DNA of 64,000 nt. Origin: Methanomassiliicoccales archaeon LGM-DZ1 (lineage in GTDB: Archaea > Thermoplasmatota > Thermoplasmata > Methanomassiliicoccales > Methanomethylophilaceae). The stretch covers positions 930,001-994,000 of the forward strand of contig CP115556.1 in NCBI GenBank assembly GCA_030168595.1, written 5' to 3'. This document shows, piece after piece, positions 1 to 64,000 of this stretch; within the stretch, counting starts at the first letter, position 1; the number at the start of each line of letters is the position of its first letter. The position numbers and the translations under genes are program-made. The notes under the pieces were generated by a model, which was not told the origin of the DNA, ran no database searches, and worked only from the letters and a program-made list of their open reading frames with translations.

Positions 1-1
1 G

Positions 2-811
2 AAGATGATCGGCGGGGACATGACCGACACGGCGATCTTCTCCAACATCCCGGGAGAGCTGTCCCGTCACGCCAAAACGTTCAGGCCGTCGGACGTCAGG
101 AAGGGGTCCCTCGCGGAGCGCTACCTGGGCAACGTGAAATGGCTGGAGATGTCCAGGATGGTCAACGTATGCCGCTGCGCCACCGAGGCCGCGCCCGCCC
201 TGCCGCTGTCGGAGAATTCAGGGTCCTTCAAAATCTACATGGCGGACACGGGGCTCCTTTTCACCGCGGCGTTCAGCGGGAACGTTGCCGACCCCGAGAT
301 CGTCTACAGGGGCCTTGAGAAGGGGGACCTGAACGTCAACAGGGGGATGTTCGCCGAGAACATGGTGGCCCAGGAGCTCGCCGCCCTGGGTTACAGGCTG
401 ACATTCTTCACGTTCTACGAGGAAGGGTCGTCGAATCTGCATGAGATAGACTTCCTGATCTCTGACGCCGAGAACCTGGTGCCCATAGAAGTGAAATCCG
501 GCCTGTCGGGGAGGCATGTTTCCCTGGACCGCTTCATGGAAACATACCGCCCTCAGGGGGAGAGAGCATACGTCATACATTCGAAGGACCTGAGGGTCGA
601 CGGCGATGTGGTCTATCTGCCGATCTACATGACCATGTTCCTTGACCGGAGCAGCTTCGGAACTGTTCTGGCCGCCGGAGAGGAACGCCTGGACGGATAT
701 CAGGAACGGGCGATGCGGCTGTCGGAAACAGATCGGGAGGAACGAACGAATCCACCGGAAGGCCGAATGCCGCTGACTCAGGCCGGGAATCCGCCGAGGG
801 ATCCACGATAA
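2..811 (+). CDS. C-terminal part of a DUF4143-type AAA ATPase (partial at left edge)
   Basis: The frame is open to the left edge, so the 5' end and the AAA domain are missing. The visible ~269 residues match the DUF4143 half of the common archaeal/bacterial AAA plus DUF4143 proteins. There is a helical linker, then 'YMADTGLLF', and a C-terminal PD-(D/E)XK-like nuclease fold with 'HEIDFLI' and 'PIEVKSG', where D and E-x-K are the expected catalytic positions. These proteins are abundant in gut archaea and are usually linked to mobile or defence functions, but their exact role is unknown. The last ~40 residues are charged and low in complexity. The gene ends with TAA, 64 bp before the 3' end of the oppositely oriented tRNA-Arg. 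Confidence 0.8.
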   Translation, partial: KMIGGDMTDTAIFSNIPGELSRHAKTFRPSDVRKGSLAERYLGNVKWLEMSRMVNVCRCATEAAPALPLSENSGSFKIYMADTGLLFTAAFSGNVADPEIVYRGLEKGDLNVNRGMFAENMVAQELAALGYRLTFFTFYEEGSSNLHEIDFLISDAENLVPIEVKSGLSGRHVSLDRFMETYRPQGERAYVIHSKDLRVDGDVVYLPIYMTMFLDRSSFGTVLAAGEERLDGYQERAMRLSETDREERTNPPEGRMPLTQAGNPPRDPR

Positions 812-875
812 TGAAAGGCTCTGGAAAAAATCGTCCACCGGGAAGCGTCCAGGCGAAAAATGAACTGATGGTTGA

Positions 876-952
876 TGGCGGGCATATTGGGATTCGAACC
901 CAAGTCTAGGGCTCCGCAAGCCCCTAGGATATCCAAGCTACCCCATATGCCC
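876..952 (-). tRNA. tRNA-Arg (anticodon GCG), CCA encoded
   Basis: On the minus strand this folds as a full cloverleaf. The acceptor GGGCATA pairs with TATGCCC. The anticodon stem GGGGC/GCCCT (one G-U pair) holds loop TTGCGGA, giving anticodon GCG. The T arm is TTGGG-TTCGAAT-CCCAA. The discriminator G is followed by an encoded CCA (878-876). It lies 51 bp downstream of rps17e on the same strand with no clear TATA box between them, so it may be co-transcribed and processed out. Confidence 0.93.
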
Positions 953-1003
953 GTGGAAATGTGTGTGCGGATGTTCCTTGTTCGAAGGTAAGCGGTTTTG
1001 CCT

Positions 1004-1195
1004 TCATGCCTCGGGGTGAGACATGTAGCGGGTGATGTATCCGGCGATCTTGTTCCTCATGGGGACGGACTGGACGTCGGTCAGGGTCGCGACCATTTCC
1101 TTGTTCGCGTCGAAGTCCTTGCCGAAGGCCTGAGGGTACTTGTTGACAAGTTCGATGGATACTCTCTTGATGTAGGTGGGTCTGATTCTTCCCAT
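1004..1195 (-). CDS. rps17e: 30S ribosomal protein S17e
   Basis: This 63-residue protein starts MGRIRPTYIKR and contains 'NKIAGYITRYM', both typical of archaeal/eukaryotic S17e (eS17), a small-subunit protein absent from bacteria. I chose the ATG at 1195 because the family begins at this Met-Gly and a GGTGA element sits just upstream. An in-frame GTG at 1204 would add three residues. A TATA element at 1231-1240 gives the gene its own promoter inside the thyX-rps17e gap. Confidence 0.95.
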   Translation of the reverse strand: MGRIRPTYIKRVSIELVNKYPQAFGKDFDANKEMVATLTDVQSVPMRNKIAGYITRYMSHPEA

Positions 1196-1230
1196 ATCTT
1201 TCACCGAGCGAAGCGTCCCATGGAAGTTCT

Positions 1231-1240
1231 GTATTTAAAC
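1231..1240 (-). promoter_or_regulatory. TATA box of rps17e
   Basis: The minus strand reads GTTTAAATAC about 35 bp upstream of the S17e start codon, in the 84-bp gap after thyX. Its spacing fits an archaeal TATA box and a short leader. Confidence 0.55.
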
Positions 1241-1279
1241 CTTTACGGGACGTTTTCAGTGCTGATGCCGGGCCCGCAG

Positions 1280-1951
1280 TCAGTCGTCCTTCAGCTCCGT
1301 CCTGGGGTGCCCGCAGGATTTCTTCCCCTCGGGGCATCCGGTGGGCTGTATGCAGCCGGGGCCGGCGTTCCTGAAGATGATCGGCGACACCTGCTTGCAG
1401 AGCGCCAGCATCTGGTCAGCCATCTCCCGGATCTCCCACTGGGCGCGGTTGCAGCACCTGAGTGAGAAGAAATGCCTCAGCTCCCTGGCGTTCATGGTGA
1501 CGGTGATGTTGGTGGTGCAGGCGTTGGGCAGAACGTAGCGGGCATCCTCCGCCGGGATCCCGAGGTCCTCCAGCTCGGCATAGGCTTCCCATATGCCCTT
1601 CATAGCGTCCTCGTACACCTTCCGGGCCTCCGGGTCCGCCTGAACGGTCTCCGGGACCACGTAGGTCGGGTCGCGGAGGGAGACGTACCTCTGCGACTGC
1701 TGCGAGAACGTGGCTATCCTGTGCCTGACCAGCTGGTGGGTGAGCGAGCGCGACACGCCCTCGACCGAGAAGGTGAAGACCGCGTGCTCGATGACCGAGT
1801 CGTGGCCCATGGAAACGACGTGCTTCAGCGTCTTCTCCGGCTGCACCTCGTCCTCCAGCACGGAGGCGGGCTTCTCGGAATAGCATGACCTGGCTGCCGC
1901 CGCGCAGATCCTGTCCGCGTCCGGCGTGTATGCGAGCAATTTGACTATCAT
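1280..1951 (-). CDS. thyX: FAD-dependent thymidylate synthase ThyX
   Basis: ThyX methylates dUMP to dTMP using methylene-tetrahydrofolate (or a methanopterin relative), FAD and NAD(P)H. The 223-residue length is normal. The RHRX7S signature is intact: R76-H77-R78, then S86, followed by Q87-R88. The start ATG overlaps the stop of the upstream TraB-family gene (ATGA), so the two are translationally coupled. The C-terminal cysteine-rich tail around '[14 protein letters not shown]' is seen in some family members and could bind a metal, though that is not established. Confidence 0.95.
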
Positions 1952-2700
1952 TCCCCGTTCCCTTCCCAGAAACTCGATTTCACGGCGGCCAGCCTCTGCG
2001 GGTCCGTCAGGTCGGCCAGCCTGACCGTCCTGATGTCCCCGCCGATCAGCCTCACGAGGCCGTCCACGTGGCCGTCGCCGACCACGGCGACAGTGCGCTC
2101 ATGGGTATCGGCAGCCCTCTTTATGACCTCTGCCATGTGCCTGTTCCTCTCGTCTATGAGCACGCGGACCAGGGTGGGGTACTTCCTGCGCATCCCCTCG
2201 ATGTAGGCGGCCTGGTCCTTGGAATACTCCTCCTGGGTCTTCTCGACCTTCTTCCTCCCGAAGACCCGGTCGCCGATGCCGGAGAGCCGGTACCTCATCT
2301 TCTCCGCGGCCGGCATCTCCCGCCACATGCGCATCATGGCCTCCTGGGCGTCGACGTCGGCGCAGACGATCTCCGCGCCGGCCTCCCTGCCGGCGGCTAT
2401 CGCCGCCGCCATGTCGGCGCCGGCGGAGACCCCGTTCTCGGCGGACATGCGCTCCTGGTACTTCGCGGAGCTGCGGTAGATCGGAGGGGCCTTCTTCAGG
2501 CGCTCCTCCCTGTCCGCGTCGGGGTCGATCCCGCGGGCCTCCAGGTCCCGGCGGAGGGCCTCCCTGTCCCCGGTGAGAGCATGGTAGCGCATCTCGTCGA
2601 GCTCCACGCACACCGCGTCCGGCCAGGAATGCTTCACCAGGAACATGACCGAGTCCCCGATGTTGAAGACGTGGCCGGTGCCGATGACCGTGAGGCTCAT
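1948..2700 (-). CDS. TraB/PrgY family protein
   Basis: This 250-residue protein begins [18 protein letters not shown] and carries the family's GTGH...E...R pattern ('[13 protein letters not shown]') and a late 'VVGDGHVDG' motif. These match the TraB/PrgY/GumN superfamily, proposed to be Tiki-like metalloproteases or pheromone-shutdown proteins; the archaeal function is unknown. Unlike many archaeal TraB proteins, it shows no obvious C-terminal membrane helices. Its ATG overlaps the stop of the MORN gene upstream, and its own stop overlaps the thyX ATG. The three genes therefore form a tightly coupled MORN-TraB-ThyX operon. The reading frame extends far upstream, but that part is antisense-like sequence over the MORN gene and not coding. 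Confidence 0.8.
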
Positions 2701-3488
2701 TTCCTGCTCTTTTCGGGCTCGCCGTCGACGAACCTGCCGCGGTAGCTCGGGCGGCCGTCGGAGTACTCGGCGCTGCCGGGCCCCTGCTGCTTCCCTTCGA
2801 CGAAGACGCCCTCGAAGACGTTCCCGTCCTTGTCCACCAGGGAGCCGAGGCCGTTCGCCATGCCGTCGATGACGTCGCCGGTGTAGACGGAGCCGTCCGG
2901 CCAGGAGATCGTCCCCTCGCCGGTGGCCTTCCCGCGGACGATCGGGCCGCGGTAGGTGCCGTTGTCGGGGGTCTTCTGCACGCCGGAGAAGCCAGCGGCC
3001 TTCTTCTTGGGCTCCTTCTTCTCGACGTACACGATCTTCTCCTTCACGACCGGCTCGGGGACCACGTAGGGCTTCCCGCAGGAGAACTCCCCGGAGAAGA
3101 CGGAGCCGTCCGCCTTCCTGAGGACCCCGCGGCCGTCGTAGCGCCCGTTCCCGAAGCCGCCCTGGTAGGAGGAGCCGTCGGGGTACGTGATGCTGCCCTG
3201 GCCGTCGTAGCGGCCTCCGAGGAAGCCGCCGGAGTACTTGGTGCCGTCGGCGAGGCTGAGGAATCCCTGCCCTTCGTACCTCCCGTTCACGAAGGTGCCC
3301 TGGTAAGATGAGCCGTCGGGGAATGTGAAGGTCCCCATGCCCTCGAGGCGGCCGAGCCTGAAGCCGCCGGAGTATTTCCTTCCGTCCTTCCAGACATACG
3401 AACCCTGTCCGTCGGGTATGTCCGCGGTGTCGAGGACCGTGCCGTCGTAGGCGCCGTCGGGGTATTCGATGTGTGCCATTTTCGCCAT
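2697..3488 (-). CDS. MORN-repeat protein (about eight repeats)
   Basis: The 263-residue protein is built of tandem MORN units of the form 'G-x-Y-x-G-x-[FW]-x-x-G-x-x-x-G-x-G', for example 'DGSSYQGTFVNGRYEGQG' and 'DGTKYSGGFLGGRYDGQG'. Five or so repeats are followed by a charged linker (around residues 135-170, rich in K/E) and then three more. No signal peptide or membrane segment is seen. MORN repeats form extended beta-hairpin arrays and act as protein or lipid scaffolds in eukaryotes and bacteria. The role here is unknown. A TATA-like element lies at 3513-3523. The start could also be the ATG at 3479. Confidence 0.85.
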   Translation of the reverse strand: MAKMAHIEYPDGAYDGTVLDTADIPDGQGSYVWKDGRKYSGGFRLGRLEGMGTFTFPDGSSYQGTFVNGRYEGQGFLSLADGTKYSGGFLGGRYDGQGSITYPDGSSYQGGFGNGRYDGRGVLRKADGSVFSGEFSCGKPYVVPEPVVKEKIVYVEKKEPKKKAAGFSGVQKTPDNGTYRGPIVRGKATGEGTISWPDGSVYTGDVIDGMANGLGSLVDKDGNVFEGVFVEGKQQGPGSAEYSDGRPSYRGRFVDGEPEKSRK

Positions 3489-3512
3489 GTTGATTTTCCT
3501 GATGCCATCCGG

Positions 3513-3523
3513 GGATAAATAGG
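3513..3523 (-). promoter_or_regulatory. TATA box of the MORN-TraB-thyX operon
   Basis: The minus strand reads CCTATTTATCC about 30 bp upstream of the MORN gene start, in the 99-bp gap before the next MORN gene. It is consistent with a leaderless or short-leader transcript for the operon. Confidence 0.5.
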
Positions 3524-3587
3524 ATGCCAGATGGCAGCGGCGGATTTTGCGACAGCCCCGAGGCGGTGACAGAAGGCGGAGAAGACG

Positions 3588-4028
3588 TCATCCCTGGGTC
3601 TGGGTCACCGGGCAGCTCTGTATCCACTCGCCGCTGTAGACGGCGCTGCCGTCGGGACCATAGAGGGTGCCCATCCCCTCCATCATCCCGGATACGAAAC
3701 CTCCCTCGTACACGCGGCCGTCCGGCCATCTGAGGGTCCCGCGGCCCTGCATCGAGCCCCGGTAGAAGTCGCCCTCGTACTCAGTGCCGTCCTTCCAGCG
3801 CATGCGGCCGCGTCCGGTCATGTCGTCAGCGTCGAAGTCGCCCTCGTAGACCCACTTCCCGGGGACGCGGAAGGTCCCGCGGCCGTGCTTCATGCCGCTG
3901 TGCCAGCGCCCCACATATGAGTTCCCGTTGGACCAGCGGAACATGCCTAGGCCCTCCTCATCGCCGGAGGGGGAGACTTCGCCGATGTAGTAGCCGTTCT
4001 CGTAGTCTATGCGGACGTCGTCGGACAT
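3588..4028 (-). CDS. MORN-repeat protein (about six repeats)
   Basis: This 146-residue protein is almost entirely MORN repeats, such as 'GNSYVGRWHSGMKHGRG', 'WVYEGDFDADDMTGRG' and 'TEYEGDFYRGSMQGRG'. It begins with an acidic, repeat-like segment and ends with a short polar tail. It sits on the same strand as, and 99 bp upstream of, the other MORN gene, so the pair may have arisen by duplication. It has its own TATA box. Function unknown. Confidence 0.83.
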   Translation of the reverse strand: MSDDVRIDYENGYYIGEVSPSGDEEGLGMFRWSNGNSYVGRWHSGMKHGRGTFRVPGKWVYEGDFDADDMTGRGRMRWKDGTEYEGDFYRGSMQGRGTLRWPDGRVYEGGFVSGMMEGMGTLYGPDGSAVYSGEWIQSCPVTQTQG

Positions 4029-4050
4029 ATGGCGAGAGGATGGACCGGCG

Positions 4051-4060
4051 GTTTATATCC
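4051..4060 (-). promoter_or_regulatory. TATA box of the second MORN gene
   Basis: The minus strand reads GGATATAAAC centred ~27 bp upstream of the start codon at 4028, which suggests a leaderless transcript. Confidence 0.55.
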
Positions 4061-4285
4061 GATTCGGAGAGGCCACATCGGGGGATACGGCCCTCCCCAT
4101 GGACTCGGAAAGCAGGCCTGGCATCTTCGGTGCAGCAGACCCTTGGAACCGCCCCGGACCCGGACCGATCGGGCCTTAAGGCAAGGCCCCTGGGGCGGCA
4201 ACAAGGCAATCCATAGATAGCCAGTCGAATCGCCAGTGAAATTATATTTCAATAACTATGTTATCATAAGGTCAATGTTCCCTGG

Positions 4286-4297
4286 ATCATATATGAT
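4286..4297 (+). promoter_or_regulatory. Palindromic TATA element, candidate promoter/operator of the defence island
   Basis: ATCATATATGAT is a perfect 12-bp palindrome 57 bp upstream of the first island gene. It contains a good TATA core and overlaps a GATC site (4285-4288). A start of transcription near 4320 would give a ~30-nt leader. Confidence 0.45.
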
Positions 4298-4353
4298 GGG
4301 CGGTGATGGCGACATCGATTCGATGACCGGGGCACCCGCATTCTTCACGACTT

Positions 4354-6174
4354 ATGTGCAGACCGAGCAAAATGCAGGGAGCGCATGCCGCCGCAAACAG
4401 GAGGACAAGGAACCTGATCGACCCATCCTCGCTTGATATCGCCCCCTCCGAATATTCGGATTTCAGATCATTGTGCCTCGATATCTATGATTTCGTGGCG
4501 AATGAAGATCACGCCAATCTCTTCAAACTGAAATCCAATTTCCCCGAGAACAAGTTCACGATGTTCGGTAAGGCCCTTGATGCCCTGATTTCGGACTCAT
4601 CCATTTCCAACGGGTTCTACGGATTCGTTGCAGGGCCGAGGCCGACGTTCATAGGGCCGGACGGCCGTCCGGAAGTTGACGGCCAGACTAAAGAAGGATG
4701 CGCAGAACGCATCGAACGCATCAAGGCCATCGATTCCGAAACCCACGGCATCCTCTCCCGCAAGGAGTTCTATAATCCTGCGTATGTGGTAGAGAAGACC
4801 ATCACATCCATGGGGAAAGGGACCCAGAAGACCATTCTGGAAAAGTTCTTCATCGAGAATTGGGAACTCGACGACATCGTCGGCGTATACGGGTCCGGCG
4901 CATTGAGCACCATAGATGAATTCAGCAAAAGGTTCTCGAAAGACCCGTTGGATGCAGAGTTCTTTGATGAATGCAATGTGCCGTCCAACGTCATGATCTA
5001 CCTGTGCAATCGGTCTCCGGCATACTACAGGCTGTTCCTGGTGAATTCCGATCCGGGATTCGGCGATGCCATGGAACGCATATTCCCGCTGATGCCGGGC
5101 ACAGCATTGAAAGTGCGCCTCTTCCCTAATTCAGAAGAGAGTATCGACCTCAACAGCCGCGCCATGTCGTACCTCGAGGAGTATATGAAGGCCCATGAAG
5201 GGAATGGCAGGTGCTTCGTCTCGGCCCTCCTCGCATTGTTCGACAACGTGCCCATCAAGAAGACCCAGGTGAAATGGATCTTCGGTAGCATGTGCGAATG
5301 GTTCAGGATGCCTCACCCCGTGTTCGAAGAGTGGGGGCCTTTATTTGATGATTTCCTGGAGACGAAAAGCACAGTCAAGTTCCTCTCTTACGATAACATC
5401 GAGTCGGCATGTTCCGTTCTGAACGGCATCAAGGAGATGGGGTACGGAGCATCGGTTGAGAAGATCTACGTGAAATGCGGCCAGGAACTCCTATCCAGCG
5501 GCATCGGAAACCAGGAGGAATTGGAAGATTTCCTGCTCAAGTACACCGGATTCCGTGTCGATAACGGACGCATCCTTGCCGGAGGTTCACTGAAGGAAGC
5601 GATCGAGCATTTCATCAGGGACGTCAAGGTCTATAACCCGGAGCACCTCAGGAAATTGTATATCCGTCGCTGCGGAGGCCCGACTGAGCAGATTAAACCG
5701 ATCATCGACTCCATAGACATCGGCAAGTTCGCTACCGGCAATGAACTGACTCAGGAAGAGGCCCGGAGCATAGAGGAAAAACTGTCTGAGTACGAGTGGA
5801 TATCCAAAGACAATGCCAGGTCCATATTCGCGGACCTCCACGAACTCGAGGACAAATTCACCGAGATGAACATGCACAGGCTCGGTTTCACGAGCATGCA
5901 GGACGTATATTTCAGAGCCAAGTACTCCTCGTTCGGCGAGTGCGTCCTGAAGTGCGAGTTCGTCGGGGACGAGATATACGTGGACGAGCGCAAGTTCAGG
6001 CTGAAGATGGACTGCAGCGCGTTCAGGCTCGAAGTCGAGAATCTGGAAAGATACCTCCACTGGATCCCTGTCTCCAAGTACAGGTACATCAATCTGGACT
6101 CTCCGAAAAATGCCAGATTCGCTGAGATATTGGTCGGATACAAGGAAAAGATAACGGAACTATGCAAGCATTAG
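4354..6174 (+). CDS. Large unknown island protein, part before an in-frame UAG
   Basis: I do not recognise a family. The 606 residues are soluble and mostly helical, with no membrane segment or nucleotide-binding motif visible. The reading frame stops at UAG (6172-6174), but codons continue uninterrupted in the same frame to 6618. This is the only UAG stop I found among the genes called here. I therefore think the true product is about 754 residues, made by UAG decoding (pyrrolysine) or readthrough; a nonsense mutation is the main alternative. The N-terminus is uncertain: ATG 4354, ATG 4372 or a later TTG near 4432 are possible. It is the first gene of a co-directional set with the ParB-like gene and the PLD-SNF2 helicase, so it probably belongs to the same system. 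Confidence 0.65.
   Translation: MCRPSKMQGAHAAANRRTRNLIDPSSLDIAPSEYSDFRSLCLDIYDFVANEDHANLFKLKSNFPENKFTMFGKALDALISDSSISNGFYGFVAGPRPTFIGPDGRPEVDGQTKEGCAERIERIKAIDSETHGILSRKEFYNPAYVVEKTITSMGKGTQKTILEKFFIENWELDDIVGVYGSGALSTIDEFSKRFSKDPLDAEFFDECNVPSNVMIYLCNRSPAYYRLFLVNSDPGFGDAMERIFPLMPGTALKVRLFPNSEESIDLNSRAMSYLEEYMKAHEGNGRCFVSALLALFDNVPIKKTQVKWIFGSMCEWFRMPHPVFEEWGPLFDDFLETKSTVKFLSYDNIESACSVLNGIKEMGYGASVEKIYVKCGQELLSSGIGNQEELEDFLLKYTGFRVDNGRILAGGSLKEAIEHFIRDVKVYNPEHLRKLYIRRCGGPTEQIKPIIDSIDIGKFATGNELTQEEARSIEEKLSEYEWISKDNARSIFADLHELEDKFTEMNMHRLGFTSMQDVYFRAKYSSFGECVLKCEFVGDEIYVDERKFRLKMDCSAFRLEVENLERYLHWIPVSKYRYINLDSPKNARFAEILVGYKEKITELCKH
6172..6174 (+). other. In-frame UAG: candidate pyrrolysine or readthrough codon
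   Basis: TAG is followed in frame by Phe-Thr-Thr-Pro-Tyr-Ser-Leu-Lys-Asn, then Met at 6202 and 138 more residues with normal coding character. No convincing ribosome-binding site precedes the Met codon at 6202. Methanomassiliicoccales are known to carry the Pyl system and to use UAG rarely as a stop. No pyl genes are in this window. Confidence 0.5.
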
Positions 6175-6618
6175 TTCACTACGCCTTATTCCCTGAAGAA
6201 CATGAAGATCGGCATCCCGGAGATCGATGACGATGATTACGGCATTGAGTTCTACGATGCGATGCTCATCGCCTCTAGAGCTAACCATCAGAACCTGGCC
6301 AAACAGCGTTTCTACTTCATACCCTCCGATGTCACAGGGTTCGGAGCGACCGCTCCGGAGTTCATACGTTATATAATCTACAACAATAACGGGCAGGCAA
6401 CAGTAAGCGAACTGCAGGACATCCTGGAGTCCGAATACGGGATAACGGCAAACATTAGCGTGGTGAGGACCCAGGCAAAGCTTTCGGCAAAGTTTTCGAC
6501 CTGCATATTCTCAGAAGAAACCGACACCGCATACCTAGACAGCGAGATTTACATGGAAGCGATTAGAAATGACCGACGACGTCATCGTGAACAAACCGGG
6601 CGTGATGCAGACCGATAA
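6175..6618 (+). CDS. C-terminal winged-helix-like part of the same large island protein
   Basis: This is the same frame as the preceding gene, directly after its UAG. The first in-frame ATG is at 6202, giving 138 residues if translated alone. It contains 'PEFIRYIIYNNNGQATVSEL', followed by 'EYGI', then an aromatic/acidic ending ('DSEIYMEAI'). This resembles the helix-turn-helix domain often found at the C-terminus of large defence-linked proteins, where it ends the chain rather than standing alone. The last ~17 residues are very basic and overlap the start of the ParB-like gene. If translated separately it would be an orphan wHTH protein; as a tail of the upstream gene it makes better sense. 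Confidence 0.6.
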   Translation, partial: FTTPYSLKNMKIGIPEIDDDDYGIEFYDAMLIASRANHQNLAKQRFYFIPSDVTGFGATAPEFIRYIIYNNNGQATVSELQDILESEYGITANISVVRTQAKLSAKFSTCIFSEETDTAYLDSEIYMEAIRNDRRRHREQTGRDADR

Positions 6619-7795
6619 GACCAAGACCGTGGTGATAGCGAGGAAATCAGAGACTTTCCCCGTCTACCGTGTCCCCCTCAAATACCTGTACTACAACAAA
6701 GAGAACGACCGCATCTCGACCGAGATTGTCCGCTACACCGAGGAGAACGGATGCGACATCGACAAGTTGTTCGACGAGGACCGCGAGAGATACAATCAGG
6801 TTCTGGAGGATATCATCGTCAAATCGAAACCGGATGCCATCGTCAAGACCCAGAAAAGCATCGCCACCCGCGGGCAGGACAACCCCGGCGTCACGCTCAG
6901 GGACGGGCGCGTCGTCGACGGCAACAGGAGGTTCAGCTGCCTCCGGAGGATCCAGAGGGACAGGAAACAAGAACAGTTCTTCGAGACGATAATCCTCGAT
7001 TACGACTACAAGAATGATTACAAGTACATCAAATCGCTCGAACTCGAGCTCCAGATGGGCGTAGACGAGAAGGTCAAGTACGATCCCGTCGACAAACTGT
7101 TCGGCGTGTACAACTCAATCCGCATAAAGAAAGCGTTCACGGTCGAAGAATATGCTGCCCTGTTCGATGATTACTCCGTGTCGGATGTGAAGAAGGACCT
7201 TGCTTTGGCAGACCTGATGAACGAATACCTTGAGTTCCAGGGAACACCGGGCAAATACTACATCGCCAAGGATATGGACCTCCAGGGAACGCTGTTCGAG
7301 ATCCCGGCCATCCTCGAGAAGGTGAACAAAAAGGACCCGGATCTGGTGGACGATGTGAAGACCCGCATATTCGCCAGCATCTGCGCCGGAGTCACTCCCA
7401 GGCTCAACCTCTTCATGAGGGACATCAAGGAGGTCATCGAAAAAGGAGACATCAAGAAATACCTCGATGACACCCAGGAAGCGGTCGACGAGACCATCCA
7501 GGCGCTCGATGAGAAGCCGATTGAAGATTACAACGATCTTGCCGACGGCATCAGGACACGCGACGACATCAAAGACAAACTGGTGACCCCTGTGGTGACC
7601 CAGAAGAAGGCTGTGGACTCCAGAAAGCTCAAGAAGGCCCCGCTGAAGAACTCGAATGAGGCCCTGATAGAGCTCAATGCCGTCCGCCTTGAATCCGTGT
7701 CCGAGATGAACGAGGATGACCGCAGGGAGCTCAAGAACGTGCTCGCCATGCTCGATGACAGGATCGCCGAGATAAGGAAGAGACTTGACGCTTAA
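6569..7795 (+). CDS. ParB/Srx-superfamily nuclease-like protein
   Basis: The 408-residue protein has an N-terminal ParB-like domain. Residues ~83-125 include 'TQKSIATRGQDNP' and 'DGRVVDGNRRFSCLRRI', matching the G-[H/N]-R-R nucleotide-binding/nuclease box of ParB/Srx folds. The remainder is helical and charged, ending in a likely coiled coil. It overlaps the preceding frame by up to 50 bp; ATG 6605 would cut this to 14 bp and is an equally plausible start. Its end overlaps the helicase start by 11 bp. ParB-like proteins of this type occur in defence and plasmid systems as CTPases or nucleases. Which activity applies here cannot be read from the sequence. Confidence 0.72.
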   Translation: MTDDVIVNKPGVMQTDKTKTVVIARKSETFPVYRVPLKYLYYNKENDRISTEIVRYTEENGCDIDKLFDEDRERYNQVLEDIIVKSKPDAIVKTQKSIATRGQDNPGVTLRDGRVVDGNRRFSCLRRIQRDRKQEQFFETIILDYDYKNDYKYIKSLELELQMGVDEKVKYDPVDKLFGVYNSIRIKKAFTVEEYAALFDDYSVSDVKKDLALADLMNEYLEFQGTPGKYYIAKDMDLQGTLFEIPAILEKVNKKDPDLVDDVKTRIFASICAGVTPRLNLFMRDIKEVIEKGDIKKYLDDTQEAVDETIQALDEKPIEDYNDLADGIRTRDDIKDKLVTPVVTQKKAVDSRKLKKAPLKNSNEALIELNAVRLESVSEMNEDDRRELKNVLAMLDDRIAEIRKRLDA

Positions 7796-10343
7796 ATCCA
7801 TAGACCTGAAGCCCCAGTACATCTCGCTCGAAGATGACGTGGCCGATCAGTTCTACATCCCCGTGATGAGCAACTGCACCCGCTTCGATAGGATATCCTG
7901 CTATTTCACCCTGGATGCTCTCGCGAAGTACTGCACGGGACTCTATTATCTCGGCAGGAACAACGGACGCTTCCGCCTCCTGATATCCCATGAGGTGTCC
8001 GAGGAGACGTTCAACGCTATCAGGGAAGGATACCGCCTGAGCCAATACCTGGACGGGATGGTGAAGGAGAGGATGCGCCAGGAGCTCAGCCTGGAGGATA
8101 CGGTCAAACTGTCGAACCTGGCATACCTGATGGAGTGCGGCCTTGTGGAGATCAAGTTCGCCATGTGCTGCAACGGGCTCTTCCACGAGAAGTCCGGCTA
8201 TGCTGAGGACTCCGAAGGCAACTGCCTATGCTTCAACGGATCGAACAACGAGACCAAGATGTCCTTCGACAGCAATTATGAGAAGTTCGAGGTGACAGCG
8301 TCATGGCTGTCCAGCGAGTTCGACAGAAGGAAGATCTCCGGCGAAAGGGAAGAGTTCGATTCGCTGTGGGGCGGAACGAACGTCCATGTGATAGTCTCCG
8401 ATCCGCCGGAATCCTTCGACAGGTACTTGATGTCGGTGAACAAAGGGAAACTGTTCAGAGATGCACAGGAATACCTGAATGATTGTTTCTACCTCGATAT
8501 CTCCGGAGGGACGATCCGCCTGTCGCTGCCCGAATCTGTCGAGAACCCGGGCAGGTTCAAGTTCAAACTGGCGGTCCAGGGCCTCGTAGACCGCATCGAG
8601 GGCAGGACCCTCGTGATGAAGCCCGAACTGCCGACCCGCTCGGTAAGGTCCATGATGGACAAGGTCGTCAGGGAGGCGGGCAAAGAAGACCGCGAGGTTT
8701 CCAAGAGCGACACGTTCATGAAGTATCTCTCAGAACACACTTCCATGGACCATCTGGCACTTCTCGGCATGTCGATAAAGCAGAGGGACCCGGGCCATCG
8801 GGAATACTTCGAGATGTTCAAGAAGGAGGTATCGAACATCACGGCTAGCGGCCTCCGCGACGAGCAGTTGTGGGACGCTTATTTCGCGTACAGGCTGAAG
8901 AAGAGCGCCAACTTCTCAGTGCCGGGATCAGGCAAGACCGCCACCGCGCTGGGCATGTTCGCTTTCCTCAACCGGACGGCAGGTGTCGATAAGCTGATCG
9001 TGATAGGCCCTCTGAACTCATTCGATTCGTGGATCACTGAGTTCAGGAGGGTGTTCGGAACGAACATCCCCCTCGATGCCGTGACGAGCACGGACCTGAG
9101 GAACATAGGCGGGACCATCCAGTACCATGTCAGGTTCGATCTCGGCAGGCATAACCTGGTCCTGATCAATTACGAGGCATTCGAGCATAACCTGGAACTC
9201 ACCGAGGCGCTCCGGAACCGTATCGATGACCGTACGATGCTGGTATTCGATGAGGTGCACCGCATCAAGGCCATCGGAGGGAAGCGTGCGGAAGGGGCGG
9301 TCCCCATAGCGAGGAACTCGAAGTACACCATCGTCATGACCGGCACCCCTATACCCAACAATTATGCGGACGTTTACAATTTCCTGCACATCCTCTACGG
9401 AGACGATTACGACGATTACTTCGTGCTCGGGCCCAAAGAGCTCTCGGAACTGAAGGGAGCGGACGCCAAGGATTTCAACAAGAAACTGCAGCCGTTCTAC
9501 TGCCGCACCACGAAGAACAAGCTGAACGTCCCGCCGGCCAATATGGACAATGTGCTGAGCCTCACAGCCTCTGCGAAGGAGAACGATCTCTTCAGAAAGC
9601 TCCATGAGTCCAAGATGAACCCCCTGGTGCTTATGGTCCGCATCCTCCAATTGGAATCCAACCCGATCATGCTCGGGGAGACTGCCCTCGAGGGGATCGA
9701 GGCCTCCTCGTTCTCCGATGACGGGGAGAAGCCCAGGCTGGAGGGCATGCGGGCCATAGAAGGCGCGGAGGACCTGATGACATCCAAGACGAAGGCCTGT
9801 GTCGACCTTGTGAGGTCACTCGCCTCATCGGGGAAAAGCGTCATCGTATGGTGCATCTTCGTCAGGTCCATCCGCACATTGGCACAGCTGCTGGAGGCCG
9901 AGGGGGCCTCTGTCTGCACCGTTTACGGCGATACCCCCGACCGGCAGACGGTCATCGACGGGTTCAAATCGGGCAGATATCAGGTTATGATCACCAACCC
10001 GCAGACCCTGGCCGAGTCCGTATCCCTCCATAATGTCTGCCACGATGCGGTGTATTTCGAATACAGCTACAATCTGGTCCACATGCTCCAGTCCAAGGAC
10101 CGCATACATCGGCTCGGCCTTGCAGAGGGGCAGTACACCCAGTACCATTTCCTGGAGACGCTGTTCGAGGACGATGGGAAGATGGTATCCCTTGACGAGG
10201 CCATACACGACAGCCTCGACCATAAGGAGAAGGTCATGCTCGATGCCATCGAGAACGACAGCCTCGAGCAGTTCGCCACCACTCGCGAGGAGATAGAGGA
10301 CCTCTTGGCATCTATAGGGTTCGACAGCGCCAAGTTCGAATGA
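7785..10343 (+). CDS. PLD-nuclease/SNF2-type helicase fusion
   Basis: The 852-residue protein starts at TTG, preceded by AAGGA and overlapping the ParB-like gene. An N-terminal phospholipase-D-like domain carries one H-x-K...G-S-N-N motif (from about residue 133), the active site used by PLD nucleases such as DISARM DrmC. A superfamily 2 motor follows: 'VPGSGKT' (Walker A, ~379), 'DEVH' (~489), 'MTGTP' (~518) and motif VI 'QSKDRIHRLG' (~769), which is the SNF2 form. The Walker A context differs from the usual DEMGLGKT of chromatin SNF2. Likely role: ATP-driven DNA translocation coupled to cleavage in a defence complex. Its stop codon lies 2 bp from that of the convergent Sau3AI-like gene, leaving no room for a terminator. 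Confidence 0.85.
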   Translation: MTLKSIDLKPQYISLEDDVADQFYIPVMSNCTRFDRISCYFTLDALAKYCTGLYYLGRNNGRFRLLISHEVSEETFNAIREGYRLSQYLDGMVKERMRQELSLEDTVKLSNLAYLMECGLVEIKFAMCCNGLFHEKSGYAEDSEGNCLCFNGSNNETKMSFDSNYEKFEVTASWLSSEFDRRKISGEREEFDSLWGGTNVHVIVSDPPESFDRYLMSVNKGKLFRDAQEYLNDCFYLDISGGTIRLSLPESVENPGRFKFKLAVQGLVDRIEGRTLVMKPELPTRSVRSMMDKVVREAGKEDREVSKSDTFMKYLSEHTSMDHLALLGMSIKQRDPGHREYFEMFKKEVSNITASGLRDEQLWDAYFAYRLKKSANFSVPGSGKTATALGMFAFLNRTAGVDKLIVIGPLNSFDSWITEFRRVFGTNIPLDAVTSTDLRNIGGTIQYHVRFDLGRHNLVLINYEAFEHNLELTEALRNRIDDRTMLVFDEVHRIKAIGGKRAEGAVPIARNSKYTIVMTGTPIPNNYADVYNFLHILYGDDYDDYFVLGPKELSELKGADAKDFNKKLQPFYCRTTKNKLNVPPANMDNVLSLTASAKENDLFRKLHESKMNPLVLMVRILQLESNPIMLGETALEGIEASSFSDDGEKPRLEGMRAIEGAEDLMTSKTKACVDLVRSLASSGKSVIVWCIFVRSIRTLAQLLEAEGASVCTVYGDTPDRQTVIDGFKSGRYQVMITNPQTLAESVSLHNVCHDAVYFEYSYNLVHMLQSKDRIHRLGLAEGQYTQYHFLETLFEDDGKMVSLDEAIHDSLDHKEKVMLDAIENDSLEQFATTREEIEDLLASIGFDSAKFE

Positions 10344-10345
10344 GT

Positions 10346-11704
10346 TTAGGGCAGGTCCCGTCGGCCTCGGTCGATCGTGTTCTGCCCGCTGACGACCTTC
10401 GCGATGTAAGTGTTCCTGAGCCAGAAGCACTTCTTAGTTTCCTCTCCGCCCTGGGGCGTGGAGAGGGTGTCTTTTTTGTTCTGACCGTGGGGCCTCACAT
10501 GGGCGATGGGGCTGTCCTTCGTCTTGGGAAGATGCATATAATCACCGGCGATGATCTTCTCCTTTGCCTCTTTCCAAACCCTCTCAGCCTCCTCCAGGTC
10601 CTCTTTCGGCATGTTCCAGAACAGCGCCCTTTTGAACACCAGCCCCGCATCGGCCTCCTGGAACACGATGAACAGGAACTTCTTCGTGAGGTCCTCATAG
10701 AAGTCCGATTCCTCCCACTCCTGCGATGCCACATCGGTGTACTTGAACACCCTGAAGGACATGCTCTCCTTGGGGACCCCGTCCTTCTTCAGACGGACGG
10801 TCTTCACGATGACCCCCGCCTTGGTCAGCTCGTCGATGCTGTCCCCAGTGACCTTGAGCATCCTTCTCACGAGGAAAGCATACCGCGATTTGCCCTCGGA
10901 CCCGTCGATATCGAGGAGCTCGGAAATCTCATCCACGGTCATCTCGTAGAATCCCTCGAACCTCGCGATGACCTCCTGCTCGAATGTGCGTTCCCTGCTC
11001 CAATCGCCCAGCGAATCTTCCAACCGCGTCTCCCCCCAGTGATTGAACAAGAACGTCACGAACGACGCCTTCAGCGCGAATGCCCTGCGCTGTGCCTTCA
11101 CCGGAGAGAAGGGCTGCTCTGTAAGGTCTTTTCCGTGCCCCTGCCCCTTCGGCGCGGCCTCGAGGTACATGGTCATGCCGCAGGAGATATCCTCGGCCCT
11201 GCCATTCCTGACCATGTCCGAGATCTTGTTCCAGTCCTCGTGCATGATCCTCAGGTCGCTGTCGGTGAACTCGATTATCTTGCATTTGAGGAACGTGTAA
11301 TCCAGACGGTTCTTCCCTTTTTCATAGAGGTAGAACATCAGGAGCATCCTCGAATCCTTCTCCATGAAGGAACCTTCGAAACCGCTGTCCAGGAGCGTCT
11401 TGTAGTTGATCAGGTTGAGGACCAGCCTCTCTTTCGCTACCAGGCCATTTTTCGATATCCTCTTCATCGGGGTCGTCTTCAGCTCCAGCCTCGCCTCTTC
11501 GAAATCCGGCACAGGTTCGTTGTTGCTGTCGATCCCGAAATACTCCGTCTCGACCAACTGGCCCAGACCGCCCTTCCCGTGCTTGGAATCCTCTATCCCG
11601 GGGACCGCCTCCCTCAGAGTGTGGCTAATCAGCTTCTCAGCGTACCTGAGGATGGATTCCGGATCCCTGTAGTCATAATCGACACGTCTGCTGGGCTTGG
11701 GCAT
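10346..11704 (-). CDS. Sau3AI/MutH-family type II restriction endonuclease
   Basis: At 452 residues this is the usual size of Sau3AI, which has a catalytic MutH-like domain and a second degenerate copy. The catalytic pattern is visible near the N-terminus: D67 in 'VPDFEE', then E74-L-K76 followed by 'TTPM', the D...E-x-K of MutH/Sau3AI. Family members cleave GATC, but the exact specificity here is not shown by the sequence. The start ATG at 11704 gives MPKPSRR; the longer frame upstream would overlap the divergent Vsr gene. It shares a 42-bp control region with vsr and lies with the C5 methyltransferase, completing a restriction-modification set. Confidence 0.85.
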   Translation of the reverse strand: MPKPSRRVDYDYRDPESILRYAEKLISHTLREAVPGIEDSKHGKGGLGQLVETEYFGIDSNNEPVPDFEEARLELKTTPMKRISKNGLVAKERLVLNLINYKTLLDSGFEGSFMEKDSRMLLMFYLYEKGKNRLDYTFLKCKIIEFTDSDLRIMHEDWNKISDMVRNGRAEDISCGMTMYLEAAPKGQGHGKDLTEQPFSPVKAQRRAFALKASFVTFLFNHWGETRLEDSLGDWSRERTFEQEVIARFEGFYEMTVDEISELLDIDGSEGKSRYAFLVRRMLKVTGDSIDELTKAGVIVKTVRLKKDGVPKESMSFRVFKYTDVASQEWEESDFYEDLTKKFLFIVFQEADAGLVFKRALFWNMPKEDLEEAERVWKEAKEKIIAGDYMHLPKTKDSPIAHVRPHGQNKKDTLSTPQGGEETKKCFWLRNTYIAKVVSGQNTIDRGRRDLP

Positions 11705-11746
11705 AGCACGATTATATCGTATTCCAACGTAAATACTGCTTGTCCG
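11705..11746. promoter_or_regulatory. Bidirectional promoter between endonuclease and Vsr genes
   Basis: Only 42 bp separate two divergent start codons. The inverted repeat ACGAT-TAT-ATCGT (11708-11720) contains a TATA-like core ~30 bp upstream of the Vsr ATG. A second TATA-like element, AGTATTTACG read leftward (11729-11738), lies ~30 bp from the endonuclease ATG. Both transcripts would be nearly leaderless, and binding at the repeat could affect both genes. Confidence 0.45.
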
Positions 11747-12226
11747 ATGCTGAAACGTATGAGGCCGTCCGTTAGGGACAAACGCTCTCCTGTCCCGCTC
11801 AATGAGAACACCGTGAAATCCATGCAGGGCAACCGCAGGAAGGACACGGGACCGGAGATTGAGGTCCGGAAGATGCTCCGGGAAATGGGATATCCGGGAT
11901 ACCGCCTGCAATGGAAGGCCCCCGGCCACCCGGACATCGCTTACCCGGGAAGGAAGATAGCCATCCTTGTGAACGGATGCTTCTGGCACAGATGCCCCAA
12001 GTGCAATCTCCCCATGCCGGAGCACAATCGCGATTACTGGACGAAGAAGTTCGACTACAATGTCCGCCACGACCGCGAGACGCTCGAAGCGCTGCAGGCC
12101 GATGGATGGACCGTCGTCGTGATATGGGGATGCGAGGTGAAGAAGGAGCCGAACCTGATCAGGAAGAGGATTTCCGCCGCTTTTTCCGGCCATCGATCTC
12201 CAGGATCCTCTCCCCCATCCTGGTGA
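11747..12226 (+). CDS. vsr: Very short patch repair endonuclease (Vsr)
   Basis: Vsr nicks DNA 5' of T in T:G mismatches left by deamination of 5-methylcytosine, which fits the adjacent C5 methyltransferase. The 159 residues contain the family core: 'DTGPEIEVRKML' (N-terminal helix with E), 'GHPDIAYPGRKIAILVNGCFWH' with catalytic Asp and zinc ligands H/C, and 'GWTVVVIWGCEV'. Start ATG 11747 or 11759. The 3' end overlaps the convergent methyltransferase gene by 68 bp. Confidence 0.9.
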   Translation: MLKRMRPSVRDKRSPVPLNENTVKSMQGNRRKDTGPEIEVRKMLREMGYPGYRLQWKAPGHPDIAYPGRKIAILVNGCFWHRCPKCNLPMPEHNRDYWTKKFDYNVRHDRETLEALQADGWTVVVIWGCEVKKEPNLIRKRISAAFSGHRSPGSSPPSW

Positions 12227-13403
12227 TGAGCGGGACCACGAGCGCATTCCCCATGCAGAAATAACGCTGGCGGTCGGTCATCCCGGTATCGGTCCATCCG
12301 GCCGGGAAGCCGTTGATCTTCTCTGCTTCCTCAGGGGTTATCATCCTGTACCTCTGGGTCTTCTCATCGAGGACTACATGGCTGGAACGGTTCTTCGTTC
12401 CCTCCGAGGTCAGCATCGTCCTCGCTGCGCGGCCGAGTATGTCCGGATAGGGTATCGCGCCTTCCGTGTACAGGTAGTGTTTTCCGTTGGAATGCTCCCG
12501 GTCGATCTTTTTGGCACCTTTCATGTATTCCCATTTCTGGAGATCGTCCTCGGCGATGTAGTACTTATCCGGAACGTCCGAATCCAGGAGCTTCCCGAGC
12601 GGCAAGCGGCACTCCTCATACATCGGCACATAGTCCCTTGTGTACACATCGTGGCCCTGCATCACGCCCGCATGATAGAAGTGCCCGCTGAAGTTGTCCG
12701 ATATATCAGTGAGATCCCCGTATTTCTCGCAGGAGACCGAGTAGACCTCCATGGAATTCTCAGGGACCTCCTTCTCCATCGGGAATTTGGTCGCGAAGAA
12801 ACCGGTCTTGGTGAGTATTTTCTCCGGGCCCTCGTTCAACCGATCCTGAGCGAACGCATGGTCTTTTCTGCAGCCGAATATGAACGTCCTCCTCCTACGC
12901 TGCTGGAATCCGTAATCGGCGGCATTGATCACACGCCACTCCACATAATAGTCCTTGTCGGCCAGGCACCTGAGGATTATCGCGAAATCGCGCCCCCGCT
13001 GGTTGACAGGGGAGCGCAGAAGGCGGTCCACGTTCTCCAATAGCAGGTACTTGGGGCGGAGGGCCCCGACGATATGATCGATGTTCCACCATAGGACCCC
13101 CTTCTTCCCCTCGATACCGCGGGCCCTGGTGGACGCCACGGAATAATCCTGGCAGGGGAACCCGCCGACCAGAAGGTCGTGCTCGGGGACCTGGTCCTGG
13201 ACCTCGTTGATGTCGACGTTTACATTGACAGACCCAGTGCCTGCGAAATGACGGTTATAGCAATCGAAGGCGAACTGGTTCTTCCTGCCGGGCTCCCACT
13301 GGTCCGCCCAGACCGTCCTGAAGCGATCGGACGCATCCTCGAGCCCCACCCGAAATCCGCCGACACCGGCGAAGAGCTCGACGACCCTGATCTCCTTTGC
13401 CAT
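12159..13403 (-). CDS. DNA (cytosine-5) methyltransferase
   Basis: All main C5-MTase motifs are present in order: I 'ELFAGVGGF', IV 'GGFPCQDYS' with the catalytic Cys, VI 'ENVDRLL', VIII 'QRRRR', and X 'GNALVVPLI' near the C-terminus. The target-recognition region lies between VIII and IX, about residues 180-310. At 414 residues it is a complete type II enzyme and is expected to protect DNA from the linked Sau3AI-like endonuclease, which would imply modification of GATC. The gene has its own promoter with a palindrome containing GATC sites. Confidence 0.93.
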   Translation of the reverse strand: MAKEIRVVELFAGVGGFRVGLEDASDRFRTVWADQWEPGRKNQFAFDCYNRHFAGTGSVNVNVDINEVQDQVPEHDLLVGGFPCQDYSVASTRARGIEGKKGVLWWNIDHIVGALRPKYLLLENVDRLLRSPVNQRGRDFAIILRCLADKDYYVEWRVINAADYGFQQRRRRTFIFGCRKDHAFAQDRLNEGPEKILTKTGFFATKFPMEKEVPENSMEVYSVSCEKYGDLTDISDNFSGHFYHAGVMQGHDVYTRDYVPMYEECRLPLGKLLDSDVPDKYYIAEDDLQKWEYMKGAKKIDREHSNGKHYLYTEGAIPYPDILGRAARTMLTSEGTKNRSSHVVLDEKTQRYRMITPEEAEKINGFPAGWTDTGMTDRQRYFCMGNALVVPLITRMGERILEIDGRKKRRKSSS

Positions 13404-13413
13404 CGGAATCCCT

Positions 13414-13439
13414 AGATCGATTCGATCTTTTAAACCTTT
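13414..13439 (-). promoter_or_regulatory. Methyltransferase promoter with GATC-bearing palindrome
   Basis: AGATCGATTCGATCT (13414-13428) is a perfect inverted repeat with 7-bp arms and contains two GATC sites. It lies between the start codon (13403) and a TATA-like TTTAAAAG read leftward (to ~13436), so it overlaps the probable transcription start. A third GATC is at 13441-13444. It is a candidate autoregulatory operator. Confidence 0.45.
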
Positions 13440-13511
13440 GGATCGATGCCATTATCTCCCGCATGCATCTCCATCAGAACCCTATTTCTAATCGTCCGCA
13501 TATGAGGTTCC

Positions 13512-14258
13512 ATGCGTCCCAAGTTCGACCTCGTCTGCTTCGACATGGACGGCACCCTCACCCGCCTCCGCTCGTCCTGGGCCTGGATCCACCAGTGCCT
13601 CGGAGTGAGCAACGAGGAGGCCTACCGCGCCTTCGTCAACGGAGAGATCGACGAGCCCGAGTTCATGCGCCGGGACATAGCCAAATGGAAGTCCGCCAAG
13701 CCCGATTTCTGCCGGCGCGACATGATCAGGTGCTTCCAGAGCATGCCGGTGATAGATGGCATCCAGGAGACCGTCGCCTCCCTGCAGGAGAACGGCATGA
13801 GATGCGTCATCGTCAGCGGCGGGATAGATATCGCCGCCGAGATGCTCGCGAACGAGTACGGCTTCGACGGATGGATGGCGGATTCCGTCCTGTGGAACCC
13901 GGACGGCACCCTCGAAGGCAACGGGAAGGTGGTCGTGGACCTGAGGGATAAAGGAGTCTACGTGAAGCAGTTCATCGACCGCTTCGGCACCGACTCCGCC
14001 CACACCCTCAGCATCGGCAACAGTTTCACTGATATCGGCATGTTCAAGGTCTCGGCGGAATCGATCGCCTTCAACCCCACCGACGAGTACACCGTCAAGG
14101 CCGCCACGCACACCGTCCGCAGCGACACCATCTCCGACATCCTGGACGTCATCCTGCCTGACGACAGCGATGACCCAGACAGCAGAAAGACTGCAGGAGG
14201 GACTGCGGAGGGCAAATCCCATCCGACCTTTGGCAGTTTCGCGAAGAAGAAGGAATGA
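13512..14258 (+). CDS. HAD-superfamily phosphatase, SerB-like
   Basis: The 248-residue protein has HAD motif I D11-M-D13-G-T, motif II 'VIVSGG', and motif IV 'GNSFTDIGMF'. This is the layout of phosphoserine phosphatase SerB and its relatives. L-serine formation from phosphoserine is a reasonable guess, but related HADs act on other phosphates. A lysine-rich, low-complexity tail of ~35 residues follows the fold. A T-rich run shortly after the stop (14263-14273) could end transcription. Confidence 0.8.
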   Translation: MRPKFDLVCFDMDGTLTRLRSSWAWIHQCLGVSNEEAYRAFVNGEIDEPEFMRRDIAKWKSAKPDFCRRDMIRCFQSMPVIDGIQETVASLQENGMRCVIVSGGIDIAAEMLANEYGFDGWMADSVLWNPDGTLEGNGKVVVDLRDKGVYVKQFIDRFGTDSAHTLSIGNSFTDIGMFKVSAESIAFNPTDEYTVKAATHTVRSDTISDILDVILPDDSDDPDSRKTAGGTAEGKSHPTFGSFAKKKE

Positions 14259-14316
14259 ACGAGTTTTCTTTTGAATAAATGAAGTGAAAAGGAAGGGCAC
14301 GGAGCCCTCCCTTCCC

Positions 14317-14994
14317 TCACTCCTCGCCGAGGTCCATCGCGCCGTCGTCGTAGTCGGCCTCGTTGAACGGCTGCCCCTCGATGTCGTCCAGGGCGGCGTC
14401 CCCGTGGAGCTTCTTGCCGTAGATCCTCACGATGTCCCTGGCCTCCGCCGAGCCGCGGCGGATGAGCTTGTTGCGGGTCTTGATCGCGTGGATGACGGCG
14501 TCCCAGGTGTCGAAATGCATGATCATCCCGACGGAGAACTCGTCTCCCGGGTCCGCATCGAGGTACAGCGGGATGGTGCGCCTGTTGTCGTTGACGGACA
14601 CCTTCACGTGCAGGGTGCCGTATGCTTTGACCCAGAGGCCGGAGATCTCCGGGGCGGCGGCCTTCTTGACCCTCTTGCCGTCCGGCATGTCGATGAGGGT
14701 AATCTTCACGTGCCTCCCGTCATCGAGGTCGAACTCGTCCCCTACCTCGAGGATCTCGTTCTCGTACAGCACGGTGGAGGTCGTCTCGGTCCTGTCCTCG
14801 TCCGACAGCATCACCCTGACGCTGAAGGGCCTCGGCAGGCGGATGAAGCCGGAGAACACCCTCCCGCAGACGGAGCACCTGAACGTGCCCTCGACGCCGG
14901 CCTTCCCCAGCTTCCCTCTGAGGATCGCGTGCTCGGTCTCTTCCCCGCAGTCCGGGCATTCGAACATAATAGTATCAGGCATATCCTCCGCCAT
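14317..14994 (-). CDS. HVO_0476-type zinc-ribbon protein
   Basis: The 225-residue protein begins with a zinc ribbon, C13-x2-C16 and C40-x2-C43. Two beta-rich domains with 'LYENEILEVGDEFDLDDGR' follow, then an acidic tail. This arrangement matches the archaeal HVO_0476 zinc-finger family, which is conserved but functionally undefined. The start was placed at MAEDM (14994); MPDTIMF at 14982 is possible. Longer upstream frames lack family similarity. Confidence 0.7.
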   Translation of the reverse strand: MAEDMPDTIMFECPDCGEETEHAILRGKLGKAGVEGTFRCSVCGRVFSGFIRLPRPFSVRVMLSDEDRTETTSTVLYENEILEVGDEFDLDDGRHVKITLIDMPDGKRVKKAAAPEISGLWVKAYGTLHVKVSVNDNRRTIPLYLDADPGDEFSVGMIMHFDTWDAVIHAIKTRNKLIRRGSAEARDIVRIYGKKLHGDAALDDIEGQPFNEADYDDGAMDLGEE

Positions 14995-15032
14995 GTCCGT
15001 CCAATCTCCTCTCCTTGCAACAGGCGATGTCG

Positions 15033-15650
15033 TTAATAAAGTCTTTTTAGACCGTCGGTCCGGAAGGGAGCCTCGTGGCCCGGGACCACGATATCTGCCC
15101 ACCTGACTATGCGCTCCATGGAGCGCATGGCGTCCTCCGGGGAGACGTTCAGGGCGGGCACCTTCCTCTTCTCGATGTTCGACCGCTTCGGGACCGCGTC
15201 GCCGGCTATTGCGTACTTCAGACCGTCTCCGGGAAGCGAGACGAACAGGCTGGCGGAGTCCCAGGTATGGCCGGGGGTCATGACCATCCGGACCCCCGGG
15301 AGGATCTCGGTGTCCTCCGTTATGAAATGAACATCCCGCCCGGGGACCCCCGGGCCCTGCACCATGAAGACCTCCGCGTCCGGGAAGAGGCCGATGCCCC
15401 CGATGTGGTCCGGGTGGTGGTGCGTCAGCACCACCGTGTCCACTTCATCCGCGGATATCCCGGCGGCCTCCAGGCCCGCTTCCAGCTCCCTGACGGTGAA
15501 GGAGCTCCCCGAGTCTACCAGCACCGACCTGCCGCCCGTGCGCACGAGCGTGCAGGTGGACCATGTGCGCTCCGGGATCACATCCCCCTCCGGGCCCCTC
15601 TCCAGATGCCCCTCCATGACGACCGCGACCGATGTGCCCTTCTCCGACAT
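15033..15650 (-). CDS. Metallo-beta-lactamase-fold hydrolase
   Basis: The 205-residue protein has the MBL signature T-H77-H-H79-P-D81-H82, later 'TPGHTWDSASLF' and 'IAGDAV' metal ligands, and a final 'VPGHEAPF'. It resembles the MBLAC1/glyoxalase-II-like branch. The substrate cannot be assigned. It is divergent from the HemK-like gene, with a 45-bp shared upstream region. Confidence 0.85.
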   Translation of the reverse strand: MSEKGTSVAVVMEGHLERGPEGDVIPERTWSTCTLVRTGGRSVLVDSGSSFTVRELEAGLEAAGISADEVDTVVLTHHHPDHIGGIGLFPDAEVFMVQGPGVPGRDVHFITEDTEILPGVRMVMTPGHTWDSASLFVSLPGDGLKYAIAGDAVPKRSNIEKRKVPALNVSPEDAMRSMERIVRWADIVVPGHEAPFRTDGLKRLY

Positions 15651-15695
15651 GCACCGTCCGCAGTGTTTTCTACCTTTTAATGCGTTCACCGGGGC

Positions 15696-16262
15696 ATGGA
15701 GTACAGGGACGGCCTGGACATCGCGTCCGACCCGGAGGTGTATCCCCCCAGCGAGGACAGCGTCTTCCTGGCGGAGACGCTGGATGTCCGGCCGGGGGAG
15801 AAGGTCATCGAGATCGGGTGCGGTTCCGGGATCGTGTCCATCCAATGCGCCCTGAACGGCGCCGAGGTCTCCGCCTGCGACATCAACCCCCGGGCGGTGG
15901 AGCTCGCGCGCAGGAACGCGGAGGCGAACGGCGTCCGCATGGAGGTGTTCCTGTCTGATGTCTGGTCCGCCGTCCGCGGCAGGTTCGACACCGCCGTGTT
16001 CAACCTCCCGTACCTGCCGGTATCCGACGAGGGGGAGCTGGCGAAGGCATGGTCCGGCGGCCCGGACGGCCTCGGGCCGCTGCCGAGGCTGCTCGAGGGG
16101 GCGCCGGAACATCTCGTCCCGGGAGGAAGGGTCGTGGTCGTGGTGTCCTCGCTGATGGACATCGAAGCGCTGGAAAGACTGCTGGCACATCATGACGTGA
16201 AGGTCCTGGGGGAGCTGCCGCTGTTCTTCGAGAGGCTCAGGGTCCTGGAGATAAGGTTCTGA
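15696..16262 (+). CDS. HemK/PrmC-like N5-glutamine methyltransferase
   Basis: The 188 residues form a class I methyltransferase: 'VIEIGCGSGI' (~37-46) for SAM and N103-L-P-Y106, the (N/D)PPY-type motif that methylates amide nitrogen. Its short length, lacking the N-terminal helical domain of bacterial PrmC, fits the archaeal/eukaryotic Mtq2 (HemK2) type, which modifies the GGQ glutamine of release factor aRF1. A TATA-like CTTTTAATG lies ~15-24 bp upstream. Confidence 0.8.
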   Translation: MEYRDGLDIASDPEVYPPSEDSVFLAETLDVRPGEKVIEIGCGSGIVSIQCALNGAEVSACDINPRAVELARRNAEANGVRMEVFLSDVWSAVRGRFDTAVFNLPYLPVSDEGELAKAWSGGPDGLGPLPRLLEGAPEHLVPGGRVVVVVSSLMDIEALERLLAHHDVKVLGELPLFFERLRVLEIRF

Positions 16263-16329
16263 GGCTTGCCTTTCTGCTCTAATGGAGGTTCGTGCTCCTG
16301 CGTTTATTCGCGCACGGCCATGCATTCGC

Positions 16330-17196
16330 ATGGAGGATTGGATCGCGTTCGCCTTCGGCTCGGCGGTGTTCGCCGCCCTGACCTCGATCTTCGCGAAGAT
16401 CGGCATAAAGGACGTCAACTCCAACCTGGCGACGGCCCTGAGGACCGTCGTGGTCCTCACCATGGCCTGGCTGATGGTCCTCATCGTCGGCTCCTGGGAC
16501 GGGATCGGAGACATCTCCGCGAAGACCCTGGTGTTCCTGGTGCTCTCCGGACTAGCCACCGGGGCCTCCTGGCTCTGTTACTTCCGCGCGGTGCAGATCG
16601 GCGACGTCAACAAGGTCGCCCCCATCGACAAGAGCTCGACCATCCTCACCATGATCCTCGCCTTCATCTTCCTGGGCGAGAGCTTCTCCTTCTGGGCCGG
16701 CATCGGCATGGCCGTGATGTTCGCCGGCACCATGCTGATGATAGAGAAGAAGGACGTCGACGCGTCGAAGGGCACCAGGGACTCCTGGCTCATCTGGGCC
16801 GTGCTGTCGGCGGTGTTCGCCGCCCTGACGTCCATCCTGGGGAAGGTCGGCATCGAGGGCGTCGAGTCCAACCTGGGGACCGCCATCCGCACCTGCGTGG
16901 TCCTCGCCATGGCCTGGCTCATCGTCTTCATGCAGGGGACCCAGAAGCAGATCGGCGGCATCTCCCGCCGGAGCGGGTCCTTCCTGGTCCTCTCGGGTCT
17001 GGCGACCGGTGCTTCCTGGCTGTGCTTCTACAAGGCCCTGCAGGACGGCCCGGCCTCGCTGGTCGTGCCCATCGACAAGCTCAGCATCCTGTTCACGGTG
17101 CTGTTCGCGGCCGCGTTCCTGCACGAGAAGATGTCTGCGAGGTCGTGGATCGGCCTCGCGATGCTCACTGCAGGAACGCTGATGCTCCTGATATGA
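16330..17196 (+). CDS. EamA/DMT-family transporter
   Basis: This protein of about 288 residues has ten hydrophobic helices in two clearly duplicated EamA halves. Each half begins 'FAALTSI...KVGI/KIGI...SNL.TA.RT' and contains 'SGLATGASWLC'. Such proteins export or import small metabolites; the substrate is unknown. I chose ATG 16330 because a TATA-like sequence (GTTTATTCG, near 16299) lies ~25-30 bp upstream. ATG 16282 would add 16 non-hydrophobic residues. Confidence 0.85.
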   Translation: MEDWIAFAFGSAVFAALTSIFAKIGIKDVNSNLATALRTVVVLTMAWLMVLIVGSWDGIGDISAKTLVFLVLSGLATGASWLCYFRAVQIGDVNKVAPIDKSSTILTMILAFIFLGESFSFWAGIGMAVMFAGTMLMIEKKDVDASKGTRDSWLIWAVLSAVFAALTSILGKVGIEGVESNLGTAIRTCVVLAMAWLIVFMQGTQKQIGGISRRSGSFLVLSGLATGASWLCFYKALQDGPASLVVPIDKLSILFTVLFAAAFLHEKMSARSWIGLAMLTAGTLMLLI

Positions 17197-17246
17197 TGCG
17201 GGCATCTGCGGAAGATCGAAGGTCACGGATAGAGAAAAGGATGCAA

Positions 17247-17289
17247 AAGGGCCGGAGCTTGATTTGGATATGATGGAGCCCCGGCCCTT
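17247..17289 (+). terminator. Stem-loop after the EamA transporter
   Basis: AAGGGCCGG (17247-17255) pairs perfectly with CCGGCCCTT (17281-17289), and GC/GC pairs extend the stem inward. It lies ~50 bp after the transporter stop, in the gap between convergent genes. Confidence 0.4.
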
Positions 17290-17387
17290 CGCATTCATTC
17301 ATATGTCGCTGCACCATCATAAAGCTATGTCATTACCGGTTCGCCCCGGGCCTTTCCCCGGGGCCCGGGGGCCGTCACGCGTGAAGA

Positions 17388-17404
17388 GCGGGCCGGAGGC
17401 CCGC
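17388..17404 (-). terminator. Hairpin immediately after gatE
   Basis: GCGGGCC-GGA-GGCCCGC is a perfect 7-bp stem with a 3-nt loop, 2 bp past the gatE stop codon. The surrounding 17341-17404 is extremely GC-rich with further CCCCGG/CCGGGG repeats. There is no T-run, so its role as a terminator is tentative. Confidence 0.35.
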
Positions 17405-17406
17405 CT

Positions 17407-19305
17407 TCACTGACCCAGCACCCGGTCTATCTCGGCGGAGAGGAGGGCGTTCGCCCTCTTCCCGTCGATCTTCCCGCGGAGGGCCCCCATGACGGGGCCC
17501 ATGAGCCCGCCGACGGCCCTCTTCCCGTTGGCCTTCACGTAGTCGGCGCGCTCGTCCACGATCTTGGCGATGACCGCCTGCGCCTCGCCTTCGTCGACTG
17601 CGGACAGCCCGAGCTTCGAGACGGCGGCGTCCAGGGGCGTCCCGGCCGCCATCTCCCTGAGGAGGGCGGGGACGGCCTCCTTGGCGAACTTCCCTTCCTT
17701 CAGGGCGCGGAACACGCCGTAGAGCATCTCATGCGTGAACGCGTCGGTGTCGATGCCCTCGTGCTCCAATTCCTGGAAGGTGTTCTGGAAGGTGGTGGCC
17801 GCCACGGCGGTCAGGCCGAAGCCGTCGGCGATCTCGGCGAAGAGGTCGTCCCTCCCGCCGCGCACGATCTGCGCCGCCTGCTGGGGGCTGATCCCGTACT
17901 TGGAGACCAGCCTCTTCTCCGCCACCTCCGGGAGCTCGGGAAGGTTCGCCCTGATGCGGGCGAGCCTCTCCGGGGCGATGGGGGTCGGGGGCACATCGGT
18001 CTCGGGGTACATCCTCGCGGCCCCCGGCAGGGGCCTGGAATAGCGGGTCGTCCCGTCCGGCAGGGGGTCCCTGGTCTCCTCGGGGACGCCGTCCAAGGCC
18101 GCATTGGCCCTGCCAACCGCTAGGGAGACGGCGCGCTCCGCCTTCTTCTGGGGCGCGGCGCAGATGACGAACGCGTCGTTCGCGCCCCTGCCGTCAGGAT
18201 AGAGGAAGGCGGCGAGCTTCTCCACGTACGCCGGGTCGATGCCGTAGGCGCCGCCGACGAGCTCGTCGGAATGGAATATTCCCTTCACGCCCGCGGTCCT
18301 GGCGTAGCCGGCCATCTCCGCTCCCAGGCGGAGGGTGCCGTTATCGCCGTTCATGACGCCGGCGAACCCGGGCAGCCTGGCGGCCAGGACCTTCCCGCCC
18401 GACTTCAGGGCGCCGGAGATGACCTTGGAGGCGCAGCCGTCGAACACCTTCGTGACGTCGACGATCTCGCCGGAGGCGGGGGCCGTGCCCCTCTCCCTGA
18501 GGATGCCCCTGACCCTCACGAGCATCTTCTGCCTCTTCACCTCGTTCTCCACGAACAGCGGGAGCAGCCTGAGCTCCTGCACTCCCTTGATCTCGATGCG
18601 CGCGCCTTCGGGGATGGAGATGTTCAGGTCCTCCCTGATCGTCCCCAGCCCCCTCTTGACCCTCTTGGTCGCGCGCAGGAGCGAGCCGATCCTCGAGGCG
18701 ACCTCCATGACCTCCTCAGGCGTCCTCATATCCGGGGCGGTCGCCACCTCTATCAGGGGGATCCCCAGCCTGTCGGTCCTCCAGGTGACGGTGTCGGCGT
18801 CCGCCTCGATCTTCCTGCAGGCGTCCTCCTCCAGGCAGACGGAGAGGATGCCGATCCTCCTGCCGACGGCCTCCACGGAGCCGTCCACGGCGACCAGGGA
18901 GGTCCTCTGGAACCCGGAGGTGTTGGACCCGTCGACGACGATCTTCCTCATAAACTCGACCTCGTCGATGACGCTCGCCCCGATGAGCTCGCTGAAGATC
19001 AGCGCGGTCTCCATGGCCTCGGCATTGACCTCGTGGGGAGGCTCCTCGTCGAGCTCCACCAGGCAGGTCTCGCAGGGGCAGGACTGGTAGACGTACCCGT
19101 AGCCCCTCCTGAACTGGGCGAGGGCGGCGCGGTCGATCTCCCCCATCTCGGAGGTGGTGGGCCTCAGGCGGCGGTAGATCCCGCCGAAGCCCTCTTCCGA
19201 GAGCTCGCTGCGGCAGTTGCAGAACAGCTTGTGGGTGTCCAGCTGCTGGTGGATCTCGATCCCGCACATCATCTCGGGCTTCCCCTCCTTTCCGTCGGCG
19301 TTCAA
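17407..19305 (-). CDS. gatE: Glu-tRNA(Gln) amidotransferase subunit E
   Basis: GatE is the kinase/amidotransferase half of archaeal GatDE, which converts Glu-tRNA(Gln) to Gln-tRNA(Gln) using ammonia from GatD. Family marks include 'GIEIHQQLDTHKLFCNCRS' at the N-terminus, 'RTSLVAVDGS', the zinc-type cysteines and the AspRS-like insertion. The C-terminal YqeY-like tail begins 'LMGPVMGALRGKIDG'. I place the start at TTG 19305, which overlaps the gatD stop (TTGA) and has GGAGG 8 nt upstream. ATG 19272 or 19269 are alternatives that would remove the lead-in residues. The product is ~632 residues, normal for the family. Confidence 0.93.
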   Translation of the reverse strand: MNADGKEGKPEMMCGIEIHQQLDTHKLFCNCRSELSEEGFGGIYRRLRPTTSEMGEIDRAALAQFRRGYGYVYQSCPCETCLVELDEEPPHEVNAEAMETALIFSELIGASVIDEVEFMRKIVVDGSNTSGFQRTSLVAVDGSVEAVGRRIGILSVCLEEDACRKIEADADTVTWRTDRLGIPLIEVATAPDMRTPEEVMEVASRIGSLLRATKRVKRGLGTIREDLNISIPEGARIEIKGVQELRLLPLFVENEVKRQKMLVRVRGILRERGTAPASGEIVDVTKVFDGCASKVISGALKSGGKVLAARLPGFAGVMNGDNGTLRLGAEMAGYARTAGVKGIFHSDELVGGAYGIDPAYVEKLAAFLYPDGRGANDAFVICAAPQKKAERAVSLAVGRANAALDGVPEETRDPLPDGTTRYSRPLPGAARMYPETDVPPTPIAPERLARIRANLPELPEVAEKRLVSKYGISPQQAAQIVRGGRDDLFAEIADGFGLTAVAATTFQNTFQELEHEGIDTDAFTHEMLYGVFRALKEGKFAKEAVPALLREMAAGTPLDAAVSKLGLSAVDEGEAQAVIAKIVDERADYVKANGKRAVGGLMGPVMGALRGKIDGKRANALLSAEIDRVLGQ

Positions 19306-20594
19306 AGCAGCTCCCTCCTGTCGGACATCTCGCCGCAGAGCGGCGTCCTCATCATCTCCACGGCCGCATCGCGGCCCTCCGAGTTGGCCAGGACCCACAT
19401 GAGCTTGGCGTAGGCGGTCTCCGGGAGCATGTCCCAGACGGTGACCGCGCCGGCGTTCAGCATGTCCCTGCCGGTGTTGTAGACGTTGAGGTTGGTCCTC
19501 CCGTTCAGGCACTGGGAGGTGACGACCACGACCGTCCCCCTGTCGGTGGCCTCTTTGATGAGCGGGACCATGTTGGAGTTCACGTGGCCGAGCCCGGAGC
19601 CCTCGATGACCACGCCCTTGGACTTCATGAACACGTCCCTGAAGAGCGCCGGGTCCATCCCCGGGTAGAACTGCAGGAGGACCACATCGGTGCAGAGGTC
19701 GGCGGACACGCTGCACTTCCCGTCCGATACGGGGCGCCCCTCGGTGTTGAACGTTATCTTCCCGTCCCTGTCGATGTGCGCCACAGGCGGGACGTTGATC
19801 GATTTGAAGGCATCTCTGCGGGAGGTGTGCATCTTGCGGACCCTGGTCCCGAGATGCACCGCGAACGAGTCGTCCCCGGGGGTGTCGTGCATGACCACGA
19901 AGACGCCCGCACGGTTGCCGCCGACGCAGAACCTGGCGGCGGCCATGAGGTTGGAGGACGCGTCCGAGGAGGGGCGGTCGGAGGACCGCTGGGCCCCGAC
20001 GAACACCACCGGCTTGGGGACGTCCCCGAGCATGAAGGACACCGCGGCAGCGGTGTAGCCCATGGTGTCGGTCCCGTGGGGCACGATGACGGCATCGGCG
20101 CCGGCGTCGATCTCATCGGCGATGGCCTTGGCCAGCTCCTGCCAGTGCTTCGGGGTCATGTTCTCCGAGAAAATGGAGAACAGCACCTTCGCCTTCAGGT
20201 TGGCGATCTCCCTGATCTCCGGCACGGCGTTCACCATATCGGCGGTCGATAATGCGGGATGGACGGCCCCCGTGCGGTAGTCGACGTAGGAGGCTATGGT
20301 GCCTCCGGTCCCCAGGAGGACGATGGTCTTCAGGCCGGGGCGGTCCGCCTCAGCGGCCTCCGGCCTCTTCCTCTCGACCGGCCGGGAGACGACCTTCACG
20401 GAGGCCCCCTCATCCACCCTGATGCCGATGTTGTAACCTGATTTCACCTTGAGGATGACGATGTCATGCCCGCTGAACTCATGGTGGGGCATGAGAACGC
20501 CGCGGTAAGACTTCCCGGAGACGGTCAGGTCGAGCATGCAGCCCTCCTCCGCCCCGGCGTCCTCCAGCATCTTCGATAGGAACTCCGCGTACAT
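19302..20594 (-). CDS. gatD: Glu-tRNA(Gln) amidotransferase subunit D
   Basis: GatD is the glutaminase (asparaginase-like) subunit of GatDE. The 430 residues include an N-terminal beta-barrel, then the asparaginase core with 'LLGTGGTIASY' (catalytic Thr), 'HGTDTMGYTA' (second Thr-Asp) and 'RSSDRPSSDASSNL'. The start is MYAEFLSKML; the longer frame upstream lacks support. Translation of gatE is coupled to its stop codon. Confidence 0.95.
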   Translation of the reverse strand: MYAEFLSKMLEDAGAEEGCMLDLTVSGKSYRGVLMPHHEFSGHDIVILKVKSGYNIGIRVDEGASVKVVSRPVERKRPEAAEADRPGLKTIVLLGTGGTIASYVDYRTGAVHPALSTADMVNAVPEIREIANLKAKVLFSIFSENMTPKHWQELAKAIADEIDAGADAVIVPHGTDTMGYTAAAVSFMLGDVPKPVVFVGAQRSSDRPSSDASSNLMAAARFCVGGNRAGVFVVMHDTPGDDSFAVHLGTRVRKMHTSRRDAFKSINVPPVAHIDRDGKITFNTEGRPVSDGKCSVSADLCTDVVLLQFYPGMDPALFRDVFMKSKGVVIEGSGLGHVNSNMVPLIKEATDRGTVVVVTSQCLNGRTNLNVYNTGRDMLNAGAVTVWDMLPETAYAKLMWVLANSEGRDAAVEMMRTPLCGEMSDRRELL

Positions 20595-20670
20595 CGGCGG
20601 GACTATCCCCTCGTTCCTTTTATAATGCGCGCAGGAGGGAGACTGCCGCGGTCCGGGCGTCCTGCCGCCC

Positions 20671-22422
20671 TTATGCCGGCCGCCTGTGCTCCGAGAGGCC
20701 GTCCGCATGCCCGGCGAGGACCTTCACGTCCTTCCCGGCGAAGGCGACACCGTATGTTAGGACCTCGCCCTTCAGTCCGGCGCAGTACCTTCTGGCGCTT
20801 ATCTGGCCGAGCGCCTTCCGGGCGGCATCTTCCGCCTGCCCGATGCCGGCCGTGCGCTTGATCTCGATGATCACGCTCGGATGCTCCGGAGAGGAGCTGA
20901 TGATGCGGATGTCGGAATATCCGTCCCCGGATTCGCGGTCGGCCTCCACCCTGAAGGTGTCTCCCAGGCTCATGAGCATGCCCGCCACCATCGTCTGGTA
21001 GGCGTGCTCCGAATCGAACACCCTGACGCTGAAGGACCTCTCCATCATCTCGCGGAGGCAGTCTTCCATCGCCGCACTGTCGTTGGCCAGGACTGCTTGG
21101 CAGAACCCGTAGACAGGGCCGTGTTCGATCTCCAGTTTACCGAGGGCGTTGAGGAACTTCTCCGCGTACACCGAACGCATCTCCTTGTTCGGTATCGACA
21201 GCCTGTATCCGCCGCTCGGGACCTTCTCGGCACGGAGGTACCCTGAAGCGGCCATGACCGAGTATATGCTGCTCCCCCCGTGATCCGGTGACAGGTCATC
21301 GAACGTCACGGACATGCTGAGATCTTCGGCCGCCATCCCGCCGGAGCCCAATTTCATGATGTCCTCATACGTTTTCCGGTCCGTCTTCGCGATGAGGGTA
21401 TCGATGATCCCGTTCTTGCTGGTCCCGGCCCAGTAGCGGTCCGGGACGAACTTCCTGCTGACATAGTTCAGGACGCTCCAGGGGTTGTACACATCGGTAT
21501 TGCCGAACCGGTACCCGTCGTACCACTCTTTCGCCTCGGCGAACCTGTCCGGCGCGCCGAAGTCCGCGCACATCTTCTTCACTTCTGCTTCGGTGAACCC
21601 GACCGTATCGTCGAACCCGGTCGACAGAATGTTGTCGACGTACAGGTTGTTCAGGCCGCTGAAGATGCTCTCCTTGGAGAGCTGCATCACCCCGGTAAGG
21701 ACCGCTCTGTCGAGGTAGTCGTTGCCTTTGAGCGCGCTCGAGAGGAACCTGCGGAAGAAATCGGTGATCTCACGCAGTTCCGGATTCCCGTACGCATTGT
21801 TGATTGGCGCATCATACTCATCGATGAGGATGACCGCCTTCCTGCCGTAATGCGCTTCCAGCATCTCGGACAGCTGCTGGAGCGAGATCATGACGTCGGC
21901 CTTCCCCACATCCATGTCGCAGTACCTGCCGTAGAGCTTTATCTGATGAGAGCTGAGCTTATCTGAATCTTCCAGTTCCCGATATCTCCTGAAGGCCGCG
22001 CTCATATCGGTGCGCGCAACAGTTACCGTTTCCTCGGCAGTCGCTGCCTCGAAGTCCTTCATATCCAGGCGGATCACCGGGGATGCGTTCTTCATCGGGT
22101 CATCAGGCCTCAGGTCCGAGATCTTCAGCCCGTCGAACCAAGTGTTGCCCTTGTACTTCAGATTGAGATATGCATCGATCATGCTCAGGTTGAGCGATTT
22201 CCCGAAGCGCCTGGGTCTTGTGAAAAGGAGGGCCTTGACCCCTCTCATCCTCAGGATCCTGTCGATGAGCTCCGACTTATCGACGAAATATGCGCCGACA
22301 TCGCGCACGTCCTTGAAATCGGAATTGCCGATCGCCGCTTCCATGGATTTCCAATCGATTGCGCTGTTTATATCGATGCTCTTCTTTTCCGTACCTCTGT
22401 CGGTTCCGTTGTGGCAGGCCAT
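20671..22422 (-). CDS. AAA-ATPase-like/PD-(D/E)XK nuclease protein, copy A
   Basis: The 583-residue protein belongs to the DUF1703-type family (AAA-ATPase_like plus PDDEXK_9). It shows the P-loop variant 'RPRRFGKS', Walker B 'ILIDEYDAPI', and a C-terminal nuclease core with 'YSDIRI' and 'IIEIKR' (D...E-x-K). The family is expanded in gut methanogens and anaerobes; a role in mobile-element or defence biology is suspected, not proven. It is a tandem paralogue of the next gene, with stretches of near-identical DNA. Confidence 0.85.
   Translation of the reverse strand: MACHNGTDRGTEKKSIDINSAIDWKSMEAAIGNSDFKDVRDVGAYFVDKSELIDRILRMRGVKALLFTRPRRFGKSLNLSMIDAYLNLKYKGNTWFDGLKISDLRPDDPMKNASPVIRLDMKDFEAATAEETVTVARTDMSAAFRRYRELEDSDKLSSHQIKLYGRYCDMDVGKADVMISLQQLSEMLEAHYGRKAVILIDEYDAPINNAYGNPELREITDFFRRFLSSALKGNDYLDRAVLTGVMQLSKESIFSGLNNLYVDNILSTGFDDTVGFTEAEVKKMCADFGAPDRFAEAKEWYDGYRFGNTDVYNPWSVLNYVSRKFVPDRYWAGTSKNGIIDTLIAKTDRKTYEDIMKLGSGGMAAEDLSMSVTFDDLSPDHGGSSIYSVMAASGYLRAEKVPSGGYRLSIPNKEMRSVYAEKFLNALGKLEIEHGPVYGFCQAVLANDSAAMEDCLREMMERSFSVRVFDSEHAYQTMVAGMLMSLGDTFRVEADRESGDGYSDIRIISSSPEHPSVIIEIKRTAGIGQAEDAARKALGQISARRYCAGLKGEVLTYGVAFAGKDVKVLAGHADGLSEHRRPA
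20866..21055 (-). repeat. Near-identical segment shared with 22686-22875
   Basis: About 190 bp in the 3' part of copy A match the same part of copy B with only a handful of differences, while other parts of the two genes diverge clearly. A second such patch covers the 'NKEMRSVY...GGYRLSIP' region (about 21175-21240 versus 22998-23063). Patchy identity points to gene conversion between the tandem copies. Confidence 0.7.
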
Positions 22423-22501
22423 AGCAGAACGATGTGCCGGCAGACGGTATTTCAGCAGGAGATACGGCAGTCAGCGGGAACTCCGTATCTCCTGTTTCTC
22501 A

Positions 22502-24250
22502 TCAGGCTTCGGGCGATCGGTTCTCGGGTGCAACAGTCTCCGATGCGATGGAGACGTCCTTCCCGGCGAATGCCGCACCGTAGGCGAGGACCTCGCCCTT
22601 CAGTCCGGCGCAGTACCTTTTGGCACGGATCTGCTCGAGGGCCGACTGTGCCAGGGACTCTGCATCGGCTCCGTCTTTAGCGCGCTTGATCTCGATGATC
22701 ACGCTCGGATGCTCCGGAGAGGAGCTGATGATGCGTATATCGGAATACCCGTCCCCGGATTCGCGGTCGGCCTCCACCCTGAAGGTGTCTCCCAGGCTCA
22801 TGAGCATGCCCGCCACCATCGTCTGGTAGGCGTGCTCCGAATCGAACACCCTGACGCTGAAGGACCTCTCCATCATGTCCCTGAGGCTGCTCTCCATCGC
22901 CGGGACGTCGTTCGAAAGGACCGCTTTGCAGAGATTCTCAACCGGGCGGCTTCCGACCCTGAGCCTATCGAGGGCGTTCATGAACTTCCTCTTGTACACC
23001 GAACGCATCTCCTTGTTCGGTATCGACAGCCTGTATCCGCCGCTCGGGACCTTCTCGGCGCGGAGATAGCCGGTGGCAGCCATGACCGAGTATATGCTGC
23101 TCCCCCCGTGATCCGAAGACATGTCATTGAACGTCACGGACATGCTGAGATCTTCGGCCGCCATCCCGCCGGAGCCGATCTCCATTATGTTCCTGTAGGT
23201 CTCGCTATCCGCCTTCCCGATGAGGGTGTCGATGATCCCGTTCCCGCTGGTCCCGGCCCAGTAGCGGTCCGGGACGAACCTCCTGCTGACATAGTTCAGG
23301 ACACTCCAGGGGTTGTACACATCCGTGTTCCCGAAACGATATCCGTCGTACCATTCCTTCGCTTCCAGGAATTTCTCGGGAGCGCCGAAGTCCGCGCACA
23401 TCTTCTTCACCTCTTCTTCGGTGAACCCGATCATGTCGTCGAACTCGGTCGACAGTATGTTATCGACGTACAGGTTGTTGATGCCACTGAAGATGCTCTC
23501 CTTGGAGAGCTGCATCACGCCCGTCAGGACGGCTCTGTCCAGGGAATCGTTGCCTTTGAGCGCGTTCGACAGAAGCCTGCGGAAGAAATCGATGATGCTG
23601 CGAAGCTCCGGATTCCCGAATGCATTGTTTATGGGAGCATCGTACTCATCGATGATGATCACCGCTTTCCTGCCGTAGTGGGCCTCAAGCATCTTCGACA
23701 GGCGCTTGAGCGAGAGTTCGACTTCATCCTCCTCAACTTCTCCTTCGGAATATCTGGTGTAGAGCTTCCTCAGCGCCGGGCTGAGCCTCTCTGAGTTGTC
23801 CAGTTCCGGGTGGTCCATGAAGACGTCGGCAATGACCGCACGAGTGCTGGCTATAGCTTTATCGCATGTGTCTACCCCGATGCAGCCCAGATCCAGGCGA
23901 ATCACCGGGGATGCGTTCTTCAGCGGATCGTCAGGCCTCAGGTCTGAGATCTTCAGCCCGTCGAACCAGGTGTTGCCCTTATAATTCAGGTTCAGGTACG
24001 CGTCGATCATGCTCAGGTTGAGCGATTTCCCGAAGCGCCTGGGTCTTGTGAAGAGGAAGACCTTGGCGCTCTCCATCCTCAGAATCCTGTTGATGAGCTC
24101 CGACTTATCGACAAAATATCCGCCCTTGTCACGTACGTCCTTGAAATCTGAATTGCCGATCGCCGCATCCATGGAACTCCAATCGACTGCGTTGTTTATA
24201 TCGATGCTCTTCCCCTGCTCTGTACCGATGCCTTTCCCGTCTTTGCTCAT
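22502..24250 (-). CDS. AAA-ATPase-like/PD-(D/E)XK nuclease protein, copy B
   Basis: The 582 residues have the same architecture as the neighbouring copy: 'RPRRFGKS', 'VIIDEYDAPI', a C-terminal 'YSDIRI...IIEIKR'. It starts at MSKDGKG (24250); an earlier ATG at 24283 would add 11 residues. The two proteins differ mainly in the central segment (~120-180) and in the residues around the nuclease C-terminus. Their upstream regions also share similar segments (ACGGTATTTCA and CGGCAGTCAGCGGG), so the promoter region was duplicated too. Confidence 0.85.
   Translation of the reverse strand: MSKDGKGIGTEQGKSIDINNAVDWSSMDAAIGNSDFKDVRDKGGYFVDKSELINRILRMESAKVFLFTRPRRFGKSLNLSMIDAYLNLNYKGNTWFDGLKISDLRPDDPLKNASPVIRLDLGCIGVDTCDKAIASTRAVIADVFMDHPELDNSERLSPALRKLYTRYSEGEVEEDEVELSLKRLSKMLEAHYGRKAVIIIDEYDAPINNAFGNPELRSIIDFFRRLLSNALKGNDSLDRAVLTGVMQLSKESIFSGINNLYVDNILSTEFDDMIGFTEEEVKKMCADFGAPEKFLEAKEWYDGYRFGNTDVYNPWSVLNYVSRRFVPDRYWAGTSGNGIIDTLIGKADSETYRNIMEIGSGGMAAEDLSMSVTFNDMSSDHGGSSIYSVMAATGYLRAEKVPSGGYRLSIPNKEMRSVYKRKFMNALDRLRVGSRPVENLCKAVLSNDVPAMESSLRDMMERSFSVRVFDSEHAYQTMVAGMLMSLGDTFRVEADRESGDGYSDIRIISSSPEHPSVIIEIKRAKDGADAESLAQSALEQIRAKRYCAGLKGEVLAYGAAFAGKDVSIASETVAPENRSPEA
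22686..22875 (-). repeat. Near-identical segment shared with 20866-21055
   Basis: This is the partner of the repeat in copy A; it encodes the same run of residues through the nuclease core ('MMERSFSVRVFDSEHAYQTM' onward). Confidence 0.7.
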
Positions 24251-24408
24251 GGCGTGACAGCTTACATGCGTACGGTATTTCAACCGGGGGTGCGGCAGTC
24301 AGCGGGGACAGGCGGGGCGAACATCTCCGGAAGGGACGGGGGCATGCGGATGATGTTCCGCAGACCGCCCTCTCAACCTTTAATTGCCATGAGTGTAATC
24401 ACGCGTGC

Positions 24409-25068
24409 ATGCATATAATACAGGCCGGGATGGAGACCGATGTCCTGAAGAAGAACAGCGACCTCGCCCACGGCATATACCACCGCTTCAAGGAGAACGG
24501 GATCAGGTCGGTGGACTTCATGGGCTCCATCGGCTCCGGGAAGACCACCCTGATCTGCGAGATGGGGAAGCGTCTCGCGGCCGCCGGGAAGAGGGTGCTC
24601 GTGATCGCCGGCGATGTGACCGGCGACGACGACTTCAAGAGGTTCAGGGCCGCCGGGCTCGATGCGATCAACTGCAACACCGGCAAGGAATGCCACCTCG
24701 AGGCCCACGACATAAACAGGGTGCTGGACGGCGTCGACCTATCGAAGTACGACATCGTCATCATCGAGAACGTCGGCAACCTCGTCTGCCCCGCGGACTT
24801 CCCGCTGGGCACGGACTACCGCGCGGTGGTCATCTCGACCACCGAGGGCGACGACATGGTGAGGAAGCACCACCAGATCTTCCTCCATTCGGATATCGCC
24901 GTCCTGAACAAGATGGACATAGCTGACGCCGTCGGCGTCGACCCGCAGGTCATCATCGGGGACTACGCGAAGCTCACCGGCGGGGTCAAGAAGATAATCA
25001 CTGCCTCGGCGAAGAAGGGCGAGGGCGTGGACGACGTCATCGCGGCGCTGGGGCTGCTGGAGGCATGA
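24409..25068 (+). CDS. hypB: Hydrogenase nickel-insertion GTPase HypB
   Basis: HypB uses GTP to help load nickel into [NiFe]-hydrogenases. The 219 residues show P-loop 'GSIGSGKTT', 'IAGDVTGDDD', the Cys-containing 'NTGKECHLEAHDI' metal site, 'IENVGNLVCP' and 'NKMDIAD'. The N-terminal His-rich or CxxCGCG segment of some bacterial HypBs is absent, as in other methanogens. Its stop overlaps the purD start (ATGA). It supports a hydrogen-dependent metabolism for this organism. Confidence 0.95.
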   Translation: MHIIQAGMETDVLKKNSDLAHGIYHRFKENGIRSVDFMGSIGSGKTTLICEMGKRLAAAGKRVLVIAGDVTGDDDFKRFRAAGLDAINCNTGKECHLEAHDINRVLDGVDLSKYDIVIIENVGNLVCPADFPLGTDYRAVVISTTEGDDMVRKHHQIFLHSDIAVLNKMDIADAVGVDPQVIIGDYAKLTGGVKKIITASAKKGEGVDDVIAALGLLEA

Positions 25069-26399
25069 CGATGGGAATCAAGATACTGACAGTCGGCGGA
25101 GGCGCCAGGGAGCATGCCGCCGTCGAAGCGCTCTGGCGTTCCGGAGCGGAGATCTACGCCGTGATGAAGAACACCAACCCCGGGATCGAGGCCAGGTCCA
25201 AGAAGGTCCTGAACACCGACGAGGACGATGTCGACAGCATCTGCGACTTCGCGCTCAACAACTTCGTCGAGTACGCCTTCGTCGGCCCCGAGGCCCCCCT
25301 CGGAGCGGGCGTCGTCGATGCCCTGGAGAACATGGGCATCAAATGCGCCTCGCCCACCAAGGCCGCGGCGAGGATCGAGACCTCCAAGACGTTCATGAGG
25401 AACCTCGTCGAGAAGTACGGCATCGACGGCAACCTCAGGTACGCGAGCTTCGACAGCGAGGAGGAGGCCGTGGAGTTCGTGAAGAAGGTCGATTACCCCG
25501 TGGCCATCAAGCCTGTCGGCCTCACCGGCGGGAAGGGCGTCAAGGTCCAGGGGGACCAGCTGGCCAACCTCGACGAGACCGTTGCGTACATCCGCGAGAT
25601 CTTCGAGAACAACGTGGGCGGCGGGAAGGTCATAATCGAGGAGAAGGCCGAGGGCGAGGAGTTCACCCAGATGGTCTTCGTGAACGGGACCGACGTCATC
25701 CCCATGCCCCTGGTCCAGGACCACAAGAGGGCCTACGAGGGCGACAAAGGGCCGAACACCGGGGGCATGGGCTCCTACTCCGATGCCGACGGCCTCCTGC
25801 CGTTCGTCACGGCCGAGGAGAGGCAGAAGGCGATCGACATCGACCTCGCCATCGTCAGGGCCCTGGACAAGGAAGGGTGCCCCTACCGCGGCGTGATGTA
25901 CGGACAGTTCATGCTCACCAAGGACGGACCCAAGATCATCGAGATCAACGCGAGGTTCGGCGACCCCGAGGCCATGAACGTCCTCACCTCCCTGGAGACC
26001 AGCTTCTCCGACATCATCAAGTGGGAGGCCGGCAAGGGCCCCAGGCCGGACGTGCGCTTCGCCCCGAAGGCGACGGTCGTCAAGTACGTGGTCCCCGAGG
26101 GCTACGGGGTCAGCCCGGTCGCCGGGCACACCATCGCCATCGACACGGACGCCATCAACAAGGTCGGCGCCGTCGTCTACTACGGCAGCGTGTACAAGAA
26201 CGACGGGAAGCTCGTCACCGGGACCTCCAGGGCCGTCGGCATCGTCGGCGTGGGGGACACCATCGCCGAGGCCGAGGAGAACTGCGAAGCCGGCCTGAAG
26301 TACATAAAGTGCGAGGGCTCCTTCGTCCGCCACGACATCGGGACCCAGGCCCTCATACAGAAGCGCATAGACCACATGAAGGCCATCCGCGGCGCATGA
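25065..26399 (+). CDS. purD: Phosphoribosylamine-glycine ligase
   Basis: PurD makes GAR from phosphoribosylamine, glycine and ATP in purine synthesis. The 444-residue ATP-grasp enzyme shows 'VGGGAREHA' at the N-terminus, 'KPVGLTGGKGV' (ATP-binding lysine and glycine-rich loop), 'GPNTGGMGSYS' and 'EINARFGDPE'. It overlaps hypB upstream and truA downstream by ATGA, forming a hypB-purD-truA-translin operon. ATG 25071 is an alternative start. Confidence 0.95.
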   Translation: MTMGIKILTVGGGAREHAAVEALWRSGAEIYAVMKNTNPGIEARSKKVLNTDEDDVDSICDFALNNFVEYAFVGPEAPLGAGVVDALENMGIKCASPTKAAARIETSKTFMRNLVEKYGIDGNLRYASFDSEEEAVEFVKKVDYPVAIKPVGLTGGKGVKVQGDQLANLDETVAYIREIFENNVGGGKVIIEEKAEGEEFTQMVFVNGTDVIPMPLVQDHKRAYEGDKGPNTGGMGSYSDADGLLPFVTAEERQKAIDIDLAIVRALDKEGCPYRGVMYGQFMLTKDGPKIIEINARFGDPEAMNVLTSLETSFSDIIKWEAGKGPRPDVRFAPKATVVKYVVPEGYGVSPVAGHTIAIDTDAINKVGAVVYYGSVYKNDGKLVTGTSRAVGIVGVGDTIAEAEENCEAGLKYIKCEGSFVRHDIGTQALIQKRIDHMKAIRGA

Positions 26400-27211
26400 G
26401 GCGCTACCTGGTCAAGGTCGCATACCTCGGGGAGGGCTTCAGCGGATCGCAGGCCCAGCCTCCGGAGACCGGCCTGAGGACGGTCGCCGGCGAGGTCCGC
26501 TCGAAGCTGCTCCTCACCGATCATGTGCCCGAGGACAGGATAGACCTCAGGTTCGCCAGCCGCACCGACGCCGGAGTCTCGGCGCTCGGCAACGCGATAG
26601 CCTTCTACACCGAGTTCAAGGACCCGGAGACCATGCTCCGGGCGCTCAACTCCGTCTCCGACGGGGTCTACTACCTGGCATACCGCGAGGTGGACGATGC
26701 CTTCAACCCGAGGATCGCCGACAAACGCTATTACAGGTACTCCTGCCCCGCCGACCGCATGGACCTCCCGGCGTTCAGGGAGGCGGCGGAGCTGTTCGAG
26801 GGGCATCACGATTTCAAGCGTTTCGCCAAGAACGAGACCGGGAAATCCACAGTGATGGCGATAGACTCGGTGAACGTCAGGCTCCGCGGGAACATCATCG
26901 AGACCGATTTCTGCGCGAACTACTTCCTTTGGAACCAGATACGCAGGATAATGGCCGCGGTGATGCAGGTGGGCCTCGGGATGTCCTCGCTGCAGGATGT
27001 CAAGGAGATCCTCGCCGGCAGGGACGGGACGTTCGGACTGGCCAAGCCCGAGGGGCTCACGCTGCTGGACGTCACCTTCCCGGGGGAGGGCTTCACTTTC
27101 CCCGAGGAATGCCCCTATTCCCGCCGCATCGGCCGCGACCTGTTCAGGGACGGGCTGCGCTCCGGGTTCCACAGGACGCTGATGGACAGGTACAGGGAGG
27201 AAACAGGATGA
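26396..27211 (+). CDS. truA: tRNA pseudouridine(38-40) synthase
   Basis: TruA converts uridines 38-40 of the tRNA anticodon arm to pseudouridine. The 271-residue sequence has catalytic Asp58 in 'SRTDAGVSA', and later 'NYFLWNQIRRIM', both family marks. Its ATG overlaps the purD stop and its TGA overlaps the translin ATG. Confidence 0.95.
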   Translation: MRRYLVKVAYLGEGFSGSQAQPPETGLRTVAGEVRSKLLLTDHVPEDRIDLRFASRTDAGVSALGNAIAFYTEFKDPETMLRALNSVSDGVYYLAYREVDDAFNPRIADKRYYRYSCPADRMDLPAFREAAELFEGHHDFKRFAKNETGKSTVMAIDSVNVRLRGNIIETDFCANYFLWNQIRRIMAAVMQVGLGMSSLQDVKEILAGRDGTFGLAKPEGLTLLDVTFPGEGFTFPEECPYSRRIGRDLFRDGLRSGFHRTLMDRYREETG

Positions 27212-27798
27212 ACGGACTGGAGAAGGAGACAGCGGAGGTCCAGGAGGCCCTTTCGGAGCTCGAGGCAGCGGAGGAGCGCGCGTTCAGCGGCTCCAGGGCG
27301 ATCATCAGGAAGACCAAGACGGCGATCCATATGATCCATGTCGGCAGGAGGGACCCGGAGCTCATAGATTCCATCTCCGGGGACCTCGCCGCCCTGACGG
27401 AGAGCCTCATGGCCCACCCCCAGCTTATCTTCGGAGAACATGTGCAGTCGGCGATGGCCGAGTTCGCCGAGACGGCGATCTACGACAGCGCTCTGAGGGG
27501 AGCGGAGATCCCCGGGCATGAGCTGCTCGACGTCACCCCCGCCGCCTGGGCCCTGGGGCTGGGAGATGCCGTAGGAGAGCTCAGGAGGGACATGGTCCAG
27601 AACCTCGCCGACGGGAACACGGCCAAGGCCAGGGAGGTGTTCGCCTCCATGGAGATGCTCTGCGACGCGCTCATGTCGCTGGATGTGAAGGATTCCGTCG
27701 CCCCCGTGAGGAGGAAGCAGGACCTCGCGAGGCAGCTGGTGGAGCGCTCCCGTTCGGAGATCGCGACGGCGGCCGTCATGTCCGCGGCGCAGAGATGA
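27208..27798 (+). CDS. Translin (TRAX) family protein
   Basis: The 196-residue all-helical protein has the translin-like 'EYVEA'-class pattern, here 'FAETAIYDSAL', and 'LGLGDAVGELRRDMVQNLADGN', matching archaeal translin homologues. Eukaryotic translin/TRAX (C3PO) binds and cleaves RNA, including tRNA fragments. The archaeal role is not settled, but a position after truA is compatible with RNA processing. It is the last gene of the operon. Confidence 0.85.
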   Translation: MNGLEKETAEVQEALSELEAAEERAFSGSRAIIRKTKTAIHMIHVGRRDPELIDSISGDLAALTESLMAHPQLIFGEHVQSAMAEFAETAIYDSALRGAEIPGHELLDVTPAAWALGLGDAVGELRRDMVQNLADGNTAKAREVFASMEMLCDALMSLDVKDSVAPVRRKQDLARQLVERSRSEIATAAVMSAAQR

Positions 27799-27821
27799 TG
27801 TCCCAGACATAATGGGTCCGG

Positions 27822-27844
27822 CGGCAGGGATCCTGCCGTATTTT
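27822..27844 (+). terminator. Hairpin plus T-run ending the hypB-purD-truA-translin operon
   Basis: CGGCAGG-GAT-CCTGCCG (27822-27838) is a perfect 7-bp stem followed by TATTTT, 23 bp after the translin stop. Confidence 0.55.
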
Positions 27845-27863
27845 CCAGAAATTCAGAATAATG

Positions 27864-27882
27864 CCGGGGAAATGCCCCCCGG
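27864..27882 (-). terminator. Hairpin after the surface-protein operon
   Basis: Read leftward, CCGGGG and CCCCGG form a 6-bp stem with a 7-nt loop just past the stop of the 258-residue surface protein. AT-rich sequence follows it. Confidence 0.35.
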
Positions 27883-27895
27883 GAAAAGGTTTGAT

Positions 27896-28672
27896 TCAGC
27901 GCCTGGCCTTGGGCTTCCCGTAGTTCTTGACGGGCTTCCTGTAGATCCAGATGAAGACGATGATCAGGATGATCACTATGAGGGCCATCAGGTACGACTG
28001 CCAGTTGCTGTCGTCCTGATTGTAGTAGAACGTCTTCTCGCCGGAGACGACTGTGGAGCCGTCGGCCGAAGCGACATAGTAGGTGTGCTTGCCGGAGCTC
28101 AGATCGGAGTCGTAGTAGCCGTAGGTGAGAGTCTGGGACTTGCCGGGCGCGATGCTCAGCGATGTGCTGCTGTCCTCGATCATCGTCCCGTCCACATAGA
28201 AGTAGACGTTGGTGCTGATGCTGACAGAGCCGGTGTTCTCCAGGGTCATCGAGAGAGTGATGGGCTCGTGGACCCCGATCCTGACCGAGTCGGTATAGGT
28301 GAGGGTATCATCACCTAGTTTCTCGGTCCAGGTCACGGTAAGGGTGTACTTGCCGGTCGTGGTGGGCGCAGTGACCTTCAGGGTCGCCGACCCGCCGTTG
28401 GACAGATCTCCCGAGCTGGGGCTGACCGCGCTGCTCTGGGTGGTCCCGGAGGAGTTGGTCAGCTTGGCCTCGTACGATATGGCGGACGGGTCGCCGGCAG
28501 ACTCCGTGAAGGAGATCGTGAACTCCAGTTCGCCGCCGGTCTTGGTGTCTGTGTCGTCGGCCGCCGTGACCGAATGGTTGGCGACGCTCTCGGCATCGGA
28601 ATCCGGGCCGCTGAGGACGGCCGCGAATGCCAGGGCGGCCATGACGGCCGCCAATACTGCGATCAACTTCAC
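27896..28672 (-). CDS. Secreted, membrane-anchored surface protein with Ig/CARDB-like domains
   Basis: The 258 residues begin with a clear signal peptide (Lys, then ~18 hydrophobic residues, ending near 'SDAES'). Two beta-rich, Ser/Thr/Gly-rich domains follow, resembling CARDB or Ig-like folds. The protein ends with a ~20-residue membrane helix ('LMALIVIILIIVFIWIYR') and a basic tail, so most of it faces outside. The start is GTG at 28672, overlapping the stop of the giant gene upstream (GTGA), so both are made together. It may be a partner or small relative of that protein. Function unknown. Confidence 0.75.
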   Translation of the reverse strand: MKLIAVLAAVMAALAFAAVLSGPDSDAESVANHSVTAADDTDTKTGGELEFTISFTESAGDPSAISYEAKLTNSSGTTQSSAVSPSSGDLSNGGSATLKVTAPTTTGKYTLTVTWTEKLGDDTLTYTDSVRIGVHEPITLSMTLENTGSVSISTNVYFYVDGTMIEDSSTSLSIAPGKSQTLTYGYYDSDLSSGKHTYYVASADGSTVVSGEKTFYYNQDDSNWQSYLMALIVIILIIVFIWIYRKPVKNYGKPKARR

Positions 28673-31600
28673 TTTCTGCGTGAGAACATCCCCCTCTTGC
28701 TTCCGCTGTAGACCATCATGAAGATGATGATCACAGCGATGACCGTCAGAGCCCAGAAGGTGCTGCTGATACCGGCCTCGCTGTTGTCTGCATCGCCGCC
28801 GCTGACGCTGCCGTCAGTGGTGCTGATGCTTCCGGTCTGGTAGGTCAGGGTCGTCTCGGCGATGTCTCCGGTGACGGTCACACTGGCCGCGTTGGTTGCA
28901 TCGCCCAGGGTGTTGACCAGGGTGATGTAGACAGGAGTGACGGAGTCTCCGGCCACGACGACGCTCGCCGTGTCGCCGGAGGCCAGCACCTTGCTGATGC
29001 CGCCGTACTCGATCACCATCTGCCACCCGTCAGGCAGGCTTGCCGACGGTGTGAGGCTCACGGTCTTAAGGCCCATGCAGGTGTTGGTCACCGTGACCGC
29101 GTACCTGTACGAAGCGCCGGTGTACTGCGACGGCAGGGCGCTGTCGCCGGAGGTGACGATCGTCACCTCGCCGGTGTCGCCGGTGCGTGTGAAGGTGTAG
29201 TCGGAGGTATTGCCGTTCCTGTACTTCTCCAGGCAGATCGCTCCGACAGGCAGGGTGTCGGCCAGGGTCCCGTCGGAACTGTAGACCGCCACCTTCAGGC
29301 TGTCGGTGAACGCACCGACGGAGTCGGCGCTGTAGATGCCCTTGACCTCGGTCTCCGTGCTTCCGTTGGCGGGAACGAGGATGAAGTACGCCTTGTTCAG
29401 GGTGAGGCTGCCGCTTCCGATCAGATAGTACACAACATCGTTGTCGGAGTTGTTGTAGATCTTGATCTTGACAGTGGCTTCTCCGTCTGCGAACTGCGCA
29501 GATGTCACATCGGCAGGGACGGTCCCGGTGTAATCGGTGTTGAACACCTTCGAGTCCGAAGCGTACACGGGGTTGTAGGTGATGCTGCTGTCATCGTCCG
29601 CATCGACAGTGGTCTTGGACACCGAGCTGACCTCGGTGAGCGTCGAAACGGCCTCGATGACGGTATCGCCGGAGTTCCCTGCGTAGACCGAGAAGGCCGC
29701 ATCGTCGCTCTTGGCGATGCCTGCGAACGCGAAGTACAGGGTGTACGAATCTCCGGCCTCGTCCTTGGGCAGCTCGACAGTGTACCTGCCGTCGGACGGG
29801 GACACGAATGCCAGGACAGCGAAGTTCTTCGCGGCCAGGGTACCGGATCCGCTCGCGTAGAACCCTGCGGCGACGACTCCGTCGGCATCGGTGCCGAGGG
29901 ACCCGGTGACTGTCACCGTGTCGTATGTCGTTGTGAGGTCGGCGGTCGTTCCGGAAGCGGAGGAGGAACCATCAACTGCGGCGGTCGCGGCCTTGCTGTT
30001 CAGCACGGCCTTGATAGTGTAAATCTCGTCGTATGACTGCTTGGCGAAGTAGTACCAGACGGTGGTGACGCCGTCGGTTGTGCTCTCCGATCCGGTCCAG
30101 TAATTGTCGGACAGGGTGTAATCGGAGTAGCCGGGCAGGAACGAGAGGTGGGCGGACAGCGAATCCACCGTGACGGTCGCTCCCTGGGCGTACGTGACCT
30201 TCACCGGGACGATATCGACGGCTTCTCCGTCAAGGACTGCCTTGCCGGAGTAGCTGCTGCCATCGTACTCGTAAACGATGTACACGGTCGTGGAGGTGAA
30301 GTACTGCTGAGCATTGCTCTGATCGCTGTCATCACTGATGCTGATGGTGTACTGCCCGGGCATCAGCTCCGGGATGGCCCCGGAAGTGTCGTAGGACACG
30401 GTGTAGGTCCCGTCGCTGTTGGATACCAGCGTGTAGACGTTGGCAGATGTCCTGGTGGACTTCAGCTCGTACTGGACGGCGCTGCTGAGGGAGATCAGGT
30501 TGCCGTCGGAATCGTACAGCGATATAGTTCCGCCGTTAGCGGCCACAGCGTTCACGGTCTGGCTCCCCGTAGAGGACGAGGAGGTGCTGACCGAGAATGT
30601 CAGAGACTGGCTGGAGTTGGACGAGACCTCGGAGAAGGTGTGCGAGTAGTCCTCCGTCATTGTGAACATGCCTGTGTTGCGCAGATCGTCCTTGAGCACC
30701 TTCACGGTGGCATCGGATCCCTGGGGGACCCAGATAACAGCCCTTCCGGTGGAGGAGGAGCTGGTCCCGCAGTTGGTGAGGACGGTGAAGGAGTAATCGG
30801 TGCTGTCGACAGTGACGGTCGCCGAGACCCCCACGTAGGGCAGGTAGTTGTATGACGAGGTGGAGGTCCTGTTGGTGTTGGCGCTGACCGAGAGGGTGAC
30901 GCTGTAGGCAGAGACCAGGCTGATGTCGCAGGTCGCATCGCCGGAGACGGCCAGAGTGCCGTAATAGACCTCGCTGCCGCCGTAGGCGTAGACAGTGTAA
31001 TCTCCGTCGGGCAGGTAGGCGGTGTAGGCGCCGGTGCCTGAAACAGAGGCATAGGTGAACACAGCGCCGTCGCTCTTGATGAAGACGACGGTCGCGTTGA
31101 TCTTCTGGCCGTCGGCCTCGGAGACAGTACCGGTGACGGTGCGGGCATCGTACTCGGTGAGCGCAGGGCTCGACGAGGACGCGCTGAAGACTGCGTAGGC
31201 GATCTTGCCGGCGGACAGCTGGTACGCAGTGTACGTGTTGCCGGTGACCGTCATGGGCAGGTAGGCCGTGGAGCCGTCGGTGCGGCCGGAGAACCCGACC
31301 GCCGACACGACGGCATCGCCGGAGAACCCGGAGACCGTGACCGACTCCGCCGGGTAGGCGGCGATGGTCATGGTCCTGTCGGACCCGCTCGAGGACATGG
31401 TGGTGTTGGATGAGGAGGAGCCGTAGAGGCCGTCGGAGGCGACCGATCCGGCGTAGGTGCCGGCGGTCACGTAAATGACGGCCTTGCCGTCCGCTCCGGT
31501 GGTCCCGGTGTAGGAGATGCCCGAAGTGGTCTCGGTCAGGGTGACCTCGGTGCCGGAGGCGTATCCCTGGGTCAGTCCGTTGGTGACTGTAACGGTGACC

Positions 31601-34600
31601 TTGCCGCCGGTGAGCGCGATCCTAAGATCGGAGCCGTCGCCGATGATGACGGTGGCGGTTCCGACGGTGGTCCCGTTCTCGGAAGTGACGGTCACAGTGT
31701 ACTTGTCGGGCAGGATGCCTGAGGTCAGGCCTCTCAGGTCGAGCGTCCCGCTGCTGACAGGCACGCTGTATGTCTTGCCGCTGGCAGTGCCCTCGAGGAG
31801 GGCGGTGCCGCTGATAGATGACTCTGTGCCGCCGACAGTGATGACTGCGGAGGACGGAGTGACGGCAGTGACGGTCAGGTTCAGGCTCGTCGAAGTGCTG
31901 GAGTCGATGACCGTAGTGGACAGCGCGACGCCGTCCCTTCCGCCGGTCGATCCGGCGTACAGGACGAGGTAGGAGTCGGAGCCGGCCGGGACATGCACGG
32001 TAAAGGTGCCGTCGGAGGCGGTGTAGGCTGTGCTTCCCCTGACATATGTCCCGAGGTTGCTGTCGTAGGTGTAGACGGAGGCCCTGATGCCCTCGACGGC
32101 GCTGCCGGAGGCGGTCACGGTGCCCGTATAGGTCTCGGTCGTGGAGCTCGCATCGTCGGCGGTGTACTCCAGGAGCATGACACTGGACAGGTAGTTGATG
32201 ACCCCGCCGTCGGTCTTCTGCTTGGCGATGGCCTCGTAGGCATCCATCTCAGTCCATCCGGAGGAGGAACTGGTGGCGCTGTCGTCCGCATTGTACATGA
32301 CGTGCCAGTAGGCGATCTTGAATCCGTCGATGCCGGTCAGGGGCTTGACGGTCACGTCGCTGCCGGCGGCCGCAAGCGCGGAGAGCAGGGCGTACGAGTT
32401 GCTGTACCCGGTCGCGTCGATGCCGATGAGGGCGTTCCAGAGGAACGTCTCGTACATGGCCGAGGTGTAGCTCGTGTAGCCATAGTAGGCGTTGTAGCTG
32501 TAGAAGTAGGTCGGGGCATTGTAGTTCCCGGCGGAGTACTGGCCGAAGTAGGCCATGGTGGAGAAGGAGGAGCTGTCGCCGTAGTAGAGGGGCAGCATGC
32601 TCCCGTCGAGCTCGATGTACTGGATCCCGGTCCTGCCCGACGCTGCGCATACGTCATGATAGAGCGCCTGGATCTGGGCCTCGGTGAGGTTGGCCGTGAG
32701 GTAGTGGGAAGCGGCGTAGTACACCGCGTTCTCGGAGGTCAGCGAGTTCAGCTTGATGCCGGAGTGGTCTGAGGAGCTGTTGGCGATGGCCTCGCGGGCG
32801 GCCGAGGGGTCGTCCACGAGATTCTCGAAGATCTCCGCCTTCGTATCGTCGCCGAAGACGCTCTTGATGACGCTGTCGAACCAGGCGGCGTCGTGGTTGA
32901 GGATCATCCTGATGGTCATCACGGCGACCGTGTTGGCCGATGAGCTGCCCAGGTAGATCTGGGACATCGGCACGGTCCCGCCGCCGTTGGAATCGGTGAC
33001 GCTCTTGAAGCCGGCCTCGGCCGCGTAATCGGAGTTGGAGATCCAGGTCACGATGCCTCCGTCGACGTCCTGGGTCGAGTAATAGGACCAGAGGGCGGAC
33101 GACTCGGAATCGTCGGAGGTCTGTATGTCGTAGCTGAGCCCGCCGAAATAGCCGGCCTTCTCGTCGTTGGAGGGCGTGGCCGCATCCGCTGCCAGGACGG
33201 CATTGGGGACGGCGACCAGGAACACCGCGATGAGGACGGTGGCCAGCGGGAAGAACTTCAGGGACTTCCTGGCGCCGGCCTTGAAGCCGTTGCCACGGAG
33301 GGACCTGAAGTATGATTTCAGGTCCACCGCCCTGATGACCTTCACCGAGAGGATGCCGCACCCTGCCGCGAAGGCGGGGCCGGCGAGGACGGCATAGCTG
33401 CTGTCGAACCATCCGACGAAGAACATCGAGAAGATGTACAGCAGGGAGAAGCCGTACAGCCTGGAGGAGGCGTGGGCCCTGTACCTGTAGAGCATCCAGC
33501 ATCCGAGGATGAACGGGAACCAGAGGGTGAGCCAGCCGTAGTACGATGCCATGTCGGAGATCGAGGTCCTGGTCGCATTGTCGGCAAGGTCCTCCATGAG
33601 GGTGCCGCTGTAGACGCTGTTGCCGTGGAATATCGCGTGCGAGAGGTCCCCGTCGAGGAACATGATGACGACGGCGACCGCGACGATGACGACGGCGAAG
33701 ACGGGGATGGTGGCCACCCAGGGCTTCTTGGCAACGCAGGCGAAGGCAGTGGCGTATATTGCCGTGAGCACACCGAGCACGACCGCTCCGGAGGCAACGG
33801 CATCCCACTGGCCGACCGCACCGTACCAGACTGCGGCGCAGATGATGCCGGCCGCGAGGATGATATCGGCGATGGCGACGGCGGGCCACATGTCCCTGCC
33901 GGAGATGCGCTGGACGATCAGCGATATGCCCAGGATGACGGCGATGACGACGAAGATCATCCAGAATCCCGTCCAGGAGAGGACGGTGATCCCGAACATG
34001 ACGGCCGCCAGGACCGTCGGAACGAGGACCTTCCTGTCCTTCAGCACGCCCTTGGGTCCGCTGGGCTGGCCTTCATCGGCGGCCTTGAGGGCGCACAGGA
34101 TGAAGTAGACCATCAGGGACGCGAAGAAGCAGATGAACGCGAACCCGGAGCCGCTCGAGAAGGGAGTGGTCATTATGATGAGGCCGAAGAACGCATAGAA
34201 GAGCGCCGAGACGACACCTACCACACGGTCCTCGCGGTACATCTTCTTGCCGATGCCGTAGATCACGATGCAGGTGAGGGCACCGAGTATGGGCGCCGCC
34301 CAGGCGATGGTCCCGGCTGCCGCGGTGCGGTCCGAGATGCCGAAAGCCGTCACGATCTGCGCTATGCCCGCCATGATGTAATCGTAGGCCGGCCCGTAGG
34401 CGCTCACAGACCCGAACGGATAGTTCAGGGAGGCGACGCTGGACGGGTCGTAGGTGCCCGCCATGATCTCCATGACGATGCGGAGGTTGCTGCTCGCGCT
34501 GCTGCCGCCGGACAGGGCGTAATTGTCGCCGGCGGAGATCCCGTACGCGTAGACGAACCTTACCAGGAAGGCCGCCAGAACGATCACGAACAGGGAAAGC

Positions 34601-34710
34601 GGGAGCCAGTGCTCTTTGAGCCAACCTATGCCGCCTTCGCTCTTGACAGCGGGTGCGGCAGGGGCTTCGCCCTCTTCGGGCGAGGCTTTTCCTTTTCCAA
34701 ATATGCGCAT
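28669..34710 (-). CDS. Giant surface protein with a degenerate STT3/AglB-like membrane domain
   Basis: The product is 2013 residues. Residues ~35-500 hold about 12-13 membrane helices with the oligosaccharyltransferase layout, including 'DPSSVASLNYPFGSVSAYGP' and 'APILGALTCIVIYGIGKK'. The catalytic parts are altered. The first acidic loop reads 'AGDNYALSGG', the second DxD region reads 'TTPFSSGSG', and where WWDYG is expected the closest match is W556-I-S-N-S-D-Y562. Residues ~520-820 resemble the AglB soluble head. About 1100 Ser/Thr/Val/Gly-rich residues follow, with repeated carboxypeptidase-regulatory-like units ('VTGTVSEADGQKI'-type), then a C-terminal helix and basic tail. It is probably not an active glycosyltransferase but a large anchored cell-surface protein. 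An active enzyme with divergent motifs cannot be excluded. Confidence 0.75.
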   Translation of the reverse strand: MRIFGKGKASPEEGEAPAAPAVKSEGGIGWLKEHWLPLSLFVIVLAAFLVRFVYAYGISAGDNYALSGGSSASSNLRIVMEIMAGTYDPSSVASLNYPFGSVSAYGPAYDYIMAGIAQIVTAFGISDRTAAAGTIAWAAPILGALTCIVIYGIGKKMYREDRVVGVVSALFYAFFGLIIMTTPFSSGSGFAFICFFASLMVYFILCALKAADEGQPSGPKGVLKDRKVLVPTVLAAVMFGITVLSWTGFWMIFVVIAVILGISLIVQRISGRDMWPAVAIADIILAAGIICAAVWYGAVGQWDAVASGAVVLGVLTAIYATAFACVAKKPWVATIPVFAVVIVAVAVVIMFLDGDLSHAIFHGNSVYSGTLMEDLADNATRTSISDMASYYGWLTLWFPFILGCWMLYRYRAHASSRLYGFSLLYIFSMFFVGWFDSSYAVLAGPAFAAGCGILSVKVIRAVDLKSYFRSLRGNGFKAGARKSLKFFPLATVLIAVFLVAVPNAVLAADAATPSNDEKAGYFGGLSYDIQTSDDSESSALWSYYSTQDVDGGIVTWISNSDYAAEAGFKSVTDSNGGGTVPMSQIYLGSSSANTVAVMTIRMILNHDAAWFDSVIKSVFGDDTKAEIFENLVDDPSAAREAIANSSSDHSGIKLNSLTSENAVYYAASHYLTANLTEAQIQALYHDVCAASGRTGIQYIELDGSMLPLYYGDSSSFSTMAYFGQYSAGNYNAPTYFYSYNAYYGYTSYTSAMYETFLWNALIGIDATGYSNSYALLSALAAAGSDVTVKPLTGIDGFKIAYWHVMYNADDSATSSSSGWTEMDAYEAIAKQKTDGGVINYLSSVMLLEYTADDASSTTETYTGTVTASGSAVEGIRASVYTYDSNLGTYVRGSTAYTASDGTFTVHVPAGSDSYLVLYAGSTGGRDGVALSTTVIDSSTSTSLNLTVTAVTPSSAVITVGGTESSISGTALLEGTASGKTYSVPVSSGTLDLRGLTSGILPDKYTVTVTSENGTTVGTATVIIGDGSDLRIALTGGKVTVTVTNGLTQGYASGTEVTLTETTSGISYTGTTGADGKAVIYVTAGTYAGSVASDGLYGSSSSNTTMSSSGSDRTMTIAAYPAESVTVSGFSGDAVVSAVGFSGRTDGSTAYLPMTVTGNTYTAYQLSAGKIAYAVFSASSSSPALTEYDARTVTGTVSEADGQKINATVVFIKSDGAVFTYASVSGTGAYTAYLPDGDYTVYAYGGSEVYYGTLAVSGDATCDISLVSAYSVTLSVSANTNRTSTSSYNYLPYVGVSATVTVDSTDYSFTVLTNCGTSSSSTGRAVIWVPQGSDATVKVLKDDLRNTGMFTMTEDYSHTFSEVSSNSSQSLTFSVSTSSSSTGSQTVNAVAANGGTISLYDSDGNLISLSSAVQYELKSTRTSANVYTLVSNSDGTYTVSYDTSGAIPELMPGQYTISISDDSDQSNAQQYFTSTTVYIVYEYDGSSYSGKAVLDGEAVDIVPVKVTYAQGATVTVDSLSAHLSFLPGYSDYTLSDNYWTGSESTTDGVTTVWYYFAKQSYDEIYTIKAVLNSKAATAAVDGSSSASGTTADLTTTYDTVTVTGSLGTDADGVVAAGFYASGSGTLAAKNFAVLAFVSPSDGRYTVELPKDEAGDSYTLYFAFAGIAKSDDAAFSVYAGNSGDTVIEAVSTLTEVSSVSKTTVDADDDSSITYNPVYASDSKVFNTDYTGTVPADVTSAQFADGEATVKIKIYNNSDNDVVYYLIGSGSLTLNKAYFILVPANGSTETEVKGIYSADSVGAFTDSLKVAVYSSDGTLADTLPVGAICLEKYRNGNTSDYTFTRTGDTGEVTIVTSGDSALPSQYTGASYRYAVTVTNTCMGLKTVSLTPSASLPDGWQMVIEYGGISKVLASGDTASVVVAGDSVTPVYITLVNTLGDATNAASVTVTGDIAETTLTYQTGSISTTDGSVSGGDADNSEAGISSTFWALTVIAVIIIFMMVYSGSKRGMFSRRK

Positions 34711-34743
34711 TTTCGAATCTCCAATTATAAATCGGAATGCGCA
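34704..34743 (-). promoter_or_regulatory. Promoter of the giant surface gene flanked by inverted repeats
   Basis: TGCGCAT (34704-34710, including the start codon) and ATGCGCA (34737-34743) are a perfect 7-bp inverted pair. They enclose a TATA-like ATTTATAAT (read leftward, ~34723-34731) and a TGGAG ribosome-binding site 8 nt from the ATG. Confidence 0.45.
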
Positions 34744-34857
34744 AACATGCAGGACTTGTTATTTATACGTTCAGGGCGCGTAATTATAATAAATACAATA
34801 GGAAAGGCCGGACCCGGAACGGAATCGGCGCCTGCCGCGCCGCATTTCCCGTCTGGG

Positions 34858-35508
34858 TCATAGCGCCGAGCGCACGTCGGCGGCGAAGGCGCGGGCGGCG
34901 GCCGCTGGGTCCTCCGAACCGTAGATGGCCCTGCCGACTATGACATAATCGGCCCCGGCTTTGATCGCTTCGGCGGCCGAGCCCCCCTGAGCACCGACAC
35001 CGGGGGAGAGGATCTCCATGCCCGGGCCCGCGATCCTCCTGATGGCGGCGATGCGGTCCGGACGGGTGGCGGGGGCGATGAAACCCTTCACGCAGCACTT
35101 CACGCCCATCTGTGCCAGCTGCTCTGCGACCGGGGCGGTGAACTCCTTCCCTCCGGGATGGCTCATCTCGGTGACAGCGTAAACATAGCCGCGTCCCTCG
35201 GCGGTCCTGACCGCCTCGGACAGGGAGTCGGAGCCGGTGAAGGCATGGACGATGACCCCGGAGGCCCCCCTCTTAAGTGCCAGATCAACGATCAGATGCA
35301 CCGTGTTCGGGATGTCGGCGACCTTGAAATCGCAGATGACGTCCGAACGCTCCGAGAGCTCGGTTATCATCTCCGGCCCGGCGGAGAGTACCAGGGGCCA
35401 GTTTATCTTGATCGCGTCCACTGTCCCGGAGACGGAATCGGCCACGGAAAGCGCCTTCTCACGGTCGGTCTCGTCAAGTGCCAGTATGACACGGCTGCTC
35501 TTCTTCAT
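34858..35508 (-). CDS. pyrF: Orotidine-5'-phosphate decarboxylase
   Basis: PyrF converts OMP to UMP. The 216-residue TIM barrel has the catalytic D60-F-K62-V-A-D65 triad, N-terminal 'ILALDETD', and a phosphate-binding 'VIVGRAIYGS' near the C-terminus. I chose ATG 35508 (MKKSSR); ATG 35520 would add four residues. The gene is divergent from the radical SAM gene. Confidence 0.95.
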   Translation of the reverse strand: MKKSSRVILALDETDREKALSVADSVSGTVDAIKINWPLVLSAGPEMITELSERSDVICDFKVADIPNTVHLIVDLALKRGASGVIVHAFTGSDSLSEAVRTAEGRGYVYAVTEMSHPGGKEFTAPVAEQLAQMGVKCCVKGFIAPATRPDRIAAIRRIAGPGMEILSPGVGAQGGSAAEAIKAGADYVIVGRAIYGSEDPAAAARAFAADVRSAL

Positions 35509-35529
35509 CTGACATTCCATCCCCAGAAC

Positions 35530-35541
35530 ATTATTAAAACT
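35530..35541 (+). promoter_or_regulatory. TATA box of the radical SAM gene
   Basis: ATTATTAAAACT lies ~25 bp upstream of the ATG at 35562, consistent with a leaderless transcript. It is in the 53-bp divergent gap with pyrF. Confidence 0.5.
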
Positions 35542-35561
35542 TCGCAAGCGTTTGCCGCGCC

Positions 35562-36626
35562 ATGGCCTTTGTGAGGTTCGATTCGGGCTCGGCCGCCAAC
35601 GGCCCCCTTGCCGAGGGATGCGAATACTGCACCAGAGGATCCAAGATGGTCCTGTTCGTCACCGGCAGGTGCCGCGCCGGGTGCTTCTACTGCCCGATAT
35701 CAGAGAACCGCAGGACCTCCGGGTCCGTGTACGCCAACGAAGGGCCGGTCTCCAACGACGACCAGGTCATCGAGGAGGCTGAGGCGATGGACGCGGAAGG
35801 CACCGGGATCACCGGCGGGGACCCGTCCGAGGACATGGAACGGACCCTCCATTACATCCGCCTCCTGAAGGAGCACTTCGGCCCCGGCCATCACATCCAC
35901 ATGTACACGGCCGAGATATCCCTGGAGAAAGCGCGGATGCTGGAGGAGGCGGGCCTCGACGAGATCCGCTACCACCCGATAGAGGCGCGCTGGAGGAACA
36001 TGGAGTCCACCGAGCTTGCCGAAGTCGTGTCCGGGACCGGGATGGACGTGGGCATAGAGATCCCCGCATTGCCTGGGCGCGTGGACGACATGGCGGCCAT
36101 GCTGAAGTACGCATTCTCGGCAGGCGTGAAGTTCGCCAACCTCAACGAGCTGGAGTTCAGCGAGACCAACTGGGACATGATGGAGAAGCACGGCTACGAG
36201 GTCAGGGACGAAGTGTCATCTGCAGTTAAAGGCTCGGAAGAGGCCGCGCTCGCGGTCATGAAGGCCCTGCCGGACCTCCCCATCCATTTCTGCAGCTCCC
36301 GCTTCAAGGACGGCGTCCAGCTGAGGAACCGCCTCAAGCGCAGGGCGGCCAATACGGCCAGGCCCTACGATGTGGTCACCGAGGACGGGACCCTGATCAA
36401 GGGCATAATCTACGCCGATGACCTCGATGCCGCCGCCGGCCTGCTGAAGGATGATTTCGATGTGCCGGACGAGCTCATCTTCGTGGACCGGGAGCGGAAC
36501 CGCATCGAGACGGCCCCCTGGGTCTTGGAGGAGATCTGCGGGGACCTCCCGTACAGGTGCTACGAGACGGAGGAATACCCGACCAGGGACAGGCTCGAGG
36601 TCGAGCGCACTCCGCTCAACCGATGA
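35562..36626 (+). CDS. Radical SAM protein of the COG2108 type
   Basis: The 354-residue protein carries a radical SAM cluster motif C37-x3-C41-x2-C44 ('GRCRAGCFYC') and the glycine-rich 'GITGGDP' SAM site. An extra N-terminal pair C20/C23 may bind metal. This matches an uncharacterised archaeal radical SAM family (COG2108). The reaction is unknown. It stands alone between pyrF and the RNA polymerase operon. Confidence 0.85.
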   Translation: MAFVRFDSGSAANGPLAEGCEYCTRGSKMVLFVTGRCRAGCFYCPISENRRTSGSVYANEGPVSNDDQVIEEAEAMDAEGTGITGGDPSEDMERTLHYIRLLKEHFGPGHHIHMYTAEISLEKARMLEEAGLDEIRYHPIEARWRNMESTELAEVVSGTGMDVGIEIPALPGRVDDMAAMLKYAFSAGVKFANLNELEFSETNWDMMEKHGYEVRDEVSSAVKGSEEAALAVMKALPDLPIHFCSSRFKDGVQLRNRLKRRAANTARPYDVVTEDGTLIKGIIYADDLDAAAGLLKDDFDVPDELIFVDRERNRIETAPWVLEEICGDLPYRCYETEEYPTRDRLEVERTPLNR

Positions 36627-36688
36627 TGCCCTCATGGCCGGCCGAGGGCCTGCCTATGGACCAGACTTGATGCTGAGAGAGAAAAGAG

Positions 36689-36705
36689 GCGGGGCAGGGC
36701 CCCGC
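36689..36705. terminator. Hairpin between convergent radical SAM and nusA genes
   Basis: GCGGGGC-AGG-GCCCCGC forms a perfect 7-bp stem with a 3-nt loop in the 126-bp gap between converging genes. T-rich sequence (GGTTTTGCTTC) follows on the plus strand. Confidence 0.5.
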
Positions 36706-36752
36706 TGAAAGGTTTTGCTTCTCCACCTTGGTGAAGACCGGGGGCGCCGGCC

Positions 36753-37196
36753 TCACTCTACGCTCAGGCTCTGGATATCGTGATGCCTGTTGACGATATC
36801 CCTGGCTATGCGCAGGTTCCTGCCGGCCTTTCCGATCGCGCGGCCCTTGAGTTCGGGATCCACGGTCACGGTAGCGTGATTGATGTCGCCGCGTTTCTCG
36901 ATGACGACCTTCTGAGGCTTGTAGACATGGAAGACGTTCATGACGAACTGGGCGGGGTCGTCTGAGTACTCCACCACCTGGATGTTCTTCCCTGTGATCT
37001 CCTTCAGCTTGATGACGTGCTCCCCTTTCTTGCCCACGGCTATGTTGCCCTGGCCCTTCTCCACTACGAAGACGAGCTTGTCGGGCGTGTCCATGCAGTC
37101 GACCGCGTTGGTGTGGGTCAGCTGCTGGAACAGCGCGATGTAGCGGAGGGTGTCGTCGGTCAGGACGATCTCCTGCTTCGAGTTCTCGGCGGACAT
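36753..37196 (-). CDS. nusA: Archaeal NusA-like transcription factor
   Basis: The 147-residue protein consists of two KH domains, with 'GNIAVGKKGEHV' and 'GRAIGKAGRNLRIA' as the GxxG loops. It lacks the N-terminal and S1 domains of bacterial NusA, as is normal in archaea. It is the last gene of the rpo operon, 4 bp after rpl30e. Confidence 0.93.
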   Translation of the reverse strand: MSAENSKQEIVLTDDTLRYIALFQQLTHTNAVDCMDTPDKLVFVVEKGQGNIAVGKKGEHVIKLKEITGKNIQVVEYSDDPAQFVMNVFHVYKPQKVVIEKRGDINHATVTVDPELKGRAIGKAGRNLRIARDIVNRHHDIQSLSVE

Positions 37197-37200
37197 TTTC

Positions 37201-37482
37201 TCACAGCGTTAAGATGTTGGAAGTGCCCTTGTCGATGACGGCAAGCGCTGATACGGAGAACGGCTTTCCGCAGAGGGCCCCGAGCTCCATGTTGTTCCCG
37301 TCGTAGACGTGGGTCTTGACGGAGGTCTTCTTCAGCGAGTCGGAGGGGCAGTTCTTGGAGATGATGATCATCTGGGCCTTGCCGGACTTGACCGCTTTCT
37401 CAGTCTGGTCCACTCCGAACTCGACCTTTCCGGTCGCGATGGCTGCTTTCAGTGCTTTGGATATGTCTACTTCTTCGCTCAT
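37201..37482 (-). CDS. rpl30e: 50S ribosomal protein L30e
   Basis: The 93 residues show the L7Ae/L30e fold with 'IIISKNCPSD' and 'LGALCGKPFSVSALAVID'. The start overlaps the end of rpo1C (ATGA). Its place between rpo1C and nusA is the conserved archaeal order. Confidence 0.95.
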   Translation of the reverse strand: MSEEVDISKALKAAIATGKVEFGVDQTEKAVKSGKAQMIIISKNCPSDSLKKTSVKTHVYDGNNMELGALCGKPFSVSALAVIDKGTSNILTL

Positions 37483-38939
37483 TCATTTTCCCCCTTTTTC
37501 TTCTTGGGTGTGTAGATTAGCTTGACTGCGCCGGTTCCTAGGGTCACCGGCTGACCCACTATGATGTTTTCGGTGACTCCCTCGAGATGGTCCACCTCGC
37601 CGACGGTCGCCGCGTGCAGCAGATGCGCCGCGGTGATCTCGAACGCCGCCCTGGCAAGGACGGAGGACTTCTTTCCGGAGACACCGTGCCTTCCGATGGC
37701 CCTCACGGTGCCGTCGTTGGTCATGACGTCGGCCACGAGCATGACGTGCCTGACGTCGACGTCCAGACCTGCGTGCTCCATGGTGGTCATCGCCTCATGG
37801 ATGATCGAGTTCCTGGCGGCCTCGATGCCGAGGACGTCGGCGACCTCCAGGACGGAGTTCGTCATGACGTTCTCGGCCTCGACGGACTCCAGCTGGAGGA
37901 CCTCCTCGAGGTTGCTCCCCTCGGTGACGATCTCCCACTTGCCGGTGGCCTTGTTCATCTGGAGGATTGCCCTCTGGATGCCCTCGACCCCCTTCAGCTT
38001 GGCGTTCCTGACGGCGTCGTACATCTGCTGGAGCTTCTTGAAGGAAGGCTCGTCGGAACCGATGACGATGTCGTAGTCCTGCCTGGTGACCATCCCGCGG
38101 ACGGCCTTGATCTTGTTCAGCTTCTCGACGATGTCGTCGATGGTGAGCCCGCGCTCCTCCATCTTCCTGGCGTCCGGGACGACGATCAGCTTCTGGTTGG
38201 TGATGTCGGTCTCGATGCTGGCCACGTCGATGAGGGAGGTGATCTCGATCTCGGACGCCACGTGCTTGGCCACGCCCTCGTCCTCGGCGGCCAGGCCCTT
38301 CAGGGGTATGGTCATGGACGGGGTGGACGGCTCGCGCCTGGCGTCGACGATCTCGATGATCCTCGGCAGACCCTCGGTGACGTTCACGTTCGCGACACCC
38401 GCGAAGTGGAAGGTACGGAGGTTCATCTGGGTGGCGGGCTCTCCGAGGGAGTGCGCCGCCATGACTCCTGCGGACTCGTTCTGGTCCATCAGGTGCGAGG
38501 TGTACATCCTGTTGGCGACGGTGATCAGCTTCTCGCAGGTCTCCTCGGGGAGGTCCGCGCCGCTGACCCTCTTGGCGATGTCGCAGACGATCTTCATGGG
38601 GAGCTTGATCCCCAGCCTGTCGGCGATCGCGAAGAGGCGTTTCTCCATGTCGGTGTACTCGTGCGGCCTGTAGATCTCCTCAGGGGGCTCGCGGACGGCC
38701 TCGGGCTGCGCCGCCTCGGGCCTCGCCTTCTTGGAGGGCGAAGATGCCCTGGCGGGGCGCTTGCCGATCTTCATGATGATGTCCTCGGCCTCGGCCTCCT
38801 CGATCCCCAGCTCCGCGAGGGCGGGCGCCCCGGCGGATGCAATGCTCCCGAGGGTGGTGTACCTGGTCAGGATGAGGGCGGCGGCCTCCTCGCTGACGCC
38901 TCTCTTGACAAGCGCCGCAATCGTGTCCTTCTTCGCCAT
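37479..38939 (-). CDS. rpo1C: DNA-directed RNA polymerase subunit A'' (Rpo1C)
   Basis: This is the C-terminal half of the largest RNA polymerase subunit, holding the bridge-helix/trigger-loop region: 'ESAGVMAAHSLGEPATQMNL' is the hallmark, starting about residue 160. At ~486 residues it is about 100 longer than typical A''. The extra N-terminal ~95 residues contain helices like a helix-hairpin-helix module ('RYTTLGSIASAGAPALAELGI') and a Pro/Ala/Lys-rich linker. I prefer ATG 38939, with GGAGG 9 nt upstream, over the overlapping GTG 38945. Confidence 0.95.
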   Translation of the reverse strand: MAKKDTIAALVKRGVSEEAAALILTRYTTLGSIASAGAPALAELGIEEAEAEDIIMKIGKRPARASSPSKKARPEAAQPEAVREPPEEIYRPHEYTDMEKRLFAIADRLGIKLPMKIVCDIAKRVSGADLPEETCEKLITVANRMYTSHLMDQNESAGVMAAHSLGEPATQMNLRTFHFAGVANVNVTEGLPRIIEIVDARREPSTPSMTIPLKGLAAEDEGVAKHVASEIEITSLIDVASIETDITNQKLIVVPDARKMEERGLTIDDIVEKLNKIKAVRGMVTRQDYDIVIGSDEPSFKKLQQMYDAVRNAKLKGVEGIQRAILQMNKATGKWEIVTEGSNLEEVLQLESVEAENVMTNSVLEVADVLGIEAARNSIIHEAMTTMEHAGLDVDVRHVMLVADVMTNDGTVRAIGRHGVSGKKSSVLARAAFEITAAHLLHAATVGEVDHLEGVTENIIVGQPVTLGTGAVKLIYTPKKKKGENE

Positions 38940-38941
38940 CT

Positions 38942-41776
38942 TCACTCGCCTCCGTCGTAGTCGTCGTCTCCGCCCTCGTAGTCCTCGGTGGACTCTCCGT
39001 CCTCCGACTCCATGTCGTCGGAGTCGATGGTCTCGAGGTCCTTCTCGCGGGCGCCGTAGTTGCCTCCGGAGCCCTCCTTGGCGTCGACGTTGAGGAACTG
39101 GTCGGCGTTGTCGCCGAGGACCTCCGCCAGGAGGTCGTTGAGGTCGATCGCCTTCCCGCGCACGGCGCGGGAGGGGTCGATGCCGTCCTCTCCGTACCTG
39201 AACTGCACGATGGTGCCGACGGTGTTCCTGACGGTGCCGTCGGCGGTCAGTTTGAGGTCCTCCAGCGCGGAGATGAGCCTCCTCTGCATGTAACCGGACC
39301 TGCTGGTACGGACGGCGGTATCGACCAGTCCTTCCCTTCCTCCCATGGCGTGGAAGAAGAACTCGGTCGGGGACAGTCCGCTCTTGTAGGAGTCGGCGCA
39401 GAATCCCCTGGCGTAGGCCCCGAGGTCCCCTTTGTGGAAGTGGGGGAGGGTCCTGTTCCAGTATCCTCTGGAGATCCTCTCACCGCGGACGGACTGCTGA
39501 CCGACGCACCCGGCCATCTGCGAGAGGTTCAGCATGGAACCCCTGGCACCTGTCTTGGCCATGATGACGGCGGGGTTGCTCCATCCGAGGAAGTTACCGG
39601 CGATGTTACCCGCATTGTCACGGGCCTGGGCCAGGGTCCCCTGGATGTTGACCTCCAGGGTGTCCCTGAGCGACCTGCCGGGCATCTCCTTGAGGGTGCC
39701 CTCCCTGTAGGACTCGACGAGGCTGTCCACCTTGGCGATGTCCTCCTGGGTGGAGGCGTTGATCTGGTCGATGGCGTCCTGCGGGATGTCCTCGTCGCCG
39801 ATACCGGTCGAGAACCCGTGGTCCATGATGGACCCGAGGCACAGCCTGGTGACCTCGTTGAGGAACCTGGCGGCGCGGTCTGCCCCGTAGTCGCGGGCGA
39901 TGCGCTCGAGGATCTTCCCTTTGGAGTTCCCGATGCCTTTCTCGTCGATGGTTCCCATGAGGAGCTGCCCGTTGCGGATCTTGACGTACCCGTCGGTGGG
40001 GCAGTTCTCCTTCAGGCAGGCTCCCTGGCACTGGCAGACGGACGCCTTGTAGGTGATGTTGAAGTCCGGGGGCAGCACGAGGCTGAACAGCTGCTTGCCG
40101 GTCCAGTAGGGCTCGCCGCCCTCGTCCACGCCGGCGGGCTCGGGGACCTTGATGTCCGGGAGCTTCATGAGGATGTTCATGGCCTCATAGCGGTGGAAGT
40201 GGGGCCCTCCGTTCTTGCCGTGGGTGAGGAAGTAAGCGCCGGTGATGTGGTCGTGGATGGCGCCGATGATGGGCCCTCCGTACCTGGGCGAGAGGATGTT
40301 CTCCTGCACCTGCATGAGGATCCTCGCTTCGGCGCGGGCCTCCTCGGACTGCAGGACGTGCAGGTTCATCTCATCGCCGTCGAAGTCAGCGTTGTACGGG
40401 GCGCAGTCGCAGAGGTTGAACCTGAAGGTCCTGCCGGGCATGACCCTCACGCGGTGGGCCATGATGGACATCCTGTGGAGCGACGGCTGCCTGTTGAACA
40501 GGACGACGTCGCCGTTCATGAGCTGCCTCTCGACGGTGTAGTCTATGTCGAGGCCCTCGGCGACCTCCTCGGCGTTGTGGTCGGTGACCTTGATCCTCCT
40601 GCCGTCGCCCCTGATGACGTAGTTGACGCCCGGGATGTATCCCTGGGACTCGTCGGGGGTCGGGCCCCTCTTGACGTACTCCCTCATGACGTCGATGTTG
40701 TGGACGTTGACGATGACCGGGACGGTCAGCTCCCTGGCCGCGATGACCGGGACTCCGACCTCGTTGATGGACAGGTTGGGGTCGGGGGAGATGACGGTAC
40801 GCGAGGAGAAGTTCACACGCTTACCGGACAGGTTGGACCTGAACCTCCCCTCCTTGCCCTTCAGCCTCTGGGCGAGGGTCTTGAGGGGCCTGCCGGACCT
40901 GTGCCTGGCGGGAGGTATCCCGGAGGTCTGGTTGTCGAAGTAGGTGGTGACGTGGTACTGCAGGAGCTCCCAGAGGTCCTCGACGATCAGCTGCGGGGCG
41001 CCCGCGTCGCGGTTCTCCCTCAGCCTCTGGTTGATCCTCAGGACGTCGACCAGCTTGTGGGTCAGGTCATCCTCGGACCTGTCGCCGGAATCGAGGGTGA
41101 TGGAGGGCCTGACGGTCACGGGGGGCACGGCGAGGGCGGTGAGGACCATCCACTCGGGCCTGCAGGTGGCCGGGTCCATTCCCAGGGCCCTCAGGTCGTC
41201 GTCGGGGATGCGCTCGAGCCTCTCGCGGACCTCTTTGGCGGTCAGCTTGTGGTTGTCGGAGACCTCCCTGAAGGTGGTGGGCTTGTCGAGCTTGATCTTG
41301 ATCTGCTCGGCGCCGCAGTAGGGGCAGACCCCTTTGGAGGACGCGTCCTTGGCGACCTCTTTGGAGTACAGCTTCTGGTCGATGGTGTCGCCGCCCATGT
41401 CGAGGATGTCGTCCATCCTCTTCTGGCGGGCCTTTATCTCCTCGGGAGGCAGCATCAGCCTGCCGCAGGAGCGGCAGGTGGACTCCAGCATGAGCTTTAT
41501 GTCCTTGATGAAACCGACGTGGATGACCGGCATGGCCAGGTCGATGTGGCCGAAGTGCCCGGGGCACTCGTCGAGCTTGAGCCCGCAGGTCTTGCAGCGG
41601 AGCCCGGGCTCGATGATGCCCATGTGGGGGTCCATGAGGCCGCCCGCGATGGGCCATCCCTCGTCATCGTAGGTGTCGGCGGTGATGATCTTCACCGCGG
41701 ACATCCTCCTGATCTCGTCGGGCGAGACGCAGGAGAACTTGATCGAGCCGATCTTCTTTGTGATGTTCGAGATCAT
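38942..41776 (-). CDS. rpo1N: DNA-directed RNA polymerase subunit A' (Rpo1N)
   Basis: The 944-residue N-terminal half of the largest subunit has zinc motifs 'CKTCGLKLDECPGHFGH' and 'CRSCG...CPYCG', and the catalytic 'NADFDGDEMNLH' near residue 460 that binds the active-site magnesium. The C-terminus is a very acidic/Gly/Tyr-rich tail. The start ATG overlaps the rpo2 stop. Confidence 0.97.
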   Translation of the reverse strand: MISNITKKIGSIKFSCVSPDEIRRMSAVKIITADTYDDEGWPIAGGLMDPHMGIIEPGLRCKTCGLKLDECPGHFGHIDLAMPVIHVGFIKDIKLMLESTCRSCGRLMLPPEEIKARQKRMDDILDMGGDTIDQKLYSKEVAKDASSKGVCPYCGAEQIKIKLDKPTTFREVSDNHKLTAKEVRERLERIPDDDLRALGMDPATCRPEWMVLTALAVPPVTVRPSITLDSGDRSEDDLTHKLVDVLRINQRLRENRDAGAPQLIVEDLWELLQYHVTTYFDNQTSGIPPARHRSGRPLKTLAQRLKGKEGRFRSNLSGKRVNFSSRTVISPDPNLSINEVGVPVIAARELTVPVIVNVHNIDVMREYVKRGPTPDESQGYIPGVNYVIRGDGRRIKVTDHNAEEVAEGLDIDYTVERQLMNGDVVLFNRQPSLHRMSIMAHRVRVMPGRTFRFNLCDCAPYNADFDGDEMNLHVLQSEEARAEARILMQVQENILSPRYGGPIIGAIHDHITGAYFLTHGKNGGPHFHRYEAMNILMKLPDIKVPEPAGVDEGGEPYWTGKQLFSLVLPPDFNITYKASVCQCQGACLKENCPTDGYVKIRNGQLLMGTIDEKGIGNSKGKILERIARDYGADRAARFLNEVTRLCLGSIMDHGFSTGIGDEDIPQDAIDQINASTQEDIAKVDSLVESYREGTLKEMPGRSLRDTLEVNIQGTLAQARDNAGNIAGNFLGWSNPAVIMAKTGARGSMLNLSQMAGCVGQQSVRGERISRGYWNRTLPHFHKGDLGAYARGFCADSYKSGLSPTEFFFHAMGGREGLVDTAVRTSRSGYMQRRLISALEDLKLTADGTVRNTVGTIVQFRYGEDGIDPSRAVRGKAIDLNDLLAEVLGDNADQFLNVDAKEGSGGNYGAREKDLETIDSDDMESEDGESTEDYEGGDDDYDGGE

Positions 41777-44700
41777 GAGAGATCCTCCAGCTGAAGCCTC
41801 ATGGCCACACCCAGCGACAGCAGCTCGTCCATGAGGAGCTTGAACGCGTAGGATGTCTGCACGAGGTAGATGCTTGTGGTGTTTCCGCAGACCGGGCAGC
41901 GGAGCTGGCCGAACCTGTTCATCACGGCGATGTGGCCGCACTTGGGGTTGCCGCAGACGTACTGCTGGGTACCGTCGGACTCGTCGAGCAGGCGGTCCTT
42001 GATGACCATGGCGGCGCCGTGGCCGATGAGGCAGTCGCGCTCCATCTCTCCGAACCTGAGGCCTCCCTGCCTGGAACGTCCCTCGGTAGGCTGCCTGGTG
42101 AGTATCTGCACGGGCCCTCTGGACCTGACGTGGAGCTTGCCGCTGACCATGTGGTGCAGCTTCTCGTAGAAGATGACGCCGGTGTAGACCTCGGTCTGGA
42201 TCATGCGCCCGGTCCTGCCGTCGTACATGATCTCTTTTCCGCTCCTGTTGAAGCCGTTCCTGACGAGGCCGTCGCGGATGGACTCCTCGTTCTCGCCGGA
42301 GAACGCGGTACCGTCGATGGTGCGGCCCTCCATGGAGCCGACCTTGCCTGCGATCATCTCGAGCACGTGCCCGACGGTCATACGGGACGGGATACCGTGG
42401 GGGTTGACGACCAGGTCGGGGGTGATTCCGTCGGTGGTGAACGGCATGTCGCACTGGTCGACGAGCCTGCCGACGACTCCCTTCTGCCCGAACCTGGAGC
42501 AGAACTTGTCGCCGAGCTCGGGGATCCTCTGGTCCCTGACCTTGACGCGGACGAGCCTCGATCCGTTCTCGCTCTCGGTGAGGATGACGGAGTCGACGTA
42601 TCCCTGCTCCCCGGGCCTGACGGTCACCGAGGTCTCGCGCCTCTTCTTGGTCGACATGAAGTCGGTCTCCTCCTCGAGGAACTTCGGGGGCGAGGTCTTG
42701 CCGATCAGGACATCGCTGCCGGAGACGAAGCACTCGGGGGAGATGAGCCCGTCCTCGCCGAGGTTCTGATAGGCCTCGTCGGCGCGGACTCCCTCGATGT
42801 CGGGCGAGGGGATCTCGAAGTGGTCCTCCTGCCCTCCGGGGTACCTGCGCTCCTCGGCGCGGTAGGACCTCATGAAGGTGGTCCTGCCGAGGCCGCGCTG
42901 CACCGAGGACTTGTTCATGACGATGGCATCCTCGATGTTGTAGCCGTGGTAGGAGAGGACGGCGATGCAGAAGTTCTGCCCTGCCGGCCTGTACTTGTAT
43001 CCGATGTAGTCCATCGCCTGGGTCTGCACCATGGGGACCTGCGGGTAGTGCATCAGGTGGCCGCGGGTGTCGGGCCTGATCCTGTAGTTGGAGGTGGCCA
43101 CTCCCAGGGCCTGCTTGGCCATGGCGGCGCCCATGGTGATACGGGGCGCGGAGTTGTGCTCGGGGTAGGGGACGATCCCTGCGGCGACTCCGATGATGAT
43201 CATCGGGTCGACCTCCATGTGGGTGTAGTCGCACTTGCCGTCGGGGCCGATGATGTTGCTGGGGACCCTGAAGGTCTTGTGGCACCAGCGGCAGGTGAGC
43301 TCGCACTCCCTGTCGGCCTTGCCGACGTTCATCCAGTCGACATCGGTCTCCGAGAGGGCATGGCCGCACTCGGGGCACCTGGCGGGCAGGTCGTACGGCG
43401 AGACGAGGACGAGGGAGTCCTCTTCCTCCTCGGCGTCGAGCCACTCGAGGATGCCGTCGCGGAACAGGTCGTCCCAGGAGATCTTCCCGTCGCGGATGCC
43501 CTCGATGTGCTTCCTGGTGAGGACGGTCCTGCCGTCCTTGAGGACGAGCAGGGGCCTCCTGAGCCTTCCGTCGTCGGAGTTGATGATGACCTCGCCCATC
43601 TCGTCGTCGTAGCGGATGTTGATGTCCTGGGATATCAGGCCGTACCTCCTGCGCTCCCTGATCTCGGAGACGAGCTTCTCGGGGTCGGGGTAGGTACCGA
43701 CGAGGTTCCCGTTGACGAAGACGCGGGTGCTCTCGTCGTTGACGGAGGCGAGCCCGAACTCCCTGAGCATCCTGATGACGTCCTCCTCCGGGTAGGACTC
43801 GGAGACGTTGATGATCAGGGCGGCGTTCTTCACCAGGCCGCAGTTCTGTCCCTCGGGGGTCTCGGAGGGGCAGAGCCTCCCCCACTGGGTGGGGTGCAGG
43901 TCACGGGCCTCGAAGTGGGGCTGGGACCTGGTCAGGGAGGAGGTGATCCTCCTGAGGTGGGACACGGACGACATGTTGGAGGTCCTGTCGAGCAGCTGGG
44001 AGACACCGGCGCGCCCGCCGACCCAGTTGCCGGTCGCGAGGGCGTGGAGCAGCTTGTGGGTGAACAGGTCGGGCCTGATGCTGGAGGCGACGGAGAAGTC
44101 GGACTTCTTCCTGCCGACGTTCCTCTCCATCTGGTACTTGAGGTCCTTCATGAGGCTGGAGAAGCTGGTCCTGAAGAGGTCCTCCATGAGGTCGCCGGAC
44201 AGCTTGAGCCTCTTGTTGGCGTAGTGGTCCTTGTCGTCGGCCTTCCTGAGCCCGAGCGAGAGCTCGAGGACGGACTTCGCGATCCTGCCGAGGTAGATGG
44301 CCTTCTTCATGCGGTCTTCCTTGGAGTCGCCGAGGTGGGGCAGCAGGGACCTGTCGAGGATGGACTCGACCTTCTTGATCCTGTATTCCTTGGCCTGGCC
44401 GGCGGCGAAGTTCCTCTCGAGGTAGAGCAGGGCGTCCTCGGTGGTGTGGTATCCGGGCAGGATCTTGTCCTGGGGCCCGGGCGGGGACTGGGTCACCGGC
44501 AGGTTGGTCTTCGAGTTGATGTCGAAGGACCCCTCGATGTTGGCGTAGACGATGTTCGCCATGCCGTCATCGGAGACGATGGTGTCGTAGATGTCGGAAT
44601 CCTTCTCCATGCCGAGCGCCTTCATCAGGGCGATCAGGGGGATCTCTCCGTTGACGACGGGGACGGAGACCATGAGGGTGCCGTCCTTCTTCTTCTCCAC

Positions 44701-45432
44701 CTGGGTCAGTGCGCGGTAGCCCTCGCGCTGGGAGAAGACCTTGGCGGTCTCGACGGCGGCGCCGTAGCGCTCGTTGTACTCGACCATGACGCGGTTGGGG
44801 GCGAGGTCCTCGAGGGTGATGAGCACCCTCTCGGTCCCTCCGATGATGAAGTACCCTCCGGGCTCCCTGGGGTCCTCCTTCTCCTTGATGAGCTCCTGCA
44901 GGTACTCCTCCTCGGTCAGCTTGCGCTCGAGGCGCTCCTCGATGCTGGCGCGGCAGAGGTTGCATCCTTTGGACTTCACCATCATGGGGAGGTCCCCGAT
45001 GTGGACCCAGCCGTCGTTCTCGAGGTCCTGCCTGATGCCGTCCTCGTAGACCTCGAAGCGGACGTACACCGGGGACATGTAGTTCAGGTTCCTGAGCCTG
45101 GCCTCCATGGGCGAGATGTCGTGCTTGTATCCGTTCGCCTCGTTGATCTGCGGGCGGTCGATCCTGATGGTGGGCTTGGACTGGGGGTCGATGGCGCCCT
45201 CGTCGTTCCTCGCCCTCCCGATGACGATCTCGATGTCCCTTCCGCCGGTCTTCTCGGGGTCGAGCTTGATGATGCCCCTGACGGCGTCGTCCGTCGGCAC
45301 CCTGATGTCGTCGACGATCCTCTGCATCCTGCTGTTGGGATTGTCGATCGTCGCCAGGAAGTCGTTGAAGGACTCGATGTGGTGGTTTACGATGTTCTTG
45401 TCCCTGAAATAAAGATTTACTAGGTCCCTCAT
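41773..45432 (-). CDS. rpo2: DNA-directed RNA polymerase subunit B (Rpo2), undivided
   Basis: The 1219-residue beta-like subunit is in one piece. It shows 'GRLCPSETPEGQNCGL' and 'ARSRGPVQ'-region equivalents ('VRSRGPVQILTRQPTEGR'), and two zinc sites, 'CPECGHALS...CRWCH' and 'CGNPKCGH...CPVCGN'. Many methanogens have B split into B' and B''; the intact form is typical of Thermoplasmata, supporting the lineage assignment. Confidence 0.97.
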   Translation of the reverse strand: MRDLVNLYFRDKNIVNHHIESFNDFLATIDNPNSRMQRIVDDIRVPTDDAVRGIIKLDPEKTGGRDIEIVIGRARNDEGAIDPQSKPTIRIDRPQINEANGYKHDISPMEARLRNLNYMSPVYVRFEVYEDGIRQDLENDGWVHIGDLPMMVKSKGCNLCRASIEERLERKLTEEEYLQELIKEKEDPREPGGYFIIGGTERVLITLEDLAPNRVMVEYNERYGAAVETAKVFSQREGYRALTQVEKKKDGTLMVSVPVVNGEIPLIALMKALGMEKDSDIYDTIVSDDGMANIVYANIEGSFDINSKTNLPVTQSPPGPQDKILPGYHTTEDALLYLERNFAAGQAKEYRIKKVESILDRSLLPHLGDSKEDRMKKAIYLGRIAKSVLELSLGLRKADDKDHYANKRLKLSGDLMEDLFRTSFSSLMKDLKYQMERNVGRKKSDFSVASSIRPDLFTHKLLHALATGNWVGGRAGVSQLLDRTSNMSSVSHLRRITSSLTRSQPHFEARDLHPTQWGRLCPSETPEGQNCGLVKNAALIINVSESYPEEDVIRMLREFGLASVNDESTRVFVNGNLVGTYPDPEKLVSEIRERRRYGLISQDINIRYDDEMGEVIINSDDGRLRRPLLVLKDGRTVLTRKHIEGIRDGKISWDDLFRDGILEWLDAEEEEDSLVLVSPYDLPARCPECGHALSETDVDWMNVGKADRECELTCRWCHKTFRVPSNIIGPDGKCDYTHMEVDPMIIIGVAAGIVPYPEHNSAPRITMGAAMAKQALGVATSNYRIRPDTRGHLMHYPQVPMVQTQAMDYIGYKYRPAGQNFCIAVLSYHGYNIEDAIVMNKSSVQRGLGRTTFMRSYRAEERRYPGGQEDHFEIPSPDIEGVRADEAYQNLGEDGLISPECFVSGSDVLIGKTSPPKFLEEETDFMSTKKRRETSVTVRPGEQGYVDSVILTESENGSRLVRVKVRDQRIPELGDKFCSRFGQKGVVGRLVDQCDMPFTTDGITPDLVVNPHGIPSRMTVGHVLEMIAGKVGSMEGRTIDGTAFSGENEESIRDGLVRNGFNRSGKEIMYDGRTGRMIQTEVYTGVIFYEKLHHMVSGKLHVRSRGPVQILTRQPTEGRSRQGGLRFGEMERDCLIGHGAAMVIKDRLLDESDGTQQYVCGNPKCGHIAVMNRFGQLRCPVCGNTTSIYLVQTSYAFKLLMDELLSLGVAMRLQLEDLS

Positions 45433-45439
45433 TCGATTC

Positions 45440-45706
45440 TCACCCTTTGGTTACGAGCCTGTAGACGGTGAACTCCTGCGCCGTCTCCGACTTCCTGATG
45501 ATCTTGACGATCCTTCCCTCGTCTATCGGCCCGTGGATCTGCTCGAGCACCCGGATGACCGCGTCCGTGGTCTTGATCTTGGGAAGCTGGTCGCGGGTGA
45601 CGCCCAGCTTCTTCAGGACCTCCTCGGCCTCCTCTTCTGAGAGTAGATGGTGCTCGGGCACGAGATTGTGCCTGAGAATGTTGAAGGAGTCAGTTTCTGC
45701 TGCCAT
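45440..45706 (-). CDS. rpo5: DNA-directed RNA polymerase subunit H (Rpo5)
   Basis: The 88-residue subunit H has the conserved 'LVPEHHLLSEEEAEEVLKKL' and C-terminal 'YRLVTKG'. It is the first protein gene of the operon. The start MAAETD has AAAGGTG just upstream. A longer frame to 45829 adds residues foreign to the family and was rejected. Confidence 0.95.
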   Translation of the reverse strand: MAAETDSFNILRHNLVPEHHLLSEEEAEEVLKKLGVTRDQLPKIKTTDAVIRVLEQIHGPIDEGRIVKIIRKSETAQEFTVYRLVTKG

Positions 45707-45714
45707 TTTTACAC

Positions 45715-45730
45715 CTTTTATCGATAAAAG
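45715..45730 (-). promoter_or_regulatory. 16-bp perfect palindrome ahead of the rpo operon
   Basis: CTTTTATCGATAAAAG is perfectly self-complementary and ends 8 bp before the rpo5 start codon. It overlaps the ribosome-binding region and is too close to be a standard TATA box for a leadered transcript. It may be a protein-binding site or an RNA hairpin controlling rpo expression. Confidence 0.45.
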
Positions 45731-45833
45731 CCTCGGAAAACTCTGCCCGGTACGCAGGAGCCGTGTTTCCCAGAAATCAGTAGAATCATCCTCATACTTG
45801 ATCCGCCGTCGATCGCTCATGAAGAACACAAAG

Positions 45834-45907
45834 CGGGCTTGGAGGGATTCGAACCCCCGACCACCTGATTAAAAGTCAGATGCTCTACCTAGCTGAGCTA
45901 CAAGCCC
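45834..45907 (-). tRNA. tRNA-Lys (anticodon TTT), CCA not encoded
   Basis: The acceptor GGGCTTG pairs with CAAGCCC. The anticodon stem TCTGA/TCAGG holds CTTTTAA (anticodon TTT). The T arm is GGGGG-TTCGAAT-CCCTC. The discriminator G is followed by CTT, so CCA is added after transcription. It lies 127 bp upstream of rpo5 on the same strand. Confidence 0.95.
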
Positions 45908-45944
45908 AATTGTTATCCTATCGAAAGCACCCCAAAAGATAGTC

Positions 45945-45956
45945 ATATTTAAATTA
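45945..45956 (-). promoter_or_regulatory. TATA box of tRNA-Lys (and possibly the rpo operon)
   Basis: The minus strand reads TAATTTAAATAT ~40 bp upstream of the tRNA 5' end. I saw no equally good TATA box between the tRNA and rpo5, so read-through from here into the polymerase genes is possible. Confidence 0.5.
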
Positions 45957-46023
45957 TAGGGGCTGGAAACGGCAGGTCCCCTGGATTCCCCGGGAACATC
46001 TCCGATGGCTGCAGGACGTTCTG

Positions 46024-46033
46024 CTAAAATATC
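46024..46033 (+). promoter_or_regulatory. TATA box of the CDC48/VAT gene
   Basis: CTAAAATATC is ~25-30 bp upstream of the ATG at 46056, suggesting a leaderless transcript. Confidence 0.5.
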
Positions 46034-46055
46034 CCTTCCATGATGAAGCTACCAT

Positions 46056-48278
46056 ATGACTTCCCTGATCCTGCGCGTAGACGCGCCGAAACGCCTGAAG
46101 GAGGCCGGCTACGGAAGGGCCCGCCTCGACCCCGAGGCGTACTCATCGCTGGAACTCACCATAGGCAGCATAGTCAGGATCACCGGCAAGAACACCGCGG
46201 TCGCCAAGATATTCCGCAGCGACCCGGAGGATGCCGGTTCCGGGATCATCAGGATAGACGGCCTCACCAGGACCTCGGCCGGCGTCTCCATAGGGGAGAA
46301 CGTCAAGGTCGAGAGGATAGACCCGGGCCGGGCGGTGAGGGTCGTCCTCGCCCCGAACATACCTCCCGGGACCCACATCGCCGTCGACGACAATTTCGCC
46401 GGCATCTTCAAGAGCAACCTCATCGGGAGGCCGGTCGTCAAAGGGCTGGACATCACCGTGCCGAACGTATCTCTCATGGGGAACCGCTCCGTGTTTAGAG
46501 TGGTGTCGTCGGACCCGCCCGAGGCCGTCATCTCCGACACCACCGACCTGGTGATCCTCGAAGGGCCCGAGTCCCCCGCCGGCAAGAAGCGCGGGAAGGC
46601 CAAGTTCGGAAGGGAGAGCAAGTTCACCACCTACGACGACATCGGCGGCCTCGACGACGAGCTGAGGCGCATCAGGGAGATGATCGAGCTCCCGCTGAAG
46701 CACCCCGAGCTGTTCGAGAGGATGGGGATATCCGCTCCGAAGGGCGTCCTCCTCTACGGGCCCCCGGGGACCGGGAAGACCCTCATCGCTGAGGCTCTGG
46801 CTAATGAGTCCGGGGCCAGTTTCCTGACCATCCGCGGGCCGGAGATCGTCGGGAAGTACTACGGCGAGTCGGAGGCGCACCTGAGGGAGATCTTCGATCA
46901 GGCCGAGAAGTCCGCGCCGTCGATCATCTTCATCGACGAGATCGACTCCATCGCCCCCAACAGGGAACGCGCCGACTCGGAGACCGAGCGCAGGATCGTG
47001 GCTCAGCTTCTGACCCTCATGGACGGCATGGGAGGCCGCGGGAACGTGGTGGTCATCGGGGCCACCAACCAGGAGGATTCCATCGACCCGGCGCTGAGGC
47101 GCCCGGGGAGGTTCGACAGGGAGATCGAGATCGGCATACCCAACCTCGAGGGCAGGAGGTCCATCCTCGAGGTGCACACCAGGTCCATGCCGCTCGCCGA
47201 GGACGTCGACCTCGATGCGCTGGCACATACCACTCACGGCTTCGTCGGGGCCGACCTCGCCGCCCTCTGCAGGGAAGCGGCGATGAAATGCCTAGGCCGC
47301 TACATGAAGGACGTCGACCTCGACAGGAAGGTCCCGGCCGAGGTGCTGGAGAAGATGAAGGTGGGCATGGACGATTTCTCGGCCGCCTTCAGCGAGGTCG
47401 AGCCCAGCGGCATGAGGGAGGTGTCCGTGGAGGTCCCGAAGGTCACCTGGGACGACATCGGCGGGCTGGACGACATAAGGCGCGAGATGACCGAGGTCCT
47501 CATGCCGGGGGAGGAGCGCAAGGACTTCGAGCGCCTGGGCATCTCCGCCGGGAAGGGCGTCCTCCTCTACGGGCCCCCCGGGACCGGGAAGACCCTCATC
47601 GCCAAGGCGATGGCCAACCAGGCGGACGCCAACTTCATCCTGGTGAACGGCCCGGAGCTGCTCAACAAGTTCGTCGGGCAGGGGGAAGAGAACCTCAGGA
47701 AGATCTTCAAGCGCGCCAGGCAGATGGCCCCGTCGATCATCTTCTTCGACGAGCTGGATTCCCTGGCGCCCAGGAGGGCGGGGGACGAGGCGTCGAGGGC
47801 GACCGACAGCATGGTCGCGCAGCTCCTTACCGCCCTGGACGGCGTGGAGCAGCTGAAGAACGTCCTGGTCATCGGAGCGACCAACAGGCCCGACATGATC
47901 GACCCGGCGGTCCTGAGGCCCGGGCGCCTGGACAGGATGATCCTGGTCGGGAAGCCCTCCGAGGACGCCAGACTCAGCATACTGAAGGTCCACACGCGCA
48001 GGATGCCGCTGGCAGACGACGTCGACCTGGAGGAGCTGGCCGCCCGCACCGAGGGTTACGTCGGGGCCGACCTGGCGACCGTCTGCAGGGAGGCCGGGCT
48101 GGCCGCCTACCATGAGGACCCGAAGATCGAGTACGTGCACATGAGGCACTTCGAGAAGGCGATGGGAATGGTCAGGCCGTCCGTCGACGACATGACCTAC
48201 AAGGCGTACTCCGACATGGCCGCCGAGGCCCGCAGCAGCAAGAAGGGCAAATGGGACAATAACCAGCTCTACGGATGA
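46056..48278 (+). CDS. CDC48/VAT-type AAA ATPase
   Basis: The 740-residue unfoldase has an N-domain (double-psi barrel, ~1-185) and two AAA modules. D1 has 'GPPGTGKT' (~235) and '[12 protein letters not shown]'. D2 has 'GPPGTGKT' (~506) and '[12 protein letters not shown]'. The second region of homology of each module is intact. The family works as a hexamer that threads proteins, in archaea often feeding the proteasome. It is monocistronic and converges on elp3 with a 9-bp gap. Confidence 0.95.
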
Positions 48279-48287
48279 CCCAGACGG

Positions 48288-49823
48288 TCAGAGGTCCTTG
48301 ACCATGTAAGGCGGGGCGGGAGTGTAGCCGAGCTTGGCATAATACTCCCTGGCCCCCGGCGCGGATGTGACGCACATGCGGGTGCATCCTTCCCGGGCCG
48401 CTGCCGCCTCGGCCTCGGCGAGGAGCCTCTTCCCGTAGCCCCTGTGCTGCCATCCCTCGGCCTCCTTCCCAACGGCCGTCTCCTGCCCCGCGACCCTGAG
48501 CTCGCGTATGCGGGCGGTCCCGCTGCCGTCCGTCCTCAGGCGTACGTAGCCGATTATCCTGTCTCCTGTCTCGAACGATATGAAATGCTCCGTCCCGCCG
48601 GACGCCTCGTAGGTCTGGGTCTTCAGCTCCGCGCCGTCCGGCCCTTCCGGCGGGAGCCCGCTCCTGCCCGCCTCGCGGCAGCGGATGCACCTGCAGGAGA
48701 GCCCCTCCTTCGCCATGTTCTCCTGCACCAGCTGGCGCAGGTTGCTCTGCATTATGCCGGCGGCGATCTCCGGGACCGGGATGTCCCTCTGTATGCGCTG
48801 TATCCTGACGTACTCGGGGACCTGGGACTTCATCTCTGACAGGAGGGCGACCGCCGTGGCCGTGTCCGGAGGGACGTATTCCCCTGCCTCCCACCACCTG
48901 TGCATCTCGGTACCTGGGATCACCAGGGCAGGATAGAACTTCAGGCCGTCCGGGCGGAACGCCGGGTCGGAGAACAGCCTGCGGAAGCACCTGAGGTCGT
49001 TTTCGGGCGAGGAGCCGGGAAGTCCCGGCATGATGTGGTAGCACACCAGGAGCCCGTGCCTCCGGCAGACCTCGGTGGCCCTGACCGTCTCGGCCACGCC
49101 GTGGCCCCTGCTGACCTTCTTCAGAACTTCATCGTCGAGGATCTGCACCCCGAGCTCCACCCTGGTGGCGCCGAGGCGCATCATCTCCTCTACAGCTTTG
49201 TCTGTCATGAGGTAGTCGGGGCGGGACTCCACCGTGAGCCCGACGCACCTGTGCTCCGCAGACCCGTTGATCGCCTGCGCCTCCTCCAGCGAGGCTGCGG
49301 GACGGCCGTTCATGGCGTCGAAGCACCTCTTGACGAACCATTCCCGGTACATCGGGTCGCGGGAGGTGAAGTTCCCTCCCATGATGATCAGGTCGATCTT
49401 GGATGATGGGTGACCGACCTCCTCCAGCTGGGATATCCTCGAGGCGACCTGGTCGTACGGGTCGTAATGGTTCATCGCCGCCCTCCTGGCTGCCGGCTCC
49501 TTGCCGGTGTAGGACTGGGGGGAGTTGTTCTCGACCCCGCCGGGGCAGTAGGCGCACTTGCCGTGGGGGCAGGGGTACGGGGAGGTCATGACGGCCACCG
49601 CGGAGACGCCCGACACTGTCTTCACTGGCTTCTTGACCAGCAGGGGCAGGAACCTCTCCCTCTCCTCCCCGCTCAGAAGTGCCAGCACCTCTGAGTTCGG
49701 CGGGACCTTGTCGGGCCCCAGCTCGGAGCACAGCTTCATCTTGAGGCGCTGGAGGGAATCGCGGTCGGAGACCTCCCCGGACCTGAGGGCCTCCGCGATG
49801 CGTTGGGGGACCTCGTTTCCCAT
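48288..49823 (-). CDS. elp3: tRNA U34 carboxymethyltransferase Elp3
   Basis: Elp3 places a carboxymethyl group on wobble U34. The 511-residue protein has a radical SAM motif C85-x4-C90-x2-C93 ('CPHGKCAYC') and a C-terminal GNAT acetyl-CoA domain, with 'WQHRGYGKRLLAEAE' as the acetyl-CoA-binding segment. Archaeal Elp3 works alone, without the other Elongator subunits. It follows the winged-helix gene by 2 bp. Confidence 0.95.
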   Translation of the reverse strand: MGNEVPQRIAEALRSGEVSDRDSLQRLKMKLCSELGPDKVPPNSEVLALLSGEERERFLPLLVKKPVKTVSGVSAVAVMTSPYPCPHGKCAYCPGGVENNSPQSYTGKEPAARRAAMNHYDPYDQVASRISQLEEVGHPSSKIDLIIMGGNFTSRDPMYREWFVKRCFDAMNGRPAASLEEAQAINGSAEHRCVGLTVESRPDYLMTDKAVEEMMRLGATRVELGVQILDDEVLKKVSRGHGVAETVRATEVCRRHGLLVCYHIMPGLPGSSPENDLRCFRRLFSDPAFRPDGLKFYPALVIPGTEMHRWWEAGEYVPPDTATAVALLSEMKSQVPEYVRIQRIQRDIPVPEIAAGIMQSNLRQLVQENMAKEGLSCRCIRCREAGRSGLPPEGPDGAELKTQTYEASGGTEHFISFETGDRIIGYVRLRTDGSGTARIRELRVAGQETAVGKEAEGWQHRGYGKRLLAEAEAAAAREGCTRMCVTSAPGAREYYAKLGYTPAPPYMVKDL

Positions 49824-49825
49824 CT

Positions 49826-50293
49826 TCAGCTCTTCTCCGCCCTTTCCTTCGCAAGCTGCCCGAACCTCTCAACGGTCTTGCGGTAGTTGTCCATGGCCAT
49901 CTTCACGTTGGCCTCGCAGAACGACCACGCTTTGGACAGGTCGCCGTATCTCAGGCGGTATCCGCGCCTGACCTGGCCGTCGGCGCCCTGGACATCGGTG
50001 TACTCGACGATGTCCATCGACTTCAGCTTGTTGATGTAGCGGTAGACGGTGGGCTTGGTGGTGTCCAGGAGGGCGGCGATCTCCTCGGCCGCCCATGCCT
50101 TGGAGGGGTTCTTCATGAAGAAGTCCATGAAGATCCTGTAAGGGATGCTCTCCCTCAGGGTGAGCGCCCCGCTCCCCCTCGGGTCGTAGCCCTTAGAAAG
50201 GTAGCCGATCTGCGTTAGGAACGTCTCGGCGAGGACGTCAATATCGTCCACGCCGGTCATGGGAGTGTTGGATACCACCTGGAGCTCGAACAT
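49826..50293 (-). CDS. Winged-helix transcriptional regulator
   Basis: The 155-residue protein contains a winged helix at ~65-110 ('AAEEIAALLDTTKPTVYRYINKLKSM') with a charged wing, and a C-terminal helical segment likely used for dimer formation. It resembles small MarR/ArsR-like regulators conserved in methanogens. It precedes elp3 by 2 bp, so the two are probably one operon; its targets are unknown. Confidence 0.75.
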   Translation of the reverse strand: MFELQVVSNTPMTGVDDIDVLAETFLTQIGYLSKGYDPRGSGALTLRESIPYRIFMDFFMKNPSKAWAAEEIAALLDTTKPTVYRYINKLKSMDIVEYTDVQGADGQVRRGYRLRYGDLSKAWSFCEANVKMAMDNYRKTVERFGQLAKERAEKS

Positions 50294-50486
50294 CTGTGCA
50301 CCGCCTTCTTTCCTTTATGCTTGAAAAGTTAAGCCCGGATATAAACTTGTATCGGGCCTCTGCGGCGGGCCCCGCACAGTGCAGTAAACGGCGGGACCGA
50401 AGCGCGGGGGTATAGGCGCGGACGGTCCCGCCGGGGGGCAGAGAATGCCCCGGTTAAAGGGTTTGAGCGTAAGATGATGCGGGGGC

Positions 50487-51995
50487 TCAGTCCCCGTTCC
50501 CGGGATCGGTCCCGGAGGCCGCGGTGGCCGTGGGGACGCTCCCGGCCTTCTTCTCCTTGGCCTGCAGTGCGAACCAGAGCGGGATGTAGGCCAGGAGTAT
50601 GATCGCCCCTACGACCACGGACGACGGCCCGAACAGGTAGTTGGACTCGTACGCCAGGCAGGGAATCAGTATGAAGAACTGGTAGATCGCCAATCCGGCG
50701 GCGACATATACCCAGCCCTTGGGCGCGTTCCATACCCTGGGCCTGTCCTTGAACTTCGGGTCGTAGTGGGTCTTGAGGAAGCAGATCATCGCCATCCCCA
50801 GCGCGAAGCAGAACCCGAACGACGAGGCCGCCAGGATCATTCCCGGGGTGCCGAGGGGGATCAGGCACATGCCGACCGCGAACTGGAAGAACATGGCGTA
50901 GATGGGGGCCCCGTTCTTGTTCGTCTTGCTGAGGAGCTTCGGCATGTTGCCGTTCTGGCTCATCGCGAAGAGCGTCCTCGATGAACCGAGGAAGGCCGTC
51001 TGGATCAGCATGACCATGCCTGCGACGAGCAGGATCAGGGCGACGAGGGCCCCCTCGTCACCGAAGTCGCTCACGCAGAGAGGGGCCAGGGTCGCATATC
51101 CTGCGACGTCGACGCCGTCGTAGCCGAGGGTGCCGAACACCGACAGCGAGACGATGAAGTACATGAACAGGCAGATGAGGCCGCAGGCGATGAGCGCCTT
51201 GGGCAGGTCGTGCCCGGGGTCCTTGTACTCCGCGCCGTAAGTGGCGCAGGACTCCCATGCGCAGGCGCTCCACTGGGCGGTCGCCAGGAACCCGAACACC
51301 AGCATGAACCCGTTGGCGTCCCACTCCCAGTCGGGGGAGGTCCAGTCCCTGCTGACGGTGTCCAGGCTGAAGGACCCGTCGATGAACGGGATGGCCACGA
51401 CGATGACCAGCGGGACGATGGTTATCAGCGAGAGGATCAGCTGCGCCGTGGCGCCGCCGGAGAGCCCTCTCGATCCGATGCCGACGATGACTCCGTAGAT
51501 GATGGCCCCGAGCACCAGGTTGAGGACGGTCGGGTCGATGTCCGCCATGAAGCCGATGTACTCGTCGAAGTACTCGCTCTGGAGGTACGTCCCGGTCATG
51601 ATCGTGAAGATCGGGATGACCGGGGTCCACGTGAACCAATAGGACCAGGCGGTGAACGCGCCTATGAACTTACCCCAATTGACCTTCTTCCCGCGGTACT
51701 TCTCCTCATCGTCGAAAACATACTGGGCGCATGCCCCGATGCCGGACACGCCGAAATTGGCCGCCATCTCTCCGATGGCCATGTTCTGCAGGAAACCCTG
51801 CAGGACCGATATGACCCAGATGGCGATGCTCATCGCCCACAGGGTCCCCGATAGGTCGTACAGGGACGGCAGGATCAGGATGGGCACGCCCATCGCGATG
51901 ATGACTCCCTGTTTCCAATCGATGGTCCTCGCGAGCTCCGACGTACCTTCAACTGAAGTTCCATAGCTTTCGCTGGGACTGCTTGCTTCTGCCAT
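50487..51995 (-). CDS. APC-superfamily amino acid permease
   Basis: The ~502-residue protein has 12 predicted membrane helices. It contains 'GVSGIGACAQYVF', 'FLATAQWSACAWESCATYGAEYKDP' and a Ser/Thr-rich cytoplasmic tail, matching the APC/glutamate-GABA-antiporter-like permeases. The substrate is unknown but is probably an amino acid or amine. I chose ATG 51995, which has GGAGG 7 nt upstream, over GTG 52001. Confidence 0.85.
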   Translation of the reverse strand: MAEASSPSESYGTSVEGTSELARTIDWKQGVIIAMGVPILILPSLYDLSGTLWAMSIAIWVISVLQGFLQNMAIGEMAANFGVSGIGACAQYVFDDEEKYRGKKVNWGKFIGAFTAWSYWFTWTPVIPIFTIMTGTYLQSEYFDEYIGFMADIDPTVLNLVLGAIIYGVIVGIGSRGLSGGATAQLILSLITIVPLVIVVAIPFIDGSFSLDTVSRDWTSPDWEWDANGFMLVFGFLATAQWSACAWESCATYGAEYKDPGHDLPKALIACGLICLFMYFIVSLSVFGTLGYDGVDVAGYATLAPLCVSDFGDEGALVALILLVAGMVMLIQTAFLGSSRTLFAMSQNGNMPKLLSKTNKNGAPIYAMFFQFAVGMCLIPLGTPGMILAASSFGFCFALGMAMICFLKTHYDPKFKDRPRVWNAPKGWVYVAAGLAIYQFFILIPCLAYESNYLFGPSSVVVGAIILLAYIPLWFALQAKEKKAGSVPTATAASGTDPGNGD

Positions 51996-52092
51996 TGCCA
52001 CTCCTCCGCACCCTGACGCCGGACGCAGGATTGCCGTCCTGCTAAATCGTGTCCGGCCCGGGGCAAGACTGAAAAGAATATCCGATTGGAGA

Positions 52093-52104
52093 CTATTTAA
52101 AAAA
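52093..52104 (-). promoter_or_regulatory. TATA-like element of the permease gene
   Basis: Read leftward this is TTTTTTAAATAG, ~95 bp upstream of the permease start, so the transcript would carry a ~70-nt leader. No riboswitch fold was recognised in the leader. Confidence 0.4.
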
Positions 52105-52156
52105 CGTTACGAATTTTCGGATGACCAGAGAACCATATTAAAAGGTTCCTATGGGT

Positions 52157-52183
52157 AATGCTTTAAATTCAAACCAAAGCATT
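52157..52183. promoter_or_regulatory. Inverted repeat with adjoining AT-rich tract upstream of the permease
   Basis: AATGCTTT (52157-52164) and AAAGCATT (52176-52183) are a perfect 8-bp pair with an 11-bp spacer. They are followed by TATATAATACATATAA, in the 243-bp gap between the COG1709-like regulator and the permease. It could be an operator or the end structure of the regulator transcript. Confidence 0.4.
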
Positions 52184-52238
52184 ATATATAATACATATAA
52201 GGCAAGGTTGGATGCATGCTCCGACCCACAGCCCCGAA

Positions 52239-52754
52239 TCAGTAGCGTTCCTTCAGCACATCGATGATCTTCATCACGCTGTCGAACGGCATGACGGGGT
52301 ATACCGGCACCGTCGAGATCTTCTCGATGGTGGACGCCACGATGGGCGCGCAGATGATGCCGACCGCGCCGTCCCTGCCTGCACGCACTGCGGCGATGAC
52401 AGCATCCTCCACGGTGGAGACCGTGTACTCGCGGATGGCGATGGTGCCCCCGGCGCCCGTGTCGAAGCTCTTGGGGAGGCCCTCCATGAACGATGAGGCG
52501 GCGATGACGGCAGTGAACTTCTGCTTGTCCTTGCCGTAGATCTGCTTCAGGGCGTTTACAATCTGCCTCACGGTGCGCAGGTTGGGCTCCCTCCTCTCCT
52601 CGAGGATCTTGTACATGGTGCTCTGGGACAGCCCCGACACCGAGCAGAACTCGCTGAGGGACATATGGAGCTCGTCGTCGAGGATGTTCTGGAAGGCCTT
52701 CTGGAAACCTCCCTCCTCCCTGAGCATCCCCGATATGAGGTCTTCCACGGTCAT
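52239..52754 (-). CDS. COG1709-type helix-turn-helix regulator
   Basis: The 171-residue protein has an XRE-like helix-turn-helix at ~32-68 ('SLSEFCSVSGLSQSTMYKIL') and a C-terminal alpha/beta domain ending 'VMPFDSVMKIIDVLKERY'. This matches archaeal predicted transcriptional regulators of the COG1709 type. Its start overlaps the thioredoxin reductase stop (ATGA), so it may sense redox state or control the downstream permease; both are inferences. Confidence 0.75.
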   Translation of the reverse strand: MTVEDLISGMLREEGGFQKAFQNILDDELHMSLSEFCSVSGLSQSTMYKILEERREPNLRTVRQIVNALKQIYGKDKQKFTAVIAASSFMEGLPKSFDTGAGGTIAIREYTVSTVEDAVIAAVRAGRDGAVGIICAPIVASTIEKISTVPVYPVMPFDSVMKIIDVLKERY

Positions 52755-53650
52755 TTCTTCGCCCTCGCGGCATAGGCGGCCGCGGACATCCCCGCGATGA
52801 CGCCCTCGCCGACGGCCTTGCCGATCTGCCAAGGCCTGCCGGTGATGTCCCCGCAGGCGAACAGCCCCGGGACGCCGGGCACCGAGCAGTCCTTCTCCAC
52901 CTTCAGGGTGTCGTCGATCTCCGGCATCGCCCCGAGGTCCATGGAGAGGTCGGCGGAGGACCTCCCGCCGAGCTCGATGAACACGCCGTCGACGGGGAGC
53001 TCCGTGCCGTCCTCCAGGACCACGGACTTCACGAGCCCGTCGCCGTGGATCTCCTTCACCGACGACTCTATCCTCACGGCCCCCGCGGCCTCGGCCTTCT
53101 TCTCGAGTGCCGGGTCCGCATCGTGCGACTTCGCGATCCAGAAGGTCTCCGACGCGTACCTGGTCATGATCTCGGCGCCGATGGCGGCCTCCGATTCGGA
53201 CCCGACCACGGCGACCCTCCTGCCCTTGTAGAAATTGCAGTCGCAGGACACGCAGTAGCTGACGCCCTTCCCGTTCGAGAACTCGGCCTCTCCCGGGACG
53301 TTCAGCTTGTTGCGGGAGACCCCGGTGGCGAGGACGACCGCCCTCGCGGAGATCTCCGTCCCCGACTCGGCGACTATCCTGAACATCCCGTCCGCCCCGC
53401 GCGAAGCGGAGACGACGTTCATGTCCAGGACCTCGCACCCGAACGAGTGCGCCTGGCGGACGCCGTTCATGAGCAGGTCTATGCCCTTGGCCTTCCCGGC
53501 GGTCCCGAAGTAGTTCTCCACGGATATGCCGTAGGCAGCGCTCCCGGAGATCCTTCCGATGAGGACCGTGCTCACCTTCCTGCGGGCCGAGTGGATGGCG
53601 GCCTGGAGGCCTGCCGGCCCGGACCCGATGATCAGAACGTCGGCGTCCAT
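52751..53650 (-). CDS. trxB: Thioredoxin reductase
   Basis: The 299-residue flavoprotein has FAD-binding 'IIGSGPAGLQAA' at the N-terminus, the redox centre C133-V-S-C136 (with an extra C138), and 'GLFACGDITGRPW' near the C-terminus. The NAD(P)H-binding loop 'VVGSESEAAIG' lacks the full NADPH signature, so the electron donor could be NADH or F420H2-type rather than NADPH. It follows the thioredoxin gene by 6 bp. Confidence 0.9.
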   Translation of the reverse strand: MDADVLIIGSGPAGLQAAIHSARRKVSTVLIGRISGSAAYGISVENYFGTAGKAKGIDLLMNGVRQAHSFGCEVLDMNVVSASRGADGMFRIVAESGTEISARAVVLATGVSRNKLNVPGEAEFSNGKGVSYCVSCDCNFYKGRRVAVVGSESEAAIGAEIMTRYASETFWIAKSHDADPALEKKAEAAGAVRIESSVKEIHGDGLVKSVVLEDGTELPVDGVFIELGGRSSADLSMDLGAMPEIDDTLKVEKDCSVPGVPGLFACGDITGRPWQIGKAVGEGVIAGMSAAAYAARAKK

Positions 53651-53656
53651 CTGAGC

Positions 53657-53974
53657 TCACTGCTTCTTCAGCCCGTCGATGTAGGAGACGATGTCCTCTT
53701 TCGGCCTGAGGCCGATGAGGGACTCCTGCTGGACCCCGTCGACGAAGAACAGAAGGGTGGGGATGGCGGAGATGCCGAAGGTGCGGGCGACCGCCTGGTT
53801 CTCGTCAGTGTTGAGCTTCCCGACCTTGACATCGGGGAGCTCCTCGGAGAGCTGGTCGATTATGGGGCCCATCCTCCTGCAGGGGCCGCACCAGGGGGCC
53901 CAGCAGTCGACAAGGACGACGCCGTCCTGCTTCACGAACGTGCTGAAGGTCTGCTCGTTCAATTCCGTTACCAT
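53657..53974 (-). CDS. trxA: Thioredoxin
   Basis: The 105 residues show the classic W28-C29-G-P-C32 active site and cis-Pro in 'SAIPTLLFF'. I chose ATG 53974, which follows AGGTG; an upstream in-frame GTG at 53983 is less likely. First gene of the trxA-trxB-regulator operon. Confidence 0.95.
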   Translation of the reverse strand: MVTELNEQTFSTFVKQDGVVLVDCWAPWCGPCRRMGPIIDQLSEELPDVKVGKLNTDENQAVARTFGISAIPTLLFFVDGVQQESLIGLRPKEDIVSYIDGLKKQ

Positions 53975-54067
53975 TAGGTTCACCTGCGATGGAATCCCCG
54001 ATGCAGTTTATAACACATTTGTGCGGGACCCGATCCCGAAGTGGCCGGAACACAGTCCGGCCGGGGT

Positions 54068-54670
54068 TCAGGGTTTCACGCCTTTTATCTTGGGGTACTC
54101 CCCGAGCTCCCCGACCAGGACGTCGAGGTCGCGGCCGTAGTAGGCCGAAAGCTCCCTGTGGAGGTCCTCGATCCTCCTCGCCCCTCTCTCGGCGCCCTTG
54201 CGCCTGAGCTTCTCGACGGAGTACGTGTGCTCCACGACCCTGTTGTCGCTCACCATGTTGTCCGCGTGGGCGACGATCTTCTCCTCGATGGTGCTCGGCA
54301 TGTAGTCGCCCGGAGGCAGCTGCATCTCCTCGACATCCTGCTGGTCCAGGCCGGCGCCGGTATGCTTCCGGACGATGTCGACGAGCTCCTGCGGGAGGCC
54401 GAGGTCGCGGACGATGACGGAGCCGATGTACGCATGCATGATCGAGTGGTCCCTGGACCTCCCGATATCGTGCAGCAGGGCGCCTGCGGTGACCAGGTCC
54501 GGGTCGGCGGACGGTATGCCCTTGGCGATCGCGTCGGCGACCGCGCGGACGGTGGCGCAGTGCACGACGACGCGCTTGGAGCACCCTGCGTCCCAGAGGT
54601 ACTGGATGCACTGCTTCCCGCTCGGATACTTCTCATCGCCTGTTCTCGACAACGGTCTTCCCCCTTTCAT
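54068..54670 (-). CDS. HD-domain phosphohydrolase
   Basis: The 200-residue protein has the HD pattern H37, 'LLHDIGRSRDHSIMHA' and a later 'AHADNMV' Asp, matching a small archaeal HDIG family (TIGR00295-like). A nucleotide or tRNA phosphate substrate is possible. It overlaps the trm56 end by 38 bp, so the two are co-translated. Confidence 0.83.
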   Translation of the reverse strand: MKGGRPLSRTGDEKYPSGKQCIQYLWDAGCSKRVVVHCATVRAVADAIAKGIPSADPDLVTAGALLHDIGRSRDHSIMHAYIGSVIVRDLGLPQELVDIVRKHTGAGLDQQDVEEMQLPPGDYMPSTIEEKIVAHADNMVSDNRVVEHTYSVEKLRRKGAERGARRIEDLHRELSAYYGRDLDVLVGELGEYPKIKGVKP

Positions 54671-55154
54671 TGGGAACGACGGCGATCTCGCCGCCCTCCC
54701 TGTACTCGTACAGGTGCTTCCCGCCCGTATACACGTACAGGAAGATCGCCATGGCGGAGATCTCCGAATGCGGCTGGTTCCCTACGGAGACGTTGAAGTC
54801 CGCCCTCTCATATATGCACATCGGGACCTTGGTCGCCCCGACGATGACGAGGATATCCTCGTCCGTGGGTATCCTGGGTATGGCGATGTCCGCCCTCTGC
54901 CCGTACATGGTGAGGTGGACGATCTTGCCCTTGAAGGAGCCGATGACGTCGTCCCAGGCGACCCCGGTCTTGATCGTGAAATCGCCGCCGAACCTCTGGA
55001 CGGTGCTGCGGATGTTCTCCTCCAGCACCGGGTCCGCGGTATCGACGTAGATGCCCTTGGCGCCGAGGGCCCTCGCCGTCAGCGCCACATGCGTGGTAAC
55101 GCGCTTGTCGCGCTCGGGACGGTGCCCTATGCGCAGGACCCAGATGTCTCCCAT
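54633..55154 (-). CDS. trm56: tRNA (cytidine(56)-2'-O)-methyltransferase
   Basis: aTrm56 methylates C56 in the T loop of archaeal tRNA. The 173-residue protein has the 'LRIGHRPERDKRVTTHVALTARALGA' N-terminus and the knotted SPOUT C-terminus with 'ILVIVGATKVP' and 'SVGNQPHSEISAMAIFL'. Length is typical. Confidence 0.93.
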   Translation of the reverse strand: MGDIWVLRIGHRPERDKRVTTHVALTARALGAKGIYVDTADPVLEENIRSTVQRFGGDFTIKTGVAWDDVIGSFKGKIVHLTMYGQRADIAIPRIPTDEDILVIVGATKVPMCIYERADFNVSVGNQPHSEISAMAIFLYVYTGGKHLYEYREGGEIAVVPNERGKTVVENRR

Positions 55155-55159
55155 ATGAG

Positions 55160-55660
55160 TCAGTCTTCTTTGATCGGCTCTATCTTGTGGCCGCGGTAGT
55201 CCATCTTGACGGACCTGCGGACGAGGGATTTGAGCATGGTGGAGGAAAGACCCAGTTCCTCGGCGACATCGCCGGAGAACTTACCTTCAGTCCCGATCTT
55301 CTCGAGTATCTGGGCCTCGATCTTCTGGTACTCATCCTCGGGCATCATGGCGGCGGCCAGGACATCGCTGATCTCGTAGACCGGCCACTGGGCGTTGATG
55401 CTGAAGGAAGTGTAGTAGGTATGGTAGGATTTCTCCGGATAGTTACCGTTGGTGGAAAGCCAGCGGGTCTCGACCAGTTTCATCTTCTCGAAGAAGATGG
55501 TGGCCTCCCTGCCTTCGGGACCGAACTTCTTCTCGATCTCGTCGGCGGTCTTCCATTCCAAGGTCACCTCTTTCAGCACCTCGCGTTTGATCGGGGTGTC
55601 AACGGCCCTGAGCATTGGCACGAGTTCAGAGGGCTCGTTGATGACCTTTATTCTATTCAT
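55160..55660 (-). CDS. ArsR-like winged-helix protein
   Basis: The 166 residues contain an N-terminal winged helix (~18-65, 'DTPIKREVLKEVTLEWKTADEI') and a second helical HTH-like segment at ~125-155 ('FSGDVAEELGLSSTMLKSLVRR'). This is a conserved archaeal regulator family of unknown target. It sits 5 bp upstream of trm56 on the same strand. Confidence 0.75.
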   Translation of the reverse strand: MNRIKVINEPSELVPMLRAVDTPIKREVLKEVTLEWKTADEIEKKFGPEGREATIFFEKMKLVETRWLSTNGNYPEKSYHTYYTSFSINAQWPVYEISDVLAAAMMPEDEYQKIEAQILEKIGTEGKFSGDVAEELGLSSTMLKSLVRRSVKMDYRGHKIEPIKED

Positions 55661-55968
55661 GGTCGAATTAGGGGTTTTGGAACTATATAATGATTAACGG
55701 AACGCCAAACACCATCTGGACAACTTATTTGTCAAAATAATTTCGTTCAGTTATGATGCGAACATGAATAATTTACGATGACTGTCATAGGACAACATGT
55801 CAAGAATCGGTCGCCGTTTGTCCATGCCAGCAGATTTCAGCCAGGCGGTTGCCGCCTGCAAAAGCGCAGAAGAGCGCATCTGAGGCCCGGAGCATGTACC
55901 CAGACATGGACGGGAACGCCGCCGGGGCCGGGGCTAATTATTTATGCGGAATTCCCCATCGTCGCTTA
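55661..55968. other. 308-bp intergenic region with no confident gene
   Basis: It lies between divergent genes. The left 110 bp are AT-rich and hold promoter-like sequence for the ArsR-like gene. The middle is GC-rich and has a short open frame (55778-55969) without family features or a ribosome site. A TATA-like TAATTATTTATG (55935-55946) precedes the small zinc protein. Confidence 0.4.
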
Positions 55969-56142
55969 ATGAGATTCGACAGAAAATCTCCGCCTGTACT
56001 TTGCTTCCAATGCCTTAACTGCAATAAGGTGTTCAAGGGCGAGGGCGCAGAACAGAAAGCTCTGGACTGCTGCGGATCCTTCATCCAGGGATTCTACGTA
56101 AACTACAAAAGGTGGGGCTTCCAGAAGTGGTACGGCCGCTGA
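55969..56142 (+). CDS. Small cysteine-rich protein, probable zinc binder
   Basis: The 57-residue protein starts MRFDRKSPP and has Cys at positions 12, 15 and 18 (C-x2-C-x2-C) and a C-C pair at ~33-34, with aromatic/basic residues at the end ('YKRWGFQKWYGR'). I recognise no family. The TATA-like sequence ~23-34 bp upstream and tight cysteine spacing argue that it is real. Confidence 0.6.
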   Translation: MRFDRKSPPVLCFQCLNCNKVFKGEGAEQKALDCCGSFIQGFYVNYKRWGFQKWYGR

Positions 56143-56250
56143 TGCGGCTCACGGCCCCGCAACGCTCGGCCTATCGGCCGGGCACGCTTTTCCCACAATT
56201 TTCGCACTCTGGCTCTTATGAACCGTACTCCGTGCTAGCAAGGGACACAC

Positions 56251-56260
56251 TTTTTATAAG
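56251..56260 (+). promoter_or_regulatory. TATA box of the 100-residue winged-helix gene
   Basis: TTTTTATAAG lies ~25 bp upstream of ATG 56281. A GGAG is also present just before the ATG. Confidence 0.55.
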
Positions 56261-56280
56261 CGCCATCCGTTCGCAGGAGC

Positions 56281-56583
56281 ATGGACGAGCTTTTCACCGG
56301 GACCTTCGAGGAGCTTGACCGCACAGAACGCCACATAATGGTCCTTAAGGCTACGAAGGACAACCAGCCCGTGGGCATCATCCGCCTGTCCGAGATTACC
56401 GGGCTGCCGAAGCATCTGGTGCGCTACAGCCTCCGCCGCCTGGAGCAGGACGGCCTCATAATCCCGACGAAGGACGGAGCGACCGTTTCCCCCAAGTACA
56501 GCGAGTTCATGGACAGCGTATCGTCCAGACTGGACGAGATAGAGTCCCGTGTGGAGGGCCTCCGCCGGGACATAAAGGCATAA
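56281..56583 (+). CDS. Small winged-helix DNA-binding protein
   Basis: The 100 residues consist of a winged helix (~18-70, 'IIRLSEITGLPKHLVRYSLRRLEQDGLI') and a C-terminal helix likely to form a coiled coil ('SSRLDEIESRVEGLRRDI'). It resembles small conserved archaeal regulators. Its stop is 5 bp from that of the convergent transporter frame. Confidence 0.8.
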   Translation: MDELFTGTFEELDRTERHIMVLKATKDNQPVGIIRLSEITGLPKHLVRYSLRRLEQDGLIIPTKDGATVSPKYSEFMDSVSSRLDEIESRVEGLRRDIKA

Positions 56584-56585
56584 TT

Positions 56586-56593
56586 CTTTATAC
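56586..56593 (+). promoter_or_regulatory. TATA box of tRNA-Asn
   Basis: CTTTATAC is ~28 bp upstream of the tRNA 5' end. It also overlaps the stop codon of the antisense transporter frame. Confidence 0.5.
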
Positions 56594-57712
56594 AAGTCCG
56601 CCATGCGAGAAGTTGAAGCCTCTGTAGCTCAGTCGGTAGAGCGTGTGACTGTTAATCACAAGGTCCTCGGTTCGATCCCGTGCGGGGGCGCCATCTTCTA
56701 TCATCCTGTCTGCGGTTCTGCAGCATTTTTTCGATCGTTCTGCTTCCGCCGCTGCTTCCGTTCCCGTTCTCCCGTTTCCGCGGAGCCTGAACGAGGAGAC
56801 CAGGGAAAGCACCGGCAGCTCGATCAGGGGACCGACGGCGAGCGCCACCAAGACCAGGGGAGAATCGGCGAACACCGCCGACGCGATCGCAAGTGCCAGA
56901 GGGGAGTTGCGGGCCATAGTGGTGAACGTCAGGGCGGTGGCGTCCTCCCTGGGCATGCGCAGGCGACCCGCGATATAGTTGGCCAGGGCGTAATCCGAGG
57001 CGAAGAAGACCGCCAGCGGAGCTATCAGCGATACCACCAGGCCCAGGTTGTCCGTCACGGTGCTGTGGGCGGACGCGAACATCGCGAAGACCGCGAGGCA
57101 CAGGAACAGCAGCTGGATCCCGTCGCATCTGTCCCTCACGAAGCCAGAGAACCTCCCGGCGGCGGCGCTGCGGCGGGACAGCAGGCGCACAGCGACGGCC
57201 GCGGCCAGCGGGATGGCCACGACATACGATGCCTGGAACAGCATCCGGGCGGCATCGAAATCCGCCCCCGACCCGCAGAAGATCATGATGTACACGGGCA
57301 TCAGCAGGACCTGCAGGACCAGGTTCATCGGCAGGATGCTGCCGGCGAGGGCCACGTTGCCCCCGGAGACCCTGGTGAACACCAGGTACCAGTCGGTGCA
57401 GGGCGTGACCAGGAGCAGGAGCAGACCCGTCCTCATGTCCGCATCGGAGTAGAACGCCAGACCCAGCAGCCATGCGAGGACCGGGGTCCAGACGAAGTTT
57501 ATCAGCAGGGCCGTGCCGGCGAAGCGGACGTCGGAGAACGACCTCTTCACATCGCGCATGTCCACGGCGGCGAACACCGCGAACAGCATCATCATGAGGA
57601 ACGCCTCCACGGCGGCCTCCCATCCGCCGATCCCGAAGACCGTGCCGGCGGCCAGACCCAGCAATGCTGATGCCAGCATCGCCGCCGTATGCGCCCACGG
57701 TGTGCTGTCCAT
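56588..57712 (-). CDS. Acr3/BASS-like membrane transporter
   Basis: The 374-residue frame encodes about ten membrane helices. 'LLVTPCTDWYLVFTRVSGGNVALA' and 'SILPMNLVLQVLLMPVY' match the arsenite/bile-acid:Na+ symporter superfamily, with the conserved Cys of Acr3-like proteins. A role in arsenite or anion efflux is possible. The last ~30 residues ('RTEDLVINSHTLYRLSYRG') are the antisense of tRNA-Asn, so the native C-terminus may once have ended earlier, near the Arg/Lys/Cys-rich stretch before it. Confidence 0.8.
   Translation of the reverse strand: MDSTPWAHTAAMLASALLGLAAGTVFGIGGWEAAVEAFLMMMLFAVFAAVDMRDVKRSFSDVRFAGTALLINFVWTPVLAWLLGLAFYSDADMRTGLLLLLVTPCTDWYLVFTRVSGGNVALAGSILPMNLVLQVLLMPVYIMIFCGSGADFDAARMLFQASYVVAIPLAAAVAVRLLSRRSAAAGRFSGFVRDRCDGIQLLFLCLAVFAMFASAHSTVTDNLGLVVSLIAPLAVFFASDYALANYIAGRLRMPREDATALTFTTMARNSPLALAIASAVFADSPLVLVALAVGPLIELPVLSLVSSFRLRGNGRTGTEAAAEAERSKKCCRTADRMIEDGAPARDRTEDLVINSHTLYRLSYRGFNFSHGGLV
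56618..56693 (+). tRNA. tRNA-Asn (anticodon GTT), CCA encoded
   Basis: The acceptor GCCTCTG pairs with CGGGGGC (two G-U pairs). The anticodon arm TGTGA-CTGTTAA-TCACA gives GTT. CCA is encoded at 56691-56693. Confidence 0.94.
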
Positions 57713-57768
57713 GCGTCACGCAATGCTTCGTCCGTTGAAATATTGTAGTGCGCACGGTCTGAAAACAT

Positions 57769-57779
57769 ATTTTAATAAA
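57769..57779 (+). promoter_or_regulatory. TATA box of tRNA-Met
   Basis: ATTTTAATAAA lies ~27 bp upstream of the tRNA 5' end. Confidence 0.55.
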
Positions 57780-57800
57780 CAGCAGATATGGCGCACTGAG

Positions 57801-57877
57801 GGCTCATAGCTTAGCTAGGTAGAGCGTCCGACTCATAATCGGATGGCCGCCGGTTCAAATCCGGCTGGGCCCACCAC
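57801..57877 (+). tRNA. tRNA with anticodon CAT (elongator Met type), CCA encoded
   Basis: The acceptor GGGCTCA pairs with TGGGCCC. The anticodon arm holds CTCATAA (anticodon CAT). Discriminator A is followed by CCA. The G1-C72 pair and lack of initiator GGG/CCC anticodon-stem pairs fit elongator Met; tRNA-Ile2 (lysidine/agmatidine type) is the alternative. Confidence 0.9.
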
Positions 57878-57917
57878 TTATCGGCGTTTGTCAAAATTCT
57901 CTGCCTTGGGCATCCCC

Positions 57918-58268
57918 TCATTTCCCGCCTTCCTTCCCGAACTCGAGGGAGTTCTCCTTCGCCAAGTCCTGTGCCAGATGCTTGGAGAGCATGCCGATCT
58001 CCTCCCAGGCAGCGTCGAATATGGCGTTGGGCACCAGGCAGGGGATGGACAGGGGCTGCCTGATCTCCGGGTCGACGACGCGGCTGCCCTTCCATTCGAC
58101 CACGTCGGAGACGTGTATCGTATCGCCGAGAAGGGCGGCGTAGCTCATGACGTTCTTGCAATCGGAGGCGATCTTGATCTTTATCGTGTCTCCGTCATCC
58201 TGGAGCTCGGCCGTCACCCGGGTCGTCTTGGAGCATGTCCTCATGCGGACCGTCACCGTGGATGCCAT
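57918..58268 (-). CDS. Small conserved methanogen-type protein of unknown function
   Basis: This ~116-residue alpha/beta protein starts MASTVTVRMRTC and has Cys at positions ~12, 36 and 77 in a beta-rich context ('KIKIASDCKNVMSYAALL', 'SIPCLVPNAIFDAAWEEIGM'). It looks like a compact conserved domain found in methanogens, but I cannot name a function. The start is inferred; a longer frame to 58322 is possible. Confidence 0.65.
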   Translation of the reverse strand: MASTVTVRMRTCSKTTRVTAELQDDGDTIKIKIASDCKNVMSYAALLGDTIHVSDVVEWKGSRVVDPEIRQPLSIPCLVPNAIFDAAWEEIGMLSKHLAQDLAKENSLEFGKEGGK

Positions 58269-58352
58269 GGTCCTGCAATCGGAGAGGGACAGTAAAAACT
58301 GACCGCCCGACATGTGCGTCATGCATACGGATACAGGATGCTCCGGAGCGCC

Positions 58353-60224
58353 TCAGGCGTCCCGCCCGGTGCTCTTGGAATAGCTCTCGCCGGGCACGGT
58401 CACCCTGACCTCGAGCGTGCCGCCCGCGGTGCTGGAGCTGTACCTGAACCCCGAGGTCTCGGCGATGTCCCTCGCGATCGCCTCGTACGGGCCGTCGGAA
58501 GTGCCGCCGGTATTCGAACGCGCGTTCTCGGAAGCACCGGGATAATCGCTCCGGTAGGCGATGACGAGATGCCCGGCCCCGTCCTCCGAGGCCGAGACGG
58601 ATGCCGAGTCGGACCCGCGGAGCATCGATGCTTCATAGAGGCTCTCGAACATGCTCGGGAACACCGGGTCCGCCAGGACGCTGAACCCGTCCGCGGAGAA
58701 CGCGACGGAGAACCCATCGGGCCTCCCGGAGGCGCAGGCGCTCAGCGGCATCCATACCGGGAGCCTCTGCCCTATGGCGGACTCCGCTCTGAAGTACCGG
58801 ATGAGGTCCCCGATCGCGCGGCGGGACCTTTCCAGCGACGTACGCTCCTCCCCGTCCCCCGTCGTTTTCAGGACCTGCCCTATGTTATCGTCCACCTTCG
58901 ACAGGATGTGGCCCGAGTAGGCAGAGAAGTAGCGGACGGAGTTCCGCACCTGCCTCAGCCTCCCTGCCGATCTGATGAGCACCGACACATCGGACATCGA
59001 CACCAGCCAGAACACCCCCTCGCTCTCGTTGTTCAGATAGGCCACGGTCACGAAGATATCGGCGCAGCGGCCGCCGCGGGCGTATCTGAAATACCCGGAC
59101 TTGGTCGGGGAGCCCGGGCCGGTCTTCGGGAGCAGGGAGCGTATCAGCGCCGCACCGTCCCCTTCCAATGATTCTAGGGACATGTTAAGGAGCCCCCCGT
59201 TCTCCGGGCCGAGATAGGTGTCCGCGGCATAATTCGATTGGATGAACGTCCCCGCGGAGTTCAGGGTGGCGATCCCCAGCGGGAGGACGTCGATGAGGTC
59301 GATCATCCTGTTCTCCGTTATACGCGAGGCATCTTCCCTTATGTTCTGCTCGTAGAACGAGAACAGGTTGCCAATGAAGAGCCTGAACTGCTCCTCGTCC
59401 TCGTCGGTGTTGTCGGTCTCCTTGTTCGCGACCCCTGCGGTCCCGACGGGTATGCCGTTGATGATCACCGGGATCATCATCAGCCTCTTGATCTTGATAT
59501 GGCCGGGAGGCGTCCCCTTCTTCTTATGCACCGTCTCGGCGTCGTAATCGTTGACGATCACCGGCTTCATGATGCGTATGGGCTCCCCCCATATCCCCGT
59601 CTTATCGAGGTCGTATATGCGCGGGGGGTTCTTCAGCCGGCTGTCGATCATCGCGGAAATCGACCACGCGATCATCTTGAGCTTCTTGGACGAGCAGTTG
59701 AAGGTCGCGATGTACCCCACCTTGCTCCGGCTGAGCTTCAGGGCCTCCTCGAGGGCGCGCCCCATGATGTCCTCCAGCGGGCTCCCCCTCATGCTCATCA
59801 TCCCGACGGTGGCCTCCGACCTCTCCATTGAGTGCTCCCTCTGCTCGGCCGAGCGGTGCCTCTCGGCGGCCAACTTTATGCGGGACACGAGCTCGATGAA
59901 GAAGTTCGGGGTGTCCTCAGGGAGGTAGTAGTCCATGCGCGAGTCCATGGCGCGGATGGCAAGGTCCGCGTCCTTGGTCTCGGACAGCAGTATGAACGGA
60001 AGACTGCCGCCGGGTCCCCTGAGCATGCTGTCGAAGAAGGAGAAGGCGTCGGACCCCTGCGTATGCTCGCAGACGACGACATCGATGCCTCCCTCCGCGA
60101 TCCTCGCAGCAGCATCCTGGGCCCCGCGGGCGAAGGTCAGGCCGATGTCCTTGCTTATATTCGGGACATACCTGCCGATGCGGGCGCCGACCTCGGACTC
60201 GGCATCTATCAGCACCGAATACAT
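58353..60224 (-). CDS. Receiver-GAF-PAS sensor protein with degenerate kinase core
   Basis: The 623-residue soluble protein has an N-terminal receiver-like domain (1-125) in which the phospho-acceptor position is Glu53 ('VVVCEH') instead of Asp. A GAF domain (~140-300, with 'RLMMIPVIINGIPVGTAGVAN') and a PAS-like domain (~315-435) follow. The C-terminal part looks like a histidine-kinase dimer/ATPase core, but without a clear phospho-His ('RNSVRYFSAYSGHIL') and with only a weak ATPase G-box at the end ('STAGGTLEVRVTV'). It is transcribed away from the corrinoid methyl-transfer genes across a 410-bp region, so control of those genes is plausible. Confidence 0.75.
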   Translation of the reverse strand: MYSVLIDAESEVGARIGRYVPNISKDIGLTFARGAQDAAARIAEGGIDVVVCEHTQGSDAFSFFDSMLRGPGGSLPFILLSETKDADLAIRAMDSRMDYYLPEDTPNFFIELVSRIKLAAERHRSAEQREHSMERSEATVGMMSMRGSPLEDIMGRALEEALKLSRSKVGYIATFNCSSKKLKMIAWSISAMIDSRLKNPPRIYDLDKTGIWGEPIRIMKPVIVNDYDAETVHKKKGTPPGHIKIKRLMMIPVIINGIPVGTAGVANKETDNTDEDEEQFRLFIGNLFSFYEQNIREDASRITENRMIDLIDVLPLGIATLNSAGTFIQSNYAADTYLGPENGGLLNMSLESLEGDGAALIRSLLPKTGPGSPTKSGYFRYARGGRCADIFVTVAYLNNESEGVFWLVSMSDVSVLIRSAGRLRQVRNSVRYFSAYSGHILSKVDDNIGQVLKTTGDGEERTSLERSRRAIGDLIRYFRAESAIGQRLPVWMPLSACASGRPDGFSVAFSADGFSVLADPVFPSMFESLYEASMLRGSDSASVSASEDGAGHLVIAYRSDYPGASENARSNTGGTSDGPYEAIARDIAETSGFRYSSSTAGGTLEVRVTVPGESYSKSTGRDA

Positions 60225-60634
60225 TCTCCGATACCATCGGATAAACGGTTATTAATAATTGGCCGAGAACAGCATCCAGGCATGCACCGGCACGTGAAAC
60301 GGGCCTGCGCCCCTTTCCCGGGTAACAACCCCGAATCGGTTCGATGCGGAAGAGTGGTTGATTCCGACGTATTTTCGGGTTTATTGGATATATTCATAAT
60401 TAATTTGAAATACTGATGGTTGAAAAATAGACTTTCGGCACTGAGTATATTTACAATTTTTCTATTGAATTCGGGTCAAATTTCAGGTAACAATTATTGG
60501 TCTTTAAATACTATATAACTTGTTTTCTAGTTGGTACAATTTAAACAGTAAGTATTCCGCCGTTAGGAACTTTATTTAAATACTCTCCAACCAGATTTTT
60601 ATTCCAACCGTTGATGAAACGGGAGGAGTGAAGA
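60225..60634. promoter_or_regulatory. 410-bp AT-rich divergent control region of sensor and corrinoid genes
   Basis: No gene is seen. The right half is very AT-rich. Two similar TATA-like elements are present: TTTAAATACTATATAA (60503-60518) and TTTATTTAAATAC (60571-60583), sharing TTTAAATAC. The second is placed ~50-60 bp before the ATG and gives a short leader with GGGAGGAG as ribosome site. The spare upstream sequence suggests regulated expression. Confidence 0.55.
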
Positions 60635-61276
60635 ATGGCAACAAAGGAAGAGATAATGGACAGACTGAGCAACTCAGTCATCCAGTACAAGAGGGCGGAC
60701 GCGATCGCGGCCGCCAACGAGTGCGTTGCAGAGAAGATCGACCCCGTGGACGCCATCAACGACGGCCTCGTCAAGGGGATGAACGTCATCGGCGACCTCT
60801 ACGCACAGCACAAGATCTACCTGCCGCAGGTCCTGACGGCCGCCTCCGCCATGTACGGGGCGCTGGACATCCTGCTGCCGCTGATCCCCAAGGCATCCCT
60901 CGAGAACGCGAAGAAGTGCGTGACCGCCGTCATGGAGGGGGATGTGCACGACATCGGGAAGAACATCGTGAAGACGATGCTCACCGCCGGAGGCTTCGTG
61001 GTCACCGACCTCGGCAAGGACGTGCCTCCCGCGACCATCGCCGGCACCGTCGAGTCCGACGGCATCGACATCGCGTGCCTGAGCACGCTGATGACCCCCA
61101 CCATGGACAACATGAAGAAGACCCTCGATCTTCTGAACGAGAACGGTGTGCGCGGGAACTGCATCGTCACCATCGGCGGGCCCCCGACTTCGCCCGACTT
61201 CGCCAAGCAGATCGGAGCGGACCATAGGGACAACAATGCGCAGGATTGCGTCAAGTACCTCAAGGAGCGTGTCTGA
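60635..61276 (+). CDS. Methyltransferase cognate corrinoid protein
   Basis: The 213-residue protein has a helical cap (1-90) and a B12-binding domain with the lower-ligand motif D103-x-H105-x-x-G108 ('GDVHDIGKNIV'). It is of the MtaC/MtbC/MttC type, which carries a methyl group on cobalt between a substrate-specific methyltransferase and the CoM-methylating enzyme. The substrate (methanol, a methylamine, methylsulfide or other) cannot be told from this protein. It is 1 bp from the next methyltransferase gene and has a strong ribosome site. Confidence 0.92.
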   Translation: MATKEEIMDRLSNSVIQYKRADAIAAANECVAEKIDPVDAINDGLVKGMNVIGDLYAQHKIYLPQVLTAASAMYGALDILLPLIPKASLENAKKCVTAVMEGDVHDIGKNIVKTMLTAGGFVVTDLGKDVPPATIAGTVESDGIDIACLSTLMTPTMDNMKKTLDLLNENGVRGNCIVTIGGPPTSPDFAKQIGADHRDNNAQDCVKYLKERV

Positions 61277-61277
61277 G

Positions 61278-62378
61278 ATGTCCTCCGTCAAGGAGATGAA
61301 GCCCAAGGAGAGGGCGCTCGCGGCCCTCTCGGGAGAGAAGACCGATTGCCTCCCCACCTACCCGATCGCGTGCGGGGTCTGCAGGAGGTTCATCGGCGAC
61401 GGGCATATGAAGTACAGCGAGTGGTGCAACGACCCGGAGAAGTTCGCCGAGGCGTTCCTCCAGGGACAGAAGCACTTCAACATGGACTTCGCTATCGGGC
61501 TGATGGACCTGTCCGTCATGGCCGGCGACCTGGGCGCCCATGTCAGGATGGACGAGCAGAACACCCCGTTCGTCGACGGCCACATCATCCATTCCATGGA
61601 GGACTACGAGAAGCTCGAGGTCCCGGACATCACCAAGGGCAGGACCGGGGTCCTCATCAAGGGGACCGAGCTGATAGCCAAGAAGCTCAAGGACCAGGTG
61701 GTCACATCCGCCTTCGTCGAGGGGCCTCTCCTGGCACTGTCCCAGACCGCGGGCGCCGAGCAGCTCTTCATGGACATGTTCAGCGACCCGAAGCCCATCC
61801 ACAAGGCGCTCGAGGTCACCACGGAGTACGACAAGCAGATTGTCGAGGCGCTCGGGAAGACCGGCATCGAAGCGCTCTGCTGGGACTACCTCTGGGGCAA
61901 CTACGCCTGTCTGGGAGACCAGGAGTACGGGGAGTTCGAGGGCGACAAGTACGCTCCCTTCCTCAACGAGCAGACGAAGAAGAACGGCATGGCCGTCGCC
62001 ATCCACAACTGCGCCGACCTGCCCCACCTCGATACCCAGATCAAGAAGTTCAAGCCCTCGCTCTACTCGATGGCCTACTACCCGCTGATCGCCGGATCGC
62101 CGACGGCCGCGGAGACCATAGAGAAGGGGTACAGCGACCACTGCCTCGTCGCCGGCAACCTCGACCCGCAGATCTTCATGAGGGACACCCCCGCCCAGTG
62201 CGAGGAGGCCACGAAGAACCTGTGCCAGGAGGTCAAGACCGCCCTCTGCAAGAGGGGGCTAAACTCCGGATACTGCATAGCCAGCGGATGCGAGGTGCCT
62301 CCGTCGGTGAACTGCAGGCTCGAGGACATCAAGGCCGTCGTCGACGCCGACAGGAAGTACGGCAGGATGGAATACTGA
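61278..62378 (+). CDS. MtaA/MtbA-family methylcobamide:CoM methyltransferase (UroD fold)
   Basis: The 366-residue uroporphyrinogen-decarboxylase-fold protein has the zinc ligands of the family: H243-x-C245 ('IHNC') and C338 ('SGC'). 'VAGNLDP' precedes the last ligand. Such enzymes move the methyl group from the corrinoid protein to coenzyme M, or in some systems act as the first methyltransferase. It directly follows the corrinoid gene and is probably its partner. I chose ATG 61278 (MSSVKEM). Confidence 0.88.
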   Translation: MSSVKEMKPKERALAALSGEKTDCLPTYPIACGVCRRFIGDGHMKYSEWCNDPEKFAEAFLQGQKHFNMDFAIGLMDLSVMAGDLGAHVRMDEQNTPFVDGHIIHSMEDYEKLEVPDITKGRTGVLIKGTELIAKKLKDQVVTSAFVEGPLLALSQTAGAEQLFMDMFSDPKPIHKALEVTTEYDKQIVEALGKTGIEALCWDYLWGNYACLGDQEYGEFEGDKYAPFLNEQTKKNGMAVAIHNCADLPHLDTQIKKFKPSLYSMAYYPLIAGSPTAAETIEKGYSDHCLVAGNLDPQIFMRDTPAQCEEATKNLCQEVKTALCKRGLNSGYCIASGCEVPPSVNCRLEDIKAVVDADRKYGRMEY

Positions 62379-62413
62379 GCTGGGTGCCGCTCCGAAACCC
62401 GTAAACCTATTAC

Positions 62414-62433
62414 GGCGGCGTTGCCGCGCCGCC
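62414..62433 (+). other. GC-rich hairpin between methyltransferase and zinc-ribbon genes
   Basis: GGCGGCG-TTGCCG-CGCCGCC forms a 7-bp stem in the 112-bp gap. No T-run follows, so it may be a processing or stability element rather than a terminator. Confidence 0.4.
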
Positions 62434-62490
62434 GGACTCTCCGGAACCGAAACTGCAGAAACAAACCACAGGAAACAAGGATGCGATGAT

Positions 62491-62808
62491 ATGGCGAATG
62501 CATATTTCGAGGCTATGAGCGCCAAGGGGTTCTCCTTCAACACAACTGCCTCAGTGAGGAAGTTCCAGTGCCCCAGATGCGGATTCAGTTTCTCGCTCGT
62601 CTATGCCCGCGCCATCGCGTGCCAGGGATGCTCCGAGGCCGTGAAGGGCTGCCCGAAGGTCAGGTGCGGGAAGTGCGACTACGAGTTCCTCCTCAGGGAA
62701 ACCCCCGATGTGCAGGGGAAGAATCAGGAGCGCACCCTCGCCGATCACATATGCGACATAGTAAGCAAGCGCGACAGCGGCCTCGGCATCGAGGTCTTCA
62801 ACAGGTGA
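62491..62808 (+). CDS. Zinc-ribbon protein in the methyl-transfer cluster
   Basis: The 105-residue protein has C-P-R-C at ~27-30, C-x2-C in 'ACQGC', another Cys in 'KGCP' and C-G-K-C in 'VRCGKC', enough for two zinc sites. I recognise no named family. Its stop overlaps the ATG of the ASKHA gene (TGATG), which ties it to that gene in function, perhaps as a chaperone or metal-handling partner. Confidence 0.75.
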   Translation: MANAYFEAMSAKGFSFNTTASVRKFQCPRCGFSFSLVYARAIACQGCSEAVKGCPKVRCGKCDYEFLLRETPDVQGKNQERTLADHICDIVSKRDSGLGIEVFNR

Positions 62809-64000
62809 TGGCCATGGCCTTGGGCCTTGGCATCGACACGGGCGGCACCAACACCGATGCCGCCGTCGTCGACCTCGATACCATGCGCATCTGGGACAGG
62901 TCCGTCTCCCCCACCACGAGGGACGACCTCACCGTCGGGATATCCCGGGCCCTCGACGGGCTCGACCGGGACCTCCTGGACAGGATATCCCTCGTCTCCC
63001 TGTCATCCACCCTCGCCACCAACACCATCGTCGAGGGCAAGGGCGGGCGCGCAGGGCTGATATGCATCGGGCGCGGCTACAGCGACCGCTCCTTCGGCGG
63101 GCCCTGCTGCGTCATAAAGGGGTCGCACGACCTCGACGGCAACGAGACCGAGCCTTTCGACGAGGCCGCCTGCAGGGAGTTCCTGCAAAGCCTGGCCGGG
63201 AGCGTGGACGCCGTCGCGGTGTCCGGGTACCTGAGCGTCAGGAACCCGGCCCACGAGGACCGGGCGGCCTACCTCGCCCGCGAGATCCTGGGCGTGCCCG
63301 TGGTCTGCGGGCATGAGCTGTCCTCCGGGCTGGGGTTCAACGAGAGGACCACGACGGCCCTGATGAACGCCCGCCTGATACCTATCATCGCCGAGCTGAT
63401 CCGCGCAATGCAGGAGTCCCTCCGCGGGCGCGGCATAAACGCCCCGCTGATGATCGTGAAGGGGGACGGATCGGTCATGAGCTCTGCGGCCGCCGCCCTG
63501 CATCCGGTCGAGACCGTCCTCTCGGGGCCGGCCTCCAGCCTGGTGGGGGCGTACGCCATCACCGGGGAGAAGGACATGCTGATGGTCGATGTCGGCGGCA
63601 CCACCACCGATATCGGCCTGCTGAAGGACGGTTTCCCCCGCCTCGAGAAGGAAGGGGCGTCCATCGGGGGCAGGCGCACCCGCGTCCTCGCCGCCGCCAT
63701 GTCCACCTTCGGCATAGGCGGGGACAGCAGGATCCTGGTCAACGGGACCCGCCCGATGATGACCTCCCTGAAGGTCATCCCGGTCTGCGCCGCGGCGGAG
63801 AGATGGCCGCACGTGAAGGAGGTCCTCGGGCAGCTAAAGGACAGGAGGCCGTCCGCCGCCTTCGAATCGGTGGAGCCTGACCTCATCAGGCAGGAGACCG
63901 AGCTGTTCGCCGCCGCCAGGCCCCCTGCCTCGGAGGAGCTCACGGACTACGAACGGAAGCTCCTGGGACGTTTGAGGGAATCCCCGATGACCGCCGCCGA
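62808..64000 (+). CDS. Hydantoinase/oxoprolinase-family ASKHA protein (partial at right edge)
   Basis: The frame runs from ATG 62808 through the right edge without a stop (~397 residues visible). It begins MAMALGLGIDTGGTNTD, the phosphate-1 loop of HydA-type ASKHA ATPases. Later 'SSTLATNTIVEGKG' and 'LMVDVGGTTTDIGLLKDG' (second ATP loop) follow, so the Hydant_A_N and Hydantoinase_A domains are both present. Linked to corrinoid genes, it could activate or repair the corrinoid protein using ATP, by analogy with ASKHA-type reactivating enzymes. True hydantoinase activity is the alternative. Confidence 0.85.
   Translation, partial: MAMALGLGIDTGGTNTDAAVVDLDTMRIWDRSVSPTTRDDLTVGISRALDGLDRDLLDRISLVSLSSTLATNTIVEGKGGRAGLICIGRGYSDRSFGGPCCVIKGSHDLDGNETEPFDEAACREFLQSLAGSVDAVAVSGYLSVRNPAHEDRAAYLAREILGVPVVCGHELSSGLGFNERTTTALMNARLIPIIAELIRAMQESLRGRGINAPLMIVKGDGSVMSSAAAALHPVETVLSGPASSLVGAYAITGEKDMLMVDVGGTTTDIGLLKDGFPRLEKEGASIGGRRTRVLAAAMSTFGIGGDSRILVNGTRPMMTSLKVIPVCAAAERWPHVKEVLGQLKDRRPSAAFESVEPDLIRQETELFAAARPPASEELTDYERKLLGRLRESPMTAA

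Follow-up and report, generated by a model that had tools for sequence, protein, structure and literature searches.

We found that a gene in a restriction-type defense island of a gut-type methanogenic archaeon contains an in-frame UAG that is probably translated as pyrrolysine (Pyl), at least part of the time, which would give one protein of ∼754 amino acids. The gene lies in the window, by which we mean the whole 64,000-nucleotide stretch analyzed (C1:930001-994000), and the genome is a single contig of 1,768,094 bases with 99.7% completeness. Read directly, the plus-strand frame begins with ATG at 4354, reaches TAG at 6172-6174, goes on for another 147 codons, and closes with TAA at 6616-6618 (Table 1). 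A sequence-only reading of the window had picked out this TAG and the coding frame behind it, and both held up: most of the 147 codons are homologous to the corresponding part of the gene in relatives. The frame after the UAG is confirmed as protein-coding beyond chance; its codon score was +0.15 per codon, and the two other frames scored about -0.6. The C-terminal end is the most conserved stretch of the protein. Because the relatives' proteins stop ∼12 codons sooner, near window position 6580, the last residues (RHREQTGRDADR) are a lineage-specific tail, and because two relatives start at the residue aligned with window codon 21 (CTG at 4414), the first 20 residues are uncertain. The sequence after the UAG contained no special or stable RNA structure (z = -0.44) and no PYLIS-like structure; none is required for read-through.

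Table 1 Features of the window (positions without prefix) and of the pyrrolysine machinery elsewhere in the genome.
Feature	Position	Strand	Details
UAG-bearing gene, read through UAG	4354..6618	+	∼754 aa; putative diverged member of the "sigma factor-like helix-turn-helix DNA-binding protein" group
In-frame TAG (UAG)	6172..6174	+	protein position 607; CGG/CAG/AAA in three relatives (codon alignment, translations)
Downstream part	6175..6579	+	homologous to the relatives' C-terminal domain
ParB-like protein	6569..7795	+	408 aa, VDGNRRF motif; start overlaps end of UAG-bearing gene
HKD (phospholipase-D-like) nuclease fused to SNF2/SF2 helicase	7785..10343	+	
Sau3AI/MutH-family type II restriction endonuclease	10346..11827	-	NCBIfam NF040973 4.2e-123 (above cut-off), Pfam MutH 5.1e-29
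Vsr very-short-patch repair endonuclease	11777..12226	+	Pfam Vsr 4.1e-14, PADLOC Vsr 2.5e-13
C5-cytosine DNA methyltransferase (Dcm)	12159..13403	-	Pfam DNA_methylase 2.6e-61, PADLOC MTase_II 6.7e-162
pylS	C1:1703933-1704619		268 bits, cut-off 178
pylC, pylD	directly after pylS		reading frames assigned by position, frame, and sequence, without family search
pylT	just before pylS, L011 about 5698-5768		CTCTAAAACC carries CUA anticodon
pylB	C1:663176-664183		421 bits, cut-off 348

Relatives of the gene were sought in 147 genomes of the order. Homologues were present in three other genomes, all Methanomethylophilaceae, and direct search returned none outside this family. The nearest is in Candidatus Methanomethylophilus sp. 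1R26, which belongs to the same species cluster; the others are in a genome of the same genus (G043) and one of another genus (G121). The earlier reading had proposed that a sense codon at this column in full-length homologues would support one protein, and that homologues ending at the UAG, with a separate gene behind it, would argue against it. In our codon alignment, the column held CGG (Arg) in 1R26, CAG (Gln) in G043, and AAA (Lys) in G121, and no relative ends there. The gene runs as one ORF without a break in G043 (721 aa) and G121 (731 aa). The 1R26 copy has a frameshift near codon 104, which is probably an assembly fault because thyX, a TraB-like gene, dcm, and the helicase gene are also frameshifted in that contig (L010 4870-16854). 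Apparent TAA and TGA codons inside the relatives' matches were rejected as internal stops, since the translations placed them at natural gene ends or before starts. Among these orthologues, the UAG is present only in the window's genome, and it therefore does not mark a conserved, catalytic Pyl position. pylS is present in all three relatives, so their sense codons do not stem from a lack of Pyl.

The two parts of the gene were compared for signs of selection. After the UAG, identity was 79% to the copy of the same species, 67% to that of the same genus, and 64% to that of the other genus, over 131 to 135 codons; for the two other species, these values of 64 to 67% compare with 47 to 50% before the UAG. 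Relative to 1R26, the part after the UAG gave dN 0.11, dS 1.25, and dN/dS 0.09, and the part before it gave dN/dS 0.20. At sites where the two outgroups agree, we counted 3 changes on the window's branch and 7 on the 1R26 branch after the UAG, versus 9 and 17 before it (Fisher p = 1). Judged from these substitutions, purifying selection acts on the downstream part, and the branch counts argue against any relaxation of it in the window's lineage. The branch comparison does not date the UAG.

The earlier reading had also suggested looking for the pyl genes, and pylT, pylS, pylB, pylC, and pylD were all present, with pylS and pylB both above curated cut-offs. The single-copy pylT was missed by ARAGORN and Rfam in this genome and was located by its CTCTAA anticodon loop. 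In the adjoining mtbB, codon 202 is an in-frame UAG, and mttB has its usual in-frame UAG too. pylB lies ∼1 Mb from the pylT-pylS-pylC-pylD cluster (C1:1703697-1706702); on a circular contig the distance in the opposite direction would be 0.73 Mb. By contrast, other members of the order are described as having an unbroken pyl operon (PMC5011839). Two identical ORF stretches, a repeated segment (L011 1447-1917, 2266-2736), lie upstream of mtb/pyl, and a decayed methyltransferase-like fragment stands directly before pylT (L011 5120-5660).

We surveyed the use of UAG in 20 segments of 20 kb plus the window, 464 kb in all or 26% of the genome, with a home-made gene caller based on codon usage. This caller also makes spurious wrong-strand calls, which inflate the raw TAG share of 6.5%, and we therefore rely on a stricter set, limited to strongly scoring genes of 100 aa or more. 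TAG makes up 20% of all stop trinucleotides in the sample and only 2% of the first stops in these well-supported genes (6/292). The statement in the earlier reading that nearly all genes in the window end in TGA or TAA agrees with our hand-made list, in which 35 of the 36 other genes do and none ends in TAG (the end of truA was unread). Five of the seven well-supported genes of at least 100 aa that meet a TAG, counting one lower-scoring transposase, extend beyond it as a single protein, namely mtbB, mttB, galE, the transposase, and the gene described here. The other two (C1:1061454-1061939 and C1:1168105-1168734) seem to end at TAG, so UAG seems to be ambiguous in this genome and not fully reassigned. 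A 2025 Science paper reportedly describes archaea that read all TAG codons as Pyl. Over all calls, judged by eye, 5 of 24 frames ran on past TAG versus 0 of 344 past TAA or TGA (Fisher p = 8e-7); where coding sequence followed a TAA or TGA, it looked in every case like the next gene with its own start. Every internal stop recognized in the sample was thus a TAG. The UAG in galE (UDP-glucose 4-epimerase, C1:560818-561861) is codon 157, between HP and VPINPYG; solved epimerases align straight over it, and the best matches among relatives lack it, which makes galE a further candidate for a Pyl protein other than a methyltransferase. The transposase (C1:1524589-1525209 plus its extension, minus strand) resembles the Pyl transposases of Methanosarcina and ISO4-H5.

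We explain these observations as follows. PylB, PylC, and PylD would make pyrrolysine and PylS would charge tRNA-Pyl(CUA), which would compete with release factor at the UAG at 6172 and insert Pyl at position 607. The product would be a single ∼754-aa sigma4/wHTH-type DNA-binding component of a three-gene module, which probably helps to recognize or process invading DNA alongside a Sau3AI-type restriction-modification system. The lineage rarely uses UAG as a stop, and a neutral substitution such as CAG to TAG is the most likely origin of the codon. The Arg, Gln, and Lys of the relatives point to a tolerant position and a neutral arrival, and because the site is variable and polar, Pyl, itself a lysine derivative, is probably tolerated there and not catalytic. 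The claim that the UAG is read as Pyl within one protein thus stands as regards the single protein and the machinery, and we infer the pyrrolysine itself. As to how efficient such decoding can be, a UAG introduced without special context in Methanosarcina acetivorans gave 20 to 30% full-length product from an unadapted reporter (PMC2933860), and UAG is translated up to 97% in methyltransferases (PMC8211752). A 606-aa product would lose the most conserved domain, so the activity of the protein should depend on read-through.

We considered whether the UAG is instead a recent nonsense mutation in a gene that is being lost, with a nonfunctional 606-aa product irrespective of any weak suppression. 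Defense genes are frequently lost, the module is patchy (4/147 genomes), and a very recent nonsense mutation, confined like this UAG to one genome, would look identical to the read-through that we favor. However, no second lesion was found in the 754 codons, the downstream part is still constrained, the partner genes remain whole, a working Pyl cassette keeps a UAG from being a clean null, and the sample yielded no internal TAA or TGA. We consider such a loss unlikely. The earlier reading had gone further in the other direction and proposed that the UAG could tie the activity of the system to Pyl supply. If selection kept the UAG as a switch of this kind, full-length protein and defense would depend on methylamine and Pyl, phage resistance would follow methylamine supply, and the module would act only while Pyl-tRNA is plentiful. 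A truncated protein would lack the most conserved domain, and output should therefore scale with Pyl decoding, but the UAG is confined to a single lineage, relatives that carry pylS and share the partner genes have a codon for Arg, Gln, or Lys, and nothing that we observed suggests regulation. The in-frame UAGs scattered in galE and the transposase also fit neutral spread, and low use of TAG as a stop has been interpreted as indicating that Pyl is decoded constitutively (PMC4153887). This makes a switch very improbable. A sequencing or assembly error over a true sense codon is less probable again; TAG is one base from the CAG (Gln) of one relative, but the window's genome is one near-complete contig in which the conserved window genes are intact, and the error-prone assembly is that of 1R26. 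Finally, it is scarcely credible that the locus makes a 606-aa protein ending at the UAG plus a separate 138-aa C-terminal protein from the ATG at 6202, nine codons past the UAG, since the relatives have a single ORF over the site, a restart there would lose the conserved stretch F608-N616, and no ribosome site precedes it. The earlier reading was right about this missing ribosome site, but its absence tells us nothing, given that a clear site is likewise missing at the starts at 4354, 6569, and 7785.

We return to the protein that read-through would produce and to its neighbors. It had no match in PDB, Pfam, NCBIfam, PHROGs, or PADLOC families, and BLASTP against an Enterococcus faecalis protein found nothing; profile-profile comparison alone matched it to four Bacilli proteins, over columns 341 to 736, spanning the UAG (E = 4.8e-6, score 57, versus at most 23.3 for 12 column shuffles and a reversed profile). 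At least two of the four come from the same operon context, and the order in E. faecalis is an 864-aa "sigma factor-like HTH DNA-binding protein," a ParB-like protein, and an SNF2 helicase. The archaeal protein shares with this group homology in the C-terminal half and a place before ParB-like and SNF2 genes. The Bacilli protein has a sigma-70 region 4 HTH, which the archaeal one does not: Pfam Sigma70_r4 matches the N-terminal half of the E. faecalis protein (3.1e-8) and had no match in the archaeal one, which for this reason appears to be a diverged relative, and not a plain member, of the group. The C-terminal domain had been called wHTH-like; the helix-helix-helix-strand-strand order around residues 667 to 728 fits a winged helix, but the AlphaFold2 model, built from two sequences, has a mean pLDDT of 36, and the label is therefore tentative.

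The end of the gene overlaps the ParB-like gene, and this overlap is kept in relatives, which suggests coupled translation and one operon. Relatives of the ParB-like protein on Bacilli plasmids are annotated as ParB/RepB/Spo0J or as having a ParB N-terminal domain. The helicase matched Pfam SNF2-rel_dom (3.8e-14) and Helicase_C (8.4e-9) and, on N-terminal residues 3 to 220, PADLOC PbeA (5.2e-61); no PADLOC model matched the ParB-like or the archaeal sigma4-like partner. In Methanomethylophilaceae and on Bacilli plasmids, a ParB-like protein repeatedly accompanies an SNF2 helicase, which may or may not have an HKD domain, and a large sigma4/wHTH-like protein frequently precedes the two. Because this ParB-SNF2 pair lies beside Sau3AI systems, one type I system, and one type III system and near a dcm and vsr pair, the sigma4/ParB/HKD-SNF2 module has the look of an accessory to restriction-modification loci; its presumed action on DNA is suggested by its domains. 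Compared with 1R26 (window 4206-10343 versus L010), the flanks and the Sau3AI system are mostly 94 to 98% identical and the module ∼78 to 86% (protein), a difference which suggests that the three genes are a swapped or fast-evolving allele within the species cluster. The module is little described and may merit its own study.

In comparison with known systems, the window has the Sau3AI/MutH-family endonuclease together with the C5-cytosine methyltransferase of a Sau3AI-type restriction-modification system, and Vsr as well (10346-13403); the adjoining three-gene module is extra, and all these genes are likewise grouped in G043 and G121. With PbeABCD, the helicase shares the N-terminal HKD nuclease domain of PbeA and an SF2 helicase (PMC6459918; domain reading, PMC10853773). 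However, no PbeB, PbeC (CxC ABC ATPase), or PbeD (DndE-like) adjoins it, and in Pfam and PADLOC the neighboring genes matched neither PbeC nor PbeD; the island instead has the ParB-like and sigma4/wHTH-like proteins, and no dnd genes were seen in it.

The UAG itself also has precedents. A Pyl protein in a defense locus had been thought unusual by the sequence-only reading, but Cas1 (PMC4153887) and Cas3 (PMC5011839) were reported in 2014 and 2016. "Ca. Methanomethylophilus alvus" has a putative Pyl Cas1 (AGI85630) and 15 other candidates that are not methyltransferases (PMC4153887, Table 7), and Borrel et al. (2014) argued that an amber, once it appears in a genome of this kind, is a stable mutation (PMC4153887). 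Our case resembles this Cas1 in its order, in an amber outside methylamine metabolism in a defense gene, in its amber-free homologues, and in very low use of TAG as a stop; Cas1 differs in belonging to another gene family and to an adaptive system. In ISO4-H5, a rumen member of the Methanomassiliicoccales, 46 genes contain an amber, among them Cas3 and ten insertion sequences. With its ambers in defense, sugar, lipid, and insertion-sequence genes it resembles the present case; that set is an annotation list without per-gene alignment to relatives in the text (PMC5011839), whereas the present gene was aligned. Amber genes reported earlier also include Thg1, transposases, Fic, and lipid and sugar enzymes. 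According to PMC2933860, the UAG of Thg1 in M. acetivorans was observed experimentally to be read as Pyl (Heinemann et al. 2009, cited there), Pyl is not essential for its activity, and a neutral-evolution model was put forward. As in Thg1, one lineage gained a UAG in a gene unrelated to methylamines; the Pyl of Thg1 was seen by experiment and that at position 607 is deduced.

The gene is thus most likely not categorically new and joins the known amber genes of this group outside methylamine metabolism, to which it adds a well-supported case, with the exact sense codon in relatives, of UAG as an ordinary sense codon in Methanomassiliicoccales. Standard annotation truncates such genes, and a table 11 gene caller would split this one in two. 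If the module is antiviral, the UAG would limit its transfer to cells without the Pyl system, and such genes bear on whether Pyl decoding became hard to lose through unrelated genes that depend on it, a question raised by Borrel et al. (2014; PMC4153887).

Follow-up and report, generated by a model that had tools for sequence, protein, structure and literature searches.

A conserved, probably inactive oligosaccharyltransferase homologue with a giant beta-rich ectodomain in Methanomethylophilaceae

The genome of Methanomassiliicoccales archaeon LGM-DZ1 encodes a protein with the fold of the oligosaccharyltransferase (OST) STT3/AglB, in which the known catalytic residues are replaced. It is likely an OST pseudoenzyme that has been conserved for a scaffolding role in the envelope or in secretion. 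AglB counts as the hallmark enzyme of N-glycosylation, and a genome that carries its gene is commonly assumed to have the pathway. Calls made from gene presence alone would be wrong here, because a family of gut methanogens has the gene and its active site appears lost. Neither a conserved OST pseudoenzyme nor giant Thermoplasmata AglB turned up in the literature that we searched, whose coverage was incomplete.

Fold and active site of the OST homologue

The gene lies in a stretch of 64,000 nucleotides (contig CP115556.1, positions 930,001 to 994,000), hereafter the window, to which all coordinates refer. The genome is closed, consisting of a single contig of 1,768,094 bases (1.77 Mb), and is 99.7% complete. 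A preliminary description of the window, made from its letters, had placed a pseudo-OST gene at 28669-34710; the open reading frame of the OST homologue, on the minus strand, has exactly these coordinates. The independently assembled genome of Candidatus Methanomethylophilus sp. 1R26 (L091), a near-identical strain, has the full-length frame as well, so the frame is not an assembly artefact; the match also places the window genome in Methanomethylophilus or very close to it. Orthologues of the 2013-residue protein occur in 58 of 61 related genomes, including 43 of the 43 high-quality ones. The features discussed below are the following.

28669..34710, minus strand: whole pseudo-OST gene, 2013 aa
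33181..34623, minus strand: multi-TM GT-C membrane half, AglB-like (residues 30-510; TIGR04154 match, AfAglB Z 30.7, dN/dS 0.08)
34480..34515, minus strand: equivalent of the first DxD in EL1, LSGGSSASSNLR (residues 66-77), metal-ligand Asp changed to Ser
34144..34170, minus strand: equivalent of the second DxD in EL2, TTPFSSGSG (residues 181-189), both metal ligands gone
33547..33603, minus strand: EL5 region expected to hold TIxE (residues 370-388), motif and its Glu gone
33397..33399, minus strand: position of the lipid-phosphate Arg (AfAglB Arg426), Ser438 by alignment
33025..33045, minus strand: WISNSDY at the WWDYG position (residues 556-562), by alignment
32131..33105, minus strand: AglB C-terminal globular domain (residues 536-860), including the strongly conserved residues 690-860
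28765..32130, minus strand: predicted extracellular tandem beta-sandwich region (residues 861-1982), prealbumin/CarboxypepD_reg-like, from structure prediction and offset alignments
28696..28764, minus strand: C-terminal TM anchor (residues 1983-2005); the basic tail behind it, KRGxFxRRK, is common to the order
27896..28672, minus strand: partner gene, 258 aa, with a signal-like N terminus, beta domains and a C-terminal TM helix

In what follows, the lost clade comprises the motif-lacking members of Methanomethylophilaceae (family f1), and kept relatives are those that retain the motifs, such as families f2-f6 of the order Methanomassiliicoccales.

The archaeal STT3 model TIGR04154 matches residues 39-512 of the window protein with E 1.2e-23. 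The score is 83 bits against a curated cut-off of 450, which no genome of the class passes (0 of 121) and which is therefore not diagnostic. PF02516 gives no match to the protein at E <= 10, and a PDB search with its sequence alone retrieved no OST: profiles are required. Built from 28 lost-clade relatives, a profile finds Archaeoglobus fulgidus AglB with E 2.7e-22; that of the motif-keeping relatives does so with E 4.5e-30, and the two align with each other over 646 columns (hhalign, probability 100, E 2e-100).

The AlphaFold model of residues 1-880 (mean pLDDT 73.8, pTM 0.63) superposes on AfAglB (PDB 3WAJ) with Z 30.7 over 568 residues and rmsd 5.5, residues 28-880 being aligned. Yeast and human STT3 are matched with Z about 29, and Foldseek retrieves 7e9s with E 1.4e-11. 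Since these structural matches extend from the membrane part through the globular domain, both have the OST fold, and the window protein is a true STT3/AglB homologue. The STT3/AglB layout proposed earlier for the membrane half is thus borne out by family model, profiles and structure; what the superposition returns is the AglB fold without metal-binding acidic residues or a WWDYG equivalent.

The closest known system is A. fulgidus AglB-L (PDB 3WAJ, 5GMY and 7E9S; STT3/AglB/PglB, GT66), which has the same GT-C membrane fold and globular domain. It ends at ~870 residues, whereas the window protein continues into a long beta chain and a second anchor. The fold matches of the model also include PIG-U of the GPI transamidase (7wld_U, Z 15.2), where a GT-C fold acts as a structural subunit. 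PIG-U has no known transferase activity, and non-catalytic GT-C folds are thus already known. However, it belongs to the mannosyltransferase branch and carries no giant ectodomain, while the window protein is an OST homologue that does.

In AfAglB, the metal is held by Asp47, Asp161 and His163, the site is completed by Glu360 of the TIxE motif and by Arg426, and WWDYG forms the Ser/Thr pocket (PMC8342417, PMC3703281). Every item of this set is replaced in the window protein. The position of Asp47 in EL1 is occupied by Ser71, and Asp is retained there in 5 of 32 lost-clade members. In EL2, Asp161 and His163 correspond to Ser188 and Phe190; across the lost clade the first is Asp in 0 of 32 members, and none has Asp or His at the second. 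EL5 reads LMEDLADN, with Asn378 at the Glu360 position, in a part where the local alignment is less certain; no TIxE or SVSE motif is recognisable in the aligned EL5 of the window protein or of the clade as a whole. Ser438 takes the place of Arg426: this residue is Arg in 0 of 31 lost-clade members and Arg or Lys in all other proteins except G041, a member of family f6. Finally, the second Trp of WWDYG is found in 0 of 31 lost-clade members, the window protein reading WISNS.

Kept members of f2-f6, again excepting G041, have the Asp161 equivalent, the ligand at the His163 position, the Arg and the second Trp all intact, and 38 further named loci give the same picture. The strings TTPFSSGSG and WISNSDY, already singled out in the preliminary description as stand-ins for the canonical motifs, are placed by the alignment at the second DxD and at WWDYG. 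Judged by these replacements, the window OST is probably catalytically inactive.

The giant ectodomain and the history of the loss

Residues 861-1982 are predicted to form an all-beta chain of sandwich domains, followed by a TM helix (pLDDT 71, pTM 0.54), and offset profile alignments reveal internal repetition. CarboxypepD_reg matches 12 of 29 orthologues (best E 9.5e-11), the window protein itself giving no match; beta domains of the orthologues also match the models fn3_3, EMC7 and NOMO_5th, the last two weakly. In structure, single beta domains resemble the S-layer protein SlaB (Z 10.0), pilins (Z about 7-9; BcpA, Z 9.3) and a chain of the BOS complex (Z 8.3). The similarity to prealbumin/CNA-B-like surface rods (pilins, SlaB, NOMO) covers one or two domains only, and, unlike in those rods, the beta chain here is joined to an OST and has an anchor at either end. 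NOMO and EMC7 are, in eukaryotes, members of the ER membrane insertion machinery; the likeness to them may reflect a common domain fold only.

The partner gene lies directly downstream, its start overlapping the OST stop by 4 bp. A homologue directly follows the OST gene in both the lost and the kept clades, which identifies the small anchored beta protein as an old partner.

OST matches are present in 119 of 121 Thermoplasmata genomes, usually in an open frame of ~2050-2430 aa, and nearly all of these giant OSTs have canonical motifs. The giant AglB proteins of families f2-f24 are thus like the window protein in frame length throughout the class; they differ from it in keeping WWDYG and TIxE and, for the most part, the DxD motifs. 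Within the order Methanomassiliicoccales, to which the comparison of the beta chains applies, the likeness extends to the C-terminal region, the anchor and the small downstream partner: aligned by themselves, the C-terminal regions of kept and lost clades are homologous (hhalign E 4e-51), and both clades have the final TM helix and the basic tail. The giant beta region is therefore older than the loss of catalysis. Beyond the order, where the comparison is one of frame length, the long OST frames make a still older origin likely. The repeated beta region of ~1100 residues and the C-terminal anchor noted in the preliminary description are indeed present, but they were not added to a dead enzyme.

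In the tree, 24 of the 27 members of f1, all motif-lacking, form one clade with SH-aLRT 100 and a stem branch of 1.21 changes per site; the three f1 members with motifs kept fall outside it. By this phylogeny and the alignment, a single loss of the catalytic motifs, on a long branch, accounts for most of Methanomethylophilaceae. The exception in f6, G041 (L042:2347-8694), reads WNGYG for WWDYG and TISL for TISE, has Gly for Arg, and sits on a branch of 1.03 versus about 0.2 for its kin. On sequence grounds this is a second, independent degradation of the OST. Because the tree separates G041 from the lost f1 clade, a minimum of two independent losses is implied.

Single copy and the state of N-glycosylation

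Searches of the window genome with PF02516, TIGR04154 and the motif-keeping profile A2 gave no second OST. The canonical aglB that might have existed alongside is not found: the window gene is the only OST homologue detected in the genome, and the homologue is single-copy in the relatives as well.

We compared N-X-S/T sequons in the ectodomains with the reversed pattern as control. Forward and reversed counts are 511:506 in the lost clade (32 proteins) and 320:196 in the motif-keeping f2-f6 of the order (12 proteins), a contrast with Mann-Whitney p 7e-5, uncorrected for relatedness; across the class they are 391:161 (26 proteins, partial ectodomains). The ectodomain of G041 is still enriched, 24:16, despite its degraded motifs. 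Sampled secreted proteins of six genomes gave sequon ratios too noisy to bear out a loss on the scale of the genome: of two genomes with intact motifs, G048 showed no enrichment (0.94) and G025 a ratio of 1.71. As sequon enrichment has vanished from the lost-clade ectodomains and no second OST is found, N-glycosylation is likely to have been lost in the lost clade. It had been held that being the sole OST of an N-glycosylating organism would speak against a pseudoenzyme; the gene is the sole copy, but the sequon statistics favour loss of N-glycosylation.

Some glycan synthesis appears to remain, since the window genome has four GT2 genes and three weakly GT-C-like proteins. The latter (L250, L251 and L252) are multi-TM proteins that resemble PMT_2 weakly and may be further GT-C transferases that use polyprenyl-phosphate sugars. 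GT2 counts are 0-7 in complete lost-clade genomes and 6-16 in complete genomes of other families, except G041 (4). A low count was considered as a mark of catalysis loss and rejected: it is confounded with family, and the two genomes of the motif-keeping f1 genus g14 have 4 and 5, within the lost range and not clearly above the dead ones. The low f1 counts fit a published comment that glycosyltransferases tend to be fewer in host-associated than in free-living Methanomassiliicoccales (PMC9723798). Two other candidate marks failed. No member of PF00953 (GlcNAc-1-phosphate transferases) was detected in the 61 genomes of the order, motif-keeping or motif-lacking, and the family is thus uninformative; the flippase family PF01943 occurs patchily, in a pattern that does not follow the loss. 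G036 (f1, 99% complete) has no GT2 at E <= 1e-5 and keeps the pseudo-OST.

Selection, proposed role and alternatives

The window gene differs from that of 1R26 by 40.5 synonymous and 31.5 nonsynonymous changes (dN/dS 0.26), of which 8 and 2 fall in the membrane half (dN/dS 0.08); the comparison covers a single strain pair with few changes. The pseudo-OST is under purifying selection, and these ratios exclude free decay for that pair. The beta region is less well conserved than the membrane half and residues 690-860, in the lost and the kept clade alike.

Since every tested catalytic motif is lost or degraded, the pseudo-OST is probably a surface scaffold and not an enzyme. The AglB fold of the model, devoid of the catalytic residues, supports the earlier suggestion of an enzyme scaffold reused as a surface protein; its surface location and scaffold role we infer from the architecture. 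The ancestor would have been a catalytically active giant AglB of the kind seen in Thermoplasmata, with GT-C membrane half, globular domain, beta-sandwich chain and C-terminal anchor. On the stem of most Methanomethylophilaceae, this protein would have lost its metal site and the Arg that contacts lipid phosphate, as well as the TIxE strap for the acceptor and the WWDYG pocket for the sequon, and N-glycosylation would probably have gone with them. Selection would then have retained the protein for a structural part that was still needed, the dead GT-C half serving as a large membrane base. With both protein ends in the membrane, the beta chain may form a loop or rod that runs along the outer face and back to the membrane, and together with the small anchored partner from the adjacent downstream gene it would act as a scaffold in the envelope or in secretion. 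Candidate roles of such a surface element are envelope stiffness, adhesion and the handling of secreted proteins. The pseudo-OST is a candidate envelope component in archaea whose class includes the cultured Thermoplasmatales, which lack an S-layer (PMC12448462).

Other readings of the same data have to be weighed. The membrane half might be a non-catalytic binder of dolichol-linked glycan or nascent chains, as a chaperone or translocon subunit, with the surface rod secondary. The conserved OST fold, the conservation of the membrane half and residues 690-860 above the beta region, the weak NOMO_5th and EMC7 matches and the BOS-complex likeness all agree with it, but the lipid-phosphate Arg and the acceptor-holding TIxE strap are precisely what was lost, and the NOMO/EMC7 resemblance may be one of domain fold; we regard this binding role as unlikely, though worth keeping in view. 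A divergent but active transferase, also offered in the preliminary description, is improbable and is disfavoured by the joint loss of metal ligands, Arg, TIxE and WWDYG. It would require a rebuilt GT-C site with another donor or acceptor. S185, G187 and W556, which lie close to the former pocket, do not vary among the 28 aligned lost-clade members, a constancy that new chemistry could explain; the FSNGT loop at EL2 is a replacement common to the clade, unlike random drift; and the remaining GT2 and GT-C-like enzymes could make a donor. Yet no conserved acidic residue is seen as a substitute, and sequon enrichment is gone in the lost clade.

That an unrecognised second OST performs N-glycosylation, leaving the window copy as a spare paralogue, is very improbable: a highly divergent OST could evade profile searches, but in a nearly complete, single-contig genome these gave this locus or nothing, and the relatives are single-copy too. 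It is hardly credible that the gene is a functionless relic heading for loss. The accelerated stem of the lost clade and the long G041 branch would agree with decay; against it stand full-length frames wherever the gene is completely covered, in more than 20 diverged members, the low dN/dS and the conserved downstream partner.

The scaffold reading could be extended to the whole class. Besides acting as an enzyme, Thermoplasmata OST may have a second function, in which the doubly anchored beta chain makes it a surface element, structural or translocon-associated. The structural function would then be the indispensable one, because two lineages lost catalysis and kept everything else. We put this forward tentatively, as a possibility short of a probable one. 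Live, half-dead and dead orthologues with one giant architecture constitute a natural experiment on the enzymatic versus the structural role of OST.

A separate active-site variant occurs among the giant OSTs of the class families f11 and f22 (L068, L070, L072, L073, L074, L075, L077 and L081-L084). WWDYG, TIxE and the first Asp are intact in these proteins, and Asn and Leu replace both EL2 metal ligands, for instance in YANYLSFY; the metal may be bound otherwise here, or not at all.
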